Source: Leptolyngbya sp. BC1307 (GTDB lineage: Bacteria; Cyanobacteriota; Cyanobacteriia; Phormidesmidales; Phormidesmidaceae). Taken from it: DNA of 64,000 bases. Positions 1 to 64,000 of this stretch are shown in pieces. Below the pieces are notes generated by a model. That model did not search any database. It was not told the origin of the DNA and saw only the letters and a list, made by a program, of their open reading frames with translations. The stretch spans positions 1-64,000 of the forward strand of contig NZ_NRTA01000018.1 in the NCBI RefSeq assembly GCF_002286735.1. The letters are read 5' to 3'. How positions within the stretch are numbered: position 1 is the first letter of the stretch; each line of letters starts with the position of its first letter. A program made the translations under genes and the position numbers.

Positions 1-130
1 CTTTGTCCCCGTCATTCGACAGTTTATTCTAGAAAACGTAACAGAAGCTACTTTCGCTTGACCATAGTTTCGTTTTGCTGTCAATGCGTAACTCCTAAGT
101 CATTACAATCGCCTTAAACCTGCCACCATC

Positions 131-529
131 ATGGGCAAGCAAAAGCTAGATCAGCTCCTAAAACAGCTAGAAGACAACCACGCTCAAGATATTGAAAACG
201 CGGCGGCCATTTTTACCGTGGCGCAGGGCGCTGTTAACCAGCTAGCGGCTGACTCATCTCAGCCCATACTCCCAGAATCAGAGGTTCCTCTAGCTGGCCC
301 CTCCCCCGTTACCAAGGCCGACTTGCTGGAGCGCTATGGCAGCTACAATGCCTGCCGCCAGGCCGCTAAGCGAGCGGGCATCACCTTTAGCCACACGCCC
401 CGCTGGGCACAGCTCGTCACTGCATTTAGCTATTTGCTTGCCTGTCAAGCCTGCGTCAGCACCTATCTACAGCAGCACCCTGACCCCAACCTCAAAGGGG
501 TCAGTATCAAGCTCACGCTGAGTCCTTAG
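131..529 (+). CDS. conserved hypothetical protein, 132 aa
   Basis: I do not assign a function. The first 50 residues are helical and polar (KLDQLLKQLEDN near the start); a Pro-rich linker follows at about 47-60, then a compact second half (about 61-132) with LLERYGSYNACRQAAKRAGI and a hydrophobic FSYLLACQACVSTYL stretch containing two cysteines. The second half has the look of a small conserved cyanobacterial domain, because aromatic, Gly and Cys positions are dense and there is no low complexity. It stands alone, about 250 bases ahead of the phosphate-binding protein gene, and no Shine-Dalgarno is obvious. Coding is supported by uninterrupted reading and protein-like composition; function is unknown. 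Confidence 0.7.
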   Translation: MGKQKLDQLLKQLEDNHAQDIENAAAIFTVAQGAVNQLAADSSQPILPESEVPLAGPSPVTKADLLERYGSYNACRQAAKRAGITFSHTPRWAQLVTAFSYLLACQACVSTYLQQHPDPNLKGVSIKLTLSP

Positions 530-783
530 GTCATAACTCTGCCTCCAAGCGATCAATGAGCAATCAATGTTTGTATCGTTCCATACTTTATCGGTTCTCG
601 AAAAAATAGCTTAAAGCTAGATAGAAAGGGCGTTTCGCCGATATTTCTCTAGCAGTGGTTTTGAAAACTTGTGTGTCGTCTTTGTTGCTTTGCTAAGAGC
701 GACGTTTACGATTTTGTTAAGTCGGGATGAGAAGATCTTTCGACCAGATAAAACCGACAAGACAGCAAGCAGGGGTGGTAATC

Positions 784-1830
784 ATGAGGAATTTAGGCAA
801 GCTTGGCATTTCTGTCAGTATCTTGACGATGGCCGTTAGCTGCTCTGCGCCTTCGACCACACCGCTAGTAGACAGTGCGCCGCCTGACCTGGAAGCGATC
901 GCTAGCAGTGCCCCGATCAGCATTGACGGCTCCAGTACGGTCTACCCCATTTCGTCAGAGATGGCAGAGCGGTTTAAGCAGGAAAAGCCCGATAGCCCGG
1001 AGGTTTCTGTTGATTTTTCAGGCACAGGCGGCGGCTTTGAAAAGTTTTGCGCGGGTGAAACCGACATTAGCGATGCCTCTCGCCCGATCACTCAAGCTGA
1101 AATGGACACCTGCAAAGGCAACGGCATCCAGTATGTCGAGCTGCCAGTTGCCTTCGATGCCCTCACCGTAGTAGTCAATGGCAAAAACACCTGGGCAGAA
1201 GACATTACCCTGGCGGAACTCAAAGCGCTGTGGGAACCGGCTGCGGAAGGCACCATCACCCGCTGGAACCAAATCCGCCCCGATTGGCCTGACGAACCGA
1301 TTAACCTGTACGGGCCTGGGGAAGACTCAGGTACGTTTGACTACTTTACCGAAGTCGTGGTGGGTGAAGATGGCGCGAGCCGCAGCGACTACACCGCTAG
1401 CGAAGATGATGAAGAACTCGTCGAAGGCGTCAAATCTGATGTTAATGCGCTGGGGTACTTTGGCTATGCCTATTACCGAGACGCTCAGAACAGTCTGAAC
1501 GCGCTAGCAGTAGATAGCGGCAGTGGCCCGGTTGAGCCGTCAGGTGAAACCATCCGCGCTACTGAGTATCAGCCGCTGTCACGACCACTGTTTATCTACG
1601 TCAATGCCGATGCGATAGATGAAAATCCGGCTTTGGGCGCTTTTGTCGAATACTATCTGGCGAATGCTCGCACGGTAGTCGATGATGTGGGCTATGAGCC
1701 ACTGCCAAATGAGGCGTATGCGATCGCCCTTAGCCACTTCACAGAACAAAAAATCGGCAGCGTCTTTGAAGGCAAAGCCCAGCCCAACCTGACCATTGAA
1801 GAACTGCTAGAAAAAGAATCTGCGTTTTAA
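784..1830 (+). CDS. sphX: periplasmic phosphate-binding lipoprotein (PstS/SphX family)
   Basis: Substrate-binding protein of the PstS/SphX family, which captures phosphate in the periplasm for an ABC importer. The PBP fold is visible: [20 protein letters not shown] near the mature N-terminus, [19 protein letters not shown] (the Ser/Gly-rich phosphate loop), DISDASRPI, and [19 protein letters not shown] place the start at 784 and not at the in-frame ATG at 727, because from 784 a lipoprotein signal appears: a basic N-terminus, a hydrophobic stretch and a lipobox AVSC with the lipidated Cys at residue 20. A purine-rich GGGGTGG lies just upstream. No pstCAB genes follow, which fits the stand-alone SphX genes of cyanobacteria. 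The symbol follows that family and could equally be pstS. I could not make out a convincing Pho box upstream. Confidence 0.88.
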
Positions 1831-1849
1831 GCAGACAGGGCATCAAGCC

Positions 1850-2626
1850 CTATAGCTCGTCTGGGTCAACGCCCAATTCTCGCAGCTTAGCCGCTAGTAT
1901 CTCACGCCGCCGCCGTTCGGTTTCTGCCTGCTGTCGTTCAGCTTCAGCCCGCTGCCGTTCGATTTCTGTTTGTCGCTGGGCTTCTAGAATCTCTGTCTGT
2001 GCAGCCTCTGCTAGTTCTTGAGTAGAAGGAACCAGCTCGCCATCAGCAGTGAAAAATCGCAGCGCTTGGGCCTGCACTCCCAGATACAGACCTAGCTGCT
2101 GACTCCATAAGTGGCCTTGCGGATTGGGCTGAAGCCTCTGATATACGCCGTCTGCCAGGTGAAAGCCTTCCATCTCCAGGCTATCGGGGTCGAACCAGAA
2201 ATAGTCAGGCGTTCGGAAGATGTCCTGATAGATCTGCTTTTTGAGCCCGCGATCTGTCTTCGCTGTGGAGTCAGAAAGTAGCTCGATAATTATGTTTGGA
2301 TACTTGCCTTCTTCTTCCCAAACTACCCAGCTTTTGCGAGGACGCTTTTCTGTACCTAGCACCACGAAAAAGTCTGGCCCTCTAAAGTCTTCAGACTTGC
2401 GCTGACGCGGGCTGTAGTAAACCGTCAGATTGCCTGCTGAGAAGTAGTCGGTGCGGTCTTTCCACAGCCAGTCAAGGCAGTTTAGCAGCAGCACCATCTG
2501 CTGTAAGTGAAGATACGATTCCAATGGCGGTTCGTCGCTATAGAGGTCGCCGGGCGGAAACACAACGCCGTTTAGCTGCGCTTCGTGGATGATGGATTGG
2601 GTCGATTCGGCAGCGGAGGGAGACAT
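1850..2626 (-). CDS. Uma2 family endonuclease-like protein (DUF820)
   Basis: Member of the large cyanobacterial Uma2/DUF820 family, which has a restriction-endonuclease-like PD-(D/E)XK fold and no settled physiological role. Visible features are GDLYSDEPPLESYLHLQQMV near the N-terminus, the D-F-x-V-V-L-G strand, and KSWVVWEEEGKYPNIIIELLSDST, where the E of IIELLS and nearby acidic residues form the expected metal site. Residues from about 205 to 250 are a long Gln/Glu/Arg-rich coiled coil, the usual tail of this subgroup. The start at 2626 (MSPSAAEST) is preferred over the ATG 30 bases upstream because family members begin close to this point. It is convergent with the phosphate-binding protein gene, 19 bases apart. 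Confidence 0.85.
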   Translation of the reverse strand: MSPSAAESTQSIIHEAQLNGVVFPPGDLYSDEPPLESYLHLQQMVLLLNCLDWLWKDRTDYFSAGNLTVYYSPRQRKSEDFRGPDFFVVLGTEKRPRKSWVVWEEEGKYPNIIIELLSDSTAKTDRGLKKQIYQDIFRTPDYFWFDPDSLEMEGFHLADGVYQRLQPNPQGHLWSQQLGLYLGVQAQALRFFTADGELVPSTQELAEAAQTEILEAQRQTEIERQRAEAERQQAETERRRREILAAKLRELGVDPDEL

Positions 2627-2672
2627 GGGTTTGGCGCTGGGTAGGCATCGCTTCACTTCAGTCTAAAGTCAT

Positions 2673-2897
2673 TCAGGAGTGTTGGCGCTTGCTATTTCTA
2701 GCAGCTTCTAGCTTTTGGCGAATGGCAGTCTGCACTTTCTCATCAAAATCTGGGTCATCAGGGTGAGCAATAATCTTGTGAGGGCGCTGATTAATTCTGT
2801 CTAGATAAGTCTGGAGCGCGGACTGATCTCCTCGATGCCTGAGAAAATACTGCTTCAGCTCAGCGTTAGACATAGCATCGTAGTTAGTCAAGCTCAT
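2673..2897 (-). CDS. DUF6887-like small protein, 74 aa
   Basis: Small acidic/basic protein of the type annotated DUF6887 in cyanobacteria. Diagnostic features are an N-terminal NYDAMSNAELKQYFLRHRGD (AMSNAELKQY-like opening followed by RxxD) and a central HPDDPDFDEKVQ segment. The function of this family is unknown; its members often sit in toxin-antitoxin-rich accessory DNA, as here beside a VapBC-type pair. I chose the ATG at 2897, because the upstream in-frame ATG at 2933 would add a Cys-rich stretch not typical of the family and would overlap the divergent promoter region of the antitoxin gene. It lies 46 bases downstream of nothing else on its strand and precedes the Uma2 gene by the same distance, so the two may be co-transcribed. 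Confidence 0.65.
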   Translation of the reverse strand: MSLTNYDAMSNAELKQYFLRHRGDQSALQTYLDRINQRPHKIIAHPDDPDFDEKVQTAIRQKLEAARNSKRQHS

Positions 2898-3018
2898 CAG
2901 ACAGCTCTCCATCAGGCAGAATTTGAAACTCAAGTTCTGCGTTGTCTCCAGCGTAGCATCTGAGTATGCAAGCGCAAATCCTCATTACAATGTAAGCGTC
3001 GCAACTGGGAAAAGGCTC

Positions 3019-3267
3019 ATGGACACCGCATTTGAATGGACACCAGAACCTGTTCTGTTAGAAAAGGTAATTGCCTTGGCGAATCAACGCGGACAGTCGC
3101 CAGAAGCCATTGTTGATCAAGCTGTTGCTGTTTATGTACAGACCCAATCACATAGCCGACCAGAACTCAGCCGAGGACAAGAGCTAATCAACCTTATGCG
3201 TGGTAAAGCAACTGCTAAACTGACCACCGATGAAATTATGTATCTGACTAGAGGCGACGATGACTGA
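3019..3267 (+). CDS. VapB-type antitoxin, 82 aa
   Basis: Predicted antitoxin of the VapC-like toxin encoded immediately downstream. The N-terminal half (about 1-45) is a helical DNA-binding-size domain (EPVLLEKVIALANQRG, SPEAIVDQAVAVYVQ), compatible with a ribbon-helix-helix-like fold. The C-terminal part, GQELINLMRGKATAKLTTDE followed by IMYLTRGDD, is the typical toxin-wrapping tail of cyanobacterial VapB proteins. The ATG at 3019 is preferred to the in-frame start at 2923, since the extra 32 residues look non-coding. The last 8 bases overlap the toxin gene, a translational-coupling arrangement common for antitoxin-toxin pairs. Such operons are usually repressed by the antitoxin or the complex; no operator was identified here. 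Confidence 0.78.
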   Translation: MDTAFEWTPEPVLLEKVIALANQRGQSPEAIVDQAVAVYVQTQSHSRPELSRGQELINLMRGKATAKLTTDEIMYLTRGDDD

Positions 3268-3664
3268 CGTTTTGGTCGATAGCAACGTCATCCTCGATAT
3301 TGCTACTGAAGACCCTCAGTGGTTCGAGTGGTCATCTGTACAGATTTCTACATGTGCAGATCAGGGCAATCTCATCATCAACCCCATCATTTATGCCGAG
3401 GTTTCAGTAGGGTTTGAACAGATTGAAGCATTGGATACTCTGCTGCCACCAAAGTTTTTTCATCGAGAACAACTACCCTGGAGCGCTGCATTTCTCGCAG
3501 GTAAAGCTTTCCAGAGCTATAGACGGCGTGGCGGAACTCGTCGCTCTCCTCTGCCAGATTTTTACATTGGGGCTCACGCTGTCATTCTCAAAATTCCACT
3601 GCTTACGAGAGACGTGAAACGCTATCAGACTGAGTTTCCCAACTTACAACTTATCTCTCCTTGA
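3260..3664 (+). CDS. vapC: PIN-domain ribonuclease toxin, VapC family
   Basis: PIN-domain toxin that is expected to cut RNA (typically tRNA or rRNA loops in this family) when freed from its antitoxin. The four acidic residues of the PIN active site can be read: D7 in LVDSNV, E47 in IIYAEV, D100 in LPDFYIGAHA and D118 in LLTRDVKRY. The length of 134 aa is normal. The start codon lies inside the end of the antitoxin frame, so the pair forms one translationally coupled unit. All catalytic positions are intact, so I infer an active toxin. The target cannot be inferred from sequence. Confidence 0.88.
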   Translation: MTDVLVDSNVILDIATEDPQWFEWSSVQISTCADQGNLIINPIIYAEVSVGFEQIEALDTLLPPKFFHREQLPWSAAFLAGKAFQSYRRRGGTRRSPLPDFYIGAHAVILKIPLLTRDVKRYQTEFPNLQLISP

Positions 3665-3905
3665 GAGTATCGAGCACAGCGCAGGAGATTGCCAAAAAGT
3701 TCGTGATGGCGAATGCGCTGAACCCAGAAATCGCAGGGATGCAGTTTGATACAAGTGGCTAATGGCTGAGAGGTAGTCATACCGAGAGGTCGTCAAACAA
3801 TCAATACTGGTACCAGGTAACGGATCTTTGTAAGCCCTTGTTTCTCGTTCGTTCAAGCTTGAAAACAAAACTTTAGAAACTTCTGAAGCGCCTATGCTCT
3901 ACACT
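3665..3905. other. intergenic stretch with possible decayed 3' coding end
   Basis: Between the toxin gene and the convergent TIR-GUN4 gene. On the plus strand a frame ending in TAA at about 3763 reads like a protein C-terminus (AQEIAKKFVMANALNPEIAG, then MQFDTSG), but it has no start of its own and I do not recognise it. It may be a remnant of a deleted gene. The minus-strand open frame at 3644-3868 is low-quality and I do not support it. Confidence 0.3.
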
Positions 3906-5264
3906 TTACAAGTCTCGATACGAGAAAAGATACTCACTCCCCCAACTATCAAAAATCCCAAACGAATCTCCATCCCCCCGGTAAACCCAGGGGAGGTGTC
4001 CCGTAGGTGCTGACGTGCCAAATGTTACATCAGTGTAGCTAATCCAGCTTCCGTTCACACGCCATCCCACCCGATCCCCAAACGCTTGGAATATCTTCTC
4101 ACCTGGATACTTGCAGTCGAGCTTTGCCCCACACTCGACGTAAATTTTCTTTTGCACGCTAAATCCAAACCGACCCTGGCTGTATTTCACCCATAGGCGG
4201 TCAATCGCGAGCAGGTCTTTGCAAGGAAAGTTCAGCAGCTCATCTGAAGTGAAATAATCGTCAGGCTTCTTCCCGACAGCCCGAATCATCACCTCATAGG
4301 TTTCCTGAGCGGCAGCTTTGTAGTCTCCTGCCTCTAGCAGGTCTCGCAGCTTCATATGGTCAATGCCGCACTCCGAGCCTGACACTTCTAGCTTGTACTC
4401 AGCCGCCGCTGCCGCTTCACTTGCTGTCTCCAGAATAGGCCGCTCAATTTCTGCCACTTCAGAGTCGCTCAATTGCAGCTCTTGCCTAAACAGATTCAGA
4501 TCCCCCTGTGTCTTTTCATCCAGCGGATAGCAGCCCGTCTCTATTAATCGACTCAGCGCACTTCGATAAGCTTCTCGGGCCTGCTCTATGGGCGCAAGCT
4601 CCTCCGATAAAATTCGCTGTGCCTCCGCCTCTGGCAGCTTCAACTGCTTACGCAAAAGCTCCAACCGCGCCTCGTGAAAAACCGTTAGCTGCCGGTCAAC
4701 CAGATACTCTTGCACCCGTTTCCGATACTGATCTTGTGTATTGCTCGCGGCTACTGTGACAGGCACCGCAGAAACAGTCTGCACAGGTGCCGACTCAGCC
4801 TGTTGTGAAAAGCTGTTCGCTGCCTTTTGGATACCCTCGGCAATGTTACAAAACGCATCATCCCAAGTCGGCCAGGTGCCTACATCCATAACGGGCGTAC
4901 CGTTTTTGGGTAAAGCCTGAAGCTTCCCAAAAGGCGTCACATGCCAAAGGCATTTTCGTAGAATGACGGGTATCACCCGAGCCTCGCCCGCCTCATGGCG
5001 TTCCATCGCTCGCCTGATCTCAGTTTCCCGACAGTAGTGCGAAGCAATAAAATCTGAACTCACTAGCAGCAAAATAATCTGCGCCGAGTTCAGGTTGCCT
5101 TTGATCTGCTTATCCCACTCATCTCCTGGTAAAATTCTACGATCATGCCAGTCTGCGATCACATCATTCCACTTCAAAATTTCGAGATGCTTTGCCAGCT
5201 CGTCCCGTAGCGTTTCATCTTTATGCGAGTAGGAGAAAAATACAGTAACGGCGTCGCTAGACAT
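3906..5264 (-). CDS. TIR-GUN4 fusion protein, 452 aa
   Basis: Two recognised domains in one chain. Residues about 5-150 are a bacterial TIR domain: VFFSYSHKDE at the start, RRILPGDEWDKQI, IILLLVSSDFIASHYC, and the catalytic-position Glu E82 in CRETEIRRAM, followed by HEAGEARVIPVILR. TIR domains of this type hydrolyse or rearrange NAD. Residues about 185-285 are a charged helical linker domain (REAYRSALSRLIETGCYPLD; QLSDSEVAEIERPIL). Residues about 300-452 are a GUN4 domain: LRDLLEAGDYKAAAQETYEV, DLLAIDRLWVKYSQGRFGFS and FGDRVGWRVNGSWISYTDVT. Free-standing Gun4 binds porphyrins and stimulates Mg-chelatase. The fused protein is not the housekeeping Gun4; a sensor-effector role is inference. It is flanked by toxin-antitoxin genes and a repeat. 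No transmembrane segment or signal peptide is seen, so it is cytosolic. Confidence 0.9.
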   Translation of the reverse strand: MSSDAVTVFFSYSHKDETLRDELAKHLEILKWNDVIADWHDRRILPGDEWDKQIKGNLNSAQIILLLVSSDFIASHYCRETEIRRAMERHEAGEARVIPVILRKCLWHVTPFGKLQALPKNGTPVMDVGTWPTWDDAFCNIAEGIQKAANSFSQQAESAPVQTVSAVPVTVAASNTQDQYRKRVQEYLVDRQLTVFHEARLELLRKQLKLPEAEAQRILSEELAPIEQAREAYRSALSRLIETGCYPLDEKTQGDLNLFRQELQLSDSEVAEIERPILETASEAAAAAEYKLEVSGSECGIDHMKLRDLLEAGDYKAAAQETYEVMIRAVGKKPDDYFTSDELLNFPCKDLLAIDRLWVKYSQGRFGFSVQKKIYVECGAKLDCKYPGEKIFQAFGDRVGWRVNGSWISYTDVTFGTSAPTGHLPWVYRGDGDSFGIFDSWGSEYLFSYRDL

Positions 5265-5391
5265 GCTCAGGCGCTAAATTGCGGGTTTACTCTCTAGTCA
5301 TCATAACCTCAACGCAACTGAAGCTATGTAGACTTTCCAAGTTCTTCGAGAGCCGCATGGTAAATTCCTCGACGGATGAGGTTTCTCGCTG

Positions 5392-5487
5392 GCTGAGCGC
5401 AGTCGTTCGCGGAGCGTCTCCGAAGGAGTCAGCCACAACCCAACCGGGCTACTCTACGAGAAGGCAAAGCCTACGACTCCGCTCAGC
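5392..5487. repeat. 96-bp MITE/REP-like element with inverted ends
   Basis: The ends are near-perfect inverted repeats: GCTGAGCGCAGTCG at 5392-5405 against CGACTCCGCTCAGC at 5474-5487 (13 of 14 paired). Inside are modules familiar from dispersed cyanobacterial palindromes: a GGAG-CGT-CTCC hairpin at 5411-5421 followed by GAAGGAG, and a GAGAAGGCAAAGCCTAC block at about 5459-5474. The latter has a partial relative at 47422-47438 in this window. The element fills most of the 319-base gap between the TIR-GUN4 gene and the thioesterase gene; the open frame running through it (5279-5515) is not a plausible gene. Confidence 0.65.
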
Positions 5488-5583
5488 CCTCGGTAACGGT
5501 TCATCTCGTCCATAGCTGTCGCTAAAGATGACTCACCCAGCGCTAAGGCAGCTTAGAATAGCGACGCTGCTCACTGCTCGCCT

Positions 5584-6030
5584 ATGCCCGCCAACCCATC
5601 CGCTATCTACCGCTACGACTTCACCGTACCCGCCTCAGCCATCGACGAAAACGACCACCTAAACAACGTAGAATACGTGCGCTGGATGCAAACCGCCGCG
5701 ATCGCCCACGCCAACCACACCCCCTGCACCCGCGAAACCACCGCCGTTGGCGCAACCTGGGTCGTCAGAGCCCACCGGGTAGAATATCTGCGGCCCGCCT
5801 TTGTAGACGAAGAGATTGCCATTCTTACCTGGATTGCGAGTATAGGGAAAGTGCGATCGCAGCGTCACTACAAGTTTTTTCGCATCTCCGATCAGGTTGT
5901 TCTTGCCACAGGTGAAACCGATTGGGTGTTTGTTGATGCTCAAAAAGGTCGCCCGATGGCCATTCCTGAGCGCGTAGCCAATGCCTTTAAAGTAGTGACT
6001 GACGAACAGGCTCCTAAAACACTCTTTTAA
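5584..6030 (+). CDS. acyl-CoA thioesterase, hotdog (4HBT) family
   Basis: Single hotdog-fold thioesterase of the YbgC/FadM-like group, hydrolysing an acyl thioester to the free acid and thiol carrier. The active-site region DENDHLNNVEYVRWMQ (about residues 19-34) corresponds to the family D-x-x-x-H-x-N-N-x-x-Y motif. The following VEYLRPAFVDEEIAILTWI and RSQRHYKFFRI strands are typical, and the length of 148 aa is standard. In cyanobacteria one such enzyme cleaves 1,4-dihydroxy-2-naphthoyl-CoA in phylloquinone synthesis, but I see no sequence feature that decides the substrate here. It is convergent with the GGDEF gene, 11 bases apart. Confidence 0.82.
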   Translation: MPANPSAIYRYDFTVPASAIDENDHLNNVEYVRWMQTAAIAHANHTPCTRETTAVGATWVVRAHRVEYLRPAFVDEEIAILTWIASIGKVRSQRHYKFFRISDQVVLATGETDWVFVDAQKGRPMAIPERVANAFKVVTDEQAPKTLF

Positions 6031-6041
6031 GCGTCTCTCAT

Positions 6042-7616
6042 TTAGGCGTCTCTCATCAGGCGCTTTTCCCGGTACATCTCTCTGTCAGCCTGTCGCAACA
6101 GACCTTGCAGCGTGATGCCATCTCTCGGGCAGCAGGTAATGCCGATGCTGGCGCTAATCGTGAGGCGATGGCCCGACAAGATGAACTCTTGTTCTAGAGA
6201 CTGTAGCAGACGCGATCGCACCGCCATCGCCACAGACAAATCAGCGTCATACAACAGCGCAACAAACTCATCCCCGCTCAAGCGAACTGCCGTATCTGTC
6301 GAACTTACACTGCATCGAAGACACTGCGCAAAGTGTTGCAGCACCGCATCGCCTATGTCATGACCGTGGGCATCATTAATTGATTTAAAATGGTTGAGAT
6401 CGATATATAAAAGCGCCAGCGGTGAGAGCAGCGTTAGTTCAGACGGATTAGAATAGGGCAACAGCGCTTTTTCTGCCTTTTGTTCTAAATATCTGCGATT
6501 GTGCAGTCCGGTCAAACTATCGAGATAGGCAAACTGTTCTAACTGCGCTTGCTGTTGCTTCTCTAAAGTAACATCGCGAATAATTACTACCCAGCCTGAG
6601 AGTTGACCGCCTGGGCTGAGCAGCGATCGCACCCTCACCTCTCTAAACACCTCATCCAAATAATCGTCCTTTCGCTCAGTCACCATTCGAGGCAGAGAAA
6701 CAGTTTCAGTCAGTTCAGCCGCTTCACCCATGCCCCATAGCAGTTCACCATAGTCTGGGAAAACCCTCTCAAACCGCTTACCAACAACAGCCTCTACACT
6801 ATGCCAGTCCTTGCTTTCAACTAAAGCACTGGGGTTCACATCTACAATTCGATGATAGATATTCAACAAAATAACAGCATCTTTTGCACTGAGAAGAACA
6901 GTTCTATATGAAATAGGTGCAACGTCTAAAAACTGTGTGCGGAACAAACTAAACTGGACTATCATACCGGTCATCGCAAACCCTACCGGCGTTAGATCCA
7001 TGCCATAAAACGTAATTCCCGCAACCACATACAGCACATTGCCGATAAAAGGGGTTAGGGCCGCACATAGCATCGCAAACACCTGCCTTCGATGCAGTCG
7101 CGATCCTACAAAAGCAGCCGTCAGCAAAGTCCCAAAACCAACAGTCAACAGCACATAGCAGTAAGGAACTGCCACATAGTGAAACCACCAGCCATGCTCA
7201 ATGACCAGCCTGGGAAAAGGCTGTAAGGCCAGAGTCACTGACCGCCAGATCCAGCCGTGCCAGTGATCGGTAAAGGCTAGTAGCAGCGTCAGTACCGGGA
7301 TCACATTGAGAGCTGCCAACACGCGCCGGGTCAGCCAGCCGTCGTAGTGAGCATATTGCAGCGTAAAAATCAGCCAGAGCGCTGGGAAAAAGGCAATACC
7401 TAGATACTCAGCCTTGCCAAAAATAATGCGAGCGGTTTGGTCTAGCGAGAGATATTCAAAGACCGCAAAAAAACACCAGATAAAAATGCTGCCCATACAT
7501 AGCGCAAATGCCCCGGCCCCGTTAATTTCTCGGCGCTGCCAGGCATAGAGAGCAGCACTACCCGAAGCGCAGGCTGCGATCGCAGGCAAAGCGGCAAATA
7601 CAATATAAAGGGGCAT
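6042..7616 (-). CDS. membrane-bound PAS-GGDEF protein, probable diguanylate cyclase
   Basis: Residues about 1-225 contain seven hydrophobic segments of the 'histidine kinase N-terminal 7TM' type (AYAWQRREI cytosolic turn, EYLGIAFFPALWLIF helix). A PAS domain follows at about 230-345 (SAKDAVILLNIYHRIVDVNP ... VVIIRDVT), then a short linker (LEKQQQAQLEQFAYLD) and a GGDEF domain at about 360-520. The active-site loop reads RLSGDEFVALL, so the first Gly is Ser, a tolerated change. The upstream inhibitory I-site RxxD position reads SSTD, so product inhibition by that site is not expected. There is no EAL or HD-GYP domain. It likely converts two GTP to c-di-GMP in response to a membrane or PAS signal. 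Whether it is active is inferred. Confidence 0.88.
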   Translation of the reverse strand: MPLYIVFAALPAIAACASGSAALYAWQRREINGAGAFALCMGSIFIWCFFAVFEYLSLDQTARIIFGKAEYLGIAFFPALWLIFTLQYAHYDGWLTRRVLAALNVIPVLTLLLAFTDHWHGWIWRSVTLALQPFPRLVIEHGWWFHYVAVPYCYVLLTVGFGTLLTAAFVGSRLHRRQVFAMLCAALTPFIGNVLYVVAGITFYGMDLTPVGFAMTGMIVQFSLFRTQFLDVAPISYRTVLLSAKDAVILLNIYHRIVDVNPSALVESKDWHSVEAVVGKRFERVFPDYGELLWGMGEAAELTETVSLPRMVTERKDDYLDEVFREVRVRSLLSPGGQLSGWVVIIRDVTLEKQQQAQLEQFAYLDSLTGLHNRRYLEQKAEKALLPYSNPSELTLLSPLALLYIDLNHFKSINDAHGHDIGDAVLQHFAQCLRCSVSSTDTAVRLSGDEFVALLYDADLSVAMAVRSRLLQSLEQEFILSGHRLTISASIGITCCPRDGITLQGLLRQADREMYREKRLMRDA

Positions 7617-7825
7617 AGTGGCCTACTGCTTGAGCAACTAAGCGTTACCAGCTCGACCCCTAATCGTCTGTCGCTTTATGACTGAGTGATTCAGTCTTTA
7701 AGTAAAGACAATGTGGCATCAATTAAAATAGCGTATCAGCAATGAGGACAGCACCCCTCATAGAAAAGCGTTTAACCAGAATACCCGTTGAACCCGGCTT
7801 CTCCACTGAAAAATTACAGGTACAC

Positions 7826-7859
7826 AAAAGCTCGCCGCCTCTAGAGACAACGAGCTTTT
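7826..7859 (-). terminator. Rho-independent terminator of the rplU-rpmA operon
   Basis: AAAAGCTCG at 7826-7834 pairs exactly with CGAGCTTTT at 7851-7859; read on the minus strand it ends in a U-run. It lies about 60 bases beyond the rpmA stop. The rest of the 304-base gap (7617-7920) holds no supported gene; the 60-codon plus-strand frame at 7742-7924 runs straight through this hairpin and is rejected. Confidence 0.75.
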
Positions 7860-7920
7860 ATGGCCTTTCTGGCATAAGCAGTGTGGGCAGCATCTTTGCT
7901 ACCGCTATCCGGCTGCTAGC

Positions 7921-8175
7921 CTAAGCGAAATACACACTTACTTTCTTACGGCTCTTACCTTTGCGCTCAAATTTTACAACGCCGTCGATCAAAGCAAACA
8001 GTGTATCATCGCCGCCGCGACCAACATTTTCGCCAACATGGTACTTGGTGCCGCGCTGCCGCACGATGATGTTACCTGCAATTACCTGCTCACCGCCGTA
8101 CTTTTTCACGCCTAGCCGCTGAGCATTAGAGTCGCGACCGTTACGTGTACTACCTGTTCCTTTCTTATGTGCCAT
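7921..8175 (-). CDS. rpmA: 50S ribosomal protein L27
   Basis: Large-subunit ribosomal protein at the peptidyl-transferase region. The protein begins [20 protein letters not shown], the conserved L27 opening, and continues with [40 protein letters not shown] and [14 protein letters not shown]. At 84 aa it is of normal length. The N-terminus starts directly with the mature MAHKK form, with no cleavable Firmicute-type extension. It is the second gene of an rplU-rpmA operon, 82 bases after rplU, with a strong terminator beyond it. Confidence 0.98.
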
Positions 8176-8257
8176 CGCTCAAATAATCTCCTGTTTGTTA
8201 AGATAGCTGCGTTCGTGAGGCCCTTGCCTATCCAGTTAGAACCAGTCTAGTTAAAGC

Positions 8258-8692
8258 TTAGCTCGCTGTGGTGCTAGCGGTCGCTTCTTCGCTGTCGGCA
8301 CTGTCTGAAGTACTGTCTGGGGCGCTAGTCGCTGCTGGAGCAGTAGCACTGCTAGCATCAGCTGTAATTGTATTGCCGCCCACCGTAATCGAGTCGATCA
8401 TCACCCGAGTCAGCTCCTGACGATGACCCTGCTTTTTGCGGGTCTTCTTCTTAGGCTGCATTTTGTAGACAATCACCTTCTTCCCGCGCAGATGGCTGAG
8501 CACCGTGCCGCTGACCGTCGCCCCTTCTACCAGCGGCTGGCCGATACTCAGGTCGCCGTCATTTTCTACCAGCAGTACGCTGTCAATCGTAATCTGTTCG
8601 TCCGCTTCTACGGGTAGGCGGTTGAGGTCATAAAAGCGACCCGGTTGTACTCGCAGCTGGGTACCACCAGCGGCAATAATTGCGTAAGCCAT
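8258..8692 (-). CDS. rplU: 50S ribosomal protein L21 with Ala/Ser/Thr-rich tail
   Basis: Large-subunit ribosomal protein that binds 23S rRNA. The core (about residues 1-105) has YAIIAAGGTQLRVQPGRFYD, GKKVIVYKMQPKKKTRKKQG and HRQELTRVMIDSI, all typical of L21. From about residue 106 to 144 there is a low-complexity extension of Ala, Ser, Thr, Asp and Glu that is absent from most L21 proteins, which usually end near residue 105. It is first in the rplU-rpmA operon. The tail is probably disordered and its role is unknown. Confidence 0.97.
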   Translation of the reverse strand: MAYAIIAAGGTQLRVQPGRFYDLNRLPVEADEQITIDSVLLVENDGDLSIGQPLVEGATVSGTVLSHLRGKKVIVYKMQPKKKTRKKQGHRQELTRVMIDSITVGGNTITADASSATAPAATSAPDSTSDSADSEEATASTTAS

Positions 8693-8798
8693 AGTTCCTT
8701 TTTCCTTATGCCGTACAGGTAGGCCAAGCTAGCGCCTTTTTACCTGATCCGAGCATTTTTACAAGAACAACCATTGTCGCGATAGAAGCCGCTTCCTG

Positions 8799-10301
8799 TC
8801 AAGGGGTCGCTCTATCCAATTTGTCAAAAGCCAGATCTCCGTAGATTGCCTCCACCCAAACGGATACAGACCTTCCCAAGCAGTCAAAATTTCCCCAGCC
8901 GTTGGCATTAGTCCATACCGGTTCACTGAGCGATTGAGTGATGTCAACAAACTGAGTGTCAGGCTTGCCTAACTCCATCCACAAGCTGCCGCCCTGGTGA
9001 TTGCTCAGCACGACGGCGATCGCTCCCAGATTCTCAGCATTGCCTAGCCGCGTCCACCCAATCAGATCGGGCCGTACAAAATAGTCGTACTGCTCACCGT
9101 AAGCGCAGTGCGATCGCACCCACAGCAGCCGATTGATAATCTCAGCGTGAGCGCCATAATAATCGGCGGCAAAGACGCAAGGATACCCTTCCTGTCGCAG
9201 CAAAATCAGCGCATAGGCTAACGGCTTAAACCAGTCCTCAACCGGAGACTCTAAAATTTGCAGCGGCTGAGAATTGTGATTGTCTACAAAGGTGACAGCC
9301 AGCGCCGGCTGTTCATCCATCAGCGTGCCGGTTAAAACATGGCGCAGATCGTAATAGCAGCCCTGGCGACTGGCCCGGTGAAAGTTGTAGTGCAGCGGCA
9401 CATCGAATAGCGATAGCTGACCGCCGCTTTTGGCAATATACCAGTGCAGATCGTTCACCTGGTCAGACCAGCAATCGCCCATAGCAAACAGCGCTGAGGC
9501 AGGGCGATCGCTTTCTTCGGGCCGCTCAGCCGCCAGCCGTTCATGCAGCCGCCACAGCCACTTCTGGACAAATAAAGCAGATAGGTGTTTAGCGCCGTCT
9601 AGCCGGAGTCCGTCTATTCCGGTTGTGGTGACAAACCAGTGGCCCCAGTCGTCGAGCGCCTGTGCCACTACTGGCATATCCAGATCTAGCTCACAGCAGC
9701 GCTCCTGACGGCCCAGGCGAACATCGGCTTCAGCACTAAACGGCTTGGATTTAAGACGGTAGAGAACGCGCTGACCGGCCAGGTCACTCGGTTTGGCTAA
9801 GCAATTGTGATTCACCAGCTGAAAATGCTTGCCCTGCCAGGTCATGGCGCTGTAGCGCTGCCCCCGACCAGAAAAGGTAAAGCGGCTCCGGGCGGCAATC
9901 GTCTGCGTAGGGCCAATAGCTCGATCCAGGTTGCGCCAGGCGACCGGCGTTCCGCTCAAGTGCTCAACCTCATCGCCGCCGTGTTTACGGTGCAAAACCA
10001 CATCGCCATAGACCTGGAGTCCGGCGGTATGGGCAGCAGCGATCGCCGTCAATAGCGCCTGATAGCTACCGTACTTAGTTGCGACACTGCCGCACTGGTC
10101 AAATTCGCCCAGGTCATAAAGATCGTAAGCACTATAGCCGACATCATCAGCCCCACCGCTCGCTTTAGTCATCGGCGGCAGCCACAGGGCACTAAATCCC
10201 GCTTGGGCCAGATCAGCCGCCGTCGCAGCGACCTGCTTCCACAGGTAGCCATCGGCAGGCGTATACCAGTGAAAGCATTGCAGAATAGTCCCGTTGATCA
10301 T
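8799..10301 (-). CDS. GH13 alpha-amylase homologue with altered catalytic residues
   Basis: By overall sequence this is a cytosolic GH13 (subfamily 5-like) alpha-amylase: NGTILQCFHWYTPADG at the N-terminus, WLPPMTKASGGADDVGYSAY, YGDVVLHRKHGGDE, FDVPLHYNFHRAS, and WFKPLAYALILLRQEGYPCV. There is no signal peptide. The nucleophile is present (D235 in GLRLDGAKH). However, the general acid, Glu in the family's (A/G)EYW motif, is Asp here (D276 in MGDCWSD), and the transition-state-stabilising Asp of FVDNHD is Asn (N343 in VDNHNSQP). Both changes are read directly from the DNA (gat, aat). The frame is intact over 500 codons, so this is not simple decay. It may be a weak or inactive enzyme, or a glucan-binding protein. 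It lies upstream of rplU on the same strand. Confidence 0.9.
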   Translation of the reverse strand: MINGTILQCFHWYTPADGYLWKQVAATAADLAQAGFSALWLPPMTKASGGADDVGYSAYDLYDLGEFDQCGSVATKYGSYQALLTAIAAAHTAGLQVYGDVVLHRKHGGDEVEHLSGTPVAWRNLDRAIGPTQTIAARSRFTFSGRGQRYSAMTWQGKHFQLVNHNCLAKPSDLAGQRVLYRLKSKPFSAEADVRLGRQERCCELDLDMPVVAQALDDWGHWFVTTTGIDGLRLDGAKHLSALFVQKWLWRLHERLAAERPEESDRPASALFAMGDCWSDQVNDLHWYIAKSGGQLSLFDVPLHYNFHRASRQGCYYDLRHVLTGTLMDEQPALAVTFVDNHNSQPLQILESPVEDWFKPLAYALILLRQEGYPCVFAADYYGAHAEIINRLLWVRSHCAYGEQYDYFVRPDLIGWTRLGNAENLGAIAVVLSNHQGGSLWMELGKPDTQFVDITQSLSEPVWTNANGWGNFDCLGRSVSVWVEAIYGDLAFDKLDRATP

Positions 10302-10525
10302 GGCAGATGAGGTGAGGTGAGTTACTTCATGACGACAGCGAGACAGACTCAGATTCCGTATTCTTTGCCCTTTGCGGCATCTTTATTAAATCGCAGGCAA
10401 ATCTACGCAAACCTGGGACCTCTTCTGTTCGCTGGCAGGCGACATCCATTTTCATCTCCACCCGCCAACCCAGTACAATTAAAAGCCTGTTCTGTCTGCA
10501 CTGTCCTATCTGCAATCTAAGACTT

Positions 10526-11338
10526 ATGAAGCCCTACCTGGCAGCGGCTCTGCAAATGACCAGCGTGGCCGATCTCAGCAAAAATCTGGCCCAGGCCGAA
10601 GAGCTGATCGACTTAGCCACCCGGCGAGGGGCCGAGCTAGTCACCCTACCCGAAAATTTTTCCTTTTTAGGCGATGAAGACGCCAAATTTAAGCAGGCTG
10701 CTGCCATTTGCGAGGCCAGCGAAAAGTTTCTCAAAACCATGGCCCAGCGCTACCGCATCACGCTGCTTGGCGGCGGCTATCCGGTGCCCTCCCCCGACGG
10801 CCGCACCTACAATACGGCGCTGCTAGTCGATGCCAATGGCGAAGAACTCCTGCGCTACGAAAAAGTTCACCTCTTTGATGTCAATTTGCCCGATGGCAAT
10901 ACCTACCGAGAATCGACGACGGTGACATCTGGCAGTTCCATCCCTGCGGTCTACAGCTCAGAGCGGCTGGGCAAACTCGGCATTTCTGTTTGTTACGACG
11001 TGCGCTTTCCCGAACTCTACCGGCAGCTCTCTAAAGGCGGTGCTGAAGTGCTGGCCGTGCCAGCGGCCTTTACTGCCTTTACCGGTAAAGATCACTGGCA
11101 GATCCTGCTGCAGGCCCGCGCCATCGAAAACACCTGCTACATGCTCGCCCCTGCTCAAACCGGCTTCCACAATGCCAGACGCCAGTCTCACGGTCACGCG
11201 ATGGTAATCGACCCCTGGGGAATTATTCTGGACGATGCAGGTGTCCAGGTGGGAATGGCGATCGCCGAAATCCGCCCGGCCCGATTAGAGCAGGTTCGCC
11301 GGCAGATGCCCTCGCTCCAGCACCGAGTCTTTGGCTAG
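10526..11338 (+). CDS. nitrilase-superfamily amidohydrolase (Nit1-like)
   Basis: Carbon-nitrogen hydrolase with the complete catalytic triad: E43 in TLPENFSF, K113 in YEKVHLFDV and C156 in ISVCYDVRFPELYR. The sequence most resembles the Nit1/deaminated-glutathione amidase branch (KVHLFDVNLPDG, RAIENTCYMLAPAQTG, HGHAMVIDPWG), which hydrolyses the toxic side product formed when transaminases act on glutathione. At 270 aa it is standard. It is monocistronic as far as visible, divergent from the amylase homologue. A related omega-amidase cannot be excluded from sequence. Confidence 0.88.
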   Translation: MKPYLAAALQMTSVADLSKNLAQAEELIDLATRRGAELVTLPENFSFLGDEDAKFKQAAAICEASEKFLKTMAQRYRITLLGGGYPVPSPDGRTYNTALLVDANGEELLRYEKVHLFDVNLPDGNTYRESTTVTSGSSIPAVYSSERLGKLGISVCYDVRFPELYRQLSKGGAEVLAVPAAFTAFTGKDHWQILLQARAIENTCYMLAPAQTGFHNARRQSHGHAMVIDPWGIILDDAGVQVGMAIAEIRPARLEQVRRQMPSLQHRVFG

Positions 11339-11571
11339 GCTCACCGACAAATAAAACCTTACTCACTGAAACTCAAGCCGCTTTCAATCCGCCCAAAATT
11401 TAATCCGCAAAAAAACTATTGAGACTATTGAGAAGCCATCGAGCGCGATCTCAGCATTTCATCTTAAATTAATTTTGGCAGCGGCTTATGACTAAATGAA
11501 CAATTCATAGCCCGGTCACTCATGTAAATTAGACCTCATGTAATCAGGCAACGCCCGTTGCTGAAGACAGC

Positions 11572-13176
11572 ATGATCAACCTCACCAGATGGCTAAGCCC
11601 AGCAGGGTGGCTTGGCCCGTCAAAATACTTAAGAGACCATTTAAGTGGCATCAATAGCATGGTAGACAGCGGCATAGTAGATAGCCTCTTTTTTCAGACT
11701 GTTTGGAATAGCGATATCTGGCCTAGCTTTTGGCAGGGGGCCAGCCCGCTATTAGCGGAAGTAGACGAAGCAGAAATCGGGCCGCTGATATTGTCGGGTG
11801 TGCTACTTAGCTTGATCACTGTTTTTATCGCTGCCAAGGTGGGCGGCGAACTTTGCGCTCGGCTCAACTTACCGTCTGTTTTGGGTGAGCTAATCGGCGG
11901 CGTCGTCGTCGGGGTATCGGCGCTCCATCTGATTGTTTTTCCAGAGGGATCAGAAGTTCCGGCCTCTGCCCTGATGAATCTCATTCAGATGACTTCCGGA
12001 CTGGAGCCAGAAGGGCTGTTGAGAGTGTTTAGCGGTGAGAGTGAAGCGCTATCGGTCTTAGCCGAACTCGGCGTGATTATCTTGCTGTTTGAAATTGGTT
12101 TGGAGTCAGATCTCAAAGAGCTGATCAGAGTCGGTCCGCAGGCCGCTGTCGTCGCCATCGTGGGCGTATTAGTGCCTTTTGTCGCAGGCACAACGGGGCT
12201 CATAGTTTTTTTTAATATCGGTACTATTCCGGCTGTCTTTGCCGGAGCCGCTCTCACAGCAACCAGCATCGGCATCACCGCCAAAGTGCTTGCCGAAATG
12301 CAGCAGCTCAGCTCTAAAGAAGGGCAGATTATCATCGGCGCAGCTGTATTGGATGACGTGCTGGGCATTATTGTGCTGGCAGTGGTCGCAAGTCTGGCCA
12401 AAACTGGCGAAATCGAAATTGTCAATGTTATCTATTTAGTGCTGGGGGCAGCGGCCTTCCTGATTGGCTCTATCTTTATAGGCCGTCTGCTGAGCCCGCT
12501 GTTTGTCTCTCTCGTCGATCAGCTACGGACTCGCGGTCAGCTGATCATCACATCGCTGATTTTTGCGTTCTTGCTGTCTTACATCGCGGCAGCCATCCAG
12601 CTAGAGTCCATTTTGGGTGCCTTTGCCGCCGGTTTAATTTTGGCCGAAACCTCCAAGCGTCGAGAACTAGAGGAGCAAATTACGCCCATTGCCGACATGC
12701 TGGTGCCGGTCTTTTTTGTCACAGTAGGTGCCCGTACCGACATCAGCGTACTTAACCCGTTAGAACCGGCCAACCGAGAAGGCCTGATCATCGCTTCCTT
12801 CTTAGTGGTCGTTGCCATTATCGGTAAGACGATCACGGGCTATGCCATCTTTGGTCAACCCGGCATCAATCGCCTGGCAGTCGGCTTTGGCATGATTCCC
12901 CGGGGCGAAGTCGGGCTGGTATTTGCCGGCGTCGGCGCGGCCAGCGGGGTGCTTTCAGAATCGCTCGATGCAGCCATTATCGTCATGGTGATTGTGACCA
13001 CCTTTATAGCACCGCCGCTATTGCGTATGGTCTTTGACCAAGACGAGGGGGACGGCACTTTGGAGGCCGCCACTCAGGCGGTCATGGAGGGAAAGGCGGA
13101 AGCCGCTGATGGGGCGCTGACCTCTTCTACTCAGGGTGGTGTTGCGACTGCACCGTCAGCCGAAGCCGAATCGTAA
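11572..13176 (+). CDS. CPA2-type cation:proton antiporter
   Basis: Membrane exchanger of the CPA2 (NapA/KefB-like) family, moving Na+ or K+ against H+. After an unusually long N-terminal extension (about 60 residues) there are about 12-13 hydrophobic segments beginning at GPLILSGVLLSLITVFIAAK. Family landmarks are LNLPSVLGELIGGVVVG, ALTATSIGITAKVLAEM, and AAVLDDVLGIIVLAVV, which carries the paired Asp-Asp of electrogenic members. LESILGAFAAGLILAET and MIPRGEVGLVFAGVG follow. There is no C-terminal TrkA-N domain; the chain ends in a short Ala/Ser/Glu tail. The true start may lie later than 11572, since the first 60 residues are poorly conserved-looking. Two CTCATGTAA copies (11519-11527 and 11535-11543) lie just upstream of the start. 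Confidence 0.88.
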   Translation: MINLTRWLSPAGWLGPSKYLRDHLSGINSMVDSGIVDSLFFQTVWNSDIWPSFWQGASPLLAEVDEAEIGPLILSGVLLSLITVFIAAKVGGELCARLNLPSVLGELIGGVVVGVSALHLIVFPEGSEVPASALMNLIQMTSGLEPEGLLRVFSGESEALSVLAELGVIILLFEIGLESDLKELIRVGPQAAVVAIVGVLVPFVAGTTGLIVFFNIGTIPAVFAGAALTATSIGITAKVLAEMQQLSSKEGQIIIGAAVLDDVLGIIVLAVVASLAKTGEIEIVNVIYLVLGAAAFLIGSIFIGRLLSPLFVSLVDQLRTRGQLIITSLIFAFLLSYIAAAIQLESILGAFAAGLILAETSKRRELEEQITPIADMLVPVFFVTVGARTDISVLNPLEPANREGLIIASFLVVVAIIGKTITGYAIFGQPGINRLAVGFGMIPRGEVGLVFAGVGAASGVLSESLDAAIIVMVIVTTFIAPPLLRMVFDQDEGDGTLEAATQAVMEGKAEAADGALTSSTQGGVATAPSAEAES

Positions 13177-13507
13177 TGCCAGATCATCAGTCTCCGGCGC
13201 TGTCAGCGGTAGGTTCCCGATCACAGCTGTGGCCATATAGGCATCAACAGCTCTCGAACAGCGCCGGATTGAGAATCAAAAGTTTTGAACGAACTGTCCG
13301 TAAACCCTCAGAGACAGACTGTAGTTGCCAAGGCATTTGCTGACATGAGTTGATAGCAGCTCTTTTGACCTGGCCGCGCAGATGGATTAAAACATACCGA
13401 TTTATAGATCTTCTACTTCAGAAAACAAAATCGAGCCGGTAAAGTCTCCAAATCCGACTAAACTCTAGACAATATTTGTCCGCTTCAAGCATGAGCACTT
13501 TATACCT
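13177..13507. other. intergenic, no gene seen
   Basis: This 331-base gap separates the antiporter and murI genes. No open frame with protein-like composition and no strong hairpin-plus-T-run was found. It presumably contains the murI promoter. Confidence 0.5.
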
Positions 13508-14371
13508 ATGAGCATCCCAGCCCTCTCTAGCAAGCTGCGCTCCAATTTCAAAATTGGTGTCTTCGACAGCGGCGTGGGAGGGCTGACAGTACTACGCGAG
13601 ATGCAGGCTCAGCTTTTCCACGAGTCGGTGATCTATTTTGGTGATACCGCTCGTGTGCCTTATGGCAACCGCTCTAAGGGAGAAATTTTGCGCTTTGTCC
13701 GCGAAATCATCGCCTGGATGATGGGTTTAGAAGTAAAGCTAGTGATTATGGCCTGCAACACGAGTTCAGCGCTGGTGTTAGAGGAGGTGCGTTCAGAGTT
13801 TCCGATTCCGATTTTAGGCATCATCTTGCCAGGGGCGCGAGCAGCGGTAAGCAGCGGTAAACGCATCGGAGTGATCTCTACTCAAGCGACTGCGCAGAGC
13901 AATGCTTACCAGCAGGCGGTGTTAGAAATTGATTCATCTGCGCAGGTCTGGCAGGTGGGCTGCCCGGAGTTCGTGCCGCAGATTGAGAGCGATCGCATTC
14001 ACGACCCCTACACGTTAACCCTGGCCAAACGCTACCTTGATCCGCTGGTCGCGGCTGGCATTGACACGCTGGTGTATGGCTGTACGCACTATCCGCACCT
14101 GGGGCCAGTCCTTAAGCAAATTTTACCCAGCGGTATTACGCTCGTAGACCCGGCCAAACATCTAGCGATCGCCGCTGCTCAAGAGCTAGAAATCTTGGGC
14201 CTGACTTGCTCCGAACCGGCTCAGTCAACTGAGTTTTTCGTCAGCGGCGACCCTAACCAGTTCGCCCAGGTTTCTCAGCAGTGGCTAGGCTATCAGCCGC
14301 AGGTCACCCAGGTGCCAGTGGCCGTGCTAGAGATGATTCACGCAGCGTCTTATCACACGAGCGATCGCTAA
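13508..14371 (+). CDS. murI: glutamate racemase
   Basis: Cofactor-independent racemase converting L- to D-glutamate for peptidoglycan. The two catalytic cysteines are both in context: MACNTSSALVLEEV near residue 80 and YGCTHYPHLGPVL near residue 190. The N-terminal IGVFDSGVGGLTVLREM motif and FGDTARVPYGNRS are typical. At 287 aa it is of normal length. Translation starts at the ATG at 13508; the residues before IGVFDSG form a short basic leader. A terminator follows 30 bases downstream, so the gene ends its transcript here. Confidence 0.96.
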   Translation: MSIPALSSKLRSNFKIGVFDSGVGGLTVLREMQAQLFHESVIYFGDTARVPYGNRSKGEILRFVREIIAWMMGLEVKLVIMACNTSSALVLEEVRSEFPIPILGIILPGARAAVSSGKRIGVISTQATAQSNAYQQAVLEIDSSAQVWQVGCPEFVPQIESDRIHDPYTLTLAKRYLDPLVAAGIDTLVYGCTHYPHLGPVLKQILPSGITLVDPAKHLAIAAAQELEILGLTCSEPAQSTEFFVSGDPNQFAQVSQQWLGYQPQVTQVPVAVLEMIHAASYHTSDR

Positions 14372-14402
14372 GCTATCTGGTGAGGCGAGCCAGCCAGAAA
14401 AA

Positions 14403-14441
14403 AGCGGCTGACCCATCGTGCTTTCGCCTGGATCAGCCGCT
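14403..14441 (+). terminator. hairpin terminator of murI
   Basis: AGCGGCTGA at 14403-14411 pairs with TCAGCCGCT at 14433-14441, leaving a 21-base loop that can form further pairs. The downstream T-run is weak (TCTTAAAATAG). It is immediately 3' of murI. Confidence 0.6.
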
Positions 14442-14484
14442 CTTAAAATAGTGTCTAAAAATAGCGTAAAAAACAGCCCTGACT

Positions 14485-14529
14485 AAAAAGGTCGCAGCTA
14501 TCTTGATTGAGAGTGACTGCGACCTTTTT
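14485..14529. terminator. strong bidirectional terminator
   Basis: AAAAAGGTCGCAG at 14485-14497 pairs perfectly over 13 bases with CTGCGACCTTTTT at 14517-14529. A-run on one side and T-run on the other make it work in both directions. It sits 12 bases beyond the stop of the small minus-strand gene at 14542-14658 and so probably ends that transcript as well as read-through from murI. Confidence 0.8.
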
Positions 14530-14541
14530 TGGTATTAAGTT

Positions 14542-14658
14542 TTATGTATCAGAGATGTGGGTACTCATCCACATCATCACCAGGTACACCGTAAGCAAAT
14601 AACCCAAGGCAGGAACTACGATAAAAACTGGATCAGCAGCGTTAGAAAAGTTTGGCAT
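14542..14658 (-). CDS. unrecognised single-helix membrane peptide, 38 aa
   Basis: A short frame that ends immediately before a perfect terminator. The peptide starts MPNFSNAADPVFIVVPALGY, continues LLTVYLVMMWMSTHISDT and stops. Residues about 11-31 form one strongly hydrophobic segment, flanked by a polar N-terminus and a polar C-terminus. Size and layout match the small subunits of photosystems, cytochrome b6f and NDH-1, but I could not match it to PsbI, J, K, L, M, N, T, X, Y, PetG, L, M, N, PsaI, J or M from memory. No good Shine-Dalgarno is visible. The case for a real gene rests on composition, the clean N-terminal Met and the adjacent terminator. No function is claimed. Confidence 0.6.
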   Translation of the reverse strand: MPNFSNAADPVFIVVPALGYLLTVYLVMMWMSTHISDT

Positions 14659-15826
14659 GGCAAGCACGAAAAGAAGATAAACAGGTTAAAAAAGATTTAT
14701 CAGTAGACGAAATTCGTAGAAAAGATTATGTGACAGACCAGTCGGGCTCAAAAGGGCCCAACTATGGTGGTCAAGAAAGATAACCTTAGAGAACGGGATG
14801 CTCGCTGCCTCCGATAGGAGTCAGATGCTATTCAGGTTCTACTGCTTCTGTAAGCCCCATCTAAGGGCTCACTTAAAGTGAGTAAGGGATCTAGATTCGG
14901 TTGACAGATGCTGGTAAACTACCAGAGCATATATTGAATGACTCAGGCACATCTTCGAAACCGCAATGATTCGAATCACGCTCGTTCGTCTTCACTGTAA
15001 TTACAGTAAGGACAAACTATCAGCACGTTTGTCTAAATCAAAAAGCTTGCTAACGATGCGAACCGACCGGCTCACCTCAGCGCTTCAAAGAAGGCTCAGG
15101 CTATGTGCCTTTGCTACCTGTCAGATCCCTAATCACTCTGCGTAAAGCAAGTGAGAAACCCTGAGGAGGAAAACCGACAAAAGTTTTGCCAACAACAGCG
15201 AGCTACCTACGTAGCAACTGATACTTTCTGAGCGTCCCAAAAAACTCAATCAAATCACTAGAACAGCGTGATTCGCTTGGTCGATTTATAACCATACGAA
15301 TATCGAGCCAGCGCGGCTAGGTCGCTGTTGCCTATTACAGCTATGCTGCCGTAGGCAGAGACGCCGATATCGTCAGAGCGTTAGCAAATGAATCATGTTG
15401 TGCGATGATCATCTTGTGATGACATCACCCAATGGTATGGACAATAGCTAACTGTGACGATTACAGTCTTGAGACAGATCTTTAAGATAAGTCGGTAAAA
15501 TGACTCATCTCAGCAAACCTTAGTAGGTAACTGCTGCTAGATCGCTCTGTGGATGACTGACCTATGTATGACTTCAGGCTTTCTCGAAAAGTCTTCTGAT
15601 GCATAGATTCTAGCATAAGCTTTAGTTATCTAACAACCCCACGCCGCAGATATTTCACCCAAATTTTTGCCCATTTTTTTGATGCAGCCTCGATATAGTC
15701 TCCAGTGTCGGGGATAGGGCTGGCAGCTTTGATCGCTCTAACGAGTCCCTTTGCCAGCGCTATAGCTTAGAATGAAGGAGAACTGCTTAAAGTTTCGTAA
15801 CCTAATCCGCCTGAGTCGCGTTTTCC
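14659..15826. other. 1.17-kb gene-free region upstream of the prenyl synthase
   Basis: No open frame of protein-like quality on either strand. A short inverted repeat (GGGCTC-aaaa-GGGCCC like, about 14745-14760) and several small palindromes are present, with no clear long-range structure. A TTCGAAT string near 14970 resembles a tRNA T-loop but its flanks cannot pair. I found no match to conserved parts of RNase P RNA or tmRNA. The last 100 bases should contain the promoter of the downstream gene (a TAGAAT hexamer lies at about 15769-15774). It could hold an unrecognised ncRNA or decayed DNA. Confidence 0.5.
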
Positions 15827-16798
15827 ATGACCTCAGCCACCTCTCTTTTTTCCCCTGTTGAAGCCGATCTAGCCCTGCTGACAGACAATCTTAAGAAACT
15901 TGTCGGCGCTCGCCATAAAATTCTATATGCCGCTGCTGAGCATCTTTTTGGTGCAGGCGGGAAGCGTATCCGCCCAGCTATTGTGCTGCTGCTAGCTAGG
16001 GCTACTTTGCCAGACCAGGGAATTACGTCTCGCCATCGCCGTCTGGCCGAAATCACTGAGATGATTCACACCGCTAGCTTGGTGCATGATGATGTCGTCG
16101 ATGAGTCTGCCACGCGGCGCGGTGTCCCTACGGTTCACAGCCTTTTTGACAATCGGGTGGCGGTGCTAGCAGGCGATTTTCTCTTTGCTCAGTCTTCGTG
16201 GTACCTTGCCAATCTTGACAATTTAGAAGTGGTCAAGCTGCTCTCGCGGGTGATTATGGATTTGGCTGAGGGTGAGATTCGCCAGGGGCTCAAGCACTTT
16301 GATACGACGCTATCGATTGAAGACTACTTAGAGAAAAGCTATTACAAAACCGCCACGCTGATTGCCAACAGCGCTAAAGCCGTCGGTGTGCTGAGCGAGG
16401 TTTCGACAGCTACCGCTGACAACCTTTATCAGTTTGGTCGCAGTCTGGGTCTGGCCTATCAGGTTGTTGATGACATTTTAGATTTCACCGGCTCATCGGA
16501 GGTGCTAGGAAAGCCCGCTGGCTCAGATCTGCGCAGCGGCAACCTGACGGCCCCGGCGCTCTATGCCATTGAAGAGGTACCCTATCTCAAAACTCTGATT
16601 GAACGAGAGTTTTCTGAACCTGAAGACTTTGAGCAAGCGATTGAGCTGATTCACGCGAGCCAGGGCATTAGCCGCTCACGGCAGCTAGCGACTGACCATG
16701 TACACCATGCGATCGCATGCCTGAGCGAACTGCCGCCCTCTGATTCTCGTCAGGCGCTCGAAGACATTTCAGAATATGTGTTGCGACGGCTGAAATAG
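15827..16798 (+). CDS. sds: long-chain polyprenyl diphosphate synthase (solanesyl-type)
   Basis: Trans-prenyltransferase that elongates a prenyl diphosphate with IPP; in cyanobacteria the closest family member makes the solanesyl chain of plastoquinone. Visible motifs are GGKRIRPAIVLLLA (about residues 44-57), the first Asp-rich motif LVHDDVVDES with D88, D89 and D92, and the second motif YQVVDDILDFTG followed by the KPAGSDLRSGNLTAP loop. At 323 aa it matches the long-chain class. The residues before the first Asp motif are small (Ala, Ser), which permits long products. Its position after murI is an arrangement I associate with cyanobacteria. The symbol is by family; chain length is inferred. 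Confidence 0.92.
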   Translation: MTSATSLFSPVEADLALLTDNLKKLVGARHKILYAAAEHLFGAGGKRIRPAIVLLLARATLPDQGITSRHRRLAEITEMIHTASLVHDDVVDESATRRGVPTVHSLFDNRVAVLAGDFLFAQSSWYLANLDNLEVVKLLSRVIMDLAEGEIRQGLKHFDTTLSIEDYLEKSYYKTATLIANSAKAVGVLSEVSTATADNLYQFGRSLGLAYQVVDDILDFTGSSEVLGKPAGSDLRSGNLTAPALYAIEEVPYLKTLIEREFSEPEDFEQAIELIHASQGISRSRQLATDHVHHAIACLSELPPSDSRQALEDISEYVLRRLK

Positions 16799-16899
16799 GC
16801 GTAGGGTGAGTAGGAGCTTTTTTTAACTGAGAAGCCCTCTTTAGTTGGATCAGTTGGATCGACTGCCCTGAGATCTGCCCCGAATTGTGACAGAGGTCT

Positions 16900-17865
16900 G
16901 TGAACCGCGCCGTTTGCCTGGGAGAAATTCTGATTGACTGCTTTGCTGAGCAGCCGGGACTGCCTCGCAACGAAGTCGCTAACTGGACGCCTCTACCGGG
17001 CGGCGCACCGGCAAATGTGGCCTGCGCGCTGGCAAAACTAGGCAACTCAGTCGAATTTATCGGTGCAGTAGGCCGCGATCGCTGGGGTGATGCACTGATC
17101 AAGCTATTAGTCGATATGAGAGTAGGTCACCGGGGCGTGCAGCGAAGAATTAAAGCGCCGACCCGTCAGGTCTATGTCACTCAAGATGAGCAAGGTGATC
17201 GCACGTTTGCGGGCTTTAGTGAAAGCGACCCGGCAGCCTTTGCCGATGCCCATTTATTTGCCGATGCCCTGGAAGCTGATCTGTTTACGGGGGCTAGTTT
17301 TTTGGTCTTAGGCACGCTGGCGATGGCCTACACAGATACTCGTCAGTCGGTCGAGCGAGCGGTCGAGCTAGCCGCAGCCCAGGGCGCACTGGTTTTGGTC
17401 GATGTCAACTGGCGACCGATGTTTTGGCCTGACCCGGCTGAAGCCCCAGGGCGGGTTTACCCTCTGCTGAGCAAAGCCCAGTTTATAAAAGTGTCTGATG
17501 ATGAGGCTGAGTGGCTGTTTGGCACTGTGTCAGCGGTGGCGATCGCCCAGCAGTTGCCGCATCTCAAGGGCGTCTTAGTGACCGCTGGAGCCAAGGGCTG
17601 TCAATACTGGCTGATGGGCAATACCGGAACGCTACCCGGCTTTGCAGTCGATGTAGAAGAAACCACAGGCGCGGGGGACGCTTTTACAGCAGGATTTGTT
17701 CACCAGCTGCTGCATCGGGGACACCAGTGCCTGGAAGATGCGGCCATAGCTCGCGATGTAGTTACCTATGCCAGCGCTGTGGGTGCGTTAACAACAACTC
17801 GGCCTGGGGCGATCGCGGCGCTCCCGACGCCTAATGAAGTGGAAGTATTTTTATATCTAAATTAG
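16900..17865 (+). CDS. PfkB-family carbohydrate kinase, probable fructokinase
   Basis: Ribokinase/PfkB-family sugar kinase. The N-terminal signature LPGGAPANVACALAKLGNSV and the C-terminal signature EETTGAGDAFTAGFVHQLL (with the catalytic Asp in GAGD) are both present. VLVDVNWRPMFWPDP is characteristic of the bacterial fructokinase branch. The start is a GTG at 16900 (VNRAVCLGEILIDCF); the family begins near this point and no better ATG exists. It is likely co-transcribed with the CYTH gene 53 bases downstream. Substrate assignment to fructose is by family resemblance only. Confidence 0.87.
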   Translation: MNRAVCLGEILIDCFAEQPGLPRNEVANWTPLPGGAPANVACALAKLGNSVEFIGAVGRDRWGDALIKLLVDMRVGHRGVQRRIKAPTRQVYVTQDEQGDRTFAGFSESDPAAFADAHLFADALEADLFTGASFLVLGTLAMAYTDTRQSVERAVELAAAQGALVLVDVNWRPMFWPDPAEAPGRVYPLLSKAQFIKVSDDEAEWLFGTVSAVAIAQQLPHLKGVLVTAGAKGCQYWLMGNTGTLPGFAVDVEETTGAGDAFTAGFVHQLLHRGHQCLEDAAIARDVVTYASAVGALTTTRPGAIAALPTPNEVEVFLYLN

Positions 17866-17918
17866 TAGAAAAATTAGCAGTATAAAAAAATGTAGAAATT
17901 AGGAGATAGCAGCGCTCT

Positions 17919-18389
17919 ATGGCTGAAGAAATTGAACGCAAGTTTTTAGTCACTGCCGATAGCTGGCGGCCTTTAGCAACCGGCCAGGCTTACTGCCAGG
18001 GCTATATTGCAACGGCCCGATCCGGTCAGAGCGTCAGGGTGCGGATTGCCGGTGATCAGGGCTATCTCACGATTAAAGGCCCCACGCGAGGGCTAACCCG
18101 CGCCGAATTTGAGTATTCTATCCCGGTGGCCGATGCTCGGGCGATGCTATTGACGCTGTGCGAGCGTCCCTTTATAGAAAAAACGCGCTACCGGCTGCCA
18201 ATAGGCGAAGTCGTTTGGGAAATTGACGAATTTGCTGGAGAAAATGCAGGGCTAACCGTCGCAGAAGTAGAGCTGCGCTCTGAAGATCAGCCGCTAGATT
18301 TACCAGAATGGATCGGCGCAGAAGTGTCAGGCGAAGCGCGGTACTACAATGCCAGCCTGGTTAGGTGTCCCTACTCGCAGTGGTCATAA
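17919..18389 (+). CDS. CYTH-domain triphosphate tunnel metalloenzyme
   Basis: Small CYTH protein (156 aa) with the signature EIERKFLV at residues 3-10. Alternating charged strands of the tunnel fold follow: VRVRIAGDQGYLTIKGP, EFEYSIPVADA, KTRYRLPIGEVVWEIDEF and GLTVAEVELRSEDQ. Family members hydrolyse inorganic tripolyphosphate or, less often, act on thiamine triphosphate or make cAMP; bacterial members of this short type are mostly tripolyphosphatases. It follows the sugar kinase gene on the same strand and the leuD gene converges on it. Confidence 0.88.
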   Translation: MAEEIERKFLVTADSWRPLATGQAYCQGYIATARSGQSVRVRIAGDQGYLTIKGPTRGLTRAEFEYSIPVADARAMLLTLCERPFIEKTRYRLPIGEVVWEIDEFAGENAGLTVAEVELRSEDQPLDLPEWIGAEVSGEARYYNASLVRCPYSQWS

Positions 18390-18443
18390 CGGGGTCGCCA
18401 GCGCCTTAACAACACCTTAAGACGACGCCTTGAAAACAAGCGG

Positions 18444-19046
18444 TTAGCGGCTCTGCCACTGTAAGTAAGGTAGCTGTTGGGCGGTTTGGGCGATCGCCTC
18501 GACCTGAGCCACGAGCTGCCCGCAAGCATCCCAGGTGCCTTCGAGGAACATTTGCCGGGGGCCTGATCCCATCTGTGCTGACAGAGAAAAGTCGCCCGCT
18601 CGTACCGTCATTTGTTCCAGGTCAACCACGACTGCCAGTGTTGGGTCTTCAGCAACCAGCTTTTGCAAGGTCGTCACCGCTGCCGTTTCAGCCGTGACAC
18701 AGGGAATACCCATCGCCACGCAATTGCCAAAAAAGATCTCAGCAAAGCTTTCGCCGACAATAGCCTTAATGCCCCAGCGAGCAATGGCCTGAGGCGCATG
18801 TTCCCGGGAAGATCCACAGCCAAAATTACGATTGACGACCAGCACCTCTGCCGCCTGATACGCCGCCTGATTAAAAGGATGGTCGGGCTTTTGCTGCCGG
18901 TCATCGGCAAAGACCTGTGCGCCTAACCCGTCAAACGTCACCGCCCGCAAAAACCGTGCTGGGATGATTCGATCAGTGTCGATATCGTTCCCCACTAAGG
19001 GCAATCCCTGACCGGAGACCGTGTGAACTTGAGAAGATTTGCTCAT
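18444..19046 (-). CDS. leuD: 3-isopropylmalate dehydratase small subunit
   Basis: Small subunit of isopropylmalate isomerase (leucine synthesis), pairing with a LeuC encoded elsewhere. [15 protein letters not shown] near the N-terminus and [20 protein letters not shown] are diagnostic of LeuD. From the ATG at 19046 ([14 protein letters not shown]) the length is 200 aa, as expected. A longer in-frame start at 19223 is rejected: the 59 extra residues are not LeuD-like, and that reading would run into the CIRCE operator of groESL. Confidence 0.95.
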
Positions 19047-19212
19047 GATGTTGCGGATAGTAAGGACTTTGCTTTCGCGTTTAAAGGAATGTACCGGTGA
19101 GCGCGAAGTCCACAAACGCAGCTCATTGGCGCATTCACAGCTTTGACGAGACAGTGAGTTCGGGAACCCGTACCGATCTGCTTGTTGCGATCGCCTACTC
19201 CAATTCGATAGA

Positions 19213-19239
19213 TTAGCACTCAACAGCGGAGAGTGCTAA
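19213..19239 (+). promoter_or_regulatory. CIRCE operator of groESL (HrcA binding site)
   Basis: TTAGCACTC at 19213-19221 and GAGTGCTAA at 19231-19239 form a perfect 9-9-9 inverted repeat with a 9-base spacer, which is the canonical CIRCE element bound by the heat-shock repressor HrcA. It lies 225 bases before the groES start codon, so either the promoter is nearby and the leader is long, or a further promoter lies between. The remainder of the 417-base gap between leuD and groES holds no supported gene. Confidence 0.95.
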
Positions 19240-19463
19240 CTTTCTGCTGAGAGGCCCTGCAAAGTGGCTGCGCGCTGCCCATAGCGATGGCGGCTGACGT
19301 AGGTTCGCTGAGATTGCTGGGCTTTAACTGTGCTTGGGCGTTGACTGAACTCAGTCTAGTTTTGAGTTCCGGCGCTGATCTAAAGGCGCTTACCCACAGC
19401 GACTTTTGGCACAGTCTATATCAACACATCAGTATTCATTCGAGTCATCGCGGAGAAAATCAT

Positions 19464-19775
19464 ATGGCAGCTATTACTCTAGGTAATTCAAATCTTAAGC
19501 CCCTAGGCGATCGCGTTTTTATCAAAGTCAGCGCTTCTGAAGAGCAAACAGCAGGCGGCATTATTTTACCTGACGCTGCTAAAGAAAAGCCTCAGGTCGG
19601 CGAAATCACGGCAGTTGGCCCCGGTAAAGTAGACGACAGCGGCAACCGCCGGTCTGTAGATGTGAATGTGGGCGACAAGGTTCTGTACTCCAAGTATGCC
19701 GGTACCGAGATTAAGCTCGGCAACGATGAGTACATCTTGCTCTCTGAGAAAGATATTCTGGCGACCGTTTCATAG
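19464..19775 (+). CDS. groES: co-chaperonin GroES
   Basis: The 10-kDa lid of the GroEL folding chamber. The sequence [13 protein letters not shown], the mobile loop [20 protein letters not shown] and [20 protein letters not shown] are typical. The start is the ATG at 19464 ([18 protein letters not shown]), with a GGAG ribosome-binding sequence a few bases upstream; this gives 103 aa, the standard length. An in-frame ATG at 19287 would add 59 residues unlike any GroES. It forms an operon with groEL 139 bases downstream, under the CIRCE operator. Confidence 0.97.
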
Positions 19776-19803
19776 GCAGTTTTTCGCGTAGGCAGCTTTA
19801 TAG

Positions 19804-21546
<1,743 letters not shown>

Positions 21547-21592
21547 AAACTAGGCACAGAGCGGCTCTGCGCGGCTCTAGTCTAAACCTATC

Positions 21593-21626
21593 AGGCGGTC
21601 TGTCTTCGGGCAGGCCGCCTTTTTTG
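21593..21626 (+). terminator. Rho-independent terminator of groESL
   Basis: AGGCGGTCTG at 21593-21602 pairs with CAGGCCGCCT at 21611-21620 across an 8-base loop containing UUCG, followed directly by a T-run to about 21626. It is 46 bases beyond the groEL stop codon. Confidence 0.88.
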
Positions 21627-21713
21627 TGATTGCTGCTACCTTTAAAGTAGAAATGCTATTGCCGCCCATAGCATTCCTCAAGCATCAGCCGCTGCAAGAC
21701 CCTCTGACCCGCT

Positions 21714-22283
21714 ATGACGCCTAGTGAAATCACCGCCGCGCTCACGACTCGATTCAAAGAAGACTGTCAGTATGTGCCGCCCGATGCGTGGCAGATAGAA
21801 ACCGACCAGCTGCGACTGCTGGCGATCGCCAGTGGCCCCTGGCTAAAACTAATGACGCCGATTCTACCGATTGCTGAGGCGCAGCCCTTTATTCAGCAGA
21901 TGATGGAGGCCAACTTTGATCAGACCCAAGAGGCCCGCTACGCCTTCCATCAAAACGTGGTGTGGGGCGTATTTCAGTATGATTTGGCAGCGCTTGATCT
22001 AGCTCAGTTTGAAAGTGCGGTAGCGCAACTGCTGACGCTCAACTCCAGCGGGGCAGAAGTCTTTTTCTCTCACATGGTTGAAGATCAGGTGACGCAGATT
22101 ATCGTGGCGGCAAAGCGGCAGGGACAATCTTTAGAAGACACGATGAAAACGCTGGATCGCTTTTACTCAGAAGGCATCATGGGCGAGATGGGCGAACAGG
22201 GCTATCAAAAGCAGGCCTTAGGCGCTTGGCGACAGCAGCTCGAACGGCTGTGGCCAACGGTAGATATACAGGCGGCCAAGTAA
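21714..22283 (+). CDS. conserved hypothetical protein, 189 aa
   Basis: Function not recognised. A soluble alpha/beta-looking protein: ITAALTTRFKEDCQYVPPDA at the N-terminus, QLRLLAIASGPWLKLMTPIL in the first third, and a helical second half ending GAWRQQLERLWPTVDIQ. There are no membrane segments, signal peptide or catalytic motif that I can name. The ordered composition and good codon use support a real gene. A DUF2358-type gene starts 28 bases downstream, so the pair may be an operon. Similar-looking proteins are known to me only as cyanobacterial hypotheticals. Confidence 0.75.
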   Translation: MTPSEITAALTTRFKEDCQYVPPDAWQIETDQLRLLAIASGPWLKLMTPILPIAEAQPFIQQMMEANFDQTQEARYAFHQNVVWGVFQYDLAALDLAQFESAVAQLLTLNSSGAEVFFSHMVEDQVTQIIVAAKRQGQSLEDTMKTLDRFYSEGIMGEMGEQGYQKQALGAWRQQLERLWPTVDIQAAK

Positions 22284-22311
22284 GCAGCAGGCAAGTCAAG
22301 TGAATAGATCA

Positions 22312-22695
22312 ATGGATATTGTGGAGCAGCTCAAGCAAGACTACGCCCGCTTCCCCGAGAATCAGACCTACGGTCTTTATGCAAAAGATGTCCACTTCAA
22401 AGACCCGCTAAATGACTTTAATGGCGTTGACCGCTACCGAAAAATGATCGGCTTCATCAGCCGGTTTTTTGGCAATGTGCAAATGGATTTGCACGAGATC
22501 GAGCAGCCTACCCCAACGCTGATCACAATGCAGTGGACGCTGAATCTGACAGCGCCGCTGCCTTGGGCACCGCGTCTTGCCATTCCAGGTCACACTGAGC
22601 TGGGTCTCAATCAGGCTGGACTGATCGATTCTCATGTGGACTATTGGGAGCGATCGCGCCTGGACGTACTGAAGCAGGTATTCAAGCGGTCGTAA
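22312..22695 (+). CDS. DUF2358 family protein (NTF2-like fold)
   Basis: Small protein of the DUF2358 family found in cyanobacteria and plastids; related to the SnoaL/NTF2-like fold, function unknown. The pattern LKQDYARFPENQTYGLYAKD, VHFKDPLNDFNGVDRYRKMI and a hydrophobic pocket-forming segment RLAIPGHTELGLNQAGLIDS are characteristic. The open frame begins with a GTG at 22300 but the ATG at 22312 (MDIVEQLKQDY) agrees better with family N-termini. The chain ends about 37 bases before the convergent nadB stop. Confidence 0.82.
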   Translation: MDIVEQLKQDYARFPENQTYGLYAKDVHFKDPLNDFNGVDRYRKMIGFISRFFGNVQMDLHEIEQPTPTLITMQWTLNLTAPLPWAPRLAIPGHTELGLNQAGLIDSHVDYWERSRLDVLKQVFKRS

Positions 22696-22735
22696 AAGCG
22701 TTCCGCTGGATGAAGAAAAATACAAATTGCTGAAG

Positions 22736-24436
22736 CTAAGAGCACGAATGACTAGACGAATGGATTGAGTCATCTTTTATAACGGTATGACTTCGCCACT
22801 GATCGGCGGGCATTGGGTAGTCGCTGCGGTAGTGGCCGCCTCTGCTTTCGGTGCGGAAGCTGGCGCTTTTGAGGATGAGGGCGGCGATCGCCAGCAAATT
22901 CCTCACTTCTCCCCATAGCCGCACATGGTCAGCCGTCACCGACTCCGGCAGCTGAATGGATTTTCCCGGCTGCAAGTTAAGCACTTGAGTGATCGACAGC
23001 TGATCGAACTGAGATTGCCATTGGGTGACCTGCGCTAAGGCATCTGCCATCAGCGGCTGCTCCCGGCAAATGCCCGCACTTTCCCAGATCAGCTGAGGAA
23101 GGTGCGATCGCCAATGCATCAGCGCCTTGAGCCATTCACCTGTCAGCGAGACTACCATCGCTTTGTCAATTGGCACCTCGATAAGTTCAGCGGCAAGCTG
23201 AATATTTTTTAGCTGCGCGCCATAGACCAGGCACTCCAGTAGAGAATTGCTGGCCAGACGATTAGCGCCATGAACGCCGGTACTGGCATTCTCACCAACT
23301 GCGTAAAGATGATTAATCGTGGTCTGGCTGCTCAAGTCACAGGTGATACCGCCCATCCAATAGTGGGCCGCTGGCGCAACCGGAATCGGCTGATGAAATA
23401 GATCAATGCCCCAATGCTTGCACACCTTAATAATGTTAGGAAACCGATAGCGAATGCGCTCAGGGTCGATGGCACTCAGATCTAGCCAGACTTTATCATC
23501 GGGGACTTCGTCCTTTTTCAGATGTGTGAAGATGGCTCTGCTCACCACGTCGCGCGGGGCTAGTTCGCCATCGGGGTGATAGTCAAAGGTGAAGCGATCG
23601 CCTCGACTATCTAATAGATATGCGCCTTCTCCTCGGACAGCCTCACTGATCAAAAACCGAGGCGCACCCGGCTGGGTCAGCGCCGTCGGATGAAACTGAA
23701 AAAATTCTAAGTCGCGCAGCTGAGCCCCTGATCGCCAGGCCATCGCCACCCCATCCCCCGTACTAGCCGCCGGATTAGTGGTCTGCGAAAAGACCTGCCC
23801 GCCGCCGCCCGTTGCCAAGACGACTGCTCTCGCAGGCAGCCACTGAATCTGTAACCCTGCTGACAGGGGTTGAGAAACACAGACCCCCCGACAGCCGCCC
23901 TCTGCGCCCGGCTCCATCCACAGATCAAGCGCAAACGTTTGATTGAAAACCTGAATATTTTCTCGATTGAGGACTTGCTGAGCCAGCGTCGAAACGATGG
24001 CATGGCCAGTCGTATCGGCAGCATGGAGCACCCGCTTACGAGAGTGAGCGGCTTCCAGAGTCATTGCCAGCTGCTGACCGGATCTATCGAACGCAACCCC
24101 TAGATCAATCAGCGTGTCTATACAGGTGCCTGCCTCTTCTACTAAGAGCTTGACAGCTGCGGGTTCACAGAGCCCGGCCCCGGCCCGAAGCGTGTCTGCA
24201 ATGTGAAGCGGCGTGGAATCATCAGGAGCGATCGCTGCGGCAATACCGCCCTGCGCCCAGTCGCTAGCAGACACGGCCAGATTGTCCTTAGTGACTAGGG
24301 CTACCTTGAGGTCAGACGGCAGGCACAGAGCAGAATACAGCCCCGCCGCACCGCCACCAATGACCAGCACATCAAAGCCATCAGCACCGTGGCGCAGCCG
24401 ATGACTTTGATCGCGCTGAGGAGATGAATTCATCAA
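22736..24436 (-). CDS. nadB: L-aspartate oxidase
   Basis: FAD enzyme oxidising L-aspartate to iminoaspartate, the first step of NAD synthesis. The dinucleotide-binding motif DVLVIGGGAAGLYSALCL is near the N-terminus, followed by SASDWAQGGIAAAIAPDDS. The substrate-site segments EFFQFHPTAL, RGEGAYLLDSRGDRF and HGANRLASNSLLE are all present. A C-terminal helical domain covers about residues 425-540. At 566 aa it is a little longer than Escherichia coli NadB. It is distinguished from succinate dehydrogenase flavoprotein by its domain layout and lack of neighbouring sdh genes. Confidence 0.93.
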   Translation of the reverse strand: MMNSSPQRDQSHRLRHGADGFDVLVIGGGAAGLYSALCLPSDLKVALVTKDNLAVSASDWAQGGIAAAIAPDDSTPLHIADTLRAGAGLCEPAAVKLLVEEAGTCIDTLIDLGVAFDRSGQQLAMTLEAAHSRKRVLHAADTTGHAIVSTLAQQVLNRENIQVFNQTFALDLWMEPGAEGGCRGVCVSQPLSAGLQIQWLPARAVVLATGGGGQVFSQTTNPAASTGDGVAMAWRSGAQLRDLEFFQFHPTALTQPGAPRFLISEAVRGEGAYLLDSRGDRFTFDYHPDGELAPRDVVSRAIFTHLKKDEVPDDKVWLDLSAIDPERIRYRFPNIIKVCKHWGIDLFHQPIPVAPAAHYWMGGITCDLSSQTTINHLYAVGENASTGVHGANRLASNSLLECLVYGAQLKNIQLAAELIEVPIDKAMVVSLTGEWLKALMHWRSHLPQLIWESAGICREQPLMADALAQVTQWQSQFDQLSITQVLNLQPGKSIQLPESVTADHVRLWGEVRNLLAIAALILKSASFRTESRGGHYRSDYPMPADQWRSHTVIKDDSIHSSSHSCS

Positions 24437-24504
24437 AAATGCTCCTAGCTATGAGGCTAACGGCAGTCCACGCTGGCCTCATAGCTAGCAGGAGAACCTC
24501 AGCG

Positions 24505-24963
24505 CTACTTGTAGACGCCGTTATTAAACCGGTCTGCGCCTTCTACTAGCGCCGGGTCAGGAGCAGAAATTGTAAAAACATCAAGATTCTGCCGAATCCG
24601 GTCTTTTTCAATCTGTTTCAGGCCAGGAATTTCTAAGATGTCCTCGACGGATTCGTAAGGCGCATTAGAAACTACCTTGCTAGCGATAGTAGGGTAGAGG
24701 CCGCGGTGCTTTGTAAAAGCAGCAATGTTGGTGTTATTGACATCGATCTTATTGCCGTAGTCTGTCGCTAGCTTGTCGTCTATACTATTGCGCAAATCTC
24801 GGCCACCAGCATTGGCTAGTAAAGTACTCGTTGAACTGAAGAAAGGCGGTAGCTGGTCGCCCAGCCCAAGGGCGGATACCGGCTGCACATAGCCCAAAAG
24901 CAGTGAACCTATCATGCCGATGGCTACCAGTGTGCCCCATACTCTTGTCATCGCTCGTCTCAT
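24505..24963 (-). CDS. psbU: photosystem II 12 kDa extrinsic protein
   Basis: Lumenal protein that stabilises the oxygen-evolving complex of photosystem II in cyanobacteria and red algae. The N-terminus has a basic stretch and a hydrophobic core ([19 protein letters not shown]), a thylakoid export signal with probable cleavage after VSA. The mature part has the helix-hairpin-helix region [18 protein letters not shown] and [13 protein letters not shown] typical of PsbU, ending [10 protein letters not shown] chose the ATG at 24963 ([11 protein letters not shown]): it has a GAGAGGG sequence at the right distance, whereas the upstream ATG at 25017 does not. Confidence 0.95.
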
Positions 24964-25041
24964 TGGCTCTAACCCTCTCTGTAATCTACTCTCAGCGTAT
25001 GCTTTAGAGGATATCATTTTTAAGGATGGAGAAGGACATCC

Positions 25042-25058
25042 AGCCCGCTAAGCGGGCT
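25042..25058. terminator. hairpin between cyclase gene and psbU
   Basis: AGCCCGCT at 25042-25049 and AGCGGGCT at 25051-25058 form a perfect 8-bp inverted repeat around one base. It is just downstream of the cyclase stop on the minus strand. No T-run follows, so it may be a weak terminator or an RNA-stabilising hairpin before psbU. Confidence 0.4.
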
Positions 25059-25085
25059 ACCTGCATTGACTTGTCATCGGCTGGT

Positions 25086-26135
25086 CTAAGACGGGTCTGT
25101 ATCGGGTAGGGTCATCGCAGCGCTTTGCTGCTGGCGAAGGCGGACGCTCAAAAATCGATCCAAGTCTGAGAAGGCGCAGCCATGCATGATCAGCGGTTGC
25201 TCATAACCTTTTGCTTCTACGGCATAGCGTCTAAATGTTTGCTCGCCAGCGCCTAGCTGTTCGAGAGCGCCGTAAGTTGTTTCACCGACTGAGATGTCAA
25301 GCCCGAGCTGCTTGGTGGAGGTTTCAAAGCGAAAGGCGGCGTTGACCGTATCGCCGAGCGGGGTGTAATCAGGGCGATCGCTGCTGCCCGCATTGCCGAC
25401 CATGGCATAGCCCGTGTTTAAACCCGCCCCGATCTTCAGAGGAAAGGGCAGCGGAAACTCTTCATGCAGTCGGCTGGTCATCTGGTTGAGATCGCTCATG
25501 GCCGTTGCGATCTGTAACATCGACTGGGAAGTGACCTCTTGAGTCCCGTGAATCCACACCGCCATCACCGCATCGCCAATGTACTTATCCACCCAACTGC
25601 CATATTTACCAATGATTTCGCCTGCATGGCGAAACCAGGTGCCAATGGCCTCAGAGACGACTTTTTCATCGAGCTGCCGGGCCATAACGGTATAGTCTCG
25701 AATGTCTACAACTAACACTGAGATCAGTCGCCGGACGTGTAGAGTAGCAGTCGCAGCGAAGCTGTGAGACTCATCAAAGTCATGGGGGCTAGCTGGCTTT
25801 TCAGCCGGGCAGCAAAACTTCAGCTCGGTTTGGGCAAAGGTAATATCGTCGCCGTTGCGCAGCGTCACCGGCACACTGACCCGACGACCGTTGATAAAAG
25901 AACCGTTGCGACTGCCCAAGTCGATCAGGTAAAACTCGCCAGTGTCCATGTGCTGGAGCATGGCATGGTTTCTAGAAATCCAGCGATCGCTCAAGACAAA
26001 GTTATTGTCATCGCTGCGGCCGACCGTCCAACAGTTGCTGCCGGTTAGCTGCCAATGACGCAGGTTAGCCTCCGTCTTGAGCATCAGACAGGGGCCAAGT
26101 TGTGAACTGGTCGTGGAGGTTGTCACAGCTACCAT
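25086..26135 (-). CDS. FHA-domain class III adenylyl cyclase
   Basis: Residues about 25-100 form an FHA phosphothreonine-binding domain (WTVGRSDDNNFVLSDRW, ISRNHAMLQH, DLGSRNGSFINGRRV). Residues about 135-320 form a class III cyclase domain: VLVVDIRDYT supplies the two metal-binding Asp residues, WVDKYIGDAVMAVW contains the adenine-selecting Lys, and TPLGDTVNAAFRFE contains the second adenine-selecting position (Asp) and the transition-state Arg. On these residues I predict cAMP, not cGMP. No membrane segment is seen. The FHA domain suggests recruitment by Ser/Thr-kinase phosphorylation. It lies upstream of psbU on the same strand but a hairpin separates them. Confidence 0.92.
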   Translation of the reverse strand: MVAVTTSTTSSQLGPCLMLKTEANLRHWQLTGSNCWTVGRSDDNNFVLSDRWISRNHAMLQHMDTGEFYLIDLGSRNGSFINGRRVSVPVTLRNGDDITFAQTELKFCCPAEKPASPHDFDESHSFAATATLHVRRLISVLVVDIRDYTVMARQLDEKVVSEAIGTWFRHAGEIIGKYGSWVDKYIGDAVMAVWIHGTQEVTSQSMLQIATAMSDLNQMTSRLHEEFPLPFPLKIGAGLNTGYAMVGNAGSSDRPDYTPLGDTVNAAFRFETSTKQLGLDISVGETTYGALEQLGAGEQTFRRYAVEAKGYEQPLIMHGCAFSDLDRFLSVRLRQQQSAAMTLPDTDPS

Positions 26136-26242
26136 CGATGACTGGTTCGGGAGGAAAGATTAGGGATGCCCTGTCACGTTACCCCGGTCAGTAAAAAATG
26201 CTCTGAAGTTGGCTTTCTTTAAAGTTTTCTTTAGATTAAGAC

Positions 26243-26273
26243 CGGCTATCGACAAAGAATTGGTCGATAGCCG
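26243..26273. terminator. 11-bp perfect hairpin between DUF3120 and cyclase genes
   Basis: CGGCTATCGAC at 26243-26253 pairs exactly with GTCGATAGCCG at 26263-26273 over a 9-base loop. It is 133 bases downstream of the DUF3120 stop on the minus strand. No T-run follows, so terminator function is plausible but not certain. Confidence 0.5.
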
Positions 26274-26406
26274 TCACTAAAAGATGACAAGATGCGAAAA
26301 TTCTGCAGCGTATTTCCCGCTGGTTTTATCAAGCATTGAGACGAGCGCTAGCAACAGCCTACCCATGCTCGCTCCACCGGCACCAACGGACCTTCGCTAA
26401 GTAGAG

Positions 26407-27183
26407 TCAGGCGAAGACAGCGGCGACGAAAAACAGGCTGTCTACCAAAATAGTACTCAGCACAGCGCCACCGAATGCCCACCAGCTAGTGCTGCGCGAC
26501 CGCAGCGGAATGGTTCCTAACATAATCAGCAGCGACAGCAACACAATTGCCCAGCCGACGCCCTCATAAGTCTCCATTCGCAGCAGGGCGCTGTGCAGGA
26601 TTTGCCCTGCTTCTGTAGGCGGACTGACCATCAGCTGCCGCCAGTAGGGGATCAGCCCCACGCAGTAAAAATAGATATCGGTAATCGCTGTCCCAAACAG
26701 AGAGCCGAGATAGAAATAGTTGCCGATTTTAGCTTTGCCGTAGCGCATCAAAATCAATACGATCGGCAGGCCAACGGCTTCTATCGGCAAATGAACGTAG
26801 GGATTCCAACGGAACCAGCCCCAGTAAATAGCGCCTGCTAGCCAGGTCCAGCTAAAGCCCACAACCAGATCGCCCCAGAGATGAAGATGGGGCTTTTTGA
26901 GCCAATTCCAGCCCAGCAGCAGCCAGAGGGCTGTAACAGCCAAGCTCAGCTCCGGTAAGATTCTTACCAGGGGCGCTTGAATAAAAACGGGCACCGCTAC
27001 CAAGAAGGCCGACGCTGCGAATGCTTTGAGCCGATCAGCCTTAGATTTTTGGGCGACTAGGTCAGTAAAGTCTATGCTTGAATGCGTCTGCGAACCGTCT
27101 ACGGTAGCTGACGGCTCTTGAGCTGAAGTCTGCAAGGTCTCAACATCCTTAACTTGTGGCGCGGTCGGGTCGAGAACTAACAA
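26407..27183 (-). CDS. DUF3120 family integral membrane protein
   Basis: Cyanobacterial (and plastid-lineage) membrane protein of unknown function. Residues about 1-55 are hydrophilic; from there on about seven hydrophobic helices follow. The strings LSLAVTALWLLLGWNWLKKP, HLHLWGDLVVGFSWTWLAGA, IYWGWFRWNPYVHLPIEAVG and GNYFYLGSLFGTAITDIYFY match my memory of DUF3120, with conserved Trp and His in the inter-helix loops. At 258 aa it is normal. It is divergent from uppP with a shared 250-base AT-rich upstream region. Confidence 0.85.
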   Translation of the reverse strand: MLVLDPTAPQVKDVETLQTSAQEPSATVDGSQTHSSIDFTDLVAQKSKADRLKAFAASAFLVAVPVFIQAPLVRILPELSLAVTALWLLLGWNWLKKPHLHLWGDLVVGFSWTWLAGAIYWGWFRWNPYVHLPIEAVGLPIVLILMRYGKAKIGNYFYLGSLFGTAITDIYFYCVGLIPYWRQLMVSPPTEAGQILHSALLRMETYEGVGWAIVLLSLLIMLGTIPLRSRSTSWWAFGGAVLSTILVDSLFFVAAVFA

Positions 27184-27436
27184 TATCTTTCTGAGATAGC
27201 TTAACTGTTCTTAACATATCATATTCTAGAATTGCCCTACATACCCACATGTAGCTAGATCTATAGCTTTATTTCTCTAGCCAAAGTTTACTATGAGCAA
27301 AAAATATAAGCTAAAACTTTGCTGGAAATTTGCCAGAATCCGGGTCAGTTTGATTGAATCGTTCACTAGCGAAACCGAATCGAGTTTCTAAGTTAAAGAT
27401 GGGGCTTTGCGATATGCCAATGAATACAACTACTGA

Positions 27437-28348
27437 GTGGAGCTGGAATTACGCATGGTAGAACCAGTCATGATGGCTTGGGTGGTAGCTCAGACGACTG
27501 CCCCCGTACAGGAAATTACGCTATGGCGGGCAGTGGTGATCGGAATTGTGCAGGGGCTGACCGAGTTTTTGCCGATTAGCAGTACGGCTCATGTGAAGGT
27601 AGTGCCGGTAATGCTGGGCTGGGGCGACCCGGGCGTGTCGTTTACGGCGGTGATTCAGCTAGGCAGTGTCGGGGCGATTCTTTGGTATTTTTGGGACGAC
27701 CTTTCTACGGTGACGCTGAAGGCAATGCGCTCAGCGTTCAGGCGCGAATTTGACGCACCTGATTTTCGCTTGGGTTTGGGAATCGTTTTGGGCACCGTGC
27801 CGATTATCGTGATTGGGCTTTTTATTAAGCTGTTTGTGCCCGGCTATGACACTTCGGTAGTGCGCTCTACGGCAGTGATCGCCATCACTTCCATCGTCAT
27901 GGCAATTTTGCTGGGCGTCGCTGAAATGTTGGGCAGTCGCAAGCGAGACTTTTCTAGCCTGGGTCTGAGCGATGGCGTCAGCGTTGGCTTAGCGCAGGCG
28001 TTGGCGCTGATTCCGGGCGTATCGCGATCAGGGTCAACGCTGACAGCGGGGCTGTTTTTGGGCCTGAAGCGAGAAACGGCGGCGCGGTTTTCCTTTTTGC
28101 TGGGGATGCCGGCGATTTTGCTATCGGGGCTGGTTTCTATCAGCGATGTGATCGGTTCTGATAGCCGGGTGGCATTGGTGCCACTGCTGGCCGGGTTGCT
28201 GGCGGCGATAGTCTCTTCTTATTTGGCGATCGCCTGGCTGATTGATTTTCTCAAAAAGCACAGCACCTGGGTATTTGTCTGGTACCGGCTGGCTTTTGGG
28301 GCGGTAATCTTGATTGCGATCGCTACGCAAACGCTAGAGAATATTTAA
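27437..28348 (+). CDS. uppP: undecaprenyl-diphosphate phosphatase
   Basis: Integral membrane BacA-type phosphatase that regenerates undecaprenyl phosphate for peptidoglycan and glycan export. Both active-site motifs are present: GIVQGLTEFLPISSTAHVKV near the N-terminus (Glu of the TEFLP segment) and LIPGVSRSGSTLTAGLFLGL (the PGxSRSG motif). About eight hydrophobic segments are present. At 303 aa it is slightly long: the ATG at 27437 gives about 25 residues before the first helix, and internal Met codons at 27455, 27470 and 27473 are alternative starts. An 18-base palindrome follows the gene. Confidence 0.94.
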   Translation: MELELRMVEPVMMAWVVAQTTAPVQEITLWRAVVIGIVQGLTEFLPISSTAHVKVVPVMLGWGDPGVSFTAVIQLGSVGAILWYFWDDLSTVTLKAMRSAFRREFDAPDFRLGLGIVLGTVPIIVIGLFIKLFVPGYDTSVVRSTAVIAITSIVMAILLGVAEMLGSRKRDFSSLGLSDGVSVGLAQALALIPGVSRSGSTLTAGLFLGLKRETAARFSFLLGMPAILLSGLVSISDVIGSDSRVALVPLLAGLLAAIVSSYLAIAWLIDFLKKHSTWVFVWYRLAFGAVILIAIATQTLENI

Positions 28349-28369
28349 AGCACACCTCGTCTGTGATAG

Positions 28370-28387
28370 AGCGGTGCCGGCACCGCT
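28370..28387 (+). terminator. palindromic terminator of uppP
   Basis: AGCGGTGCC at 28370-28378 and GGCACCGCT at 28379-28387 form a perfect palindrome, followed by TTTCT. It lies 21 bases after the uppP stop. Confidence 0.65.
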
Positions 28388-28417
28388 TTCTACTGCGCAT
28401 ATTCTCGACTGCTTGTT

Positions 28418-29830
28418 ATGAAAACCGCTTCGATCTCACCGGCCAAAATCACCCGCGTCATGCCCGGCTCTATTGCTGAGGAAATCGGCTTTGAAGCGGG
28501 CGATCAGCTAGTGGCGATTAACCAGCAGCGCCCCCGCGACCTGATTGACTACCGATTTCTATGTGCTGACGAGCTGCTTGAGCTAGAGGTGCTAGATGCA
28601 AAGGGCGTGGCGCATCAGGTAGAGATTGAAAAAGACTACGATGAAGAGCTAGGTCTAGAATTTGAGACAGCGCTGTTTGATGGGCTAATGCAGTGCGTTA
28701 ACCGCTGCCCCTTTTGCTTTATTGACCAGCAGCCGCCTGGCAAGCGAGAGACGCTGTATCTCAAAGATGATGACTATCGCCTGAGCTTTTTGTACGGCAG
28801 CTATTTAACGCTGACCAATATCTCGCCAGCCGAATGGGAGCGGATTGCTCAAATGCGGCTATCTCCGCTCTACGTGTCGGTACATGCGACAGAGGGAGCG
28901 GTGCGATCGCGCCTGCTCAAAAACGACCGGGCCGCTCAAATTTTGGAGCAGCTGGCCTGGTTTCAGCAGCAACGGCTGCAAATTCACGCGCAGGTAGTGG
29001 TGTGCCCAGGCATTAACGACGGCCCGCATCTAGAGCGAACACTCAGAGATTTGGCGGCTTTTCATCAGGGCGATCTGCCAGCGGTGGCGTCAGCAGCCGT
29101 TGTGCCCGTAGGGCTCACCCGCTTTCGCCCTGAGCAAGATCAGCTCGTACCGGTGACGACTGCTAAATCTCAGGCGGTAATTGCCCAGGTGCAGGCGCTG
29201 CAGGCAGAATTTCGGGCTGAACTGGGAACGACCTTTGCCTGGTTAGCTGATGAATGGTTTTTGATCGGTCGCCAGCCGCTGCCGCCGGAGAGTCACTATG
29301 AGTCTTACCCGCAGATTGGCAATGGGGTGGGCTCGATTCGGCTGTTTCTGAAAGAATTTGAGGTGATCGCCCAAGAACTGCCAGATCGGGTTTATCCACC
29401 GCGCACCTTTACCTGGGTAGTGGGCAACGCCGTAGAACATGCCTTTGCCCCCCTGGTCACCTGCCTGAATCAAATCTCTGGGCTGACCCTACAGATGGCT
29501 GCCATTAACAGTGACTACTGGGGCCAGGAAATTACGGTTACTGGGCTGCTCACCGGACAAGACATTGCAGCGCAGCTAGCAGGTAAGGATCTCGGCGATG
29601 GCGTTCTGCTACCTGCTTTAATGCTGAAGCAAAGTGACAGCCAGCGCCCGGACGAAACCTATTTTTTAGACGATATGTCCGTAGCGCAGCTCGAAAACAA
29701 ACTAAACTGTCCAGTATTATCTATAGCGGGGCTCCCTGAATTGGTAGCCGCCTGTTGTGCTTCCGTAGTGCCTCAGCAGAGCTCCGGTGGGAATGACCCC
29801 AAGCGCAAGATGACTTTGCTCGAAGCTTAG
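28418..29830 (+). CDS. PDZ-radical SAM protein (DUF512, TIGR03279 family)
   Basis: Cyanobacterial radical SAM-like protein of unknown reaction. An N-terminal PDZ-like domain (about residues 1-75: VMPGSIAEEIGFEAGDQLVA) precedes the iron-sulfur motif CVNRCPFCFIDQ (C-x3-C-x2-C) and the conserved KDDDYRLSFLYGSYLTLTN. The C-terminal DUF512 region (about 290-455) contains the PPRTFTWVVGNAVEHAF segment. It is cytosolic and 470 aa, the expected family length. It is 69 bases after uppP and separated from it by a terminator-like palindrome. No partner gene in the window suggests a substrate. Confidence 0.9.
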   Translation: MKTASISPAKITRVMPGSIAEEIGFEAGDQLVAINQQRPRDLIDYRFLCADELLELEVLDAKGVAHQVEIEKDYDEELGLEFETALFDGLMQCVNRCPFCFIDQQPPGKRETLYLKDDDYRLSFLYGSYLTLTNISPAEWERIAQMRLSPLYVSVHATEGAVRSRLLKNDRAAQILEQLAWFQQQRLQIHAQVVVCPGINDGPHLERTLRDLAAFHQGDLPAVASAAVVPVGLTRFRPEQDQLVPVTTAKSQAVIAQVQALQAEFRAELGTTFAWLADEWFLIGRQPLPPESHYESYPQIGNGVGSIRLFLKEFEVIAQELPDRVYPPRTFTWVVGNAVEHAFAPLVTCLNQISGLTLQMAAINSDYWGQEITVTGLLTGQDIAAQLAGKDLGDGVLLPALMLKQSDSQRPDETYFLDDMSVAQLENKLNCPVLSIAGLPELVAACCASVVPQQSSGGNDPKRKMTLLEA

Positions 29831-29971
29831 CGCCCAAGCGCAGTGATTTCGAGGGCAGTTTTACGACTTTCTAGCCGTATCCGGGTCTTTCTGCAAGCAG
29901 ATGGATGAATAGGTTACTGTCATCCAATGGCCTATCGCCTGGCGAAATGCCCCTGTTACCTTCTCTAAATA

Positions 29972-30017
29972 GCGTTCACATTTCAGCAGGCAAGCCTGCG
30001 GTGTGAATGCGTTTTTT
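29972..30017 (+). terminator. Rho-independent terminator after the radical SAM gene
   Basis: An outer stem of GCGTTCACA (29972-29980) with TGTGAATGC (30002-30010) encloses an inner GCAGGC-AA-GCCTGC hairpin, and a T-run follows at 30012-30017. It is 141 bases beyond the stop codon. Confidence 0.82.
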
Positions 30018-30120
30018 GGCTGCGCCGATTTTATGTCAAAGTCATTGAGTCAAGATCAGTGAATCTAGGCCCGCTGAATTAAAGTCCATCGAATGAAAGT
30101 CCATTGAAGCCATCAGCACT

Positions 30121-32034
30121 ATGCGATATCTCAAGTCTGCTGCTTTTCTACTGCTGGTGATGAGCGGTTCGGTGTCTCTGCTGCCGCAAACTGCGATCGC
30201 CTCCCCCCCAGAGTCAGATACTCAAAATGGCTCATCGTCGGCCAAGCCCCCGGCTAAACCCGCTAGCATTTTGTCTGCCGCGCCGCTAGCGGTCGATCTC
30301 ACGAGATCTGACGCAGCGCTCGGTTTGGTAGAGGCTCAGGTTACCGACGGGCGATCGCCTCAGTTTTCGCAGGTAGCTGAGGGGCGATCGCCCGTCGCCG
30401 AAACCGTCGTGGCGCAAGCACCCCCTGCACAGCCAGCAGCGCCGCCGATGGATCTAGAAGACTTTAGACGCCTCATCGAGTCACCCAGCCAGCAGCAAGC
30501 GCAAACCCCAGCGCCGGCAGAGAACCCAACAGAGAGCCCAACAGAGAGTCCGGCAGCCAGTCCAGAAGAAGGCGACCTGCCCACGCTGGAAGAACCCGCG
30601 CCCGCGCCGCCGCCCACTGAAGAAGCGATGCCTGATGAGATGTCGCCTGAGACACTTTTTCCCGAGGCAGACTTTAACCCGGCGGATGTCGAAATTGGGG
30701 ACCCGATAGACAGTTTGGTCGCCGATCCCAATCCCTTAAATTTTCCCACCGCACCTGAAGAAGTTGAGATAGACAGAAGCCCGGTACTGACCCTAGAGCA
30801 GGCAACTGAGCTAGCCTATCGCAACAGTCAGGCCCTCCAGCGATCGCTGCTGACGCTAGAGCAGGCAGAGGCGGCCATCGACGAAGCTCGCGCCGCACAG
30901 CTACCAACAGTATCTACCGGGGCCGACATTACCAGCCGAGAGAGCGGTGGCACATCGGGTCTTTCAGGCTTAGAAAATATTCCAGGATTGGGCGAAGTCG
31001 GCCAAGATAGCGGCCTCAGTACGACCTTAAGCGGCTCTGTGGATGTTAGCTACGACGTATTTACCGGCGGCAGACGAGCGGCCTCAATTCGAGCGGCAGA
31101 ACTGCAGCGACAAACGAGCGCTTTGGCTGTAGAGAGTCAGCAAGAGCAAATTCGTTTGAATACGGCTAATTCGTACTACGCACTGCAAGAGGCAGGCGAA
31201 CAAATTCGGATCAACCAGTCATTTTTAGACGAAGCGGCGCGCAACTTACGAGATTCCCGGCTGCGGCAAGAAGTGGGCGTAGGAACTCGCTTCGATGTGC
31301 TGCGGGCCGAGGTACAGTTTGCCAATGCCCGGCAGTCGCTGATTCAATCGCAAAGTCAGCAGCAAATTGCCCGCCGAGACATTGCCCGACTGCTCAACCT
31401 GCCGCCAACCGCTAGCTTACAGACAACGCCAGTAGCCGTGGCCGAAAGCTGGCCGCTCACCCTAGAAGAAAGTATTGTACTAGCTTTTCAAAACCGCGCT
31501 GAGCTAGAGCAGCAGTTGCTACAGGCCGATATCAGCGAACAGCAGCGCCAGATCGCCCTGGCCAGTATTCGGCCTCAGGTGAGTGTGTTTGCCAATTACA
31601 ACCTTCAGAACTCGCTGGATGACAACGACGGCTTTCAGGACAATTACGCATTCGGCGCTCGGTTTAACATGACCTTGTTTGACGGAGGCGCTGCCCGAGC
31701 TAGGGCCCGTCAGCAGCAGCTTGATGGCCTCATCTCTGAAGAGCAGTTTGGCGAAAATCTCGACCAGTTTCGCTTTGATGTAGAGCAGGCTTACTTTAAC
31801 CTACAGGCGAACCAAGAAAATATTGCGACTTCGCAGGTAGCGGTTTCTCAAGCGGAGGAGGCACTCGACCTGGCGAATTTACGCTTGCAGGCCGGGGTCG
31901 GCACGCAGCTAGATGTGCTCACCGCCCAGCGGGAACTCACTGAAGCCGAGGGCAACAGCGTCACGGCAATTCTGGGCTATAACCGGGCGCTAGCGGAATT
32001 GCAGCGAGCCGTCAGTAACGTAGGAGATCTATAA
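30121..32034 (+). CDS. TolC-family outer membrane efflux protein
   Basis: Outer-membrane channel for type I secretion or efflux. The N-terminus is a signal peptide (YLKSAAFLLLVMSGSVSLLP, cleavage near IASP). Residues about 35-215 are a long Pro/Glu/Ala-rich low-complexity region with short TESP-type repeats. Two OEP repeats follow: LTLEQATELAYRNSQALQRS and LTLEESIVLAFQNRAELEQQ, each leading into a coiled-coil hairpin (RLRQEVGVGTRFDVLRAEVQ and LRLQAGVGTQLDVLTAQREL). These pairs are diagnostic. No inner-membrane partner or adaptor gene is adjacent, so it probably works with transporters encoded elsewhere. A 15-base imperfect tandem repeat lies at 30076-30105, just before the start. Confidence 0.9.
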   Translation: MRYLKSAAFLLLVMSGSVSLLPQTAIASPPESDTQNGSSSAKPPAKPASILSAAPLAVDLTRSDAALGLVEAQVTDGRSPQFSQVAEGRSPVAETVVAQAPPAQPAAPPMDLEDFRRLIESPSQQQAQTPAPAENPTESPTESPAASPEEGDLPTLEEPAPAPPPTEEAMPDEMSPETLFPEADFNPADVEIGDPIDSLVADPNPLNFPTAPEEVEIDRSPVLTLEQATELAYRNSQALQRSLLTLEQAEAAIDEARAAQLPTVSTGADITSRESGGTSGLSGLENIPGLGEVGQDSGLSTTLSGSVDVSYDVFTGGRRAASIRAAELQRQTSALAVESQQEQIRLNTANSYYALQEAGEQIRINQSFLDEAARNLRDSRLRQEVGVGTRFDVLRAEVQFANARQSLIQSQSQQQIARRDIARLLNLPPTASLQTTPVAVAESWPLTLEESIVLAFQNRAELEQQLLQADISEQQRQIALASIRPQVSVFANYNLQNSLDDNDGFQDNYAFGARFNMTLFDGGAARARARQQQLDGLISEEQFGENLDQFRFDVEQAYFNLQANQENIATSQVAVSQAEEALDLANLRLQAGVGTQLDVLTAQRELTEAEGNSVTAILGYNRALAELQRAVSNVGDL

Positions 32035-32069
32035 AGCGCGAAAGGCAGGTAATAGCTCTAAAGCGCTGA

Positions 32070-32564
32070 TCACACAGATGTTTCAGACTTTTCGGCTGCT
32101 GGGTTATCTAGACGCGCAGGTGTGATTCCATCAGTTGAATGACTGAGGGCGTTAAAAATGGTTTCTTCCTGGCACAGCCGTTCAATTACCTGCTCAGCGC
32201 TGAGCAGCCGCTTGAGCACCACCTGACCGATCATCGAGTGGGTAGCTGCCTTGGGCACCACCTCGACCATTAGGACGGCCTCCTCTACCTGATATAGCCG
32301 GAGCGTTTCGCCATTTTCTTGGATGCAGAGCGACTGCTGCTGCAAGTGAGGCAGGCGATGCCAGGCCGATTCATTCCACAGGCCGCCAAATTCCCAGACT
32401 CTGCCTGTGGTCCAGCTATCGGATAGAAAGAAATACTTCACAGCGTCACCAATGAGCGTTAACGACACAACCGTTTCTCGTAGCGTAATATAGCGTTGGC
32501 CACTTTGCTTACTACACAAGTGATCGCTAGAACCTTTGTACAGGGTAAGCACAGTGACGCGCAA
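32070..32564 (-). CDS. conserved hypothetical protein, 164 aa
   Basis: Not recognised. A globular, mostly beta-looking soluble protein: SLTLIGDAVKYFFLSDSWTT in the first third, LYQVEEAVLMVEVVPKAATH in the middle, and a helical segment LKRLLSAEQVIERLCQEETI before a disordered C-terminus. There is no signal peptide, membrane segment or known motif. The open frame is complete and its composition is protein-like. It converges on the TolC-like gene with a 35-base gap and is divergent from ddl. Confidence 0.7.
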   Translation of the reverse strand: MRVTVLTLYKGSSDHLCSKQSGQRYITLRETVVSLTLIGDAVKYFFLSDSWTTGRVWEFGGLWNESAWHRLPHLQQQSLCIQENGETLRLYQVEEAVLMVEVVPKAATHSMIGQVVLKRLLSAEQVIERLCQEETIFNALSHSTDGITPARLDNPAAEKSETSV

Positions 32565-32811
32565 GCACTGATGTTCGCGGCAGGCAATTGGCTCACTTTC
32601 GCCCGGATAGGCTGACTTTTCTTAGAAGGAATAACTGGTAGATGCACCCTGATACAAACGCTTGAATTCGCTCCTTTTTGCGGGTTTAAGCGTTTTTTTT
32701 GGCCTGATGAGGGCTGAATGCTGTCGGACGGATTGTGCTCTGGGCTCTGGCCCGTGATAGGCTATCGCAAAGAATTCTCTGACGTATTTTTACTAGCGGG
32801 ACTAAAAGCTG

Positions 32812-33912
32812 ATGGCGATGCGGGTAGGCCTGTTGTTCGGTGGGCGGTCTGGAGAGCATGAGGTGTCGATTCGTTCGGCTCAGGCGATCGCTCAAGCGCT
32901 AGCCACTGGCGATAACCCGGCCAAATACGAAGCTGTGCCTGTCCATATTTGCAAAGACGGTAGCTGGGTGACCGGCGAGACAGCTCAGCAGGTACTCACT
33001 TCTGGGAAGGCGCTGGCGGGTGACGACACTGCCACCCGCGAACTGCCAGAGATGGGCACATTAGAGTCGCGTCTGCCCAATCTAACCAAATCAGCCGCCG
33101 CCCATAATAAATTGACGGATATTGATATCTGGTTTCCCGTTCTCCACGGCCCTAACGGAGAAGACGGCACCATTCAAGGCTTGTTGAAGCTGCTACAGAT
33201 GCCGTTTGTTGGCTCTGGGGTGCTAGGTTCGGCGCTGGGGATGGATAAGCTAGCGATGAAAAGTGCCTTCGCTCAAGCTGGGCTGCCTCAGGTGAAGTAT
33301 CAAGGGGTGACCCGCGCCCAGATCTATTCCAACCCCTGCATATTTCCTAAGCTGTGCGACGACCTGGAAGCTGATATTGGCTATCCGTGCTTTGTTAAGC
33401 CTGCCAATTTGGGGTCTTCTGTAGGCGTTGCTAAAGCGACTAACCGCAAAGAACTGGAGGCTGCCCTCGATAGCGCAGTCAGCTATGATCGCCGGGTGAT
33501 AGTAGAAGCTGGGGTGGTCGCTCGTGAGGTGGAGTGCTCTATTCTCGGCAATGACTATCCCAAAGCTTCGGTATTAGGAGAAACCCAGTTTGAGAACGAT
33601 TTTTACGACTATGAGGCCAAGTATACAGAGGGCGGGGCAACGCTGTTGATTCCCTCGCCTGTGCCAGATGAAGTGCGCGATCGCCTTCAGGAGATGGCCA
33701 TCCGCGCCTTCCAAACCGTCGATGCTGCGGGTCTCGCGCGCGTAGACTTTTTCTATATCGAAGCTACAGGCGAAATTTTGATCAACGAAATCAACACCAT
33801 GCCCGGCTTCACCGCTACCAGCATGTATCCCATAATGTGGAAAGCCTCCGGCGTAGATTTCCCAGAGCTGGTAGACAAACTGATTCAGTTAGGATTAGAG
33901 AGAACCGCCTAA
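32812..33912 (+). CDS. ddl: D-alanine--D-alanine ligase
   Basis: ATP-grasp ligase joining two D-alanines for the peptidoglycan stem. [20 protein letters not shown] starts the protein; [55 protein letters not shown] and the C-terminal [17 protein letters not shown] (metal- and substrate-binding) follow in order. At 366 aa it is the VanA/DdlA-length class. The ATG at 32812 is followed two codons later by a second ATG (32818). A broken DUF29 reading follows within 10 bases of the stop. Confidence 0.95.
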
Positions 33913-33921
33913 AAAGTTCAT

Positions 33922-34148
33922 TTGGCTAGCGCTATTGCGAAGCCCAAAACTCTATACGACACTGACTTCAGCCTGTGGATAGAAACGCAAGGCACAGCAC
34001 TCAGGGATCAGCAATTTGAGGAGATCTAGATTTCCCCAATCTGATAGAGGACATTGAAGAATTGACCAAGCGTGACAATCGGGCACTTCATAGTCACCTA
34101 AAGGTGCAGCAGCAGCACCTGCTGCCCAAACCTACGCACCGCTGGTGA
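33922..34148 (+). pseudogene. frameshifted DUF29 gene remnant
   Basis: Two readings in adjacent frames join into a DUF29-like N-terminus. The first, opening at a TTG at 33922, gives ASAIAKPKTLYDTDFSLWIE, then TQGTALRDQQFEEI before a TAG near 34027. A change of frame at that point, consistent with two inserted bases, gives FPNLIEDIEELTKRDNRALH and SHLKV. The usual DUF29 pattern is YDxDFxxWxExxxxxLRxxxFxxxDxxNLIEEIExMxxxxxxALxSxL, which this follows closely. The remainder of the domain (HLLKW region) is lost, and the frame ends at a TGA at 34146-34148, overlapping the 3' end of the convergent LOTUS gene. DUF29 is common in cyanobacterial accessory DNA and of unknown function. Confidence 0.72.
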
Positions 34149-35880
34149 CCTCGATCCCCTCATCTGAGCTGTCGTCTTCAGTTGATCTGTCGTCTTGAGT
34201 GACAAATTCTTCTGAGTCATCGTCATCGTCAAAATCCTCCTGGCTCAGCGTCATAGAGCGGCTGAGCCAATGCTCATCTAGCTGACAGATGAGCCGGGCA
34301 TTGTTATACGCCTGGCGCATGGTCAAAATGGTGTGACCGATGTATTTACCTGACGGCTCGCGGCGGGCCACGATCGCACAGTCGGCAATATCTTCATCGA
34401 CCAAACAGATAGGCAGCAAGAGATCGATACTGTTAATTTTGGGATAGTAGGTCGGCACTGCCGTCTTGTAGTTGATCTGGGTTTTTAGCAGCGTACGGCT
34501 CAGCGCCTCTTCTAGTCGGTTGACGATATTTCTGTAGGCAATGGAGTCGGCGTCTAAAGCCTCGGCAAATTCCCTTTTGTAGCTGTGAAAAGCTGGACCA
34601 ATCAGCGTTTGAGTATCGCGCGGAGTAAAGCCTGCCGGGGCGTATTGCTCAATAAAAGCTGAGGGCAGACGCTCCATATTATCTTGTACAACATGCCGCC
34701 AATCGACTTCAGGCGCGCCCGCTGCTAAGTGATAAAAGGCTTGCTCAGGGTTGGCCAGATAGTTGGCCGCAACTGGGAGCCGAGTAAATTTGGCCACCAG
34801 CTTTTTTCCTGCTGAGCCCTCACCGGGAATGCAAAAGTCTAAGTCCCATGTTTGATTAGACTGCTGGGTGAGCAGGGCGTAGATAGGTCGGAGCAGTCGG
34901 TCGAGCAGCCCAGTATTGAAGGCGCGGTATTTATAGCTGGTGCTAGAGAGCACTTTTTGCTCGTGCTGCAGGCGGATAAAGGTATAGCGCAGATAGCTTT
35001 TAAGGATGGGATGGGGAAAATCAGTCGGCGGCTCGGGGCCAAAGTACCAGCGCTCACGCAGGGCGATCGCTGCCAAATCACTCACCTTTTGATGCAGCGT
35101 CTCTGGCGAAAATCCCGCAAACCTGGACAAATGCAGAATGGTATGGCTAGGTGGCTTGGGAACCGGACGGGTGCCGCTGCGCTGCCGGATGCTCGGCGAC
35201 ACGCGGCGGGGTTTAGAAACTACTCGGAGCGGAGCGGTTGACGGGCAGAGCCGGACATAGCTAGGGCTATCGGCCTTAACTTCGATTAAGTCAGATCGGC
35301 TTTCTATAAAGCTAGAGAAGTCGGTAAAGCCGTACTTTTGAGCGGAGAAAGTGGGGATCTGAGTGGCGATCGCCCGCCTCAAACTATCCATATGCACCCA
35401 GCCATCGGCGCTATCGTATCTTGTCAAGGTATCCGTCAGCAGCCACTTGACATCCGTTGTCGGTCGGACATAGTACACAGGCGCTGAGCTAGGGCTACCG
35501 GGATCCGGGTCAACCCGTTCTAGCGCTACCAGATCAGGCACGGCCTCTAGCAGATCGAGCAGCTTCGCGAAATTATATTTTTCGTAGGAAAATGAGCGGT
35601 CTTTTTGCCTCAGTAGCGCCCCCACTTGGGCAGCATGGGTGCGCTTTTGCTGTGGCAGTTCGTAGATGGCCTGGTAGAGCAACTGTCGCAGCGCCGATGG
35701 CACCGCCGGATCGATAGCGGCAATGGAGGCTGAGCCTGCCACTGTAGATACAGTCGGGCGGCTGTCGGGGCGGCTGTCGGGGCGATTGAGTTCTCGGCTA
35801 GCGCTACGGCTAGATGAGCGACTGCCGCCATGGAGCAGACGTTGAAAAAATCTGGAGATTGATTTGAGTAAAGATCTCAT
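34132..35880 (-). CDS. OST-HTH/LOTUS and DUF3825 domain protein, 582 aa
   Basis: After a basic, Ser/Arg-rich leader (about 1-50, with a repeated RPDS unit) there are two OST-HTH/LOTUS-type winged helices. The first is at about 58-125 (LRQLLYQAIYELPQQKR ... YEKYNFAKLLDLLEAVPDLV) and the second at about 140-205 (ADGWVHMDSLRRAI ... QKYGFTDFSSFIESRSDLIE). LOTUS domains bind RNA, in several cases G-quadruplexes. Residues about 245-490 resemble DUF3825: LKSYLRYTFIRLQHEQKVLS, then YRAFNTGLLDRLLRPIYALL. A strongly acidic tail (Asp/Glu run) ends the chain. No nuclease motif of the NYN type is seen. It is cytosolic and stands alone. A role in RNA binding or RNA-based regulation is inference. Confidence 0.82.
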   Translation of the reverse strand: MRSLLKSISRFFQRLLHGGSRSSSRSASRELNRPDSRPDSRPTVSTVAGSASIAAIDPAVPSALRQLLYQAIYELPQQKRTHAAQVGALLRQKDRSFSYEKYNFAKLLDLLEAVPDLVALERVDPDPGSPSSAPVYYVRPTTDVKWLLTDTLTRYDSADGWVHMDSLRRAIATQIPTFSAQKYGFTDFSSFIESRSDLIEVKADSPSYVRLCPSTAPLRVVSKPRRVSPSIRQRSGTRPVPKPPSHTILHLSRFAGFSPETLHQKVSDLAAIALRERWYFGPEPPTDFPHPILKSYLRYTFIRLQHEQKVLSSTSYKYRAFNTGLLDRLLRPIYALLTQQSNQTWDLDFCIPGEGSAGKKLVAKFTRLPVAANYLANPEQAFYHLAAGAPEVDWRHVVQDNMERLPSAFIEQYAPAGFTPRDTQTLIGPAFHSYKREFAEALDADSIAYRNIVNRLEEALSRTLLKTQINYKTAVPTYYPKINSIDLLLPICLVDEDIADCAIVARREPSGKYIGHTILTMRQAYNNARLICQLDEHWLSRSMTLSQEDFDDDDDSEEFVTQDDRSTEDDSSDEGIEVTSGA

Positions 35881-36189
35881 CTAATCAGAGGCTGTGCGCG
35901 GATGGTGACTGGCAGGGTAGATAGCAAGTCAATGGATAAATAATGGAGGTCTGCCAATAGCGTAGCGAGACAGCGACTGAATAAACAGCTCGCCAAGACA
36001 CATCTAGGTCATAAAAGGCAATATTGTTTGCAATTATATTATTTAGAATTGTTTAGATGTTTGATATCCAAGGGCTGCCACAGTCGCTGGACAAACCCCT
36101 CTAAAGGGGCTCACACCCGATTGTAAGCATATAGTACGCTGATAGACTGCAACCACTTGCAATCACTGACCGCTTATCACCTGAGATCT
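35881..36189. other. intergenic, divergent promoter region
   Basis: An AT-rich 309-base gap between the LOTUS gene (minus) and gltX (plus). The most AT-rich part, at about 36020-36065, probably holds promoters for both. No hairpin with T-run and no open frame was found. The open frame of gltX extends 33 bases into it from an upstream ATG that I reject. Confidence 0.5.
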
Positions 36190-37638
36190 ATGTCTGTTCG
36201 CGTGCGCATTGCGCCTAGCCCAACTGGAAATTTGCACATTGGCACGGCTCGTACTGCCGTCTTTAACTGGCTCTTTGCCCGTAGCCAGGGCGGTCAGTTT
36301 CTGCTGCGCATTGAAGATACCGACTTAAATCGCTCTAAGTCTGAATATACGGACAATATTCTAAACGGCTTGAAATGGCTGGGGATGGATTGGGATGAGG
36401 GCCCTTTTTATCAGTCACAGCGGCTGGAAATGTATCGCGAAAAAATTCAGTTGCTGCTAGAGAAGGGACTGGCCTACCGCGCTTACGAAACGCCCGAAGA
36501 ACTCAACGCCATGCGCGAAGCTCAGCAGGCTCGCAAAGAGGCCCCTCGCTATAACAACCAGCACCGCCACCTCACGCCCGAGCAAATCGAAGCGTTTGAA
36601 GCCGAAGGACGACAGGCAGTGATCCGCTTCAAAATTGACGACCAGCGCGAGGTTACATGGCATGATCTGGTGCGCGGCCACGTCAGCTGGCAGGGCCAGG
36701 ATTTGGGCGGCGACATGGTAGTGTCTCGGGCCGCAGGTAAAGGAGATGTCGGTCAGCCGCTCTATAACTTTGTGGTGGTGGTAGACGATGCTGATATGGC
36801 AATTACCCATGTGATTCGCGGTGAAGACCATGTGGGCAATACGCCTAAGCAAATTTTGCTATACGAGGCCATGGGCATAAAGGTGCCTGAATTTGCGCAC
36901 ACGCCGCTGATCTTAAATGAGTCGGGGGCGAAGCTCTCTAAGCGGGACGGGGTAACGTCAATTTCCGACTTTCAGAACATGGGCTTTACCGCCGAGGCGC
37001 TAGCAAACTATATGACGCTGCTGGGCTGGTCTGCCCCCGATGCCCAAGAGCTATTTACTCTGCCAGAAGCGGCCAAACTCTTTAGCTTTGAGCGGGTGAA
37101 TAAAGCCGGAGCGAAGTTTGACTGGGACAAGCTCGACTGGATCAACAGCCAGTACCTGCACGCCAAACCGGCTGAAGAGCTTTTACCGCTGCTGCTGCCT
37201 TACTGGGAGCAGGCGGGCTACGGGTTTGATGCTGAGACAGATAGCGCCTGGCTGTTGCCTCTGACGGCGATGATTGGCCCGAGCCTGACGCGGCTAAAAG
37301 ACTGTGTGGAGCTAGCGCACTTTTTTGCGACGCCGACGCTGGACTTTAGCGAGGCTGCCAAAGATCAGCTGGGCAAAGCAGGGGTTGCCGGCGCTATACA
37401 GGCGGTGCTATCGGCGCTAAAAGAGACTCAGATTGGCCAACCTGAGGACGCTAAGGGGCTGATCAACCAGGTGACTCAGTCGCTAGGCGTGAAGAAAGGG
37501 TTGATGATGCGATCGCTTCGAGCTGCGCTGATGGCCGATATGCAAGGCCCTGATCTGGTCGAATCCTGGCTGATCTTGCACCAGCGGGGGTATGACCAGC
37601 AGCGATTGCAGGCAGCTTTATCCATCGCTGAGGGCTGA
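36190..37638 (+). CDS. gltX: glutamyl-tRNA synthetase
   Basis: Class I aminoacyl-tRNA synthetase that charges tRNA-Glu, supplying both translation and, in cyanobacteria, the glutamate used for tetrapyrrole synthesis. The ATP-binding motifs are [20 protein letters not shown] (HIGH type) and [13 protein letters not shown] (KMSKS type). [18 protein letters not shown] is also typical. Start at 36190 ([13 protein letters not shown]): the ATG at 36157 would add 11 residues before the motif that sits near the N-terminus in all family members. That gives 482 aa, the standard bacterial length. It is discriminating or nondiscriminating by features I cannot read by eye. Confidence 0.97.
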
Positions 37639-37973
37639 CGGTTAACCGTAAAACGGGCAGATCACTTTGTATCGCTCTGCCTATATCGGGATTTTTCGTT
37701 GTCTCATACTCAGAATTTACGTTAAATTTAGTAAAGACAAGTCTCATAAAACTTGGGATCGTTTAGTAATTTGCTAACGGCCATTCAGAAGTTTGTAGCG
37801 AGCAGACCTCTACCGCCAGTCGATGCTAATTGATGATCAATCCAGTGAGCACCGCCGATATCTGCTGACACCAGATGTTCTGCGGATCGTGGATTTGACT
37901 TTGGGAAGGCAAACAACGCCTGCGATCCAAATCTCAAATCGCGAACTATCTATATAACAGAGGCCACCGAGTC
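37639..37973. other. intergenic, leader of ftsH
   Basis: A 335-base gap. A weak hairpin (GGCAGA at 37656-37661 with TCTGCC at 37676-37681), with TTTTT 12 bases later, may end gltX transcription. The remainder should contain the ftsH promoter and leader. No gene is seen. Confidence 0.45.
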
Positions 37974-39866
37974 ATGAAATTTTCTTGGAGAACTGCCCTA
38001 CTGTGGACACTGCCCCTTCTAGTAGTTGGATTTTTCCTGTGGCAGGGTTCCGTCGGTAGCGCAGATCCCGTTGATACAGGTCGTAACACTGCTAGCACTA
38101 GCATGACTTACGGTCGATTTTTGGATTATTTAGATGCGGGTCGCGTCACGTCCGTTGACTTCTACGAAAACGGTCGGACGGCCATCGTCGAAGCGGCCGA
38201 TCCTCAAATTGACAATCGGATACAGCGCTGGCGCGTCGATTTGCCTGGGAATGCTCCCGAGTTAGTTGAGCGGCTGCGTACCGCCGATATCAGTCTGGAC
38301 TCTCACCAGCCTCGTAACGATGGCGCGATCATCGGTATTCTTGGCAATTTGCTGTTTCCGATTTTGCTGATCGGCGGGCTGTTTTTCCTATTCCGTCGCT
38401 CTAATGGCGGGGCCGGTGGTCCTGGTCAGGCGATGAACTTTGGCAAATCTAAGGCGCGCTTCATGATGGAAGCCGATACTGGCGTCATGTTTGACGATGT
38501 GGCCGGGATTGAAGAGGCCAAAGAAGAGCTGCAGGAAGTAGTCACCTTTTTGAAGAAGCCCGAGCGCTTTACCGCAATTGGGGCACGCATTCCGAAAGGG
38601 GTACTGCTTATCGGCCCGCCAGGAACGGGTAAGACTTTGCTAGCTAAGGCGATCGCTGGAGAAGCAGGCACCCCCTTCTTCTCGATCTCCGGTTCAGAAT
38701 TTGTTGAAATGTTTGTCGGTGTGGGTGCCTCTCGCGTTCGCGACCTGTTCAAAAAAGCCAAAGAAAGCGCCCCCTGTATCATCTTTATTGATGAGATTGA
38801 CGCGGTTGGTCGCTCCCGTGGCGCAGGCATTGGCGGCGGTAACGACGAGCGAGAGCAAACGCTCAATCAGCTGCTGACAGAAATGGACGGTTTTGAAGGC
38901 AACACAGGTGTGATTGTGATTGCGGCTACGAACCGGGCCGACGTGCTCGATTCGGCGCTGCTGCGTCCTGGTCGCTTTGACCGTCAGGTATCGGTTGATC
39001 CGCCCGACATCAAAGGTCGCCGCGAAGTGCTAGAAGTACACGCTCGCAACAAAAAGGTAGCAGACGATATCTCTTTAGATGCGATCGCTCGTCGCACCCC
39101 CGGCTTTACCGGTGCGGATCTGGCAAACTTGCTCAATGAAGCCGCCATTCTCACCGCTCGCCGCCGCAAAGAAGCCGTCACCATGCTGGAGATTGACGAC
39201 GCGATTGACCGCGTGGTTGCGGGCATGGAAGGCACACCGCTAACTGACGGAAAAAGCAAGCGATTGATCGCCTATCACGAAGTCGGTCACGCCATCATTG
39301 CAACCATGATCAAAGCGCATGATCCCTTGCAAAAAGTCACCCTGATTCCGCGTGGTCAGGCGCAGGGCCTAACCTGGTTTACGCCGAGCGAAGACCAGAT
39401 GCTGATTTCTCGCGCTCAGCTCAAGGCTCGCATCTGCGGTGCGTTGGGTGGCCGGGCAGCAGAAGATGTCATCTTTGGCGATGCCGAAATCACGACCGGT
39501 GCAGGCAATGACCTGCAGCAGGTGACCAACATGGCCCGCCAAATGGTGACCAAGTTTGGCATGTCCGAAGACCTCGGACAGGTAGCGCTGGAGAGCGAGC
39601 AGGGTGAAGTCTTCTTAGGGGGTAACTGGGGCGGTCGCTCTGAGTACTCTGAGGAAATCGCCTCTCGCATTGATGCTGCCGTACGCAAAATCGTGCAAAA
39701 GTGCTACGAAGACACCTGTAATATCATTCGCGAAAACCGCAATGTGATTGACCGGGTGGTGGATCTGCTGATTGAGAAGGAATCTATCAGTGGTGACGAA
39801 TTTCGTGAGATTGTAGGTGAGTACACTACCGTCCCTGATAAGGAACGATTTGTCCCTCAGCTGTAA
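37974..39866 (+). CDS. ftsH: ATP-dependent membrane zinc protease FtsH, FtsH2 type
   Basis: AAA+ zinc metalloprotease of the thylakoid membrane. Two membrane segments (about 5-22 and 118-137) enclose a lumenal region. The ATPase has Walker A GPPGTGKT, Walker [13 protein letters not shown] and the SRH region [20 protein letters not shown]. The protease motif is HEVGH (in [15 protein letters not shown]). The N-terminus [20 protein letters not shown] and the lumenal [12 protein letters not shown] segment agree closely with Synechocystis FtsH2 (slr0228), the subunit that degrades photodamaged D1 during photosystem II repair. At 630 aa it is of matching length. Membership in the FtsH2 clade is from remembered sequence, not an alignment. 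Confidence 0.95.
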
Positions 39867-39954
39867 AGGGTACTCTGTGATCGATTACCTGGTGGCATAC
39901 GGTTGATTTTTGTGCGCCGCGAACGGTAATTCTCTATAGATAGTTGCTACGAAT

Positions 39955-39987
39955 AAAAGGGTTTGCTGGTGAACGGCGAACCCTTTT
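39955..39987. terminator. terminator of ftsH
   Basis: AAAAGGGTT at 39955-39963 pairs exactly with AACCCTTTT at 39979-39987, so the A- and T-runs are part of the stem, giving a bidirectional Rho-independent terminator. It is 89 bases beyond the ftsH stop. Confidence 0.75.
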
Positions 39988-39995
39988 GTATTAGG

Positions 39996-40038
39996 CCAGA
40001 CGGCGGCTGAGATCTCTAGGGCGTCAGCCGCCGTCTGG
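39996..40038. terminator. second, 15-bp perfect hairpin after ftsH
   Basis: CCAGACGGCGGCTGA at 39996-40010 pairs without mismatch with TCAGCCGCCGTCTGG at 40024-40038, over a 13-base loop. No T-run follows immediately (the nearest, TTTTT, starts about 12 bases later). It lies within the ftsH-glycosyltransferase spacer, directly after the ftsH terminator. Confidence 0.55.
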
Positions 40039-40103
40039 CTGAGAGACGATTTTTCTTTTGGAACATTTCTCTTTAAGCTGAGCAAGCTGCTCGCAAATGC
40101 TCT

Positions 40104-41195
40104 ATGCCTACTCTCTACGTTGCGGTGACAAACCACGGTTTTGGCCATGCTACTCGCGCCGCTTCAGTCGCCGCAGAGATCCGGCAGCGCTGTCAGGCCG
40201 CTGGCCTACCGCTGAAGCTAATCATCGCGACTAAGGCCCCGGGCTGGCTGCTCGACAGCTACTTGCACGGCGACTATACGCATCGGCCAGTGAGCTTTGA
40301 TGTGGGCGTCTTGCAAACCGACAGCCTGACCATGGACAAAGCGGCAACGCTGCGAATAATGCAGGAGATTCGCAACCAACAAGACCGGCTGATTGCCGAG
40401 GAATCGGCTTTTTTACAGGCGGAAAACGTTGACCTAGTGCTCTCAGATATTCCGCCGCTGATGGGCAAAATCGCCCGGGCAGCGGGCATACCCTGCTGGG
40501 TGATGGGCAATTTTGGCTGGGACTTTATCTATCGGCCCTGGGGAGATGAGTTTGCGGCGATCGCTGACTGGATCTGTGAGTGCTTTGGCCACAGCGATCG
40601 CACTTTTCGCCTGCCCTTTTGTGAGCCGATGTCAGCGCTGCCAAATATTACCGATGTGGGGCTCACAGGCGGCACGCCTGCCCATAGCGAAGACCATTTG
40701 CGCAGCTTACTCAGCCGAGATATTCCCTCTGAACGTACCGTACTGCTGACCTTTGGCGGCTTAGGGCTATCGGCGATTCCCTACGATAGGCTAGATCGCT
40801 TTCCCGACTGGCAGTTCATCACCTTTGATCGCCAAGCGCCTGACCTGCCCAATCTGTACCGGGTGAGCGATCCGAAAATGCGACCGGTAGACTGGATGAT
40901 TATGTGCGATCGCATCGTCTCAAAACCGGGTTACAGCACCTTTGCCGAAGCCTGCCTGCTTGATAAAGGCATCATCACCATCACCCGGGAAGGCTTTGCC
41001 GAAGCGCAAATTTTAATCGACGGCATTCAGAACCACGCGCCGCACTGCATTGTAGAAGCCGCAGACTTTTTCAACGGCGATTGGTCATTTTTACAGCGCG
41101 ATCTGCTGCCGCCCAAAACCAACCAAAAGCTCGACAAAAGCGGTCAAACCGTTATTGCTGCCGCCATCACCGAGTATCTGGAGAACCGGCCCTAA
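40104..41195 (+). CDS. glycosyltransferase-like protein (GT-B fold)
   Basis: The N-terminal GFGHATRAASVAAEIRQRC is the glycine-rich acceptor loop of GT-B enzymes such as the MurG and UDP-glucuronosyltransferase-like families. LLTFGGLGLSAIPYDRL and KPGYSTFAEACLLDKGIITI match the nucleotide-sugar-binding half, in which KPGYST replaces the usual P-S-x-x-T/E donor loop. At 363 aa it has the right size. The acceptor and the sugar are unknown; comparable cyanobacterial proteins are annotated only as glycosyltransferases. It lies alone between ftsH and yjbQ. Confidence 0.75.
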   Translation: MPTLYVAVTNHGFGHATRAASVAAEIRQRCQAAGLPLKLIIATKAPGWLLDSYLHGDYTHRPVSFDVGVLQTDSLTMDKAATLRIMQEIRNQQDRLIAEESAFLQAENVDLVLSDIPPLMGKIARAAGIPCWVMGNFGWDFIYRPWGDEFAAIADWICECFGHSDRTFRLPFCEPMSALPNITDVGLTGGTPAHSEDHLRSLLSRDIPSERTVLLTFGGLGLSAIPYDRLDRFPDWQFITFDRQAPDLPNLYRVSDPKMRPVDWMIMCDRIVSKPGYSTFAEACLLDKGIITITREGFAEAQILIDGIQNHAPHCIVEAADFFNGDWSFLQRDLLPPKTNQKLDKSGQTVIAAAITEYLENRP

Positions 41196-41270
41196 CCCGC
41201 GCGGTTGGCAAAGGCGCAGGTGAGATAGACTAGCAATAGCCCGGTACTAACGAAACAGTCAGCTCAATCT

Positions 41271-41705
41271 ATGGTGACGACTTCCAGCACAGTTCACTAT
41301 CAGCAGGTCTTACGGCTCTCGACTCAGGCAAAGTCTCTGGGCCGATTTACCCGCAAGGTGCAAGAAGCTGTCAGCGCTTCGGGCGTGCAAACGGGGCTGT
41401 GCTCTATCTTTTTGCGTCACACCTCAGCGAGCCTGGTGATTCAAGAAAACGCTGACCCTGACGTGCTGGCCGATATGGAGACCTTTTTGTCGCAGCTGGT
41501 GCCCGAGGGCGACTACTACCGCCACAGCGACGAAGGGCCAGACGATATGCCCGCTCATCTGCGCACGGCGCTAACTCATACCTCTGAGCAAATCCCCATC
41601 ATGAACGGGCGGCTGGCGCTGGGCACCTGGCAGGGGATTTATCTGTGGGAGCATCGCGATCGCCCCCACACCCGAGAAGTCATTGTTCACATCACCGGAA
41701 ACTAA
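41271..41705 (+). CDS. YjbQ family protein (UPF0047)
   Basis: Small YjbQ/UPF0047 protein (144 aa), a widely conserved family whose members have weak thiamine-phosphate synthase activity in complementation tests but no firm physiological role. Diagnostic segments are CSIFLRHTSASLVIQENADP, SDEGPDDMPAHLRTALTHTS and LGTWQGIYLWEHRDRPHTRE, with conserved His and Asp. It ends 3 bases before the era start codon, so the two are co-transcribed. Confidence 0.92.
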   Translation: MVTTSSTVHYQQVLRLSTQAKSLGRFTRKVQEAVSASGVQTGLCSIFLRHTSASLVIQENADPDVLADMETFLSQLVPEGDYYRHSDEGPDDMPAHLRTALTHTSEQIPIMNGRLALGTWQGIYLWEHRDRPHTREVIVHITGN

Positions 41706-41708
41706 GCC

Positions 41709-42896
41709 ATGAGCGATCAGCAAGATCCGTGGCGTCAGGGCGCTGGCAAGAATGCTTCGGGCAAAAAACGTCGCCCTGCCGACCAGTTTGCCGCGCCTAA
41801 ATACAGAGGCGTCAAGCAAAAGCCAATTCAGTCTTCAGTACCCAAGCCCAAGCTGAAAGGGGGGGCGACCGCTGCGCCTAAACCGCCTAAAGCCGCGCCT
41901 GAAAATCTGCCTATCGTTCCGTTAGACAATTCAGCAGCGGTCGAGATCAAGGGCAAGCCCAACATCAGCGGCGGGCTCATCCCCACCGCCGCGCCAGATT
42001 TTCGCTCTGGCTTTATCAGCATCGTCGGTCGCCCCAACGTCGGTAAATCCACACTGATGAACTATCTGGTGGGCCAGAAGATTGCAATCACCTCGCCTGT
42101 TGCTCAGACCACTCGAAACCGCCTTCAGGGCATTTTAACCACGCCTCAGGCGCAGATTATCTTCGTCGATACGCCGGGAATTCACAAGCCGCACCATGAG
42201 CTAGGCAAAGTGCTAGTACAGAATGCTCGGGTGGCGATCAATTCGGTCGATGTAGTGCTGTTTGTGGTGGATGCGACTTCACCAGCGGGCAAAGGCGATC
42301 TGTTTGTCGCGGATTTGGTGGCGAAAAGTAGCCGTCCGGTTATCCTCGGCATCAACAAAATTGACCAGCTCAGTGAAAGCGGTCGCAAGGCGGCTGAAGT
42401 GAAATCTAGCTATGAAGCGATCGCTGCTGAACACGGCTGGGACGTAGTAAAGTTTTCGGCCCTCACAGGAGAAGGGTTAGGCACTTTGCAAGATCAGCTG
42501 GTTTCCAAGCTAGAGCCTGGCCCCTATTACTACCCGCCCGACCTGGTAACCGATCAGCCTGAGCGATTCATTATGGGCGAACTCATTCGCGAGCAGGTGC
42601 TGTTGCATACTCGCGAAGAAGTGCCGCATTCGGTGGCGATCGCCATCGACAAAGTAGAAGAAGACGAACACATCACCCGCATCCTCGCTACCGTTAACGT
42701 CGAACGCACTTCTCAAAAAGGCATCCTAATCGGCAAAGGCGGCTCCATGATGAAGGCCATCAGCACCGCCGCCCGCGAGCAAATGCAAAAGCTTGTAGCG
42801 GGCCAAGTCTATCTAGAAATTTTCGTGCGAGTGCAAAGTCGCTGGCGACAGTCACGTACTCGCCTGGCTGAGTTTGGCTACAAGGTAGAGCAGTAG
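41709..42896 (+). CDS. era: GTPase Era with long N-terminal extension
   Basis: Ribosome-assembly GTPase that binds the 3' end of 16S rRNA. The G1 motif GRPNVGKSTLMN, G3 DTPGIH and G4 NKID are intact; the C-terminal KH domain (about 305-390) carries GILIGKGGSMMKAISTAARE. The chain is 395 aa, about 95 longer than most Era proteins. The excess is an N-terminal Lys/Pro/Ala-rich, probably disordered segment (residues about 1-95). The start cannot be moved to a near-canonical place without losing the coupling to yjbQ, whose stop is 3 bases upstream. KH and GTPase parts are otherwise ordinary. Confidence 0.93.
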   Translation: MSDQQDPWRQGAGKNASGKKRRPADQFAAPKYRGVKQKPIQSSVPKPKLKGGATAAPKPPKAAPENLPIVPLDNSAAVEIKGKPNISGGLIPTAAPDFRSGFISIVGRPNVGKSTLMNYLVGQKIAITSPVAQTTRNRLQGILTTPQAQIIFVDTPGIHKPHHELGKVLVQNARVAINSVDVVLFVVDATSPAGKGDLFVADLVAKSSRPVILGINKIDQLSESGRKAAEVKSSYEAIAAEHGWDVVKFSALTGEGLGTLQDQLVSKLEPGPYYYPPDLVTDQPERFIMGELIREQVLLHTREEVPHSVAIAIDKVEEDEHITRILATVNVERTSQKGILIGKGGSMMKAISTAAREQMQKLVAGQVYLEIFVRVQSRWRQSRTRLAEFGYKVEQ

Positions 42897-42912
42897 TAAA
42901 ACGAGGCATTGG

Positions 42913-43191
42913 CTAAGATGCCTGTTGCGTTCGCGATATTGAAAGGTTGCGGATTGTTCTATTTACGAAGCTGAGATAGTCGTCAATTTCCTCGTAGCTA
43001 TTCATCTCTTTCTCTTCCTCTGAGTCAAGAGGTGCTGCTTTCTGTTCCAAGAGAAGTTCTTCGATACGGTCTTGAACCCTGCTCGATACGCGAAAGATGG
43101 GAATACCTTCTTCCAGCTCAATACGGATAGCACCGTCTATTAGTAGAGAGCTGGGCAAGTTCTTAAGCTTGGGTAGAACGGACAAAGTCAT
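42913..43191 (-). CDS. putative antitoxin-like small protein, 92 aa
   Basis: A small acidic protein. The second half (VSSRVQDRIEELLLEQKAAP, then SEEEKEMNSYEEIDDYLSFV and NRTIRNL) belongs to a pattern I recognise from many short cyanobacterial proteins near toxin-antitoxin loci. They are usually annotated as hypothetical, and no biochemical role is known. The N-terminal part (SLLIDGAIRIELEEGIPIFR) is beta-like. The open frame begins with TTG at 43203; the ATG at 43191 is preferred. No toxin gene adjoins it, so it is either an orphan or misassigned. Convergent with era. Confidence 0.6.
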   Translation of the reverse strand: MTLSVLPKLKNLPSSLLIDGAIRIELEEGIPIFRVSSRVQDRIEELLLEQKAAPLDSEEEKEMNSYEEIDDYLSFVNRTIRNLSISRTQQAS

Positions 43192-43369
43192 GGCTACCGC
43201 CAAATCACTTTAGCACCCTAATTTTATACCGTCCTGCGAAATTGAGCTGTATCCCATGAAGGAAATAACCGCCAATAAGGAATTTCCGCAGACGAGACCG
43301 CCAGTTTACAGAAATGAGTGGCTTAATTTGAACTTTTCAGTAGCCCGCTAAAGCCAGAAACTGTAATAC

Positions 43370-43479
43370 GTTGGTGTCTTTAGTTTTTCGCCACCCCGAT
43401 CTGAGATCGCTGAAAGCCTTGTCACGCCGTTTCAATTTAGCCCGATTTTAGGGGGTGGCGAAAACATCCAGACACCAAC
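43370..43479. repeat. 110-bp inverted-repeat (MITE-like) element
   Basis: The left arm at 43370-43397 (starting GTTGGTGTCT, ending TTCGCCACCCC) is inverted at 43452-43479, with 24 of 28 positions matching and the four mismatches clustered in the middle. The core contains a small GATC-TGA-GATC palindrome. The whole can fold into one long hairpin. No transposase is near. It lies between the antitoxin-like gene and the Nif11-like gene, in a 292-base gap that has no other feature. Confidence 0.6.
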
Positions 43480-43495
43480 AAATATCAAAAAGCAT

Positions 43496-43711
43496 TTAAT
43501 TGTACTCTCCAGGAGTGGCTTTTTTTACGACAGTAACCCTACCAACTTTCTTACCTGACATTCTCAATAATTCATCACCTGAAAATTCAAAACCAAGCTT
43601 TAGTGCTATTCGTGCAACATCATCCGCAGTTGTTGCTGCGACTACCTCGCTTTTAAGTGCAGGTTCAGACTGCATTTTCTTCAAAAATGCCTCAAGTTGA
43701 TCTAAAGCCAT
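43496..43711 (-). CDS. Nif11-like small protein (leader-peptide family)
   Basis: A 71-aa member of the Nif11/N11P family: LDQLEAFLKKMQSEPALKSE, ADDVARIALKLGFEFSGDEL and LLRMSGKKVG. Family proteins are either stand-alone (function unknown) or leader peptides of ribosomally made natural products. Here the portion after the Nif11 domain is only about 15 residues (VTVVKKATPGEYN), has no Cys, Ser or Thr cluster, and lacks a clear double-Gly cleavage site. No lanthionine synthetase, peptidase-ABC transporter or other maturation gene is in the window. I infer a stand-alone form. The ATG at 43711 has no strong ribosome-binding site. Confidence 0.8.
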   Translation of the reverse strand: MALDQLEAFLKKMQSEPALKSEVVAATTADDVARIALKLGFEFSGDELLRMSGKKVGRVTVVKKATPGEYN

Positions 43712-44324
43712 ATTTCAAATCCTTATTTTCGCTAGCTGGTCATATGTTACACAAGAAAACCATTACAAGCTTCAAGCAATTTCTATCGTTATATCAGGAT
43801 ATAGGCAATGGGTGGAACTTCCTGAAGACTAGATATATTTTTCAACAGAAGGTGTGACTTTTGAGAAAGCGGATCGTGTAGTTGCTGATAGGAGATCGCT
43901 CCAATCAGCAGACCATCCCAAACAATCGATTATGCGCTAGCGGGTTTCCTGCGTATTTATCAAGATTCCCTGTGTCAGATAGTTGACGCTCTTGAAGGGG
44001 TGCTGAGGCTTATGCGATCGCACTTCCGTTAGTTACAGGTACAGGTGCGATCGCGCTTGAAACAAGATTTAGCTGTGCGCCCAGTATCACCGCATGACTA
44101 AGGGAGGGCTATCTAGGTGTCGCGATCGCTCAAACCTATCGAGCGTACAGGTTGGATTCCTCGATTATGAGGGCGGCTTCTGACAGTGCTCCGAAACATC
44201 TCACAAGTCCTTGCACCGCTTGACCAGGACGTGGCGAAACATAAGTATCGTACAAGTTTCTATTACTGTACGGAAGACAAACGCAGAGGGAAGTCGCCTC
44301 CCCTCTGAATGTTTCAAGCGGGCT
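43712..44324. other. intergenic, no supported gene
   Basis: A 613-base gap between the Nif11-like gene and acs. It contains several HIP1 octamers and no protein-like open frame; the plus-strand frame 43657-43857 overlaps the Nif11 gene antisense and is rejected. No clear terminator for acs was found immediately after its stop, apart from short imperfect hairpins. It may be decayed accessory DNA. Confidence 0.45.
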
Positions 44325-46295
44325 CTAATTGCCCTGCCGCAGCTTTTCCAGTACGCTCTGGTCTTCCATCGTCGTCGCATCGCCTACGACTTCTTCGCCG
44401 CTAGCCAGGTTGCGCAAGAAGCGGCGGATGATTTTGCCGGATCGGGTTTTGGGTAGAGCATCGGTAAATTGGATTTCGCCAGGGCGGGCGATCGCTCCAA
44501 TTTCCTTCACCACATGCTGCTTCAGCTCAGCTTTGAGTTCATCACTCGCCGTATACGTTCCTTCCAACGTCACAAACGCATACACATCCTCCCCTTTCAG
44601 CTCATCCTTACGGCCCACCACAGCCGCTTCTGCCACTGAGGGATGCGACACCAGAGCCGACTCAATCTCCATCGTCCCCAGTCGGTGCCCTGACACATTC
44701 AGCACATCGTCTGTGCGGCCCATTACCCAAAAGTAGCCATCTGCATCCTTGCGAGCACCATCCCCGGCAAAGTACAGATACTTGCCGTCCTTGGGCGGAA
44801 TATGCTCCCAATAAGTGCGGCGGAACCGGTCGTCATCGCCATATACCGTCCGCATCATACTGGGCCAGGGATGCTTAATCACCAGATAGCCGCCTTCGTT
44901 TGTGCCGACCGGATTGCCTTCGGCGTCAACTACATCGGCCAAAATTCCAGGGAATGGTTTGGTCGCCGATCCAGGCTTGGTCGGTGTGGCCCCCGGCAGC
45001 GGTGTGAGCATAAAGCCACCGGTTTCGGTTTGCCACCACGTATCGACAATCGGGCAGTTGTTGCCGCCGATGATCTCGCGATACCACATCCAAGCTTTGG
45101 GATTAATCGGCTCGCCCACAGTTCCTAAAAGCCTTAGAGAGGAAAGGTCTCGGGCCTTGGGCAATTCATCGCCCATCTTCATAAAGGCGCGAATGGCTGT
45201 AGGGGCTGTGTAAAAGATATTCACCCCATGCTTTTCTACGATATCCCAGGTGCAGCCGGGGTTAGAAGGTCGGGGTGCGCCTTCGTACATTAAGCTCGTT
45301 GCACCATTAGAAAGCGGGCCATAGACGATATAGCTGTGGCCCGTAATCCAGCCGACATCGGCGGTACACCAGTACACATCGGTTTCTTTAATGTCGAACG
45401 TCCACTGAAACGTCATGTGGGTGTATAGGTTATAGCCCGCTGTGGTGTGGACAACACCCTTGGGCTTGCCGGTAGTACCGCTGGTGTAGAGGATAAACAA
45501 CAGATCTTCGCTGTCCATCGGCTCGGCGGGGCAGTCGGCAGAGACAGTAGGCTGAGCCTCGTGCCACCACACATCACGGCCTGTCGTCCAGTCGATCTCT
45601 TGCTGGGTGCGCTGAACAACTAAGACATTAGTCACTGAGGGCACAGCGTTGTCATCTAACGCAGCATCCACAGCAGGCTTAAGTCCCATCGCCTTGTCTT
45701 TGCGAAAACCGCCGTCGGCGGTGATCACCACTTTGGCTTCGGCGTCGTTGAGGCGATCGCGCAATGCCTCTGCACTAAACCCGCCAAAGACTACCGTGTG
45801 GGCCGCGCCGATCCGCGCACAGGCCAGCATCGCCACCGCCGCTTCCGGAATCATCGGCATGTATAGACCGACGCGATCGCCCTTTTTCACCCCCATGCCT
45901 TTCAGCACATTCGCCATCTGACACACTTCGCGGTGCAGCTGCGCGTAGGTGAGCGTGCGCGAATCGCCCGGCTCCCCTTCCCAAATCAGCGCCGCCTTGT
46001 TACGCCGCGCCGTTGTCAGGTGACGGTCCAGACAGTTATAGGAAATATTGATCTTGCCGCCGACAAACCACTTTGCAAACGGCGGCTGCCAGTCGAGCAC
46101 GGTGTCCCACTTTTCAAACCAGTCCAGCTCCTGCTCCGCCAGCTTTGCCCAAAACGCCGCTGGGTCGGCTGCAGCCTCGTCATACAGCTTTTGGTAGACC
46201 GCCATACTGGGTATTTGCGCCGCTTGTGAAAACGCCGGGGAGGGCTCAAACACCCGCTGCTCTTGCAGGACTGATTCGATGGTGGAGTTTGACAT
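44325..46295 (-). CDS. acs: acetyl-CoA synthetase
   Basis: AMP-forming acetate--CoA ligase, cytosolic. The P-loop [20 protein letters not shown] and the C-terminal [19 protein letters not shown], which contains the acetylatable catalytic Lys, are present. [16 protein letters not shown] and [20 protein letters not shown] also identify the Acs subfamily. At 656 aa it is full length. The start [19 protein letters not shown] is consistent with family N-termini. It lies downstream of lipA (142-base spacing) on the same strand. Confidence 0.97.
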
Positions 46296-46436
46296 GAGAA
46301 GTAAGCCTTAACGCGCTACGAGAAACCTTTCAAAACCATACTGCGTTTGCCCGCAGCTTGCCTACTAGATCAAGGTGAAGCTGCGATCGCGCCTCGAAAA
46401 CTGTCCAGCCTTATCTGATCAAAGCAACAGTCAACG

Positions 46437-47327
46437 TTAGCCAAGTTTGCGACGCGGATAGGTTTTCATGAGCTGGCGCACCTGCTCGGCATGGTAAGAG
46501 CTGCGAGTTAGCGGAGACGACACAACCTGCAAAAAGCCCATTTCTTCACCCGCCATGCGCCAGGCATCAAACAGGGCAGGCGTCACGAAATTTTCTACGC
46601 CCAAATGCTTTTGGCTAGGCTGCAGGTACTGCCCGATGGTGACAATGTCGCAGTCTATGGCCCGCAGATCACCGAGCACCTGCCGTACTTCGCCGTCGGT
46701 TTCGCCCAAGCCCACCATGATACCGGATTTGGTGTAGGCCCAAGGGGCAATGGTGCGCGATCGCGCCAACAGCTCCAGACTGCGGTCATAGTTTCCCTGA
46801 GGCCGAGTTCGCCGGTAAAGGCGAGGCACCGTCTCAGTATTGTGATTGAGCACGTCAGGCTGACCTTCCAGCAGCAAAGTTTCCAGCGCCGCCCAGTTGC
46901 CGCACAAGTCAGGAATCAGCACTTCAATGGTCGTCTCGGGAGAAACCTTGCGGGTTTCTTCTATGCAGCGGATAAACTGACTAGCGCCGCCATCCGGCAA
47001 ATCGTCGCGGTTGACTGAGGTAATCACAACGTGCTTGAGCTGCATCCGCCGAACCGCTTCAGCTAGATGCACCGGCTCTAGCGGATCGAGCCCTTTTGGT
47101 GCTTTGTCAAAATCAATGTCGCAGTAGGGGCAAGCGCGAGTACAGGCTGGCCCCATAATCAAAAACGTGGCAGTCCCTACGCTAAAGCACTCGCCGATGT
47201 TAGGGCAAGAAGCCTCTTCGCAAACAGTATTCAAGCCGAGATCTTGTAAAATTCCTTTTACATTGCCGACCCGCTCCCACTGCGGCGCTTTTACCCGTAA
47301 CCAGTCTGGCTTAACTACCAAGCTCAA
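46437..47327 (-). CDS. lipA: lipoyl synthase
   Basis: Radical SAM enzyme inserting two sulfurs into protein-bound octanoate. Both iron-sulfur clusters have ligands: [12 protein letters not shown] for the auxiliary cluster (C-x4-C-x5-C), CTRACPYCD for the radical SAM cluster, and the C-terminal RSSYHAEQ motif. The start [18 protein letters not shown] is typical. At 296 aa it is of normal length. Cyanobacteria often carry two LipA paralogues; no lipB lies near. Confidence 0.96.
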
Positions 47328-47421
47328 GTCGCCCCTCTATATAGCGTTAGCACTTTGTTTGCACATACCTTATCGGCGGCAAGCTCGATAAGTACAGCGG
47401 GCAAAGTCACTCACAAAGCAC

Positions 47422-47438
47422 GTAGGCGTAGCCTTCTC
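47422..47438. repeat. short dispersed repeat module
   Basis: GTAGGCGTAGCCTTCTC resembles, on the opposite strand, the block at about 5459-5474 inside the 5392-5487 element (14 of 17 matched). These belong to the family of short dispersed cyanobacterial repeats. Confidence 0.4.
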
Positions 47439-47483
47439 TGCGAGTATGCACCCGCACTTTGCTATACATTGCCGCTCATCACC

Positions 47484-47511
47484 GTCTAAGCGTGCAAGTC
47501 TAAGCGTGCAA
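47484..47511. repeat. 14-bp perfect tandem duplication
   Basis: GTCTAAGCGTGCAA occurs twice head-to-tail at 47484-47497 and 47498-47511, in the gap before the L,D-transpeptidase gene. The rest of that 289-base gap (47328-47616) has no supported gene. Confidence 0.7.
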
Positions 47512-47616
47512 AAGTGATTCTAGCAAGGCTAAGGTGTAAAGGGGAACTTTAGGACGATTGCACTCGCCAATTTTCACAGCCCACCCGTGTTAAAGCCCAC
47601 ATCAGGCAGCAGACCG

Positions 47617-48264
47617 ATGCGCAGGCAACCCCCTATCATTCGCTGTTTTGTAGTGCTGTGCTTTGGTTCGGCAGTGACCCTAGCGGCCTTTGAATGGCGC
47701 AACCCTTTTCCGGGGCCAGTGGTCACGCCAGATTCTGTCTCGGATATCAGCAGCGAGTCAGCGACGTTTGAACTGGGGAATCCGTCTCAGCAGTCAGGAT
47801 TGGCCGCTCGGCTGCGGCTCGGACAAGTCTTTGGCAGAGAACCCACACCAGCCGCTGCTCAGCCATTAGCCGAGTCCTCAGCCCAGCTAGTGCTCTCTCT
47901 CAGCCAGCGCGCTCTAGAAGTGCGCTATGCCGACCAGCCAACCGTACGCTACGAGGTGGCTGTAGGTCAGGCCGACTGGCAGACACCAACCGGTGAGTTC
48001 CACGTCGTTAACAAAATAGAAAATCCTGCCTGGCAGCACCCTATCACCAAGGATGAAGTGCCACCCGGTCCAGACAATCCGCTAGGGTCTCGCTGGATCG
48101 GGTTTTGGAGCGATGGCCAGGCCCAAATCGGCTTTCACGGCACCAATCAGGAAGAGCTGGTCGGCGAAGCCGTCTCTCACGGCTGCGTACGAATGCGCAA
48201 CCAGGATATTCAAGACCTTTACCAGCGAGTCGAAGTGGGGACAGCGGTGAAGGTAGAGCCTTAG
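47617..48264 (+). CDS. L,D-transpeptidase (YkuD domain)
   Basis: Cell-envelope enzyme that makes or breaks 3-3 peptidoglycan cross-links. After a single hydrophobic anchor or signal (FVVLCFGSAVTLAAFEW) and a linker, the YkuD domain occupies about residues 95-215. The catalytic motif HGTNQEELVGEAVSHGCVRM contains the His and the nucleophilic Cys in SHGCVRM. I chose the ATG at 47617 (MRRQPPIIRCF); the open frame also permits a GTG at 47587. The chain ends 27 bases before the convergent ComFB-domain gene. Confidence 0.9.
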   Translation: MRRQPPIIRCFVVLCFGSAVTLAAFEWRNPFPGPVVTPDSVSDISSESATFELGNPSQQSGLAARLRLGQVFGREPTPAAAQPLAESSAQLVLSLSQRALEVRYADQPTVRYEVAVGQADWQTPTGEFHVVNKIENPAWQHPITKDEVPPGPDNPLGSRWIGFWSDGQAQIGFHGTNQEELVGEAVSHGCVRMRNQDIQDLYQRVEVGTAVKVEP

Positions 48265-48291
48265 GGATTGATAGGCAGATGCCCCTCATCA

Positions 48292-48840
48292 CTACGCTGC
48301 TGTAGGCTGCTGCTCAAAGTTATGAGCGTAGCCTTTGAGCAGCTTGTTGACCTGGCCCATCAGGCCCTCTTCAGTGCGCTGAAGCTCTCTGCGCTCTGGG
48401 AAGAACTCGGGCTGGTTGAGGCTGCGTCCTACTGACTCGGCGACCTGCTGAGTGATCAGGTCGGCTAGCTCATCGCGGGCTTTTTCACGCTGATAGTTAG
48501 CGCCTTCTTCGGTGGTGGCATACAGAGGCGGCAGTCGGTTGAGGGCATAGGCAGCAATGTCACCTAAGTCGAGGGTCTGATCGCTTTTGGCTTCTACTGC
48601 GGCTACCTGGGAGATGGCCTCAGTTAACACCAGCTCTTCAATGACATTAATAAATTGTTTGCGGGGGACGGCAACGACTTCACCGGTGAGCAAAGAACCC
48701 ATCAAACGATCTAGGGCCATGTACTCTTCGATGGATAGCTCAGAGGCAGTATCGCAAATGCGGCCAACTTCTGCTTCCATAGCAGGGGTCAGATAGCCAT
48801 CTTGCAATGCCTGTTCGACGATTTTTTCTATGTTACTCAT
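48292..48840 (-). CDS. ComFB-domain protein, candidate c-di-GMP receptor
   Basis: A 182-aa soluble protein. Residues about 60-115 show the ComFB pattern: KQFINVIEELVLTEAI, then LGDIAAYALNRLPPLYATTE. In cyanobacteria a ComFB protein (CdgR) has been reported as a c-di-GMP receptor. This protein lacks the Cys-x-x-Cys pair of the Bacillus form. The N-terminal 55 residues (LQDGYLTPAMEAEVGRICDT) form a second helical unit, seen in long cyanobacterial members. A GGDEF protein is encoded at 6042-7616 but not adjacent. Ligand binding here is inferred from the family, not from residues I can verify. Confidence 0.78.
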   Translation of the reverse strand: MSNIEKIVEQALQDGYLTPAMEAEVGRICDTASELSIEEYMALDRLMGSLLTGEVVAVPRKQFINVIEELVLTEAISQVAAVEAKSDQTLDLGDIAAYALNRLPPLYATTEEGANYQREKARDELADLITQQVAESVGRSLNQPEFFPERRELQRTEEGLMGQVNKLLKGYAHNFEQQPTAA

Positions 48841-48984
48841 GCTGGCGCAAGACTCCGATTAATGGTTCCACTGAAAGATTTAAAGGTCACTTGCAATTTT
48901 TGTGACCTGATTTGGATGAATCTCATGTGAAGTATTCCCGTTGCCCCAACCAGCAAAACAGGTTGATGCTCAATTTAGGCAGAC

Positions 48985-49917
48985 TTACTCTACGCCGTCG
49001 TAGCGCCAGGGCACCGGATCGACGGCAATCCCGTTGACGAATAGCCCCCAGTGGAGATTTGGCCCGGTGGCAAAGCCCGTAGAGCCCATGTAGCCGATGA
49101 GCTGACCTGCCTGGACAAAGTCACCTTCGTTGACGGCAAAGCCAGAGAGGTGAATCATCACGCTGGTGACGCCCTGGCCGTGATCGATGCCAAGGGTGTT
49201 GCCATTGAGCACAAAGCCGTCTGCGACCCGACCGACCAGCGCAATCTGACCGGCAGCGGGTGCATAGATGGGCGAGCCATTACCTGCCGCGTAGTCTACC
49301 CCCCGGTGGTAATAGTCTCCGGCAAACACGCCATTGTAGTAACGGCGCAGACCATAGAGGGAGCTGACATAGCCGTTGCTGGGCTTGGTCATGGGGCCAT
49401 CCCAATAGCGCTCTGGGGTACGCAGCGCACGGAGGTCGTCTAATCGGCCAAACTCGTAGTCGGTGCCTTCTAGTCCGGCGCGACCGGGAGAGAGCGTGAT
49501 GTACTGAGTGGGGAAGCTGCGATCGCCAATATTGACCGCTATATTATTGGTGCCTTCAGTGCCACTGACTTGCAGGGTCATCCGTCCCGGCGTTGTATTA
49601 GGGCTGGTGGGTATCAGAGCGCGGTAGCGATCGCCTGATAGCAAAAACGTTGGATAGCTCGTATCCCCCATGCTGACAGTGGGTGCTTCATCGCTGCGTT
49701 CACCCCGCACGACTACCGAAAGTGTGTCTCCTAACTTGGGGCTACTGGGCGATACCTGCACCTGGTAGGCTTGGGCGGGCGTGGCTACAGCACTCCACAG
49801 CACCAGCGCGCTAGCGGCCACAGGTAGCAGCAGCCAGGGCAGTCTAGCAGGCAAAGAAAGCCTATGCCTGACACGGCGCCATAGCCTGGTAATAGCCGAG
49901 GTAAGAGAAGAAATCAT
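48985..49917 (-). CDS. M23 family peptidase (LytM type)
   Basis: Envelope peptidoglycan endopeptidase or regulator. A basic N-terminus and a hydrophobic segment (LLLPVAASALVLWSAVATPA) form the signal, followed by a beta-rich region (about 45-175) and the M23 domain (about 190-300). The zinc motif HRGVDYAAGNGSPIYAPAAG is intact (H-x3-D). In the second motif, normally HxH, the first His is Asn (TGPNLHWGLFVNG; codon aat). The remaining His and the IHLSGF His are present. Some active-looking subfamilies have this Asn, so loss of activity is not certain. It is convergent with nothing on its strand and separate from hfq by 152 bases. Confidence 0.88.
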   Translation of the reverse strand: MISSLTSAITRLWRRVRHRLSLPARLPWLLLPVAASALVLWSAVATPAQAYQVQVSPSSPKLGDTLSVVVRGERSDEAPTVSMGDTSYPTFLLSGDRYRALIPTSPNTTPGRMTLQVSGTEGTNNIAVNIGDRSFPTQYITLSPGRAGLEGTDYEFGRLDDLRALRTPERYWDGPMTKPSNGYVSSLYGLRRYYNGVFAGDYYHRGVDYAAGNGSPIYAPAAGQIALVGRVADGFVLNGNTLGIDHGQGVTSVMIHLSGFAVNEGDFVQAGQLIGYMGSTGFATGPNLHWGLFVNGIAVDPVPWRYDGVE

Positions 49918-50069
49918 AGCGATCAGTAATTCAGTAATGACGACAGGTATAGCAAATATGGCCTCAGCCGTCTTCAGTCAGCGCCCGTGAAAATTGGCAG
50001 CATGGCTCAGACCGCATTGACGATATCACTCCTGAAGCAGCTAGGAGAACCTTACTCCTTTGATGTTAT

Positions 50070-50288
50070 CTATATACCTGATTTAACATAGGCGATCGCC
50101 CCTCGCATCAAAATCATGTTCTCACCATCCGCGCCTTTAACGCAGATGGCGTTGGCGTCTTGCCAGCTGAGGGCACCCGCTAAGGTATCGCCGGTGGTGA
50201 GCTTCACTTCGACTAGTTGCTGGTCGCGAATGAGGGTTTGCACTTGGCGAATGCTGGGTAGGCCGGTATCAAATTCTTTAGAGGACAT
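50070..50288 (-). CDS. hfq: RNA chaperone-like protein Hfq (cyanobacterial type)
   Basis: Short Sm-fold protein (72 aa). The opening FDTGLPSIRQVQTLIRDQQL is the cyanobacterial Hfq signature; VEVKLTTGDTLAGALSWQDA corresponds to Sm motif 1. Unlike enterobacterial Hfq it lacks the YKHA motif and the long C-terminus. In Synechocystis, Hfq is needed for type IV pilus function and motility by binding PilB rather than by pairing small RNAs; the same role here is inferred. It is divergent from dapF, an arrangement I know from other cyanobacteria. Confidence 0.9.
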   Translation of the reverse strand: MSSKEFDTGLPSIRQVQTLIRDQQLVEVKLTTGDTLAGALSWQDANAICVKGADGENMILMRGAIAYVKSGI

Positions 50289-50428
50289 CAGTTTACGAGG
50301 TGTACGAAGGAGCGTTCGATCTGTAGGTTGCCCGAGAACGGCGGTCAGAAATCGATAGCGGCTATAGAAGCAAGCGATGGAGCAGGCGTTATAAGATGCT
50401 TAGTACCGTCTAAAAAGACTCTGTTTTC

Positions 50429-51301
50429 ATGACCACTCTTTCCTTTAGCAAGTATCACGGCCTTGGCAACGACTTTATTTTGGTCGATAACCGGGCTAGC
50501 TCGGAGCCCATGATTACGCCAGAGCAGGCAGTGGCGGTGTGCGATCGCAATTTTGGCATCGGCGCTGACGGCGTGATTTTTGTGCTGCCTGCCACTGGCG
50601 AAACTGACTACAGCATGCGGATTTACAACTCCGATGGCTCAGAGCCGGAAATGTGCGGTAACGGCATTCGCTGTCTGGCCAAATTCATTGTCGGCCTGGA
50701 AGCCGCTGACGGGCGCGCGCTTCAACTGCCACAGACCTATCAAATTCACACGCTGGCGGGGACCATTCGCCCCCAGTTGCAGCCAGGCGGTCAGGTCACG
50801 GTCGATATGGGTGAGCCAAATTTGCTAGCCCAGGAAATTCCAACGACGCTAGCAGCTGAGCAGGAAAAAGCTATCGATAAACCCCTTGAAGTAGCCGGGC
50901 AGCCGTGGCAGGTAACCTGTGTCAGCATGGGCAACCCCCACTGCATTACCTTTGTAGACGATGTGGCAGCCGTACCGCTGGCCGAAATTGGCCCCCAGTT
51001 TGAAAGCCATCCGGCCTTCCCCGCTCGGATTAATACCGAATTTGTGGAAGTGGTGCAGCCTGACTATTTGAAAATGAGAGTTTGGGAGCGAGGGGCCGGG
51101 CCAACGCTAGCCTGCGGGACGGGAGCCTGCGCGCTGCTGGTAGCGGCTGTGCTCAATGGCAAGAGCGATCACAAGGCCACAGTCGAACTGCCAGGCGGCT
51201 GTCTAGAAATTGAGTGGGCACAAAGCAATCGAGTCTTTATGACCGGTCCGGCTACGCTGGTCTTCAGCGGTAATGTCTTTGTCGATGCCGCCGGACGCTA
51301 G
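50429..51301 (+). CDS. dapF: diaminopimelate epimerase
   Basis: Converts LL- to meso-diaminopimelate for lysine and peptidoglycan. The two catalytic cysteines lie in [12 protein letters not shown] and [15 protein letters not shown]. The N-terminal [17 protein letters not shown] and the [15 protein letters not shown] segment are typical. At 290 aa it is of standard length. The surE gene begins 17 bases after the stop (at 51319), so the two are co-transcribed. Confidence 0.97.
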
Positions 51302-51318
51302 CCCAGGAGATGACTGCT

Positions 51319-52041
51319 ATGGCTCTAATTGTGTTGACTAATGACGATGGCATTGACGCTCCGGGTATTCGGGCGATGCAAGCGGCGCTGCACCAAATTT
51401 CAGAAAATGGGGGATTCGAGCATAAGAGCCAAAGCGTGATCGTCGCACCTGACGCACCGCTTTCGGGGTGCAGCCATCAGCTCAACCGGGGCGGCACCAT
51501 TCCGATTGAGCAAAGGGCAAAGGGAGAATATGCCATTGGCGGCACGCCCGCTGACTGTAGCCGGGTGGCGCTGAGCCATTTGTATCCGACAGCAGACTGG
51601 GTGCTCTCAGGGATTAATGCGGGCGGCAACATGGGTTCGGACACTTACGTCTCGGGTACGGTAGCCGCTGTACGAGAGGCCACTCTGCTGCGTAAAAGTG
51701 CGATCGCTATCTCTCAATACAAATACCGGCAGCAGCCGTATGACTGGCCCCGCGCCACCCGACTGAGCGCCCAGGTACTCCAGCAGCTAATGGCGACCAA
51801 ACCTCAGCCAGGGCAGTTTTGGAATGTGAACCTACCTGCGCCTCCTCTAGATGGCACTGCGGACAGCCCCGAAATCGTGTTCTGCCCGCGATGCACTCAG
51901 CCTTTACCCACAGATTTTGAGGTGGATGAAGCTGGCTTTCGCTATGTCGGCGCGTATGAAGATCGTCTGCGCGATCCGAGCGGCGATGTCGATGTTTGTC
52001 TGGGCGGCAGCATCAGTGTGGTGAGTATTCAGATGTGGTGA
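51319..52041 (+). CDS. surE: 5'/3'-nucleotidase SurE
   Basis: Stationary-phase nucleotidase/exopolyphosphatase. The metal-binding motif LTNDDGIDAPGIRAM is followed by GGTPADCSRVALSHL, and SGINAGGNMGSDTYVSGTVA is typical. I set the start at 51319 (MALIVLTNDDG): an AGGAG sequence at 51305-51309 has correct spacing for it, and overlaps the upstream ATG at 51310, which adds only three residues. The chain is 240 aa. It is the second gene of a dapF-surE operon. Confidence 0.95.
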   Translation: MALIVLTNDDGIDAPGIRAMQAALHQISENGGFEHKSQSVIVAPDAPLSGCSHQLNRGGTIPIEQRAKGEYAIGGTPADCSRVALSHLYPTADWVLSGINAGGNMGSDTYVSGTVAAVREATLLRKSAIAISQYKYRQQPYDWPRATRLSAQVLQQLMATKPQPGQFWNVNLPAPPLDGTADSPEIVFCPRCTQPLPTDFEVDEAGFRYVGAYEDRLRDPSGDVDVCLGGSISVVSIQMW

Positions 52042-52397
52042 CGGCTGACGGACAGTGAGAAAATGACCGTATTTGCACACATAAAAAAATCATGAAGTCG
52101 CAACAAATTACAAGGCAATATGAGTAATAGTACGGTTTATTGGGAAGGTATGTTCAAGTCTGCGACGCACCGTAGTAAGATGGCAACGCGCTATAAATAG
52201 AGCGATCCCCAAAAATAATAACGAAAAGTTTTAGTAAATTTTCGGTATAAACACTCTGTAATAAACGTCGGTAGACACACACCATCCCTTAAACTTTCAA
52301 ACTTGAGCCAGTAGTTGTGTTGCTGCCTGTTTCTTGTCTCGTTCCTTCACTGTTAGGATCTCGCTCAAGCGGTCAGTCCTAATTCTCATTCCTGAAG
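52042..52397. other. AT-rich intergenic region before the permease cluster
   Basis: A 356-base gap, markedly richer in A and T than flanking genes around 52070-52260. No terminator with clear stem and T-run and no open frame were found. It should carry the promoter of the permease cluster; I saw no convincing Zur, Fur or NtcA site. Confidence 0.45.
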
Positions 52398-53405
52398 ATG
52401 GTTCAGCTTAATACTGGATTTACGCTATTTCTCAGCTTGCTGGTAGAAGCAATTCCATTTTTGCTCATCGGTGTAGCGTTTTCTAGCCTGCTGATGTTTT
52501 TTGTCGATGAGCGCAGGCTGATTGGCATACTGCCTAAGAACGCGCTGCTAGGTGCCTTAGCGGGTAGCCTGATCGGCCTGATGTTTCCAGTATGCGAATG
52601 CGGCAATGTGCCAGTGGCCCGGCGGCTGCTCGTGCAGGGCGCGCCAACGGCAGTATCGATAGGCTTTTTGCTGGCGGCTCCGACGATCAATCCCATCGTC
52701 TTTTGGGCGACCTGGGTGGCTTTTCGCGGTCAGCCAGAAATTGTGCTGATGCGGGTTGGCTTTACCCTGCTGATTGCCACAACCATTGCCTGGGTATTTA
52801 GTTGTCAGCCTGATATTGGACCATTTCTGCAAGAGTCTGTCGCTCGCAGCCGATTTCGTGACTCGCCTGCTAAGCCGTCGGCCCCCTCGACCTTGCTGCA
52901 GGGAGGAACCTTTTTGCAAATGGCTGGCGGTACGCTGCAGCTAGACACGCCTTCTGCTCAGAGACTGGTCGCTAACCCGGCGATAGAGCAGACATGGGGT
53001 AGCAAGTTGCAACTAGCAATTGATAATATGGTGCGCGAACTGCGCGAACTGGGAGCGGTGCTGGTGCTGGGCAGTGCGGTCGCGGCAACGGTTCAGGTTG
53101 CAGTCCCCCGAGAGCTGATTTTGGGCTTGGGTCAGGGGATGATCTCCTCTATTCTGGCGATGATGCTGCTGGCGGCGGTGGTCTCTATCTGCTCAACGGT
53201 AGACTCATTTTTTGCCCTATCGTTTGCTTCTACCTTTACTACTGGCTCACTGCTGGCCTTTTTGATCTTTGGCCCGATGATCGACTTGAAGAATATCGGC
53301 CTGCTACTGACGGTGTTTAAGGGCCGGGCAGTATTTTATCTGTTTGCGCTGGCGGCGATGATGAGCTTTGCCGCGTCTCTGTTTGTCAATTTGTATATTG
53401 GGTAA
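52398..53405 (+). CDS. DUF318/UPF0718 family permease (ArsP-like)
   Basis: A polytopic membrane protein (about 8 segments) of the two-lobed DUF318 permease family. The hallmark PVCECGNVPVARRLLVQGAP is present in the first half, followed by FLLAAPTINPIVFWATWVAF. The second repeat has VVSICSTVDSFFALSFASTF and GPMIDLKNIGLLLTVFKGRA. ArsP, one member, exports trivalent organoarsenicals through the Cys-containing motif. Many other members have unknown substrates and are paired with a DUF1980 protein, as here. The stop codon overlaps the next start (taATG), so the genes are translationally coupled. Confidence 0.88.
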   Translation: MVQLNTGFTLFLSLLVEAIPFLLIGVAFSSLLMFFVDERRLIGILPKNALLGALAGSLIGLMFPVCECGNVPVARRLLVQGAPTAVSIGFLLAAPTINPIVFWATWVAFRGQPEIVLMRVGFTLLIATTIAWVFSCQPDIGPFLQESVARSRFRDSPAKPSAPSTLLQGGTFLQMAGGTLQLDTPSAQRLVANPAIEQTWGSKLQLAIDNMVRELRELGAVLVLGSAVAATVQVAVPRELILGLGQGMISSILAMMLLAAVVSICSTVDSFFALSFASTFTTGSLLAFLIFGPMIDLKNIGLLLTVFKGRAVFYLFALAAMMSFAASLFVNLYIG

Positions 53406-54208
53406 TGGCTGTGCGATCGCCCCGTTCTGTCTCTGCTGCTGCCCGCCCTCGGCTCCGACTGCCCTGGCGAGACCTGCTGGACGTGCTGGCTATAGGAGTA
53501 TGGAGCGCCATGCTGTTTCGCTATTGGATAGGCGGAAAACTGCTGCTGCTGCTGCATCCCGACTACGCCTGGCTCTCTAACCTAGCGGCTATTGTGCTGC
53601 TGTTGCTAGCGGCCTTTAAAGGTCTCAAGATCTGGCTCGGGCTGCTCGGGCGGACTAAAGCAGCGGTCTCTAGTAAAGATCAAGGGCATGTGACGCTGCT
53701 GCCCGCCACTATCAGCAGTGCCTTAATTCTGAGCGTCGCTGTTTTTGGCTTGATCTATACGCCTCGGGCATTTGCTAGCCAAACGGCAATTCAGCGAGGC
53801 GTGTCTGACAGTATTACGCTGACCCGCGCTCAACCTCGGCGGTTTGTGCGGGCAGCAGCCCCCGAAGAACGCACGATTATCGACTGGATTCGGCTGATCA
53901 ACGTCTACCCGGAACCCGATGCCTATGGGGGCGAGGCGGTGGCGGTCTCAGGCTTTGTCATTCACCCAAAGGAATGGTCAGCAGATCATCTGATGGTTTC
54001 GCGGTTTGTCCTCACTTGCTGCGCGGCGGATGCCTATCCGGTTGGGCTACCTGTTCAACTGCCAGCGGGCAAAACCTACCCAGTAGATAGCTGGATAGAA
54101 GTCACTGGTCAGATGACGACAGAGACCCTGGACGGGCGGCGACAGTTGGCGATCGCGCCCACCGCCATCAAAGTCATAGAAGAACCCAGAAACCCTTATC
54201 AGTACTAG
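53405..54208 (+). CDS. DUF1980 family protein (TIGR03943), permease partner
   Basis: Two to three hydrophobic segments (about 10-35, 50-75 and 95-115) precede an extracytoplasmic domain (about 120-267). The latter includes RLINVYPEPDAYGGEAVAVS, GFVIHPKEWSADHLMVSRFV and LTCCAADAYPVGLPVQL, with the Cys-Cys-Ala-Ala-Asp signature of the TIGR03943 family. The protein follows the DUF318 permease with a 1-base overlap, the usual pairing, so I infer it forms a complex with that permease. The substrate is unknown. The C-terminal domain resembles an OB-fold (VEVTGQMTTETLDGRRQLAI-like strands). Confidence 0.85.
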   Translation: MAVRSPRSVSAAARPRLRLPWRDLLDVLAIGVWSAMLFRYWIGGKLLLLLHPDYAWLSNLAAIVLLLLAAFKGLKIWLGLLGRTKAAVSSKDQGHVTLLPATISSALILSVAVFGLIYTPRAFASQTAIQRGVSDSITLTRAQPRRFVRAAAPEERTIIDWIRLINVYPEPDAYGGEAVAVSGFVIHPKEWSADHLMVSRFVLTCCAADAYPVGLPVQLPAGKTYPVDSWIEVTGQMTTETLDGRRQLAIAPTAIKVIEEPRNPYQY

Positions 54209-54224
54209 GACTTCCCCCTTCGCT

Positions 54225-55736
54225 ATGTCTCAGTCACGTCGAAGACAGCCGCTTGACCGGGTGGCCACAAGGGTCATCACTTTACTCGGACTGTTGATTG
54301 CCGCCATGCTGCTGCTGGGCGCTCAGTCGTTACCTCAAGTCAGAACTTTTAGCTGGCAAGACAAACCGGTGACCGCCGCAGATGTTGCGTTTATGATGAC
54401 GTTTACTCAGCCGATGGACGCTCAGAGTGTCGAGAAAAATCTGCAGATCGAACCGGCGCTAGCAGGCAAATTCAGCTGGGCAGGCAGACGGATGGCCTAC
54501 ACGCTGGCAGTACCTGCGCCCTATGGCGAAAGCTACAAGATCTCTTTGCCGACGGCAAAAGCGCTAGCCAGGCAGGACGGATTTGAGCCGTTTAGCAGTG
54601 AGTTTAAGACACGCGATCGCATCTTTGCCTATATCGGTGCAGCTGGCGAAGAGCAAGGGCGGCTGATACTGTTTAATTTAACCCGCAAAGAAAAAACGCT
54701 GCTGACCCCTGAAGGGCAGATCGTGATGGATTTTCAGTCTTATCCGGAGCGCGATCGCATCCTATTTTCAGCCGTCAGTGCCGAAGCGCAGGCCGAAGGT
54801 CAGTCATCACCACAGATCTACAGCGTTTCTACCGGCCAGCGAGAAGCTACCGCCGCTCCTCGCTGGCAGCTATGGAACCGGACTGAGCCCGCCGCTGCCG
54901 GTGCCATTCAGCTCATACTCGACAACCAAGACTACCAAAACCTAAAATTTGACCTCTCACCCAACGGCGAAGTTATTGTCGTGCAGCGAGTAAACCAGAC
55001 CAACCCAGCAGACTTTGGCCCCTGGGTGCTGATGAATGGAGAACCGCCCCGTCAGCTTAAAACAGAGCCGGGCGGAGACTTTACCATTGCCCCTGACAGC
55101 CTCTCACTCCTGTTGCAGCAGGGAGAGGGCACAGCGGTCATTGCCCTAGAGCCAGAAGTCGCCCAGGCAGACGAACTGCTGGATTTCTTGCCGGACTATG
55201 GGCTGACGCTAGATGTGGCTAGCGATGGTAGCGCGGCAGCTCTAGTAAATTTCAACCAAGACGATCCAGACAAGCGGTATACCCAGTCGCTATTTTGGGT
55301 ATCTAGCCAGGGTGAAGAAAAGCAGCTATTGCAAACCGAGGGTGCCATAGTCAGCGCCCAGTTTAATGAAGACAACACAGTTCTCTATTGCCTAATCAAC
55401 CGGCTGTTAGTAGTAGATAACGGAGCCGAGGATGAGTATCAGGTATCGCCCTACATCACAGCCGTCAATGTGAAAACAGGCAAAGAGCAAGAGCTGCTAG
55501 AAATGCCGCCTCAGCCTGAAATAACCTTGAGTCTTTCGCCCGATGGACTCGCTATTTTGTTTGATGAAACCCTGGTCAGCGATTCGCGCTTAAAAGCAGA
55601 CACTGACCAGGCTACAGATCGGCTCTGGCTGCTGCCGCTGTTTAGCACCTTAGAAGAGCGGCTGAGCGGGGAGCCGATTCCTTTACCGCCAACAGAACTG
55701 GAGCTAGCAGGTCGCCATCCAGAATGGCTGCCCTGA
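54225..55736 (+). CDS. membrane-anchored Ig-like/beta-propeller protein
   Basis: An N-terminal hydrophobic helix (ITLLGLLIAAMLLLGAQSLP) anchors or exports the protein. Residues about 50-125 resemble a Big_5/SbsA Ig-like domain (FMMTFTQPMDAQSVEKNLQI). The rest (about 130-500) consists of repeated short strand units with F-D-L-S-P-N-G, F-T-I-A-P-D-S-L-S and LSLSPDGLAILFDET motifs, like TolB/WD40-type propellers. I do not recognise a named protein. It starts 16 bases after the DUF1980 gene on the same strand, so it is probably a third member of that operon, working at the outer face of the membrane. Confidence 0.75.
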   Translation: MSQSRRRQPLDRVATRVITLLGLLIAAMLLLGAQSLPQVRTFSWQDKPVTAADVAFMMTFTQPMDAQSVEKNLQIEPALAGKFSWAGRRMAYTLAVPAPYGESYKISLPTAKALARQDGFEPFSSEFKTRDRIFAYIGAAGEEQGRLILFNLTRKEKTLLTPEGQIVMDFQSYPERDRILFSAVSAEAQAEGQSSPQIYSVSTGQREATAAPRWQLWNRTEPAAAGAIQLILDNQDYQNLKFDLSPNGEVIVVQRVNQTNPADFGPWVLMNGEPPRQLKTEPGGDFTIAPDSLSLLLQQGEGTAVIALEPEVAQADELLDFLPDYGLTLDVASDGSAAALVNFNQDDPDKRYTQSLFWVSSQGEEKQLLQTEGAIVSAQFNEDNTVLYCLINRLLVVDNGAEDEYQVSPYITAVNVKTGKEQELLEMPPQPEITLSLSPDGLAILFDETLVSDSRLKADTDQATDRLWLLPLFSTLEERLSGEPIPLPPTELELAGRHPEWLP

Positions 55737-55772
55737 CGTTCATAGGGCATCAGTAGCTGTAGCTTTGGCCAC

Positions 55773-56012
55773 TTAGCTGATATGGCTAACATTTCGCTGA
55801 ATATACATCTGCAAAAAGATCTGTGCGGCGGAGGGTTCTAAGACATCTAGAGCATTAATGATGTCGGGAATAGAGTCCGCAAGGGGGTCACTCACTTCAT
55901 TGACCCATTGGTTAACGGTAGAGCGAGCAACCCCCATCGTCACAGCCAACCGGTTTTGGCTGATGCCGTGCTCTTGGAGAACACACTTTAAAGCTTTACC
56001 TGCCCTTCCCAT
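55773..56012 (-). CDS. XRE-family HTH protein, 79 aa
   Basis: A single Cro/C1-type helix-turn-helix: LKCVLQEHGISQNRLAVTMG, VARSTVNQWVNEVSDPLADS, IPDIINALDVLEP. The recognition helix is in the MGVARSTVNQWVNE region. At 79 aa it is a stand-alone DNA-binding domain, either a repressor or an antitoxin component. No toxin gene adjoins. It converges on the propeller-protein gene with a 36-base gap. Confidence 0.85.
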   Translation of the reverse strand: MGRAGKALKCVLQEHGISQNRLAVTMGVARSTVNQWVNEVSDPLADSIPDIINALDVLEPSAAQIFLQMYIQRNVSHIS

Positions 56013-56432
56013 TTTTCATATCTCATATGAATGACTACGCCTGCGAGCCTGCTCTTCTGAACTGGCTCTACCAGACTGTTCATAACTACTGACCTCAGTG
56101 ACAACAATCCTGAAGATTTTATACTGAAGTTTCAAGACTATGATCAGAGATAGCTCTGAACTAAGAAATGAATATTAGACAGTAATAGGACTGACACTGT
56201 GGCATTTTTTTTCCAGGTTATCTATGCTTTAAGCCCGAGACCTCTGTGAAGTCAGTCTTTTTTTGTGACGAAACCAATTGCCCAGAGCGACGCTCTGGGG
56301 CTATCACCGCTAGGCGATCACGACTGCTCAGGTAAGATGCTTACTGAAATGATTATGTATTAAAATAGCCGTCTTTCATCCGTGAAAACACAGCCATAGC
56401 AAAGCGCGGATATATTTGGGTCTGTTCAGGCT
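56013..56432. other. intergenic with one strong hairpin
   Basis: A 420-base gap. CCAGAGCG-A-CGCTCTGG at 56282-56298 forms a perfect 8-bp hairpin without a T-run. A TTTTTTT run at about 56260-56266 lies before it. No gene-like frame was found. It should hold the promoter of the HTH gene on the left and the 3' end of the CapA-like transcript on the right. Confidence 0.45.
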
Positions 56433-59120
56433 TTATTCGGCGCTGACTGGCTCAGAATCAGCGGGTACGGGTTCATCGACGGCAGGTAGAGCATCGACGG
56501 CAGGTAAAACAGATAGAGGGCCGACTAGAGGCTCTGCATAAGGGGCGATCACCTCAGATTCAGACGCAGCGTCATCAGCGGGCACAAGGGCTGGTTGGTT
56601 GGTTGGCTCTTCAGCGGCATAATCAGCCGCCGCTGCTGTCTCTGAAGTTTCTTCTGAGGCTTCCAAGTATAGACCGCTACTTTCCAATTCGCTGCCTGCG
56701 TCAGACCGACGATTGTTGACGGGCTCTTCAGCTTCTATCGGCCCCTCTGGCTGAGCGGGTGCTTCTATAGTGGGGGGAAGCTCGCGCCACGGCTCGGTTT
56801 GCTTTTCGCCCCAATCTTCTAACAATTTTTCATCTTGCCAGGGTGCGCTGACCGGCTGATCAATGAACGCATCGGTTTCCTCAGTTACTGTTGGTGCTGG
56901 CTCCGAGGAACGCGGGTTGCGTCTGACCGGCTCGTCTGATGAAGTTTCATCGAACAATGCCTTGGGCTCTGGCAAGACAGGGTTGGGAGCAGGGTCTTCG
57001 TAGTTTTCGTACGCTTCTAAGTTTTCTGCGGGCACTGACTCAGCCTGTGGAGATTTGGGCGGCTTGCCTACCTCTACAGGCGGCCAGCCGTCATCGGGTT
57101 CGACAGTGTTAACCTCAGACTCGGGCGAGTAGGTCTCAGGCAAGTAGGTCTCAGGCGGCAAGGTCTCGTCGGTGACTCCATCCCCATTAAACCCAGCCTC
57201 ATCGCTAGAGGCAGACTCGTTGAGCTTCTGTGGTGCGGTCGGTACGGGGGTAGGCTTAGCCTCTAGCACGGCGGGAAAGTGCATCGGTTGGTCGAAGCTT
57301 TTGGACGCATCGCGGATGGTCTGGAGTATCGCGGCACCGTGCTCACCTGTGGCCATTTGCAGATGAGAGTCTTGAATCGTGACTGGCAAAAATTCTACTT
57401 TCATCTGATGATTGCGCAGTGAGACCTTGAGCGCTGCCGTATCGTGATCGGCTAAGGGCGCGCTGCTAAAGACAAAATCGCCCAGGGAGTAGGCGATCGC
57501 GCGATCGCGATAAATTTCTGCCCCTTGAATCTGGTTAGGATGATAGCCCACCACCAAATCAGCACCTGCATCTACCGCTTCTCGGGCCAGCGCCTTTTGC
57601 CAATCAGCCGGAACAGACGAGGTAGGCAGATTGGCCTGGGAAGTCTCTGACGAGGCGGTGTCAGCCTCCGGCAAACCCTCTTCCGGCGCTTCTAGCGGGT
57701 CTCCCCAGCGGTAGTTGACCACAATCCAGTCTACCTGAGGGCGAATGGCTTTGATATCTTCGATGATATACCGCTGGTCTTCGCTGCTGGTGAGGGCAAC
57801 GCCTGCTTTATTGGCTTCGGCACCGCTGAGCGCTTCGGGGTTGTAGCCTAAATAGGCAATTCGCTGACCCTTCACTTCCAAAATTTCGGGGCGATGAGCT
57901 TCTTGCTGGTTGAGCCCGGCACCTACCCGGTAGATATTTTGCTGGTCTAGGGTTTCGAGCGTTTCGCTGAGCCCCTGAGTGCCGTAGGCCAGGGTGCCTT
58001 CGCTGGCCAGGCTGACAATGTCAATACCACCAGCCTTGAGCGTTTGTACCGCCTGCGGGCGTGTGCGGTGATAGAAGTCTTCTTGCAGAGAAGTGCTGGC
58101 ATAGGCTAGCGGCTCCGCTAACCCCACCATGGCGACATCGGCCTGCTGATAAAGACTGACCCCCGAAAATAGCTGGTCGAGGCTATCGGCTTCTTCAAAA
58201 ACGAAATCTTTGAGGCTAAGTTCACCGCCAAAGAGCAGGGTGATAGTCGGGTCGGCGGGCTGAGCGACCTGATCGTGCGGGATGACTGCGACGGTTTCTA
58301 GCGCGGCTTCGACAGTTCTCCCAGTGAACCGACTGGCCGAACGAAAAGCAACCGTTGTGGCCTCAGAGCCTTCAGGAAAGTCGTCGTCAGCGCTTTCGCC
58401 ATACCAGGGAAGCGCTGTATCTGCTGAGGTAGCCACTGGCGCAGTTAGCCGACCGGCGAGCACTAGCTCAGTGAGTCCGCCAAACAAAAACGCTGCCGCC
58501 GCCGCTCCCGAGATAAAAGCGGCCCGAAAAAACTTGAACTGACTGCGAACCACCTGACGCGCTGCCTGGCTACGAGAAGATTCGTGTACTAGCTGAGGAG
58601 CCCGGTCTTGAGGAATTGCTGACCCGGTAGCGGCCTGGGTATCGGTTACCTGGGCATCAGCTGGCTGAGGTATCGCTGGCTGAACAGCAGCAGGCGCTGC
58701 CTGAGGTATTTGCTGAGGTATTTGCTGACGCTGTTTTTGCTGACGCTGGGCAGCAGTCGGAATCCGAACGCGCTGCTCCCAATTGGTTTTGTCTGTCCCT
58801 AACGGACGAGCAATCAGGTGAACGCCTTCAATCACATCGGAATTGAGCCGGTAGAGGCGATCGCACACAAAGCGAACCAACCGCTGTGGCTGAGGAACCC
58901 GCTCAAACTCCACCAAAATTCTGAGCCGACCCGGCACCTCATCGGCCAGTACCTGAGCGTATACTTGCTGCGACACCAGCGGTTCGTTTAACCAGTAGGC
59001 GATCGCTCGGAAATACCCCGCTGCTGCTAGCTGTGGAATATCTAATCCGGCAAAGCCCCAGGCGGTAGGGTCTAGCATAGGCTCTGGGGGCGCTATTGAG
59101 TTTTGGGGGGCGATCGCCAT
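56433..59120 (-). CDS. CapA-family (PGA_cap) protein with extended tail, 895 aa
   Basis: N-terminal cytosolic region (about 1-190) includes a beta-rich unit RLRILVEFERVPQPQRLVRF and a Gln/Ala-rich linker; one membrane helix follows at about 200-225 (FISGAAAAAFLFGGLTELVL). The PGA_cap domain, related to calcineurin-like phosphoesterases, covers about 290-640: TITLLFGGELSL, DVAMVGLAEPLAYAST, IDIVSLASEGTLAYG, WIVVNYRWGD, ADLVVGYHPNQIQGAEIYRD, IAYSLGDFVFSS. The Asp/Asn/His metal-site pattern is partly degenerate (GGELSL in place of GDxML). A long acidic, Pro/Glu/Ser-rich tail (about 650-895) is likely disordered and ends with two copies of an LPAVD unit. Family members act in capsule polymer attachment; here the role is unknown. 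Confidence 0.82.
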   Translation of the reverse strand: MAIAPQNSIAPPEPMLDPTAWGFAGLDIPQLAAAGYFRAIAYWLNEPLVSQQVYAQVLADEVPGRLRILVEFERVPQPQRLVRFVCDRLYRLNSDVIEGVHLIARPLGTDKTNWEQRVRIPTAAQRQQKQRQQIPQQIPQAAPAAVQPAIPQPADAQVTDTQAATGSAIPQDRAPQLVHESSRSQAARQVVRSQFKFFRAAFISGAAAAAFLFGGLTELVLAGRLTAPVATSADTALPWYGESADDDFPEGSEATTVAFRSASRFTGRTVEAALETVAVIPHDQVAQPADPTITLLFGGELSLKDFVFEEADSLDQLFSGVSLYQQADVAMVGLAEPLAYASTSLQEDFYHRTRPQAVQTLKAGGIDIVSLASEGTLAYGTQGLSETLETLDQQNIYRVGAGLNQQEAHRPEILEVKGQRIAYLGYNPEALSGAEANKAGVALTSSEDQRYIIEDIKAIRPQVDWIVVNYRWGDPLEAPEEGLPEADTASSETSQANLPTSSVPADWQKALAREAVDAGADLVVGYHPNQIQGAEIYRDRAIAYSLGDFVFSSAPLADHDTAALKVSLRNHQMKVEFLPVTIQDSHLQMATGEHGAAILQTIRDASKSFDQPMHFPAVLEAKPTPVPTAPQKLNESASSDEAGFNGDGVTDETLPPETYLPETYSPESEVNTVEPDDGWPPVEVGKPPKSPQAESVPAENLEAYENYEDPAPNPVLPEPKALFDETSSDEPVRRNPRSSEPAPTVTEETDAFIDQPVSAPWQDEKLLEDWGEKQTEPWRELPPTIEAPAQPEGPIEAEEPVNNRRSDAGSELESSGLYLEASEETSETAAAADYAAEEPTNQPALVPADDAASESEVIAPYAEPLVGPLSVLPAVDALPAVDEPVPADSEPVSAE

Positions 59121-59240
59121 TGAGGAGCCTGCTCAAAATTGTTGTCTAATCGTCTGATAGATATCGGTAGATTGAGTGAACCGCACCCGCTCGTACTTGC
59201 CGTAGGAGCATACCCAGTTTATTTGATATTTTGCCATGCC

Positions 59241-60779
59241 TTAAAGATTTTCATCGACATAGGGTTCTTCATAAGGCGCTTCCAGGCTTTGACTCTCTTC
59301 TATGGCCTCCGGTTCGAGCGTTGGCGCTACGTCTTCTTCGCCCGTGCTGCTAGGGTCATTGGCCGGTGCAACCGCTGGCTGAACTGCTTGATCGGCTACC
59401 TGATAGATCCGCCCTGAAATGCGGCGAATCAGCTCTACGGCCCGACCATCGTTAGTGGGGCGCTCTACCAGTACAGCGACGATATAGCGTTTGCCATTGG
59501 ATAGGTCTACGAGCGCGGCATCCCCCAGCACAGAAGCGATGTCGCCGGTTTTATTGTAAGTGAGGGCTTCCTTTTCTTCGAGTCCTGCTGCCAGCAGGCT
59601 TTTATTGTAAGTGCGCTGCAGAATGTTTAAGACGCGATCGCGCGATCGCAGCGTCAAAGTTTCGTCTTGCGTAACCAGCAGCAGCGTCTGGGCCAGGTCG
59701 CGGGCGCTAGTCGTATTCGTGCCGTCAAGATCGGGCAGCGGCCCGTTCAGCCGAGTTTTTTCCAGGCCGTAGGCGGCAAATTTGCTGTTTAGCGCTGCAC
59801 TGCCACCGAGCAGGTCAATCATCATATTAGTAGCGGTATTATCGCTACTAACAATCATTTGAGTGGCCACTTCTAGCGCTGTAAACTGAGTGCCCGGCGC
59901 AGATACCTGCATTTCGCCAGAGCCGTCAGCCAGCTGATCCGGCTGAATGGTCATCGTCTGATTAGGATTGATGCGACCGGCGTCTACTTCTTCAAAAAAG
60001 GCCAGCAAGATCGGCAGCTTGATGGTGCTAGCTGCGGCGATCGCCTCACGCCCGGCCAGATCCACATAGTCTCCCGTATCTACATCGACATAAAAGAGCT
60101 TGGCTGTCAGCCCCGGATAGAGGTTGGGCAAATCCTCAAACTGAGCCTTGAGCGCGGCATTTTCTTGGGCGAGCGGAATCGCAAAGGCGGCTTTGGACTC
60201 AGCAGGCGGCGCTAATGCTGATTCGGTGCGGGCGGCGCTGCCAGAACTACTGCTGCTAGGGAGCACTGTGAGCAAAGTACCGCCAATGGCCGCAATTCCC
60301 AGACCGGCTACGACTAAGCGACCCAGATACAAAAGCGGTAAAGGAGCCTTGAGCGATCGCCGAGCAGAACGGCGGCGGGGACGCGCAGGCGATTCGGTGC
60401 GAGCATGCTGGGCGCGAGACGAGGCGGATCGTGGCGGCGCTGAAATCGCCCGCAGCCGAGTGGGAGCATTGCCTTTTGATTGGGCAGAGGCTAGGCCAGC
60501 GGGTGTACCGGGTGGGCGACGGCGATCACGGCGGCTGCGCCGGGGACGAGTCGGATTTTCATCGGGCGGGCGATCAGGTTTGCGGCTAGTCAGCTTGCTC
60601 ACTGGCTTACCGACTGGCTGGCTACCGGGATGTTTAAGGAGCCGTGGGCGATTCGCAGGGATATGGTTAGAACCGCTGCCTTTAGCCGCTGAAGGGCCTC
60701 GGCTGCTCTGCAATGGGCCGATAGATTGACCTGAACCGGGAGAACCTGGACGGTTGCGCGAGCCGTTAGCATCTGTCAT
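59241..60779 (-). CDS. serine hydrolase of the class A beta-lactamase fold
   Basis: Residues about 1-150 are basic and low in complexity (Arg, Pro, Ser). One membrane helix follows (LLYLGRLVVAGLGIAAIGGT), then a spacer and the beta-lactamase-fold domain (about 225-450). The SxxK motif is AASTIKLPI, the SDN motif is VSSDNTATNM and the KTG motif is YNKTGDIA. There is no ExxLN motif at the position of Glu166: the corresponding segment reads PLPDLDGTNTTSARDL. This suggests a D,D-peptidase-like or other serine hydrolase and not a resistance enzyme. The ATG at 60779 (MTDANGSRNRPG) is preferred to the one at 60818, which would overlap the trmJ-type gene. It follows that gene by 8 bases. Confidence 0.85.
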   Translation of the reverse strand: MTDANGSRNRPGSPGSGQSIGPLQSSRGPSAAKGSGSNHIPANRPRLLKHPGSQPVGKPVSKLTSRKPDRPPDENPTRPRRSRRDRRRPPGTPAGLASAQSKGNAPTRLRAISAPPRSASSRAQHARTESPARPRRRSARRSLKAPLPLLYLGRLVVAGLGIAAIGGTLLTVLPSSSSSGSAARTESALAPPAESKAAFAIPLAQENAALKAQFEDLPNLYPGLTAKLFYVDVDTGDYVDLAGREAIAAASTIKLPILLAFFEEVDAGRINPNQTMTIQPDQLADGSGEMQVSAPGTQFTALEVATQMIVSSDNTATNMMIDLLGGSAALNSKFAAYGLEKTRLNGPLPDLDGTNTTSARDLAQTLLLVTQDETLTLRSRDRVLNILQRTYNKSLLAAGLEEKEALTYNKTGDIASVLGDAALVDLSNGKRYIVAVLVERPTNDGRAVELIRRISGRIYQVADQAVQPAVAPANDPSSTGEEDVAPTLEPEAIEESQSLEAPYEEPYVDENL

Positions 60780-60787
60780 GACTAAAG

Positions 60788-61591
60788 TTAACCCTTCTTT
60801 GAATCTGATAGCGCCCATTCCATCTGTCTGAGGATACCTCTTAGTAGGGCAACTTCACGGGAGGACGGCGCGGCTCTGTGCAGCAGTAGCCTCAGCTTGC
60901 GCATGCGGCTAGGAGCGGTATGCGGATACAAATATCCCACTTTTAACAGTACGGATTCTAGATGCTGGTAGTACCCTTCCAGTTCTTTTAAGTCAGCGGA
61001 TTCCGTCTGTTTAGCAGATAGGGGGGAGTTTAGTAAAGCTTTTTGAGGATTTTGTTGAGGCGGGGAGGGGGTAAGGCTGGCGCGGTGGAGTTCGTAGCAG
61101 CAGATGGCGACCGCTTGGGCGAGGTTGAGAGCGCTGTACCCGGCATCGGTGGGTATTTTGATGAACTGCTGGGCGTAGGTGAGTTCTTGATTGCTCAGCC
61201 CCCTGTCTTCGGGGCCGAATAGGATCGCGGCGTGACTGCTGGCAGCGGTAGAACTGGCCAAAAGTAAGGCGGGCAAGGCAGTTTCAGGTAGCTCCAGCGG
61301 CGCATCAAAACCGCGCTGGCGAGCGGTGGTGGCGATCGCCCACTGACAGCCCGCTAACGCTTCGGGAATAGTCTCCACCCGCCGAGCGGCCCTTAAGACA
61401 TCATCAGCATGGACGGCCATTTGCAGCGCTTCTTCACCCAGAGGATCGCACTGCGAGTCAACTAAGACGAGCTGGGTCAGGCCAAAGTTTTTCATCACCC
61501 GCGCCACCGACCCGACATTGAGCGGGCCAGCGGGCGCAACGAGGACAATCCGTACCGAGGCTAAGGCTGCTTGAGACAATTCTTGCGACAT
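60788..61591 (-). CDS. SPOUT RNA 2'-O-methyltransferase, TrmJ type
   Basis: tRNA/rRNA methyltransferase of the SpoU-TrmJ family (S-adenosylmethionine donor). The three SPOUT motifs are readable: PLNVGSVARVMKNFGLTQLV near residue 25, AILFGPEDRGLSNQEL near residue 130, and YSALNLAQAVAICCYEL near residue 150, which together form the trefoil knot. A C-terminal extension (about 190-267) with the LEGYYQHLESVLLKVGYLYP segment is typical of TrmJ-like proteins. At 267 aa it fits. It is the upstream gene of a pair with the serine hydrolase. Confidence 0.9.
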   Translation of the reverse strand: MSQELSQAALASVRIVLVAPAGPLNVGSVARVMKNFGLTQLVLVDSQCDPLGEEALQMAVHADDVLRAARRVETIPEALAGCQWAIATTARQRGFDAPLELPETALPALLLASSTAASSHAAILFGPEDRGLSNQELTYAQQFIKIPTDAGYSALNLAQAVAICCYELHRASLTPSPPQQNPQKALLNSPLSAKQTESADLKELEGYYQHLESVLLKVGYLYPHTAPSRMRKLRLLLHRAAPSSREVALLRGILRQMEWALSDSKKG

Positions 61592-61640
61592 AATTTAAAA
61601 GTCTACGTCAGCTTCTCCCTAACGTAATCAAAGCCCTTCT

Positions 61641-62456
61641 CTACACTCTATGGCCCGTCAACGCGCAAAGTCTGATCTGCCATCTAAAGTTTGTCCGGTG
61701 TGCGGACGCCCTTTCACCTGGCGCAAGAAATGGGAGAACTGCTGGGACGAGGTGAAGTATTGCTCTGAGCGCTGCCGCCGTCGGCGCAGTCAGGTTGATG
61801 AGGAGACGGGTGAGAGCAGCGTTTGAATGTAGGGATTCGGTGAAGTCGGCGACGGTCTCAACTGCGCCCACTTCTATGAGTTCTGCCTTGGCGTGCGTGG
61901 TGGTGACGCCGATCGTTTTGATGCCTGCCCCAACCGCTGAGCGAATACCTGCTGTCGAGTCTTCAAAGGCGATCGCTGCCTCAGCCCTAATCGACAGCTG
62001 ATCTAAAGCAGTTTGGTAAGGCAGGGGGTCGGGTTTGCCTCTGGGCAAGCGCTCAGCAATCACTACAGGATCGAAAGTGTCGCTGAGTCCCAGTTCCTGG
62101 AGCATAAAGGTGGCGTTTTCTGGGGGTGCGTTGGTGACGACGGCGATCGCAAGTTCCTGGCGTTTAATCTGGCCTAGCAGCTCAAGTAAACCTGCTAAAG
62201 GGGTGAGATTTCCCTGGGCAGCGGTACGAAAGGCCGCTTCCTTATCAGCACTAAAAGCCTCGACTTCTGCCTTTGATAAATCGGGCAGAAAATTGGCTAA
62301 AATCGCTGCGTTTTGTCGTCCGCTGATCTTCTGACGGTAAAGCGCTCGGTCGAGGTCAACGCCGTGCTGGGCAAAGATCTTTTGAAATACCTGAAAATGA
62401 ACTTTGTCGCTGTCTGTAAGGGTGCCATCGAGGTCAAAAATAACGGCTTTGAGCAT
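61641..62456 (-). CDS. HAD-superfamily hydrolase (beta-PGM/PgmB-like) with extended C-terminus
   Basis: Phosphatase/phosphomutase of the HAD family. The nucleophile motif [13 protein letters not shown] is at the N-terminus, motif II is [13 protein letters not shown], Lys motif III lies in [16 protein letters not shown] and motif IV is [17 protein letters not shown]. This domain ends near residue 205-210 ([12 protein letters not shown]), where homologues normally stop. The frame continues to residue 271 without a stop, and the last 61 codons (61641-61826) are exactly antisense to the DUF2256 gene. I infer loss of the original stop codon. The extra residues are low in sequence quality and probably add nothing to the enzyme. 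Confidence 0.88.
61650..61826 (+). CDS. DUF2256 zinc-ribbon protein, 58 aa
   Basis: Short protein beginning [20 protein letters not shown] and continuing [26 protein letters not shown] and [12 protein letters not shown]. The Cys-x2-Cys ... Cys ... Cys-x3-Cys pattern and the RPFTWRKKW string are the DUF2256 signature; the family is a predicted zinc-binding protein, often found near cryptochrome/photolyase genes, with no assigned function. It lies entirely within the antisense 3' part of the HAD phosphatase frame. The conservation of this sequence is my reason for calling it a gene. It would be missed by any filter that discards overlapping frames. Confidence 0.85.
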
Positions 62457-62589
62457 GGATTTTAGTGTGGCTCTGGGGGCAAGGCGCGAGGCCGATGGTG
62501 ATAGATCTTCACATATTGTGGAGCGAGTTGCCGTGATAGTCTAGTTAGCCTGAGACGTTTTAGATGACGGCGATTTTGGGTGAAAAAGC

Positions 62590-62722
62590 GATTTGCCGCC
62601 CTGGTTCGCTGTGATTTTACGGGGAAAGTTCGGTGAAAAACCGGCGCTGTCCCGCAACTGTGATGGATGAGAACTGTGTGAATGGTCACGCGGCTCACAC
62701 CAAAGCCAGAATGCCCGTGCGT
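62590..62722 (+). promoter_or_regulatory. adenosylcobalamin riboswitch
   Basis: The consensus core of a cobalamin riboswitch is visible: GGTGAAAAACCGG at 62632-62644, then GCGCTGTCCCGCAACTGTGA (62644-62663, the B12-box-like sequence), and the closing GCCAGAATGCCC at 62705-62716. The order and spacing fit the cobalamin family. The ends given are approximate. Downstream, CATCTG at 62740-62745 can pair with CAGATG at 62753-62758, which would hide the first start codon of the following gene; the mode of control (translation or other) is inferred. Confidence 0.93.
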
Positions 62723-62755
62723 TTTATTTAACCTAAGCCCATCTGCGCGGTACAG

Positions 62756-63412
62756 ATGCAAACGGTAATGATGCTCAAAAATATTTCGATGCGCGCGGGT
62801 ATCGCCCGGGGCGGATTGGCGGCGATCGCCACCCTGATGCTAGCGACACCAGCATTGGCCCATCATCCTTTTGGTGGCGAAGCGCCCAAAAATGTATTCC
62901 AGGGGCTGCTCTCAGGCGTAGGGCACCCCATTATCGGGCTCGATCACTTTGCTTTTGTCATCGCTGTGGGTTTGCTGGCAGCCGTTTTAAGACGCGGGAT
63001 TACGGTTCCTATCAGCTTTTTACTAGCGGCTTTGGCAGGTACGGGACTGCATTTGGCTGGATTGAATTTACCGGCTTCTGAACTGGTGATTTCTGCTTCA
63101 GTGCTGCTGTTTGGCATATTGGCCGTGACCCATCGTCGGTTAAATATATTGGCTGCGATCGCGCTGACGGCACTAGCTGGCATCTTTCATGGCTATGCCT
63201 ATGGTGAAGCGATTATTGGGGCAGAGCCGATGCCGATAGTCGCTTATTTGGTCGGGTTTACGGTGATTCAGGGGGCGATCGCCTACGCTGCCTATGGACT
63301 CTCTCTACGTGCGCTCAATCAGAACCCTGCGGCTGGAATGACCTCTCTACGACAGGCAGGCTTCGTCATTTGCGGCGCAGGTGCAGCTTTTCTTGGCAGT
63401 TTACTGGTTTAA
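62756..63412 (+). CDS. hupE: HupE/UreJ family cobalt (or nickel) transporter
   Basis: Six-helix membrane protein with an N-terminal signal (GGLAAIATLMLATPALA) and the family motif H-P-x-x-G-x-D-H in VGHPIIGLDHFAFVIAVGLL. The start of the mature protein, HHPFGGEAP, is His-rich, as expected for a metal-capture site. Later motifs include FHGYAYGEAIIGAEPMPIVA. HupE proteins take up nickel or cobalt; placement under a cobalamin riboswitch and before cobW indicates cobalt for B12 synthesis, an assignment known from comparative genomics. Starts at 62756, 62768 and 62771 are all possible; the first overlaps the riboswitch hairpin. Confidence 0.9.
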   Translation: MQTVMMLKNISMRAGIARGGLAAIATLMLATPALAHHPFGGEAPKNVFQGLLSGVGHPIIGLDHFAFVIAVGLLAAVLRRGITVPISFLLAALAGTGLHLAGLNLPASELVISASVLLFGILAVTHRRLNILAAIALTALAGIFHGYAYGEAIIGAEPMPIVAYLVGFTVIQGAIAYAAYGLSLRALNQNPAAGMTSLRQAGFVICGAGAAFLGSLLV

Positions 63413-63447
63413 GGCCACTCTCTTTTAGGGAAACCCTATCAACAACC

Positions 63448-64000
63448 ATGAGTAAAATACCCGTTACGGTAATTACCGGCTTCTTAGGAGCTGGCAAAAC
63501 AACGCTTGTCCGCAATCTGCTGCAAAATACTCAGGGCCGACGCATTGCAGTGATTGTCAATGAGTTTGGCGAAGTCGGCATCGACGGCGAGCTGCTGCGC
63601 GACTGTCAGGTCTGCGATGAAGAAGACGATACAATCAACAACTCAAACAACATTTTAGAACTGGCAAACGGCTGTCTGTGCTGCACCGTCCAAGAAGAGT
63701 TTTTGCCGACGATGCAGGCGCTGATTCAACGGCGCGACCAGATTGACTGTGTGGTGATTGAGACTTCCGGCCTGGCGCTGCCAAAGCCGCTGGTACAGGC
63801 TTTTCGCTGGCCCGAGATTCGCACGGGGGCTACAGTTGACGGCGTGGTGACGGTTGTGGACTGTGAGGCCCTGGCCAACGGCGATTTGGTCGGCAATTTG
63901 GAAGCTTTAGAAGCGCAGCGTCAGGCGGACGACAGCCTCGATCATGAAACGCCAATTGAGGAGCTGTTTGAAGATCAGCTAGGCTGCGCGGATATGGTGC
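63448..64000 (+). CDS. cobW: CobW-type GTPase (COG0523), 3' end outside window
   Basis: G3E-family metallochaperone GTPase, cut by the window edge after about 184 codons. Walker A is GFLGAGKTTLVRNLL, followed by NEFGEVGIDGELLR, a Cys-containing acidic segment QVCDEEDDT, and the metal-binding ELANGCLCCTVQEEF (the GCxCC motif). ETSGLALPKPLVQAF is the switch-like region. The CobW type supplies Co(II) for corrin ring synthesis. It starts 35 bases after hupE and probably shares the riboswitch-controlled transcript. Distinguishing it from zinc-linked COG0523 proteins rests on context and the CobW-like insert EALEAQRQADDSLDHETPIE. Confidence 0.93.
   Translation, partial: MSKIPVTVITGFLGAGKTTLVRNLLQNTQGRRIAVIVNEFGEVGIDGELLRDCQVCDEEDDTINNSNNILELANGCLCCTVQEEFLPTMQALIQRRDQIDCVVIETSGLALPKPLVQAFRWPEIRTGATVDGVVTVVDCEALANGDLVGNLEALEAQRQADDSLDHETPIEELFEDQLGCADMV

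Follow-up and report, generated by a model that had tools for sequence, protein, structure and literature searches.

The 3′ tails of GUN4 fusion genes in cyanobacteria suggest, on the evidence of their sequences, an unrecognised bacterial route for diversifying the sensing end of immune-like proteins. Between a conserved GUN4 core and a conserved DNA element these genes almost certainly carry a hypervariable tract, one example of which lies in the 64,000-nucleotide stretch of Leptolyngbya sp. BC1307 DNA analysed here (the window, Table 1). The whole reading, a programmed diversification of an immune-type sensor loop by a route other than that of the DGRs, has in our view an even chance of being right; its hypervariability is read directly from the genes, and its agent and its immune function would follow from the context described below. 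An earlier note on the gene had reported neither the tract, nor the element, nor the transposase remnant listed in Table 1.

Table 1. Features of the window around the TIR-GUN4 gene.
Feature	Position	Strand	Remarks
TIR-helical-GUN4 gene	3906..5264	-	452 aa, ATG start
TIR domain	4800..5264	-	aa 1-155; Glu82 at catalytic position; Pfam, PADLOC, structure match
Helical middle	4380..4751	-	aa 172-295; AF2 helices; own profile 'MID' matches relatives
GUN4 core	3990..4379	-	aa 296-425, GHLP at its end; Pfam, structure match
Hypervariable tract	3930..3989	-	60 nt, 78% G+T, aa 426-445; replaces LxNxLR loop; pLDDT <50
Conserved 120-bp element, CTTTTCTCG...TACCTGGTAC	3810..3929	-	Intact in the window
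Stops within the element	3906-3908; 3899-3901; 3892-3894		TAA of the gene; other two frames
C-terminal remnant of RAYT-type Y1 transposase, AQEIAKKFVMANALNPEIAGMQFDTSG then stop	3679..3762	+	Convergent, as at intact loci
PIN (VapC-like) gene	3260..3664	+	Pfam; occupies the place expected for the rest of the transposase
Small ORF preceding the PIN gene	2923..3267	+	Possible antitoxin

The earlier note had described the window protein as a complete N-terminal TIR domain of an immune-type class, with a Glu at its catalytic position, joined to a C-terminal GUN4 domain, and this description was borne out. Profile searches, whose failure it had named as a possible refutation, recovered both domains with Pfam: TIR_2 at residues 7 to 107 (E 2.7e-17) and GUN4 at residues 296 to 426 (E 1.6e-35, 122.8 bits), the latter match spanning only positions 2 to 125 of the 141 of the profile. 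The PADLOC ThsB model PDLC00420 matched residues 6 to 175 with 206 bits. The structure prediction that the note had called for, an AlphaFold2 model built on a 40-row alignment, had a mean pLDDT of 87, with the TIR domain, the helical middle and the GUN4 core confident and residues 426 to 452 below 50. Comparison with VIA-align gave Z 16.1 (rmsd 1.9 over 133) for the TIR part against 7xoz and Z 16.6 (rmsd 2.0 over 133) for the GUN4 part against 1z3x. Glu82 is conserved, for alignment A3 has 26 rows extending this far and 25 of them have Glu there. The fusion of TIR and GUN4 in one protein is genuine. The helical unit between them had no Pfam match above the cut-off; it recurs between TIR and GUN4 and also in other TIR proteins. 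Since a second PADLOC model, PDLC04062 (PD-T4-6), overlies the GUN4 region (positions 295-427), GUN4 fusions may be called PD-T4-6 by annotation tools.

Toxin-antitoxin neighbours, as in a defence island, had also been claimed for this gene. The PIN protein was recognised by Pfam (29.9 bits, above the cut-off; 26 bits with NCBIfam VapC, below the cut-off of 80), and the domain profile scan gave no significant family match for the small ORF before it. The case for a defence island is weak, consisting of this single PIN gene pair together with Uma2 and DUF6887 genes (Pfam). Other nearby ORFs look ordinary: a thioesterase and a GGDEF protein by Pfam and, presumably, judging from their translations, ribosomal protein L27 and a PstS-like protein. 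Among the neighbourhood proteins scanned, we recognised neither a partner system for the TIR-GUN4 gene nor ThsA.

Neither the TIR-GUN4 fusion nor the idea of its gating by tetrapyrroles is new. Cyanobacterial GUN4 joined to kinases, caspases, trypsin and TIR was described by Kaur 2020 (PMC7159879), who already proposed tetrapyrrole sensing by GUN4 fusions; TIR, kinase, caspase and trypsin fusions are listed there and in PMC8195603, and kinase-GUN4 in PMC1262709 and PMC2176072. The survey of GUN4 architectures that had been proposed for the window gene returned TIR partners, the TIR profile matching 22 of 95 GUN4 ORFs in a sample drawn partly with the window TIR; among ten scanned fused GUN4 proteins the partner was a kinase in four, NACHT in four and a caspase in one, and one had none. 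The same type of GUN4 domain thus stands on TIR, kinase, NACHT and caspase proteins. No match to the domain was found in the phage collection, and carriage by phages was rejected; 37 plasmid records contained GUN4 matches. One plasmid, of Cylindrospermopsis curvispora (L286, 12603-36962), holds four annotated GUN4 genes, a kinase, psbA and two RAYT-type transposases, of which one is intact and the other partial. On three Tolypothrix plasmids (L320-L322), a GUN4 gene lacking the element has MoxR ATPase and vWA genes as neighbours, an arrangement known from ternary conflict systems in the literature.

The fused domains differ from true GUN4 in the bilin loop. According to PMC10156173, one clade of GUN4 paralogues lacks the bilin motif LxNxLR, and the Asn of this loop is required for bilin binding in Chlamydomonas GUN4, where its substitution abolished the binding of bilin and left that of porphyrin; the porphyrin-contact residues of GUN4 were studied in PMC8967248. 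LxNxLR was present in all 31 orthologues, a set formed by the best single-domain GUN4 match in each of 31 genomes and thus favouring sequences near the Pfam profile, and in none of 59 fused domains; the counts for its Asn were the same (31/31 versus 0/59). The core is common to both groups, eight orthologue-constant columns being identical in 59/59 fused domains, and the hypervariable tract sits exactly at the position of the former loop. These data bear on the proposal that the TIR enzyme is controlled through a porphyrin or a bilin bound by GUN4. The retained fold and the published proposal (PMC7159879) favour it, and porphyrin binding may persist, because the Asn substitution in Chlamydomonas GUN4 did not remove it (PMC10156173). 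However, motif and Asn have disappeared from every fused domain, and unrelated sequence fills the loop position in gene after gene. The idea that a tetrapyrrole gates the TIR is weakened by this loss, and we consider such control improbable.

Most fused genes diverge totally directly after GHLP or GEFP. Their proteins end in LLSRRDL, LFSRIETCKL, SLASRLVNCSR or similar sequences, each just before the stop, and these ends are one conserved DNA sequence in three reading frames; the DNA element itself was therefore used as the search query. From 286 loci, 173 distinct element-like matches (at most 4 mismatches) were obtained, 124 of them with an in-frame anchor, resulting in 123 unique tracts. These are 25 to 201 nt long (median 59), and their lengths leave 0, 1 and 2 modulo 3 in 43, 35 and 45 cases. 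The overall composition, about 39% G, 33% T, 17% A and 12% C, is nearly equal at codon positions 1, 2 and 3 (G.39/.38/.39, T.32/.32/.34, A.18/.17/.16, C.11/.13/.11), unlike the 90 nt preceding the tract, which have an ordinary codon structure. This equality points to a process acting on nucleotides and not to an amino-acid preference. Over their first 30 nt the tracts had a mean identity of.30, equal to the.30 that composition predicts (7021 pairs); the corresponding identity in true GUN4 was.77 (325 pairs). Only 4 of the 123 tracts have a stop in frame, whereas 63 and 70 have one when read in the alternative frames, and shuffled tracts contained a stop in 71.1 cases on average (300 shuffles, range 58-88). 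The scarcity of in-frame stops argues that the product of the tract is made and matters, and we have very little doubt, as far as such counts can tell, that selection keeps its frame open.

The mode of change was apparent from genes with similar surroundings. Thirteen pairs of a first set reached 85% identity or more in both flanks; ten of these carried unrelated tracts, one was a tandem duplicate and two were related, both belonging to the L112/L114/L115 group, in which the element is degenerate. In the enlarged set, whose stricter element pattern excluded that group, 39 of 40 such pairs had unrelated tracts (z at most 2.5), and the remaining one was the same tandem duplicate within one locus. 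Only 22 tracts, which fall into four groups of 14, 3, 3 and 2, contribute to the 40 pairs, so the pairs are not independent; as identical tracts had been merged before counting, frozen pairs are under-counted. In the pair L280/L110, the flanks are 98% and 91% identical and the tracts measure 103 and 61 nt. The change between such tracts appears, from these alignments, as wholesale replacement and not as drift. Some tracts look frozen: L112, L114 and L115 have nearly the same one across three genomes, with a degenerate element, and L184 and L187 have one in common, with an element that is apparently intact. In L214 (11390-11460) and L196, the left flank recurs once more inside the tract.

The tract ends at the CT-rich start of the element, CTTCTCTCG, and the element itself includes the tetranucleotides GTAA and GTAG. 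Among 123 rows, the first stop fell at element position 22 in 108, at 29 in 109 and at 36 in 93 for the respective frames, and the element was entered in the three frames 43, 45 and 35 times. The phylum was represented by 386 genomes; 66 of them contained a 24-mer of the element (at most 2 mismatches), and the backward pattern gave one match. A GUN4 domain lies just upstream of 158 of the 173 element-like matches, a proportion that is not a free estimate because the loci were partly chosen by GUN4; both element copies of the window genome terminate GUN4 fusion genes. A REP-like hairpin received weak support, with 58.0% of cells paired versus 56.0 +/- 0.9 after shuffling. RNAalifold gave no consensus structure for 36 sequences and Rfam no match in window positions 3600-4100, and a reading of the element as an RNA structure was rejected. 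At L205, L219 and L208-L211, element copies recur about 485-580 bp apart, each apparently behind a GUN4 unit, so that one locus may hold several variable loops.

Variation at the 3′ end of a gene raises the question of a DGR, in which the 3′ end of GUN4 would be rewritten by a reverse transcriptase from an adenine-rich template, as happens with cyanobacterial C-type lectin domains. Such elements diversify the 3′ ends of conflict-system genes in cyanobacteria (PMC7517822, PMC10907252), and a 32-nt stretch beside a reverse transcriptase gene (L159:2860-2891) is similar to a section of the element (81%, E 0.005-0.007). However, tract length and frame vary, unlike those of DGR variable repeats, and the window genome, which is 99.99% complete, contains a single copy of the tract. 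Two genomes that carry the element, G170 and G324, gave no RVT_1 match. The sole RVT_1 match of the window genome (G000) is a 254-aa frame, which we take to be a fragment of a group II intron. When 91 loci were searched with BLAST against 30 reverse transcriptase loci, six weak DNA matches resulted (E 4e-4 to 0.007), five to L159 and one to L147, which hold neither a GUN4 domain nor a full element; no template for reverse transcription of the tracts was found in this comparison or in the window genome. Adenine-specific substitution at constant length, as in DGRs, does not fit lengths of 25 to 201 nt and unrelated tracts between near-identical flanks. The DGR explanation was thus rejected as far as it could be tested, on the variable length and frame, the missing template repeat and the missing DGR reverse transcriptase in G000, G170 and G324, and we hold it to be very improbable.

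We give equally little credence to a second templated route, gene conversion, by which the tracts would be copied from silent genomic donors or from foreign DNA. The recurrence of element copies at some loci and the GUN4 matches on plasmids would suit it. Against it, the two element copies of the window genome both end GUN4 fusion genes, its tract is unique there, with no donor cassette for it found in that genome, and the tracts resemble random G/T-rich DNA lacking codon structure. Ku was absent from 17 of 17 genomes, and Ku-dependent end joining was rejected.

A transposase gene accompanies many of the elements. On clustering the neighbours of 82 loci, a few of which overlap, a RAYT-type family appeared at 21 and the next most frequent family at 7. 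It matches Pfam Y1_Tnp with 62.8 bits, and H60, H62 and Y122 are invariant in 16 sequences; the nearest NCBIfam model is that of the REP-associated tyrosine transposase (NF047646; 69.5 and 66.9 bits, below the cut-off of 80), and no PDB sequence matched. Counted from the GUN4 side, there were 40 distinct RAYT fragments close to an element; 39 of these are convergent, and 31 of the 39 start 90-240 nt from the element start, one broken gene being able to yield two fragments. Counted from the transposase side, a profile search at E 1e-40 found matches in 41 of 386 genomes. Those above 440 bits numbered 19 in 15 genomes; all 19 adjoin a convergent GUN4 domain and 15 have a recognisable element, three of the 19 sharing one plasmid-sized contig and one of these three overlapping L286. 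Among the lower-scoring matches that were fetched, 3 of 15 adjoin GUN4. Downstream of the transposase stop, the element was found in most of 17 loci, L217 being a misfit and L088 retaining the far end only; upstream, 15 aligned loci had no conserved sequence, and a two-ended transposon was rejected.

In the window, the remnant that adjoins the end of the PIN gene matched the C-terminus of an intact RAYT best (70% over 27 aa, E 7.5e-15 when 16 RAYTs formed the database). The intact RAYT of this genome stands behind its second fused GUN4 gene, a NACHT-GUN4 gene with a 61-nt tract. As the window copy is a remnant, the transposase would have to act in trans on the window gene, which is possible, or else the tract is now frozen.

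These observations led us to propose, tentatively, a prokaryotic counterpart of junctional diversity, in which a domesticated RAYT, a single-strand transposase, would open a fixed site in genes for immune receptors, untemplated G/T-rich sequence would be added ahead of a three-frame stop element, the GUN4 bilin loop would become a variable loop in receptors with TIR, kinase, NACHT or caspase domains and the transposase would gain a host function. TIR enzyme, helical connector and GUN4 scaffold would form an immune-type receptor, the former bilin loop being turned into a hypervariable loop comparable to one that binds antigen. The RAYT, or a host enzyme at its nick, would open single-stranded DNA where the element begins, in CT-rich sequence immediately 3′ of the tract. 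This site is modelled on E. coli TnpAREP, which cuts a single strand at CT next to a GTAG hairpin, leaving a 3′-OH (PMC8266576). Nucleotides would then be lost, others, preferentially G and T, added to one strand with no template, and the ends rejoined; the addition and its preference for one strand are suggested by the G/T bias and the randomness of the tracts. DNA made of G and T only can spell no stop codon in any frame, hence many products would stay open, and the three-frame stop element would make products of every frame usable. Binding of a foreign or altered molecule to the new loop may cause the TIR domains to assemble and switch on NAD cleavage or signalling. We lean towards an immune receptor role of the fused GUN4 proteins as the simplest one, given their kinase, NACHT, caspase and TIR partners and the literature connecting such proteins with conflict systems; that the RAYT is the diversifying agent we put at slightly short of even.

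The same observations could be explained with no immune purpose: RAYT and element would be a selfish or domesticated mobile unit at the GUN4 3′ end, the tract would be debris of nicking and repair, and selection would only keep the frame open. The RAYT fragments and remnants at many loci, including the window, speak for this, as do the frozen tracts and the duplicated pieces seen at two loci, namely a tandem 51-bp duplication of the element (L207:3988-4090) and a second tract and element 70 bp past the first (L206:3808-3900), each also a possible trace of a diversifying process. Mere debris is difficult to reconcile with the strength of open-frame selection, with a stop for every frame at a set position, with a range of partners that takes in kinase, NACHT, caspase and TIR domains, and with the lack of a conserved far end upstream of the RAYT, so that the unit is not a two-ended transposon. 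We therefore consider the unprogrammed explanation unlikely, although a serious one, and diversification to be probably programmed rather than passive.

Several facts weigh on the other side of the programmed reading. No change of tract was observed within one strain or clone; the only strain set fetched, the three Tolypothrix plasmids, has the same GUN4 gene and no element and is uninformative on turnover. Some tracts are old, being kept across the three genomes of L112, L114 and L115 and between L184 and L187. A RAYT above 440 bits was found in 12 of the 66 element-bearing genomes (six candidates scored per genome), and that of the window is a remnant. Ku is absent, a candidate untemplated polymerase was not among the findings, and the hairpin is weakly supported. 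Finally, 10 of 115 element matches and, in the larger set, 15 of 173 have no GUN4 call upstream.

Targeted diversification of proteins in bacteria is known mainly from DGRs, shufflons, phase variation and gene conversion. If the proposal is true, a diversification of immune-type receptors free of template, length and frame would be a new principle, with a logic near that of antibody CDR3 formation; it would give RAYT-type transposases a host function and the loss of the bilin motif from cyanobacterial GUN4 paralogues a reason, both of which would become directly testable in culturable cyanobacteria. In the open-access PMC literature, as far as its texts were accessible to the search, we found no paper linking GUN4 to a tract or a transposase of this kind.

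Compared with known systems, the GUN4 tracts share with the DGRs of multicellular bacteria (PMC7517822, PMC10907252) the hypervariable 3′ end, the TIR, kinase, NACHT and caspase-like partners of proposed antigen sensors, and a conserved DNA element flanking the variable region. They differ from them in having no template repeat or dedicated reverse transcriptase that we could find, in their variable length and frame, in a G/T-rich sequence lacking codon structure, in the GUN4 fold in place of a C-type lectin, and in the adjoining RAYT-type transposase. This transposase, as in RAYT/TnpAREP systems and REPtrons (PMC6006769, PMC8266576), is a Y1 HUH enzyme, and the element has GTAA/GTAG and CT-rich sequence as there; unlike theirs, its occurrence is bound to GUN4 genes and we did not see it as a scattered repeat, the better NCBIfam score (69.5) stays below 80, and the descriptions of RAYTs in these two papers that we consulted contain no diversification role. 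With the GUN4 paralogues (PMC10156173) and conflict-system fusions (PMC7159879, PMC8195603), the proteins have the domain and the loss of LxNxLR in common; the hypervariable tract, the three-frame element and the RAYT go beyond what these accounts, in the parts bearing on GUN4, describe.

The TIR fold and the Glu at the catalytic position are those of TIR effectors such as Cat1, SPARTA, ThsB and plant and animal TIRs, the activity here being predicted, and the ThsB-like TIR resembles that of Thoeris (PDLC00420); unlike these effectors, the window protein has as its sensor a GUN4 scaffold with a variable tail, and no partner system was recognised adjoining it. In vertebrate antigen receptors, N-region (junctional) diversity consists of random additions of variable length between conserved flanks, under selection for frame. 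We know of no terminal transferase for the GUN4 tract system. The tracts depart from N regions in their one-strand G/T bias, in the three-frame stop element at their end and in a RAYT in place of RAG; they resemble them in being random, variable in length, placed between conserved flanks and selected for frame.
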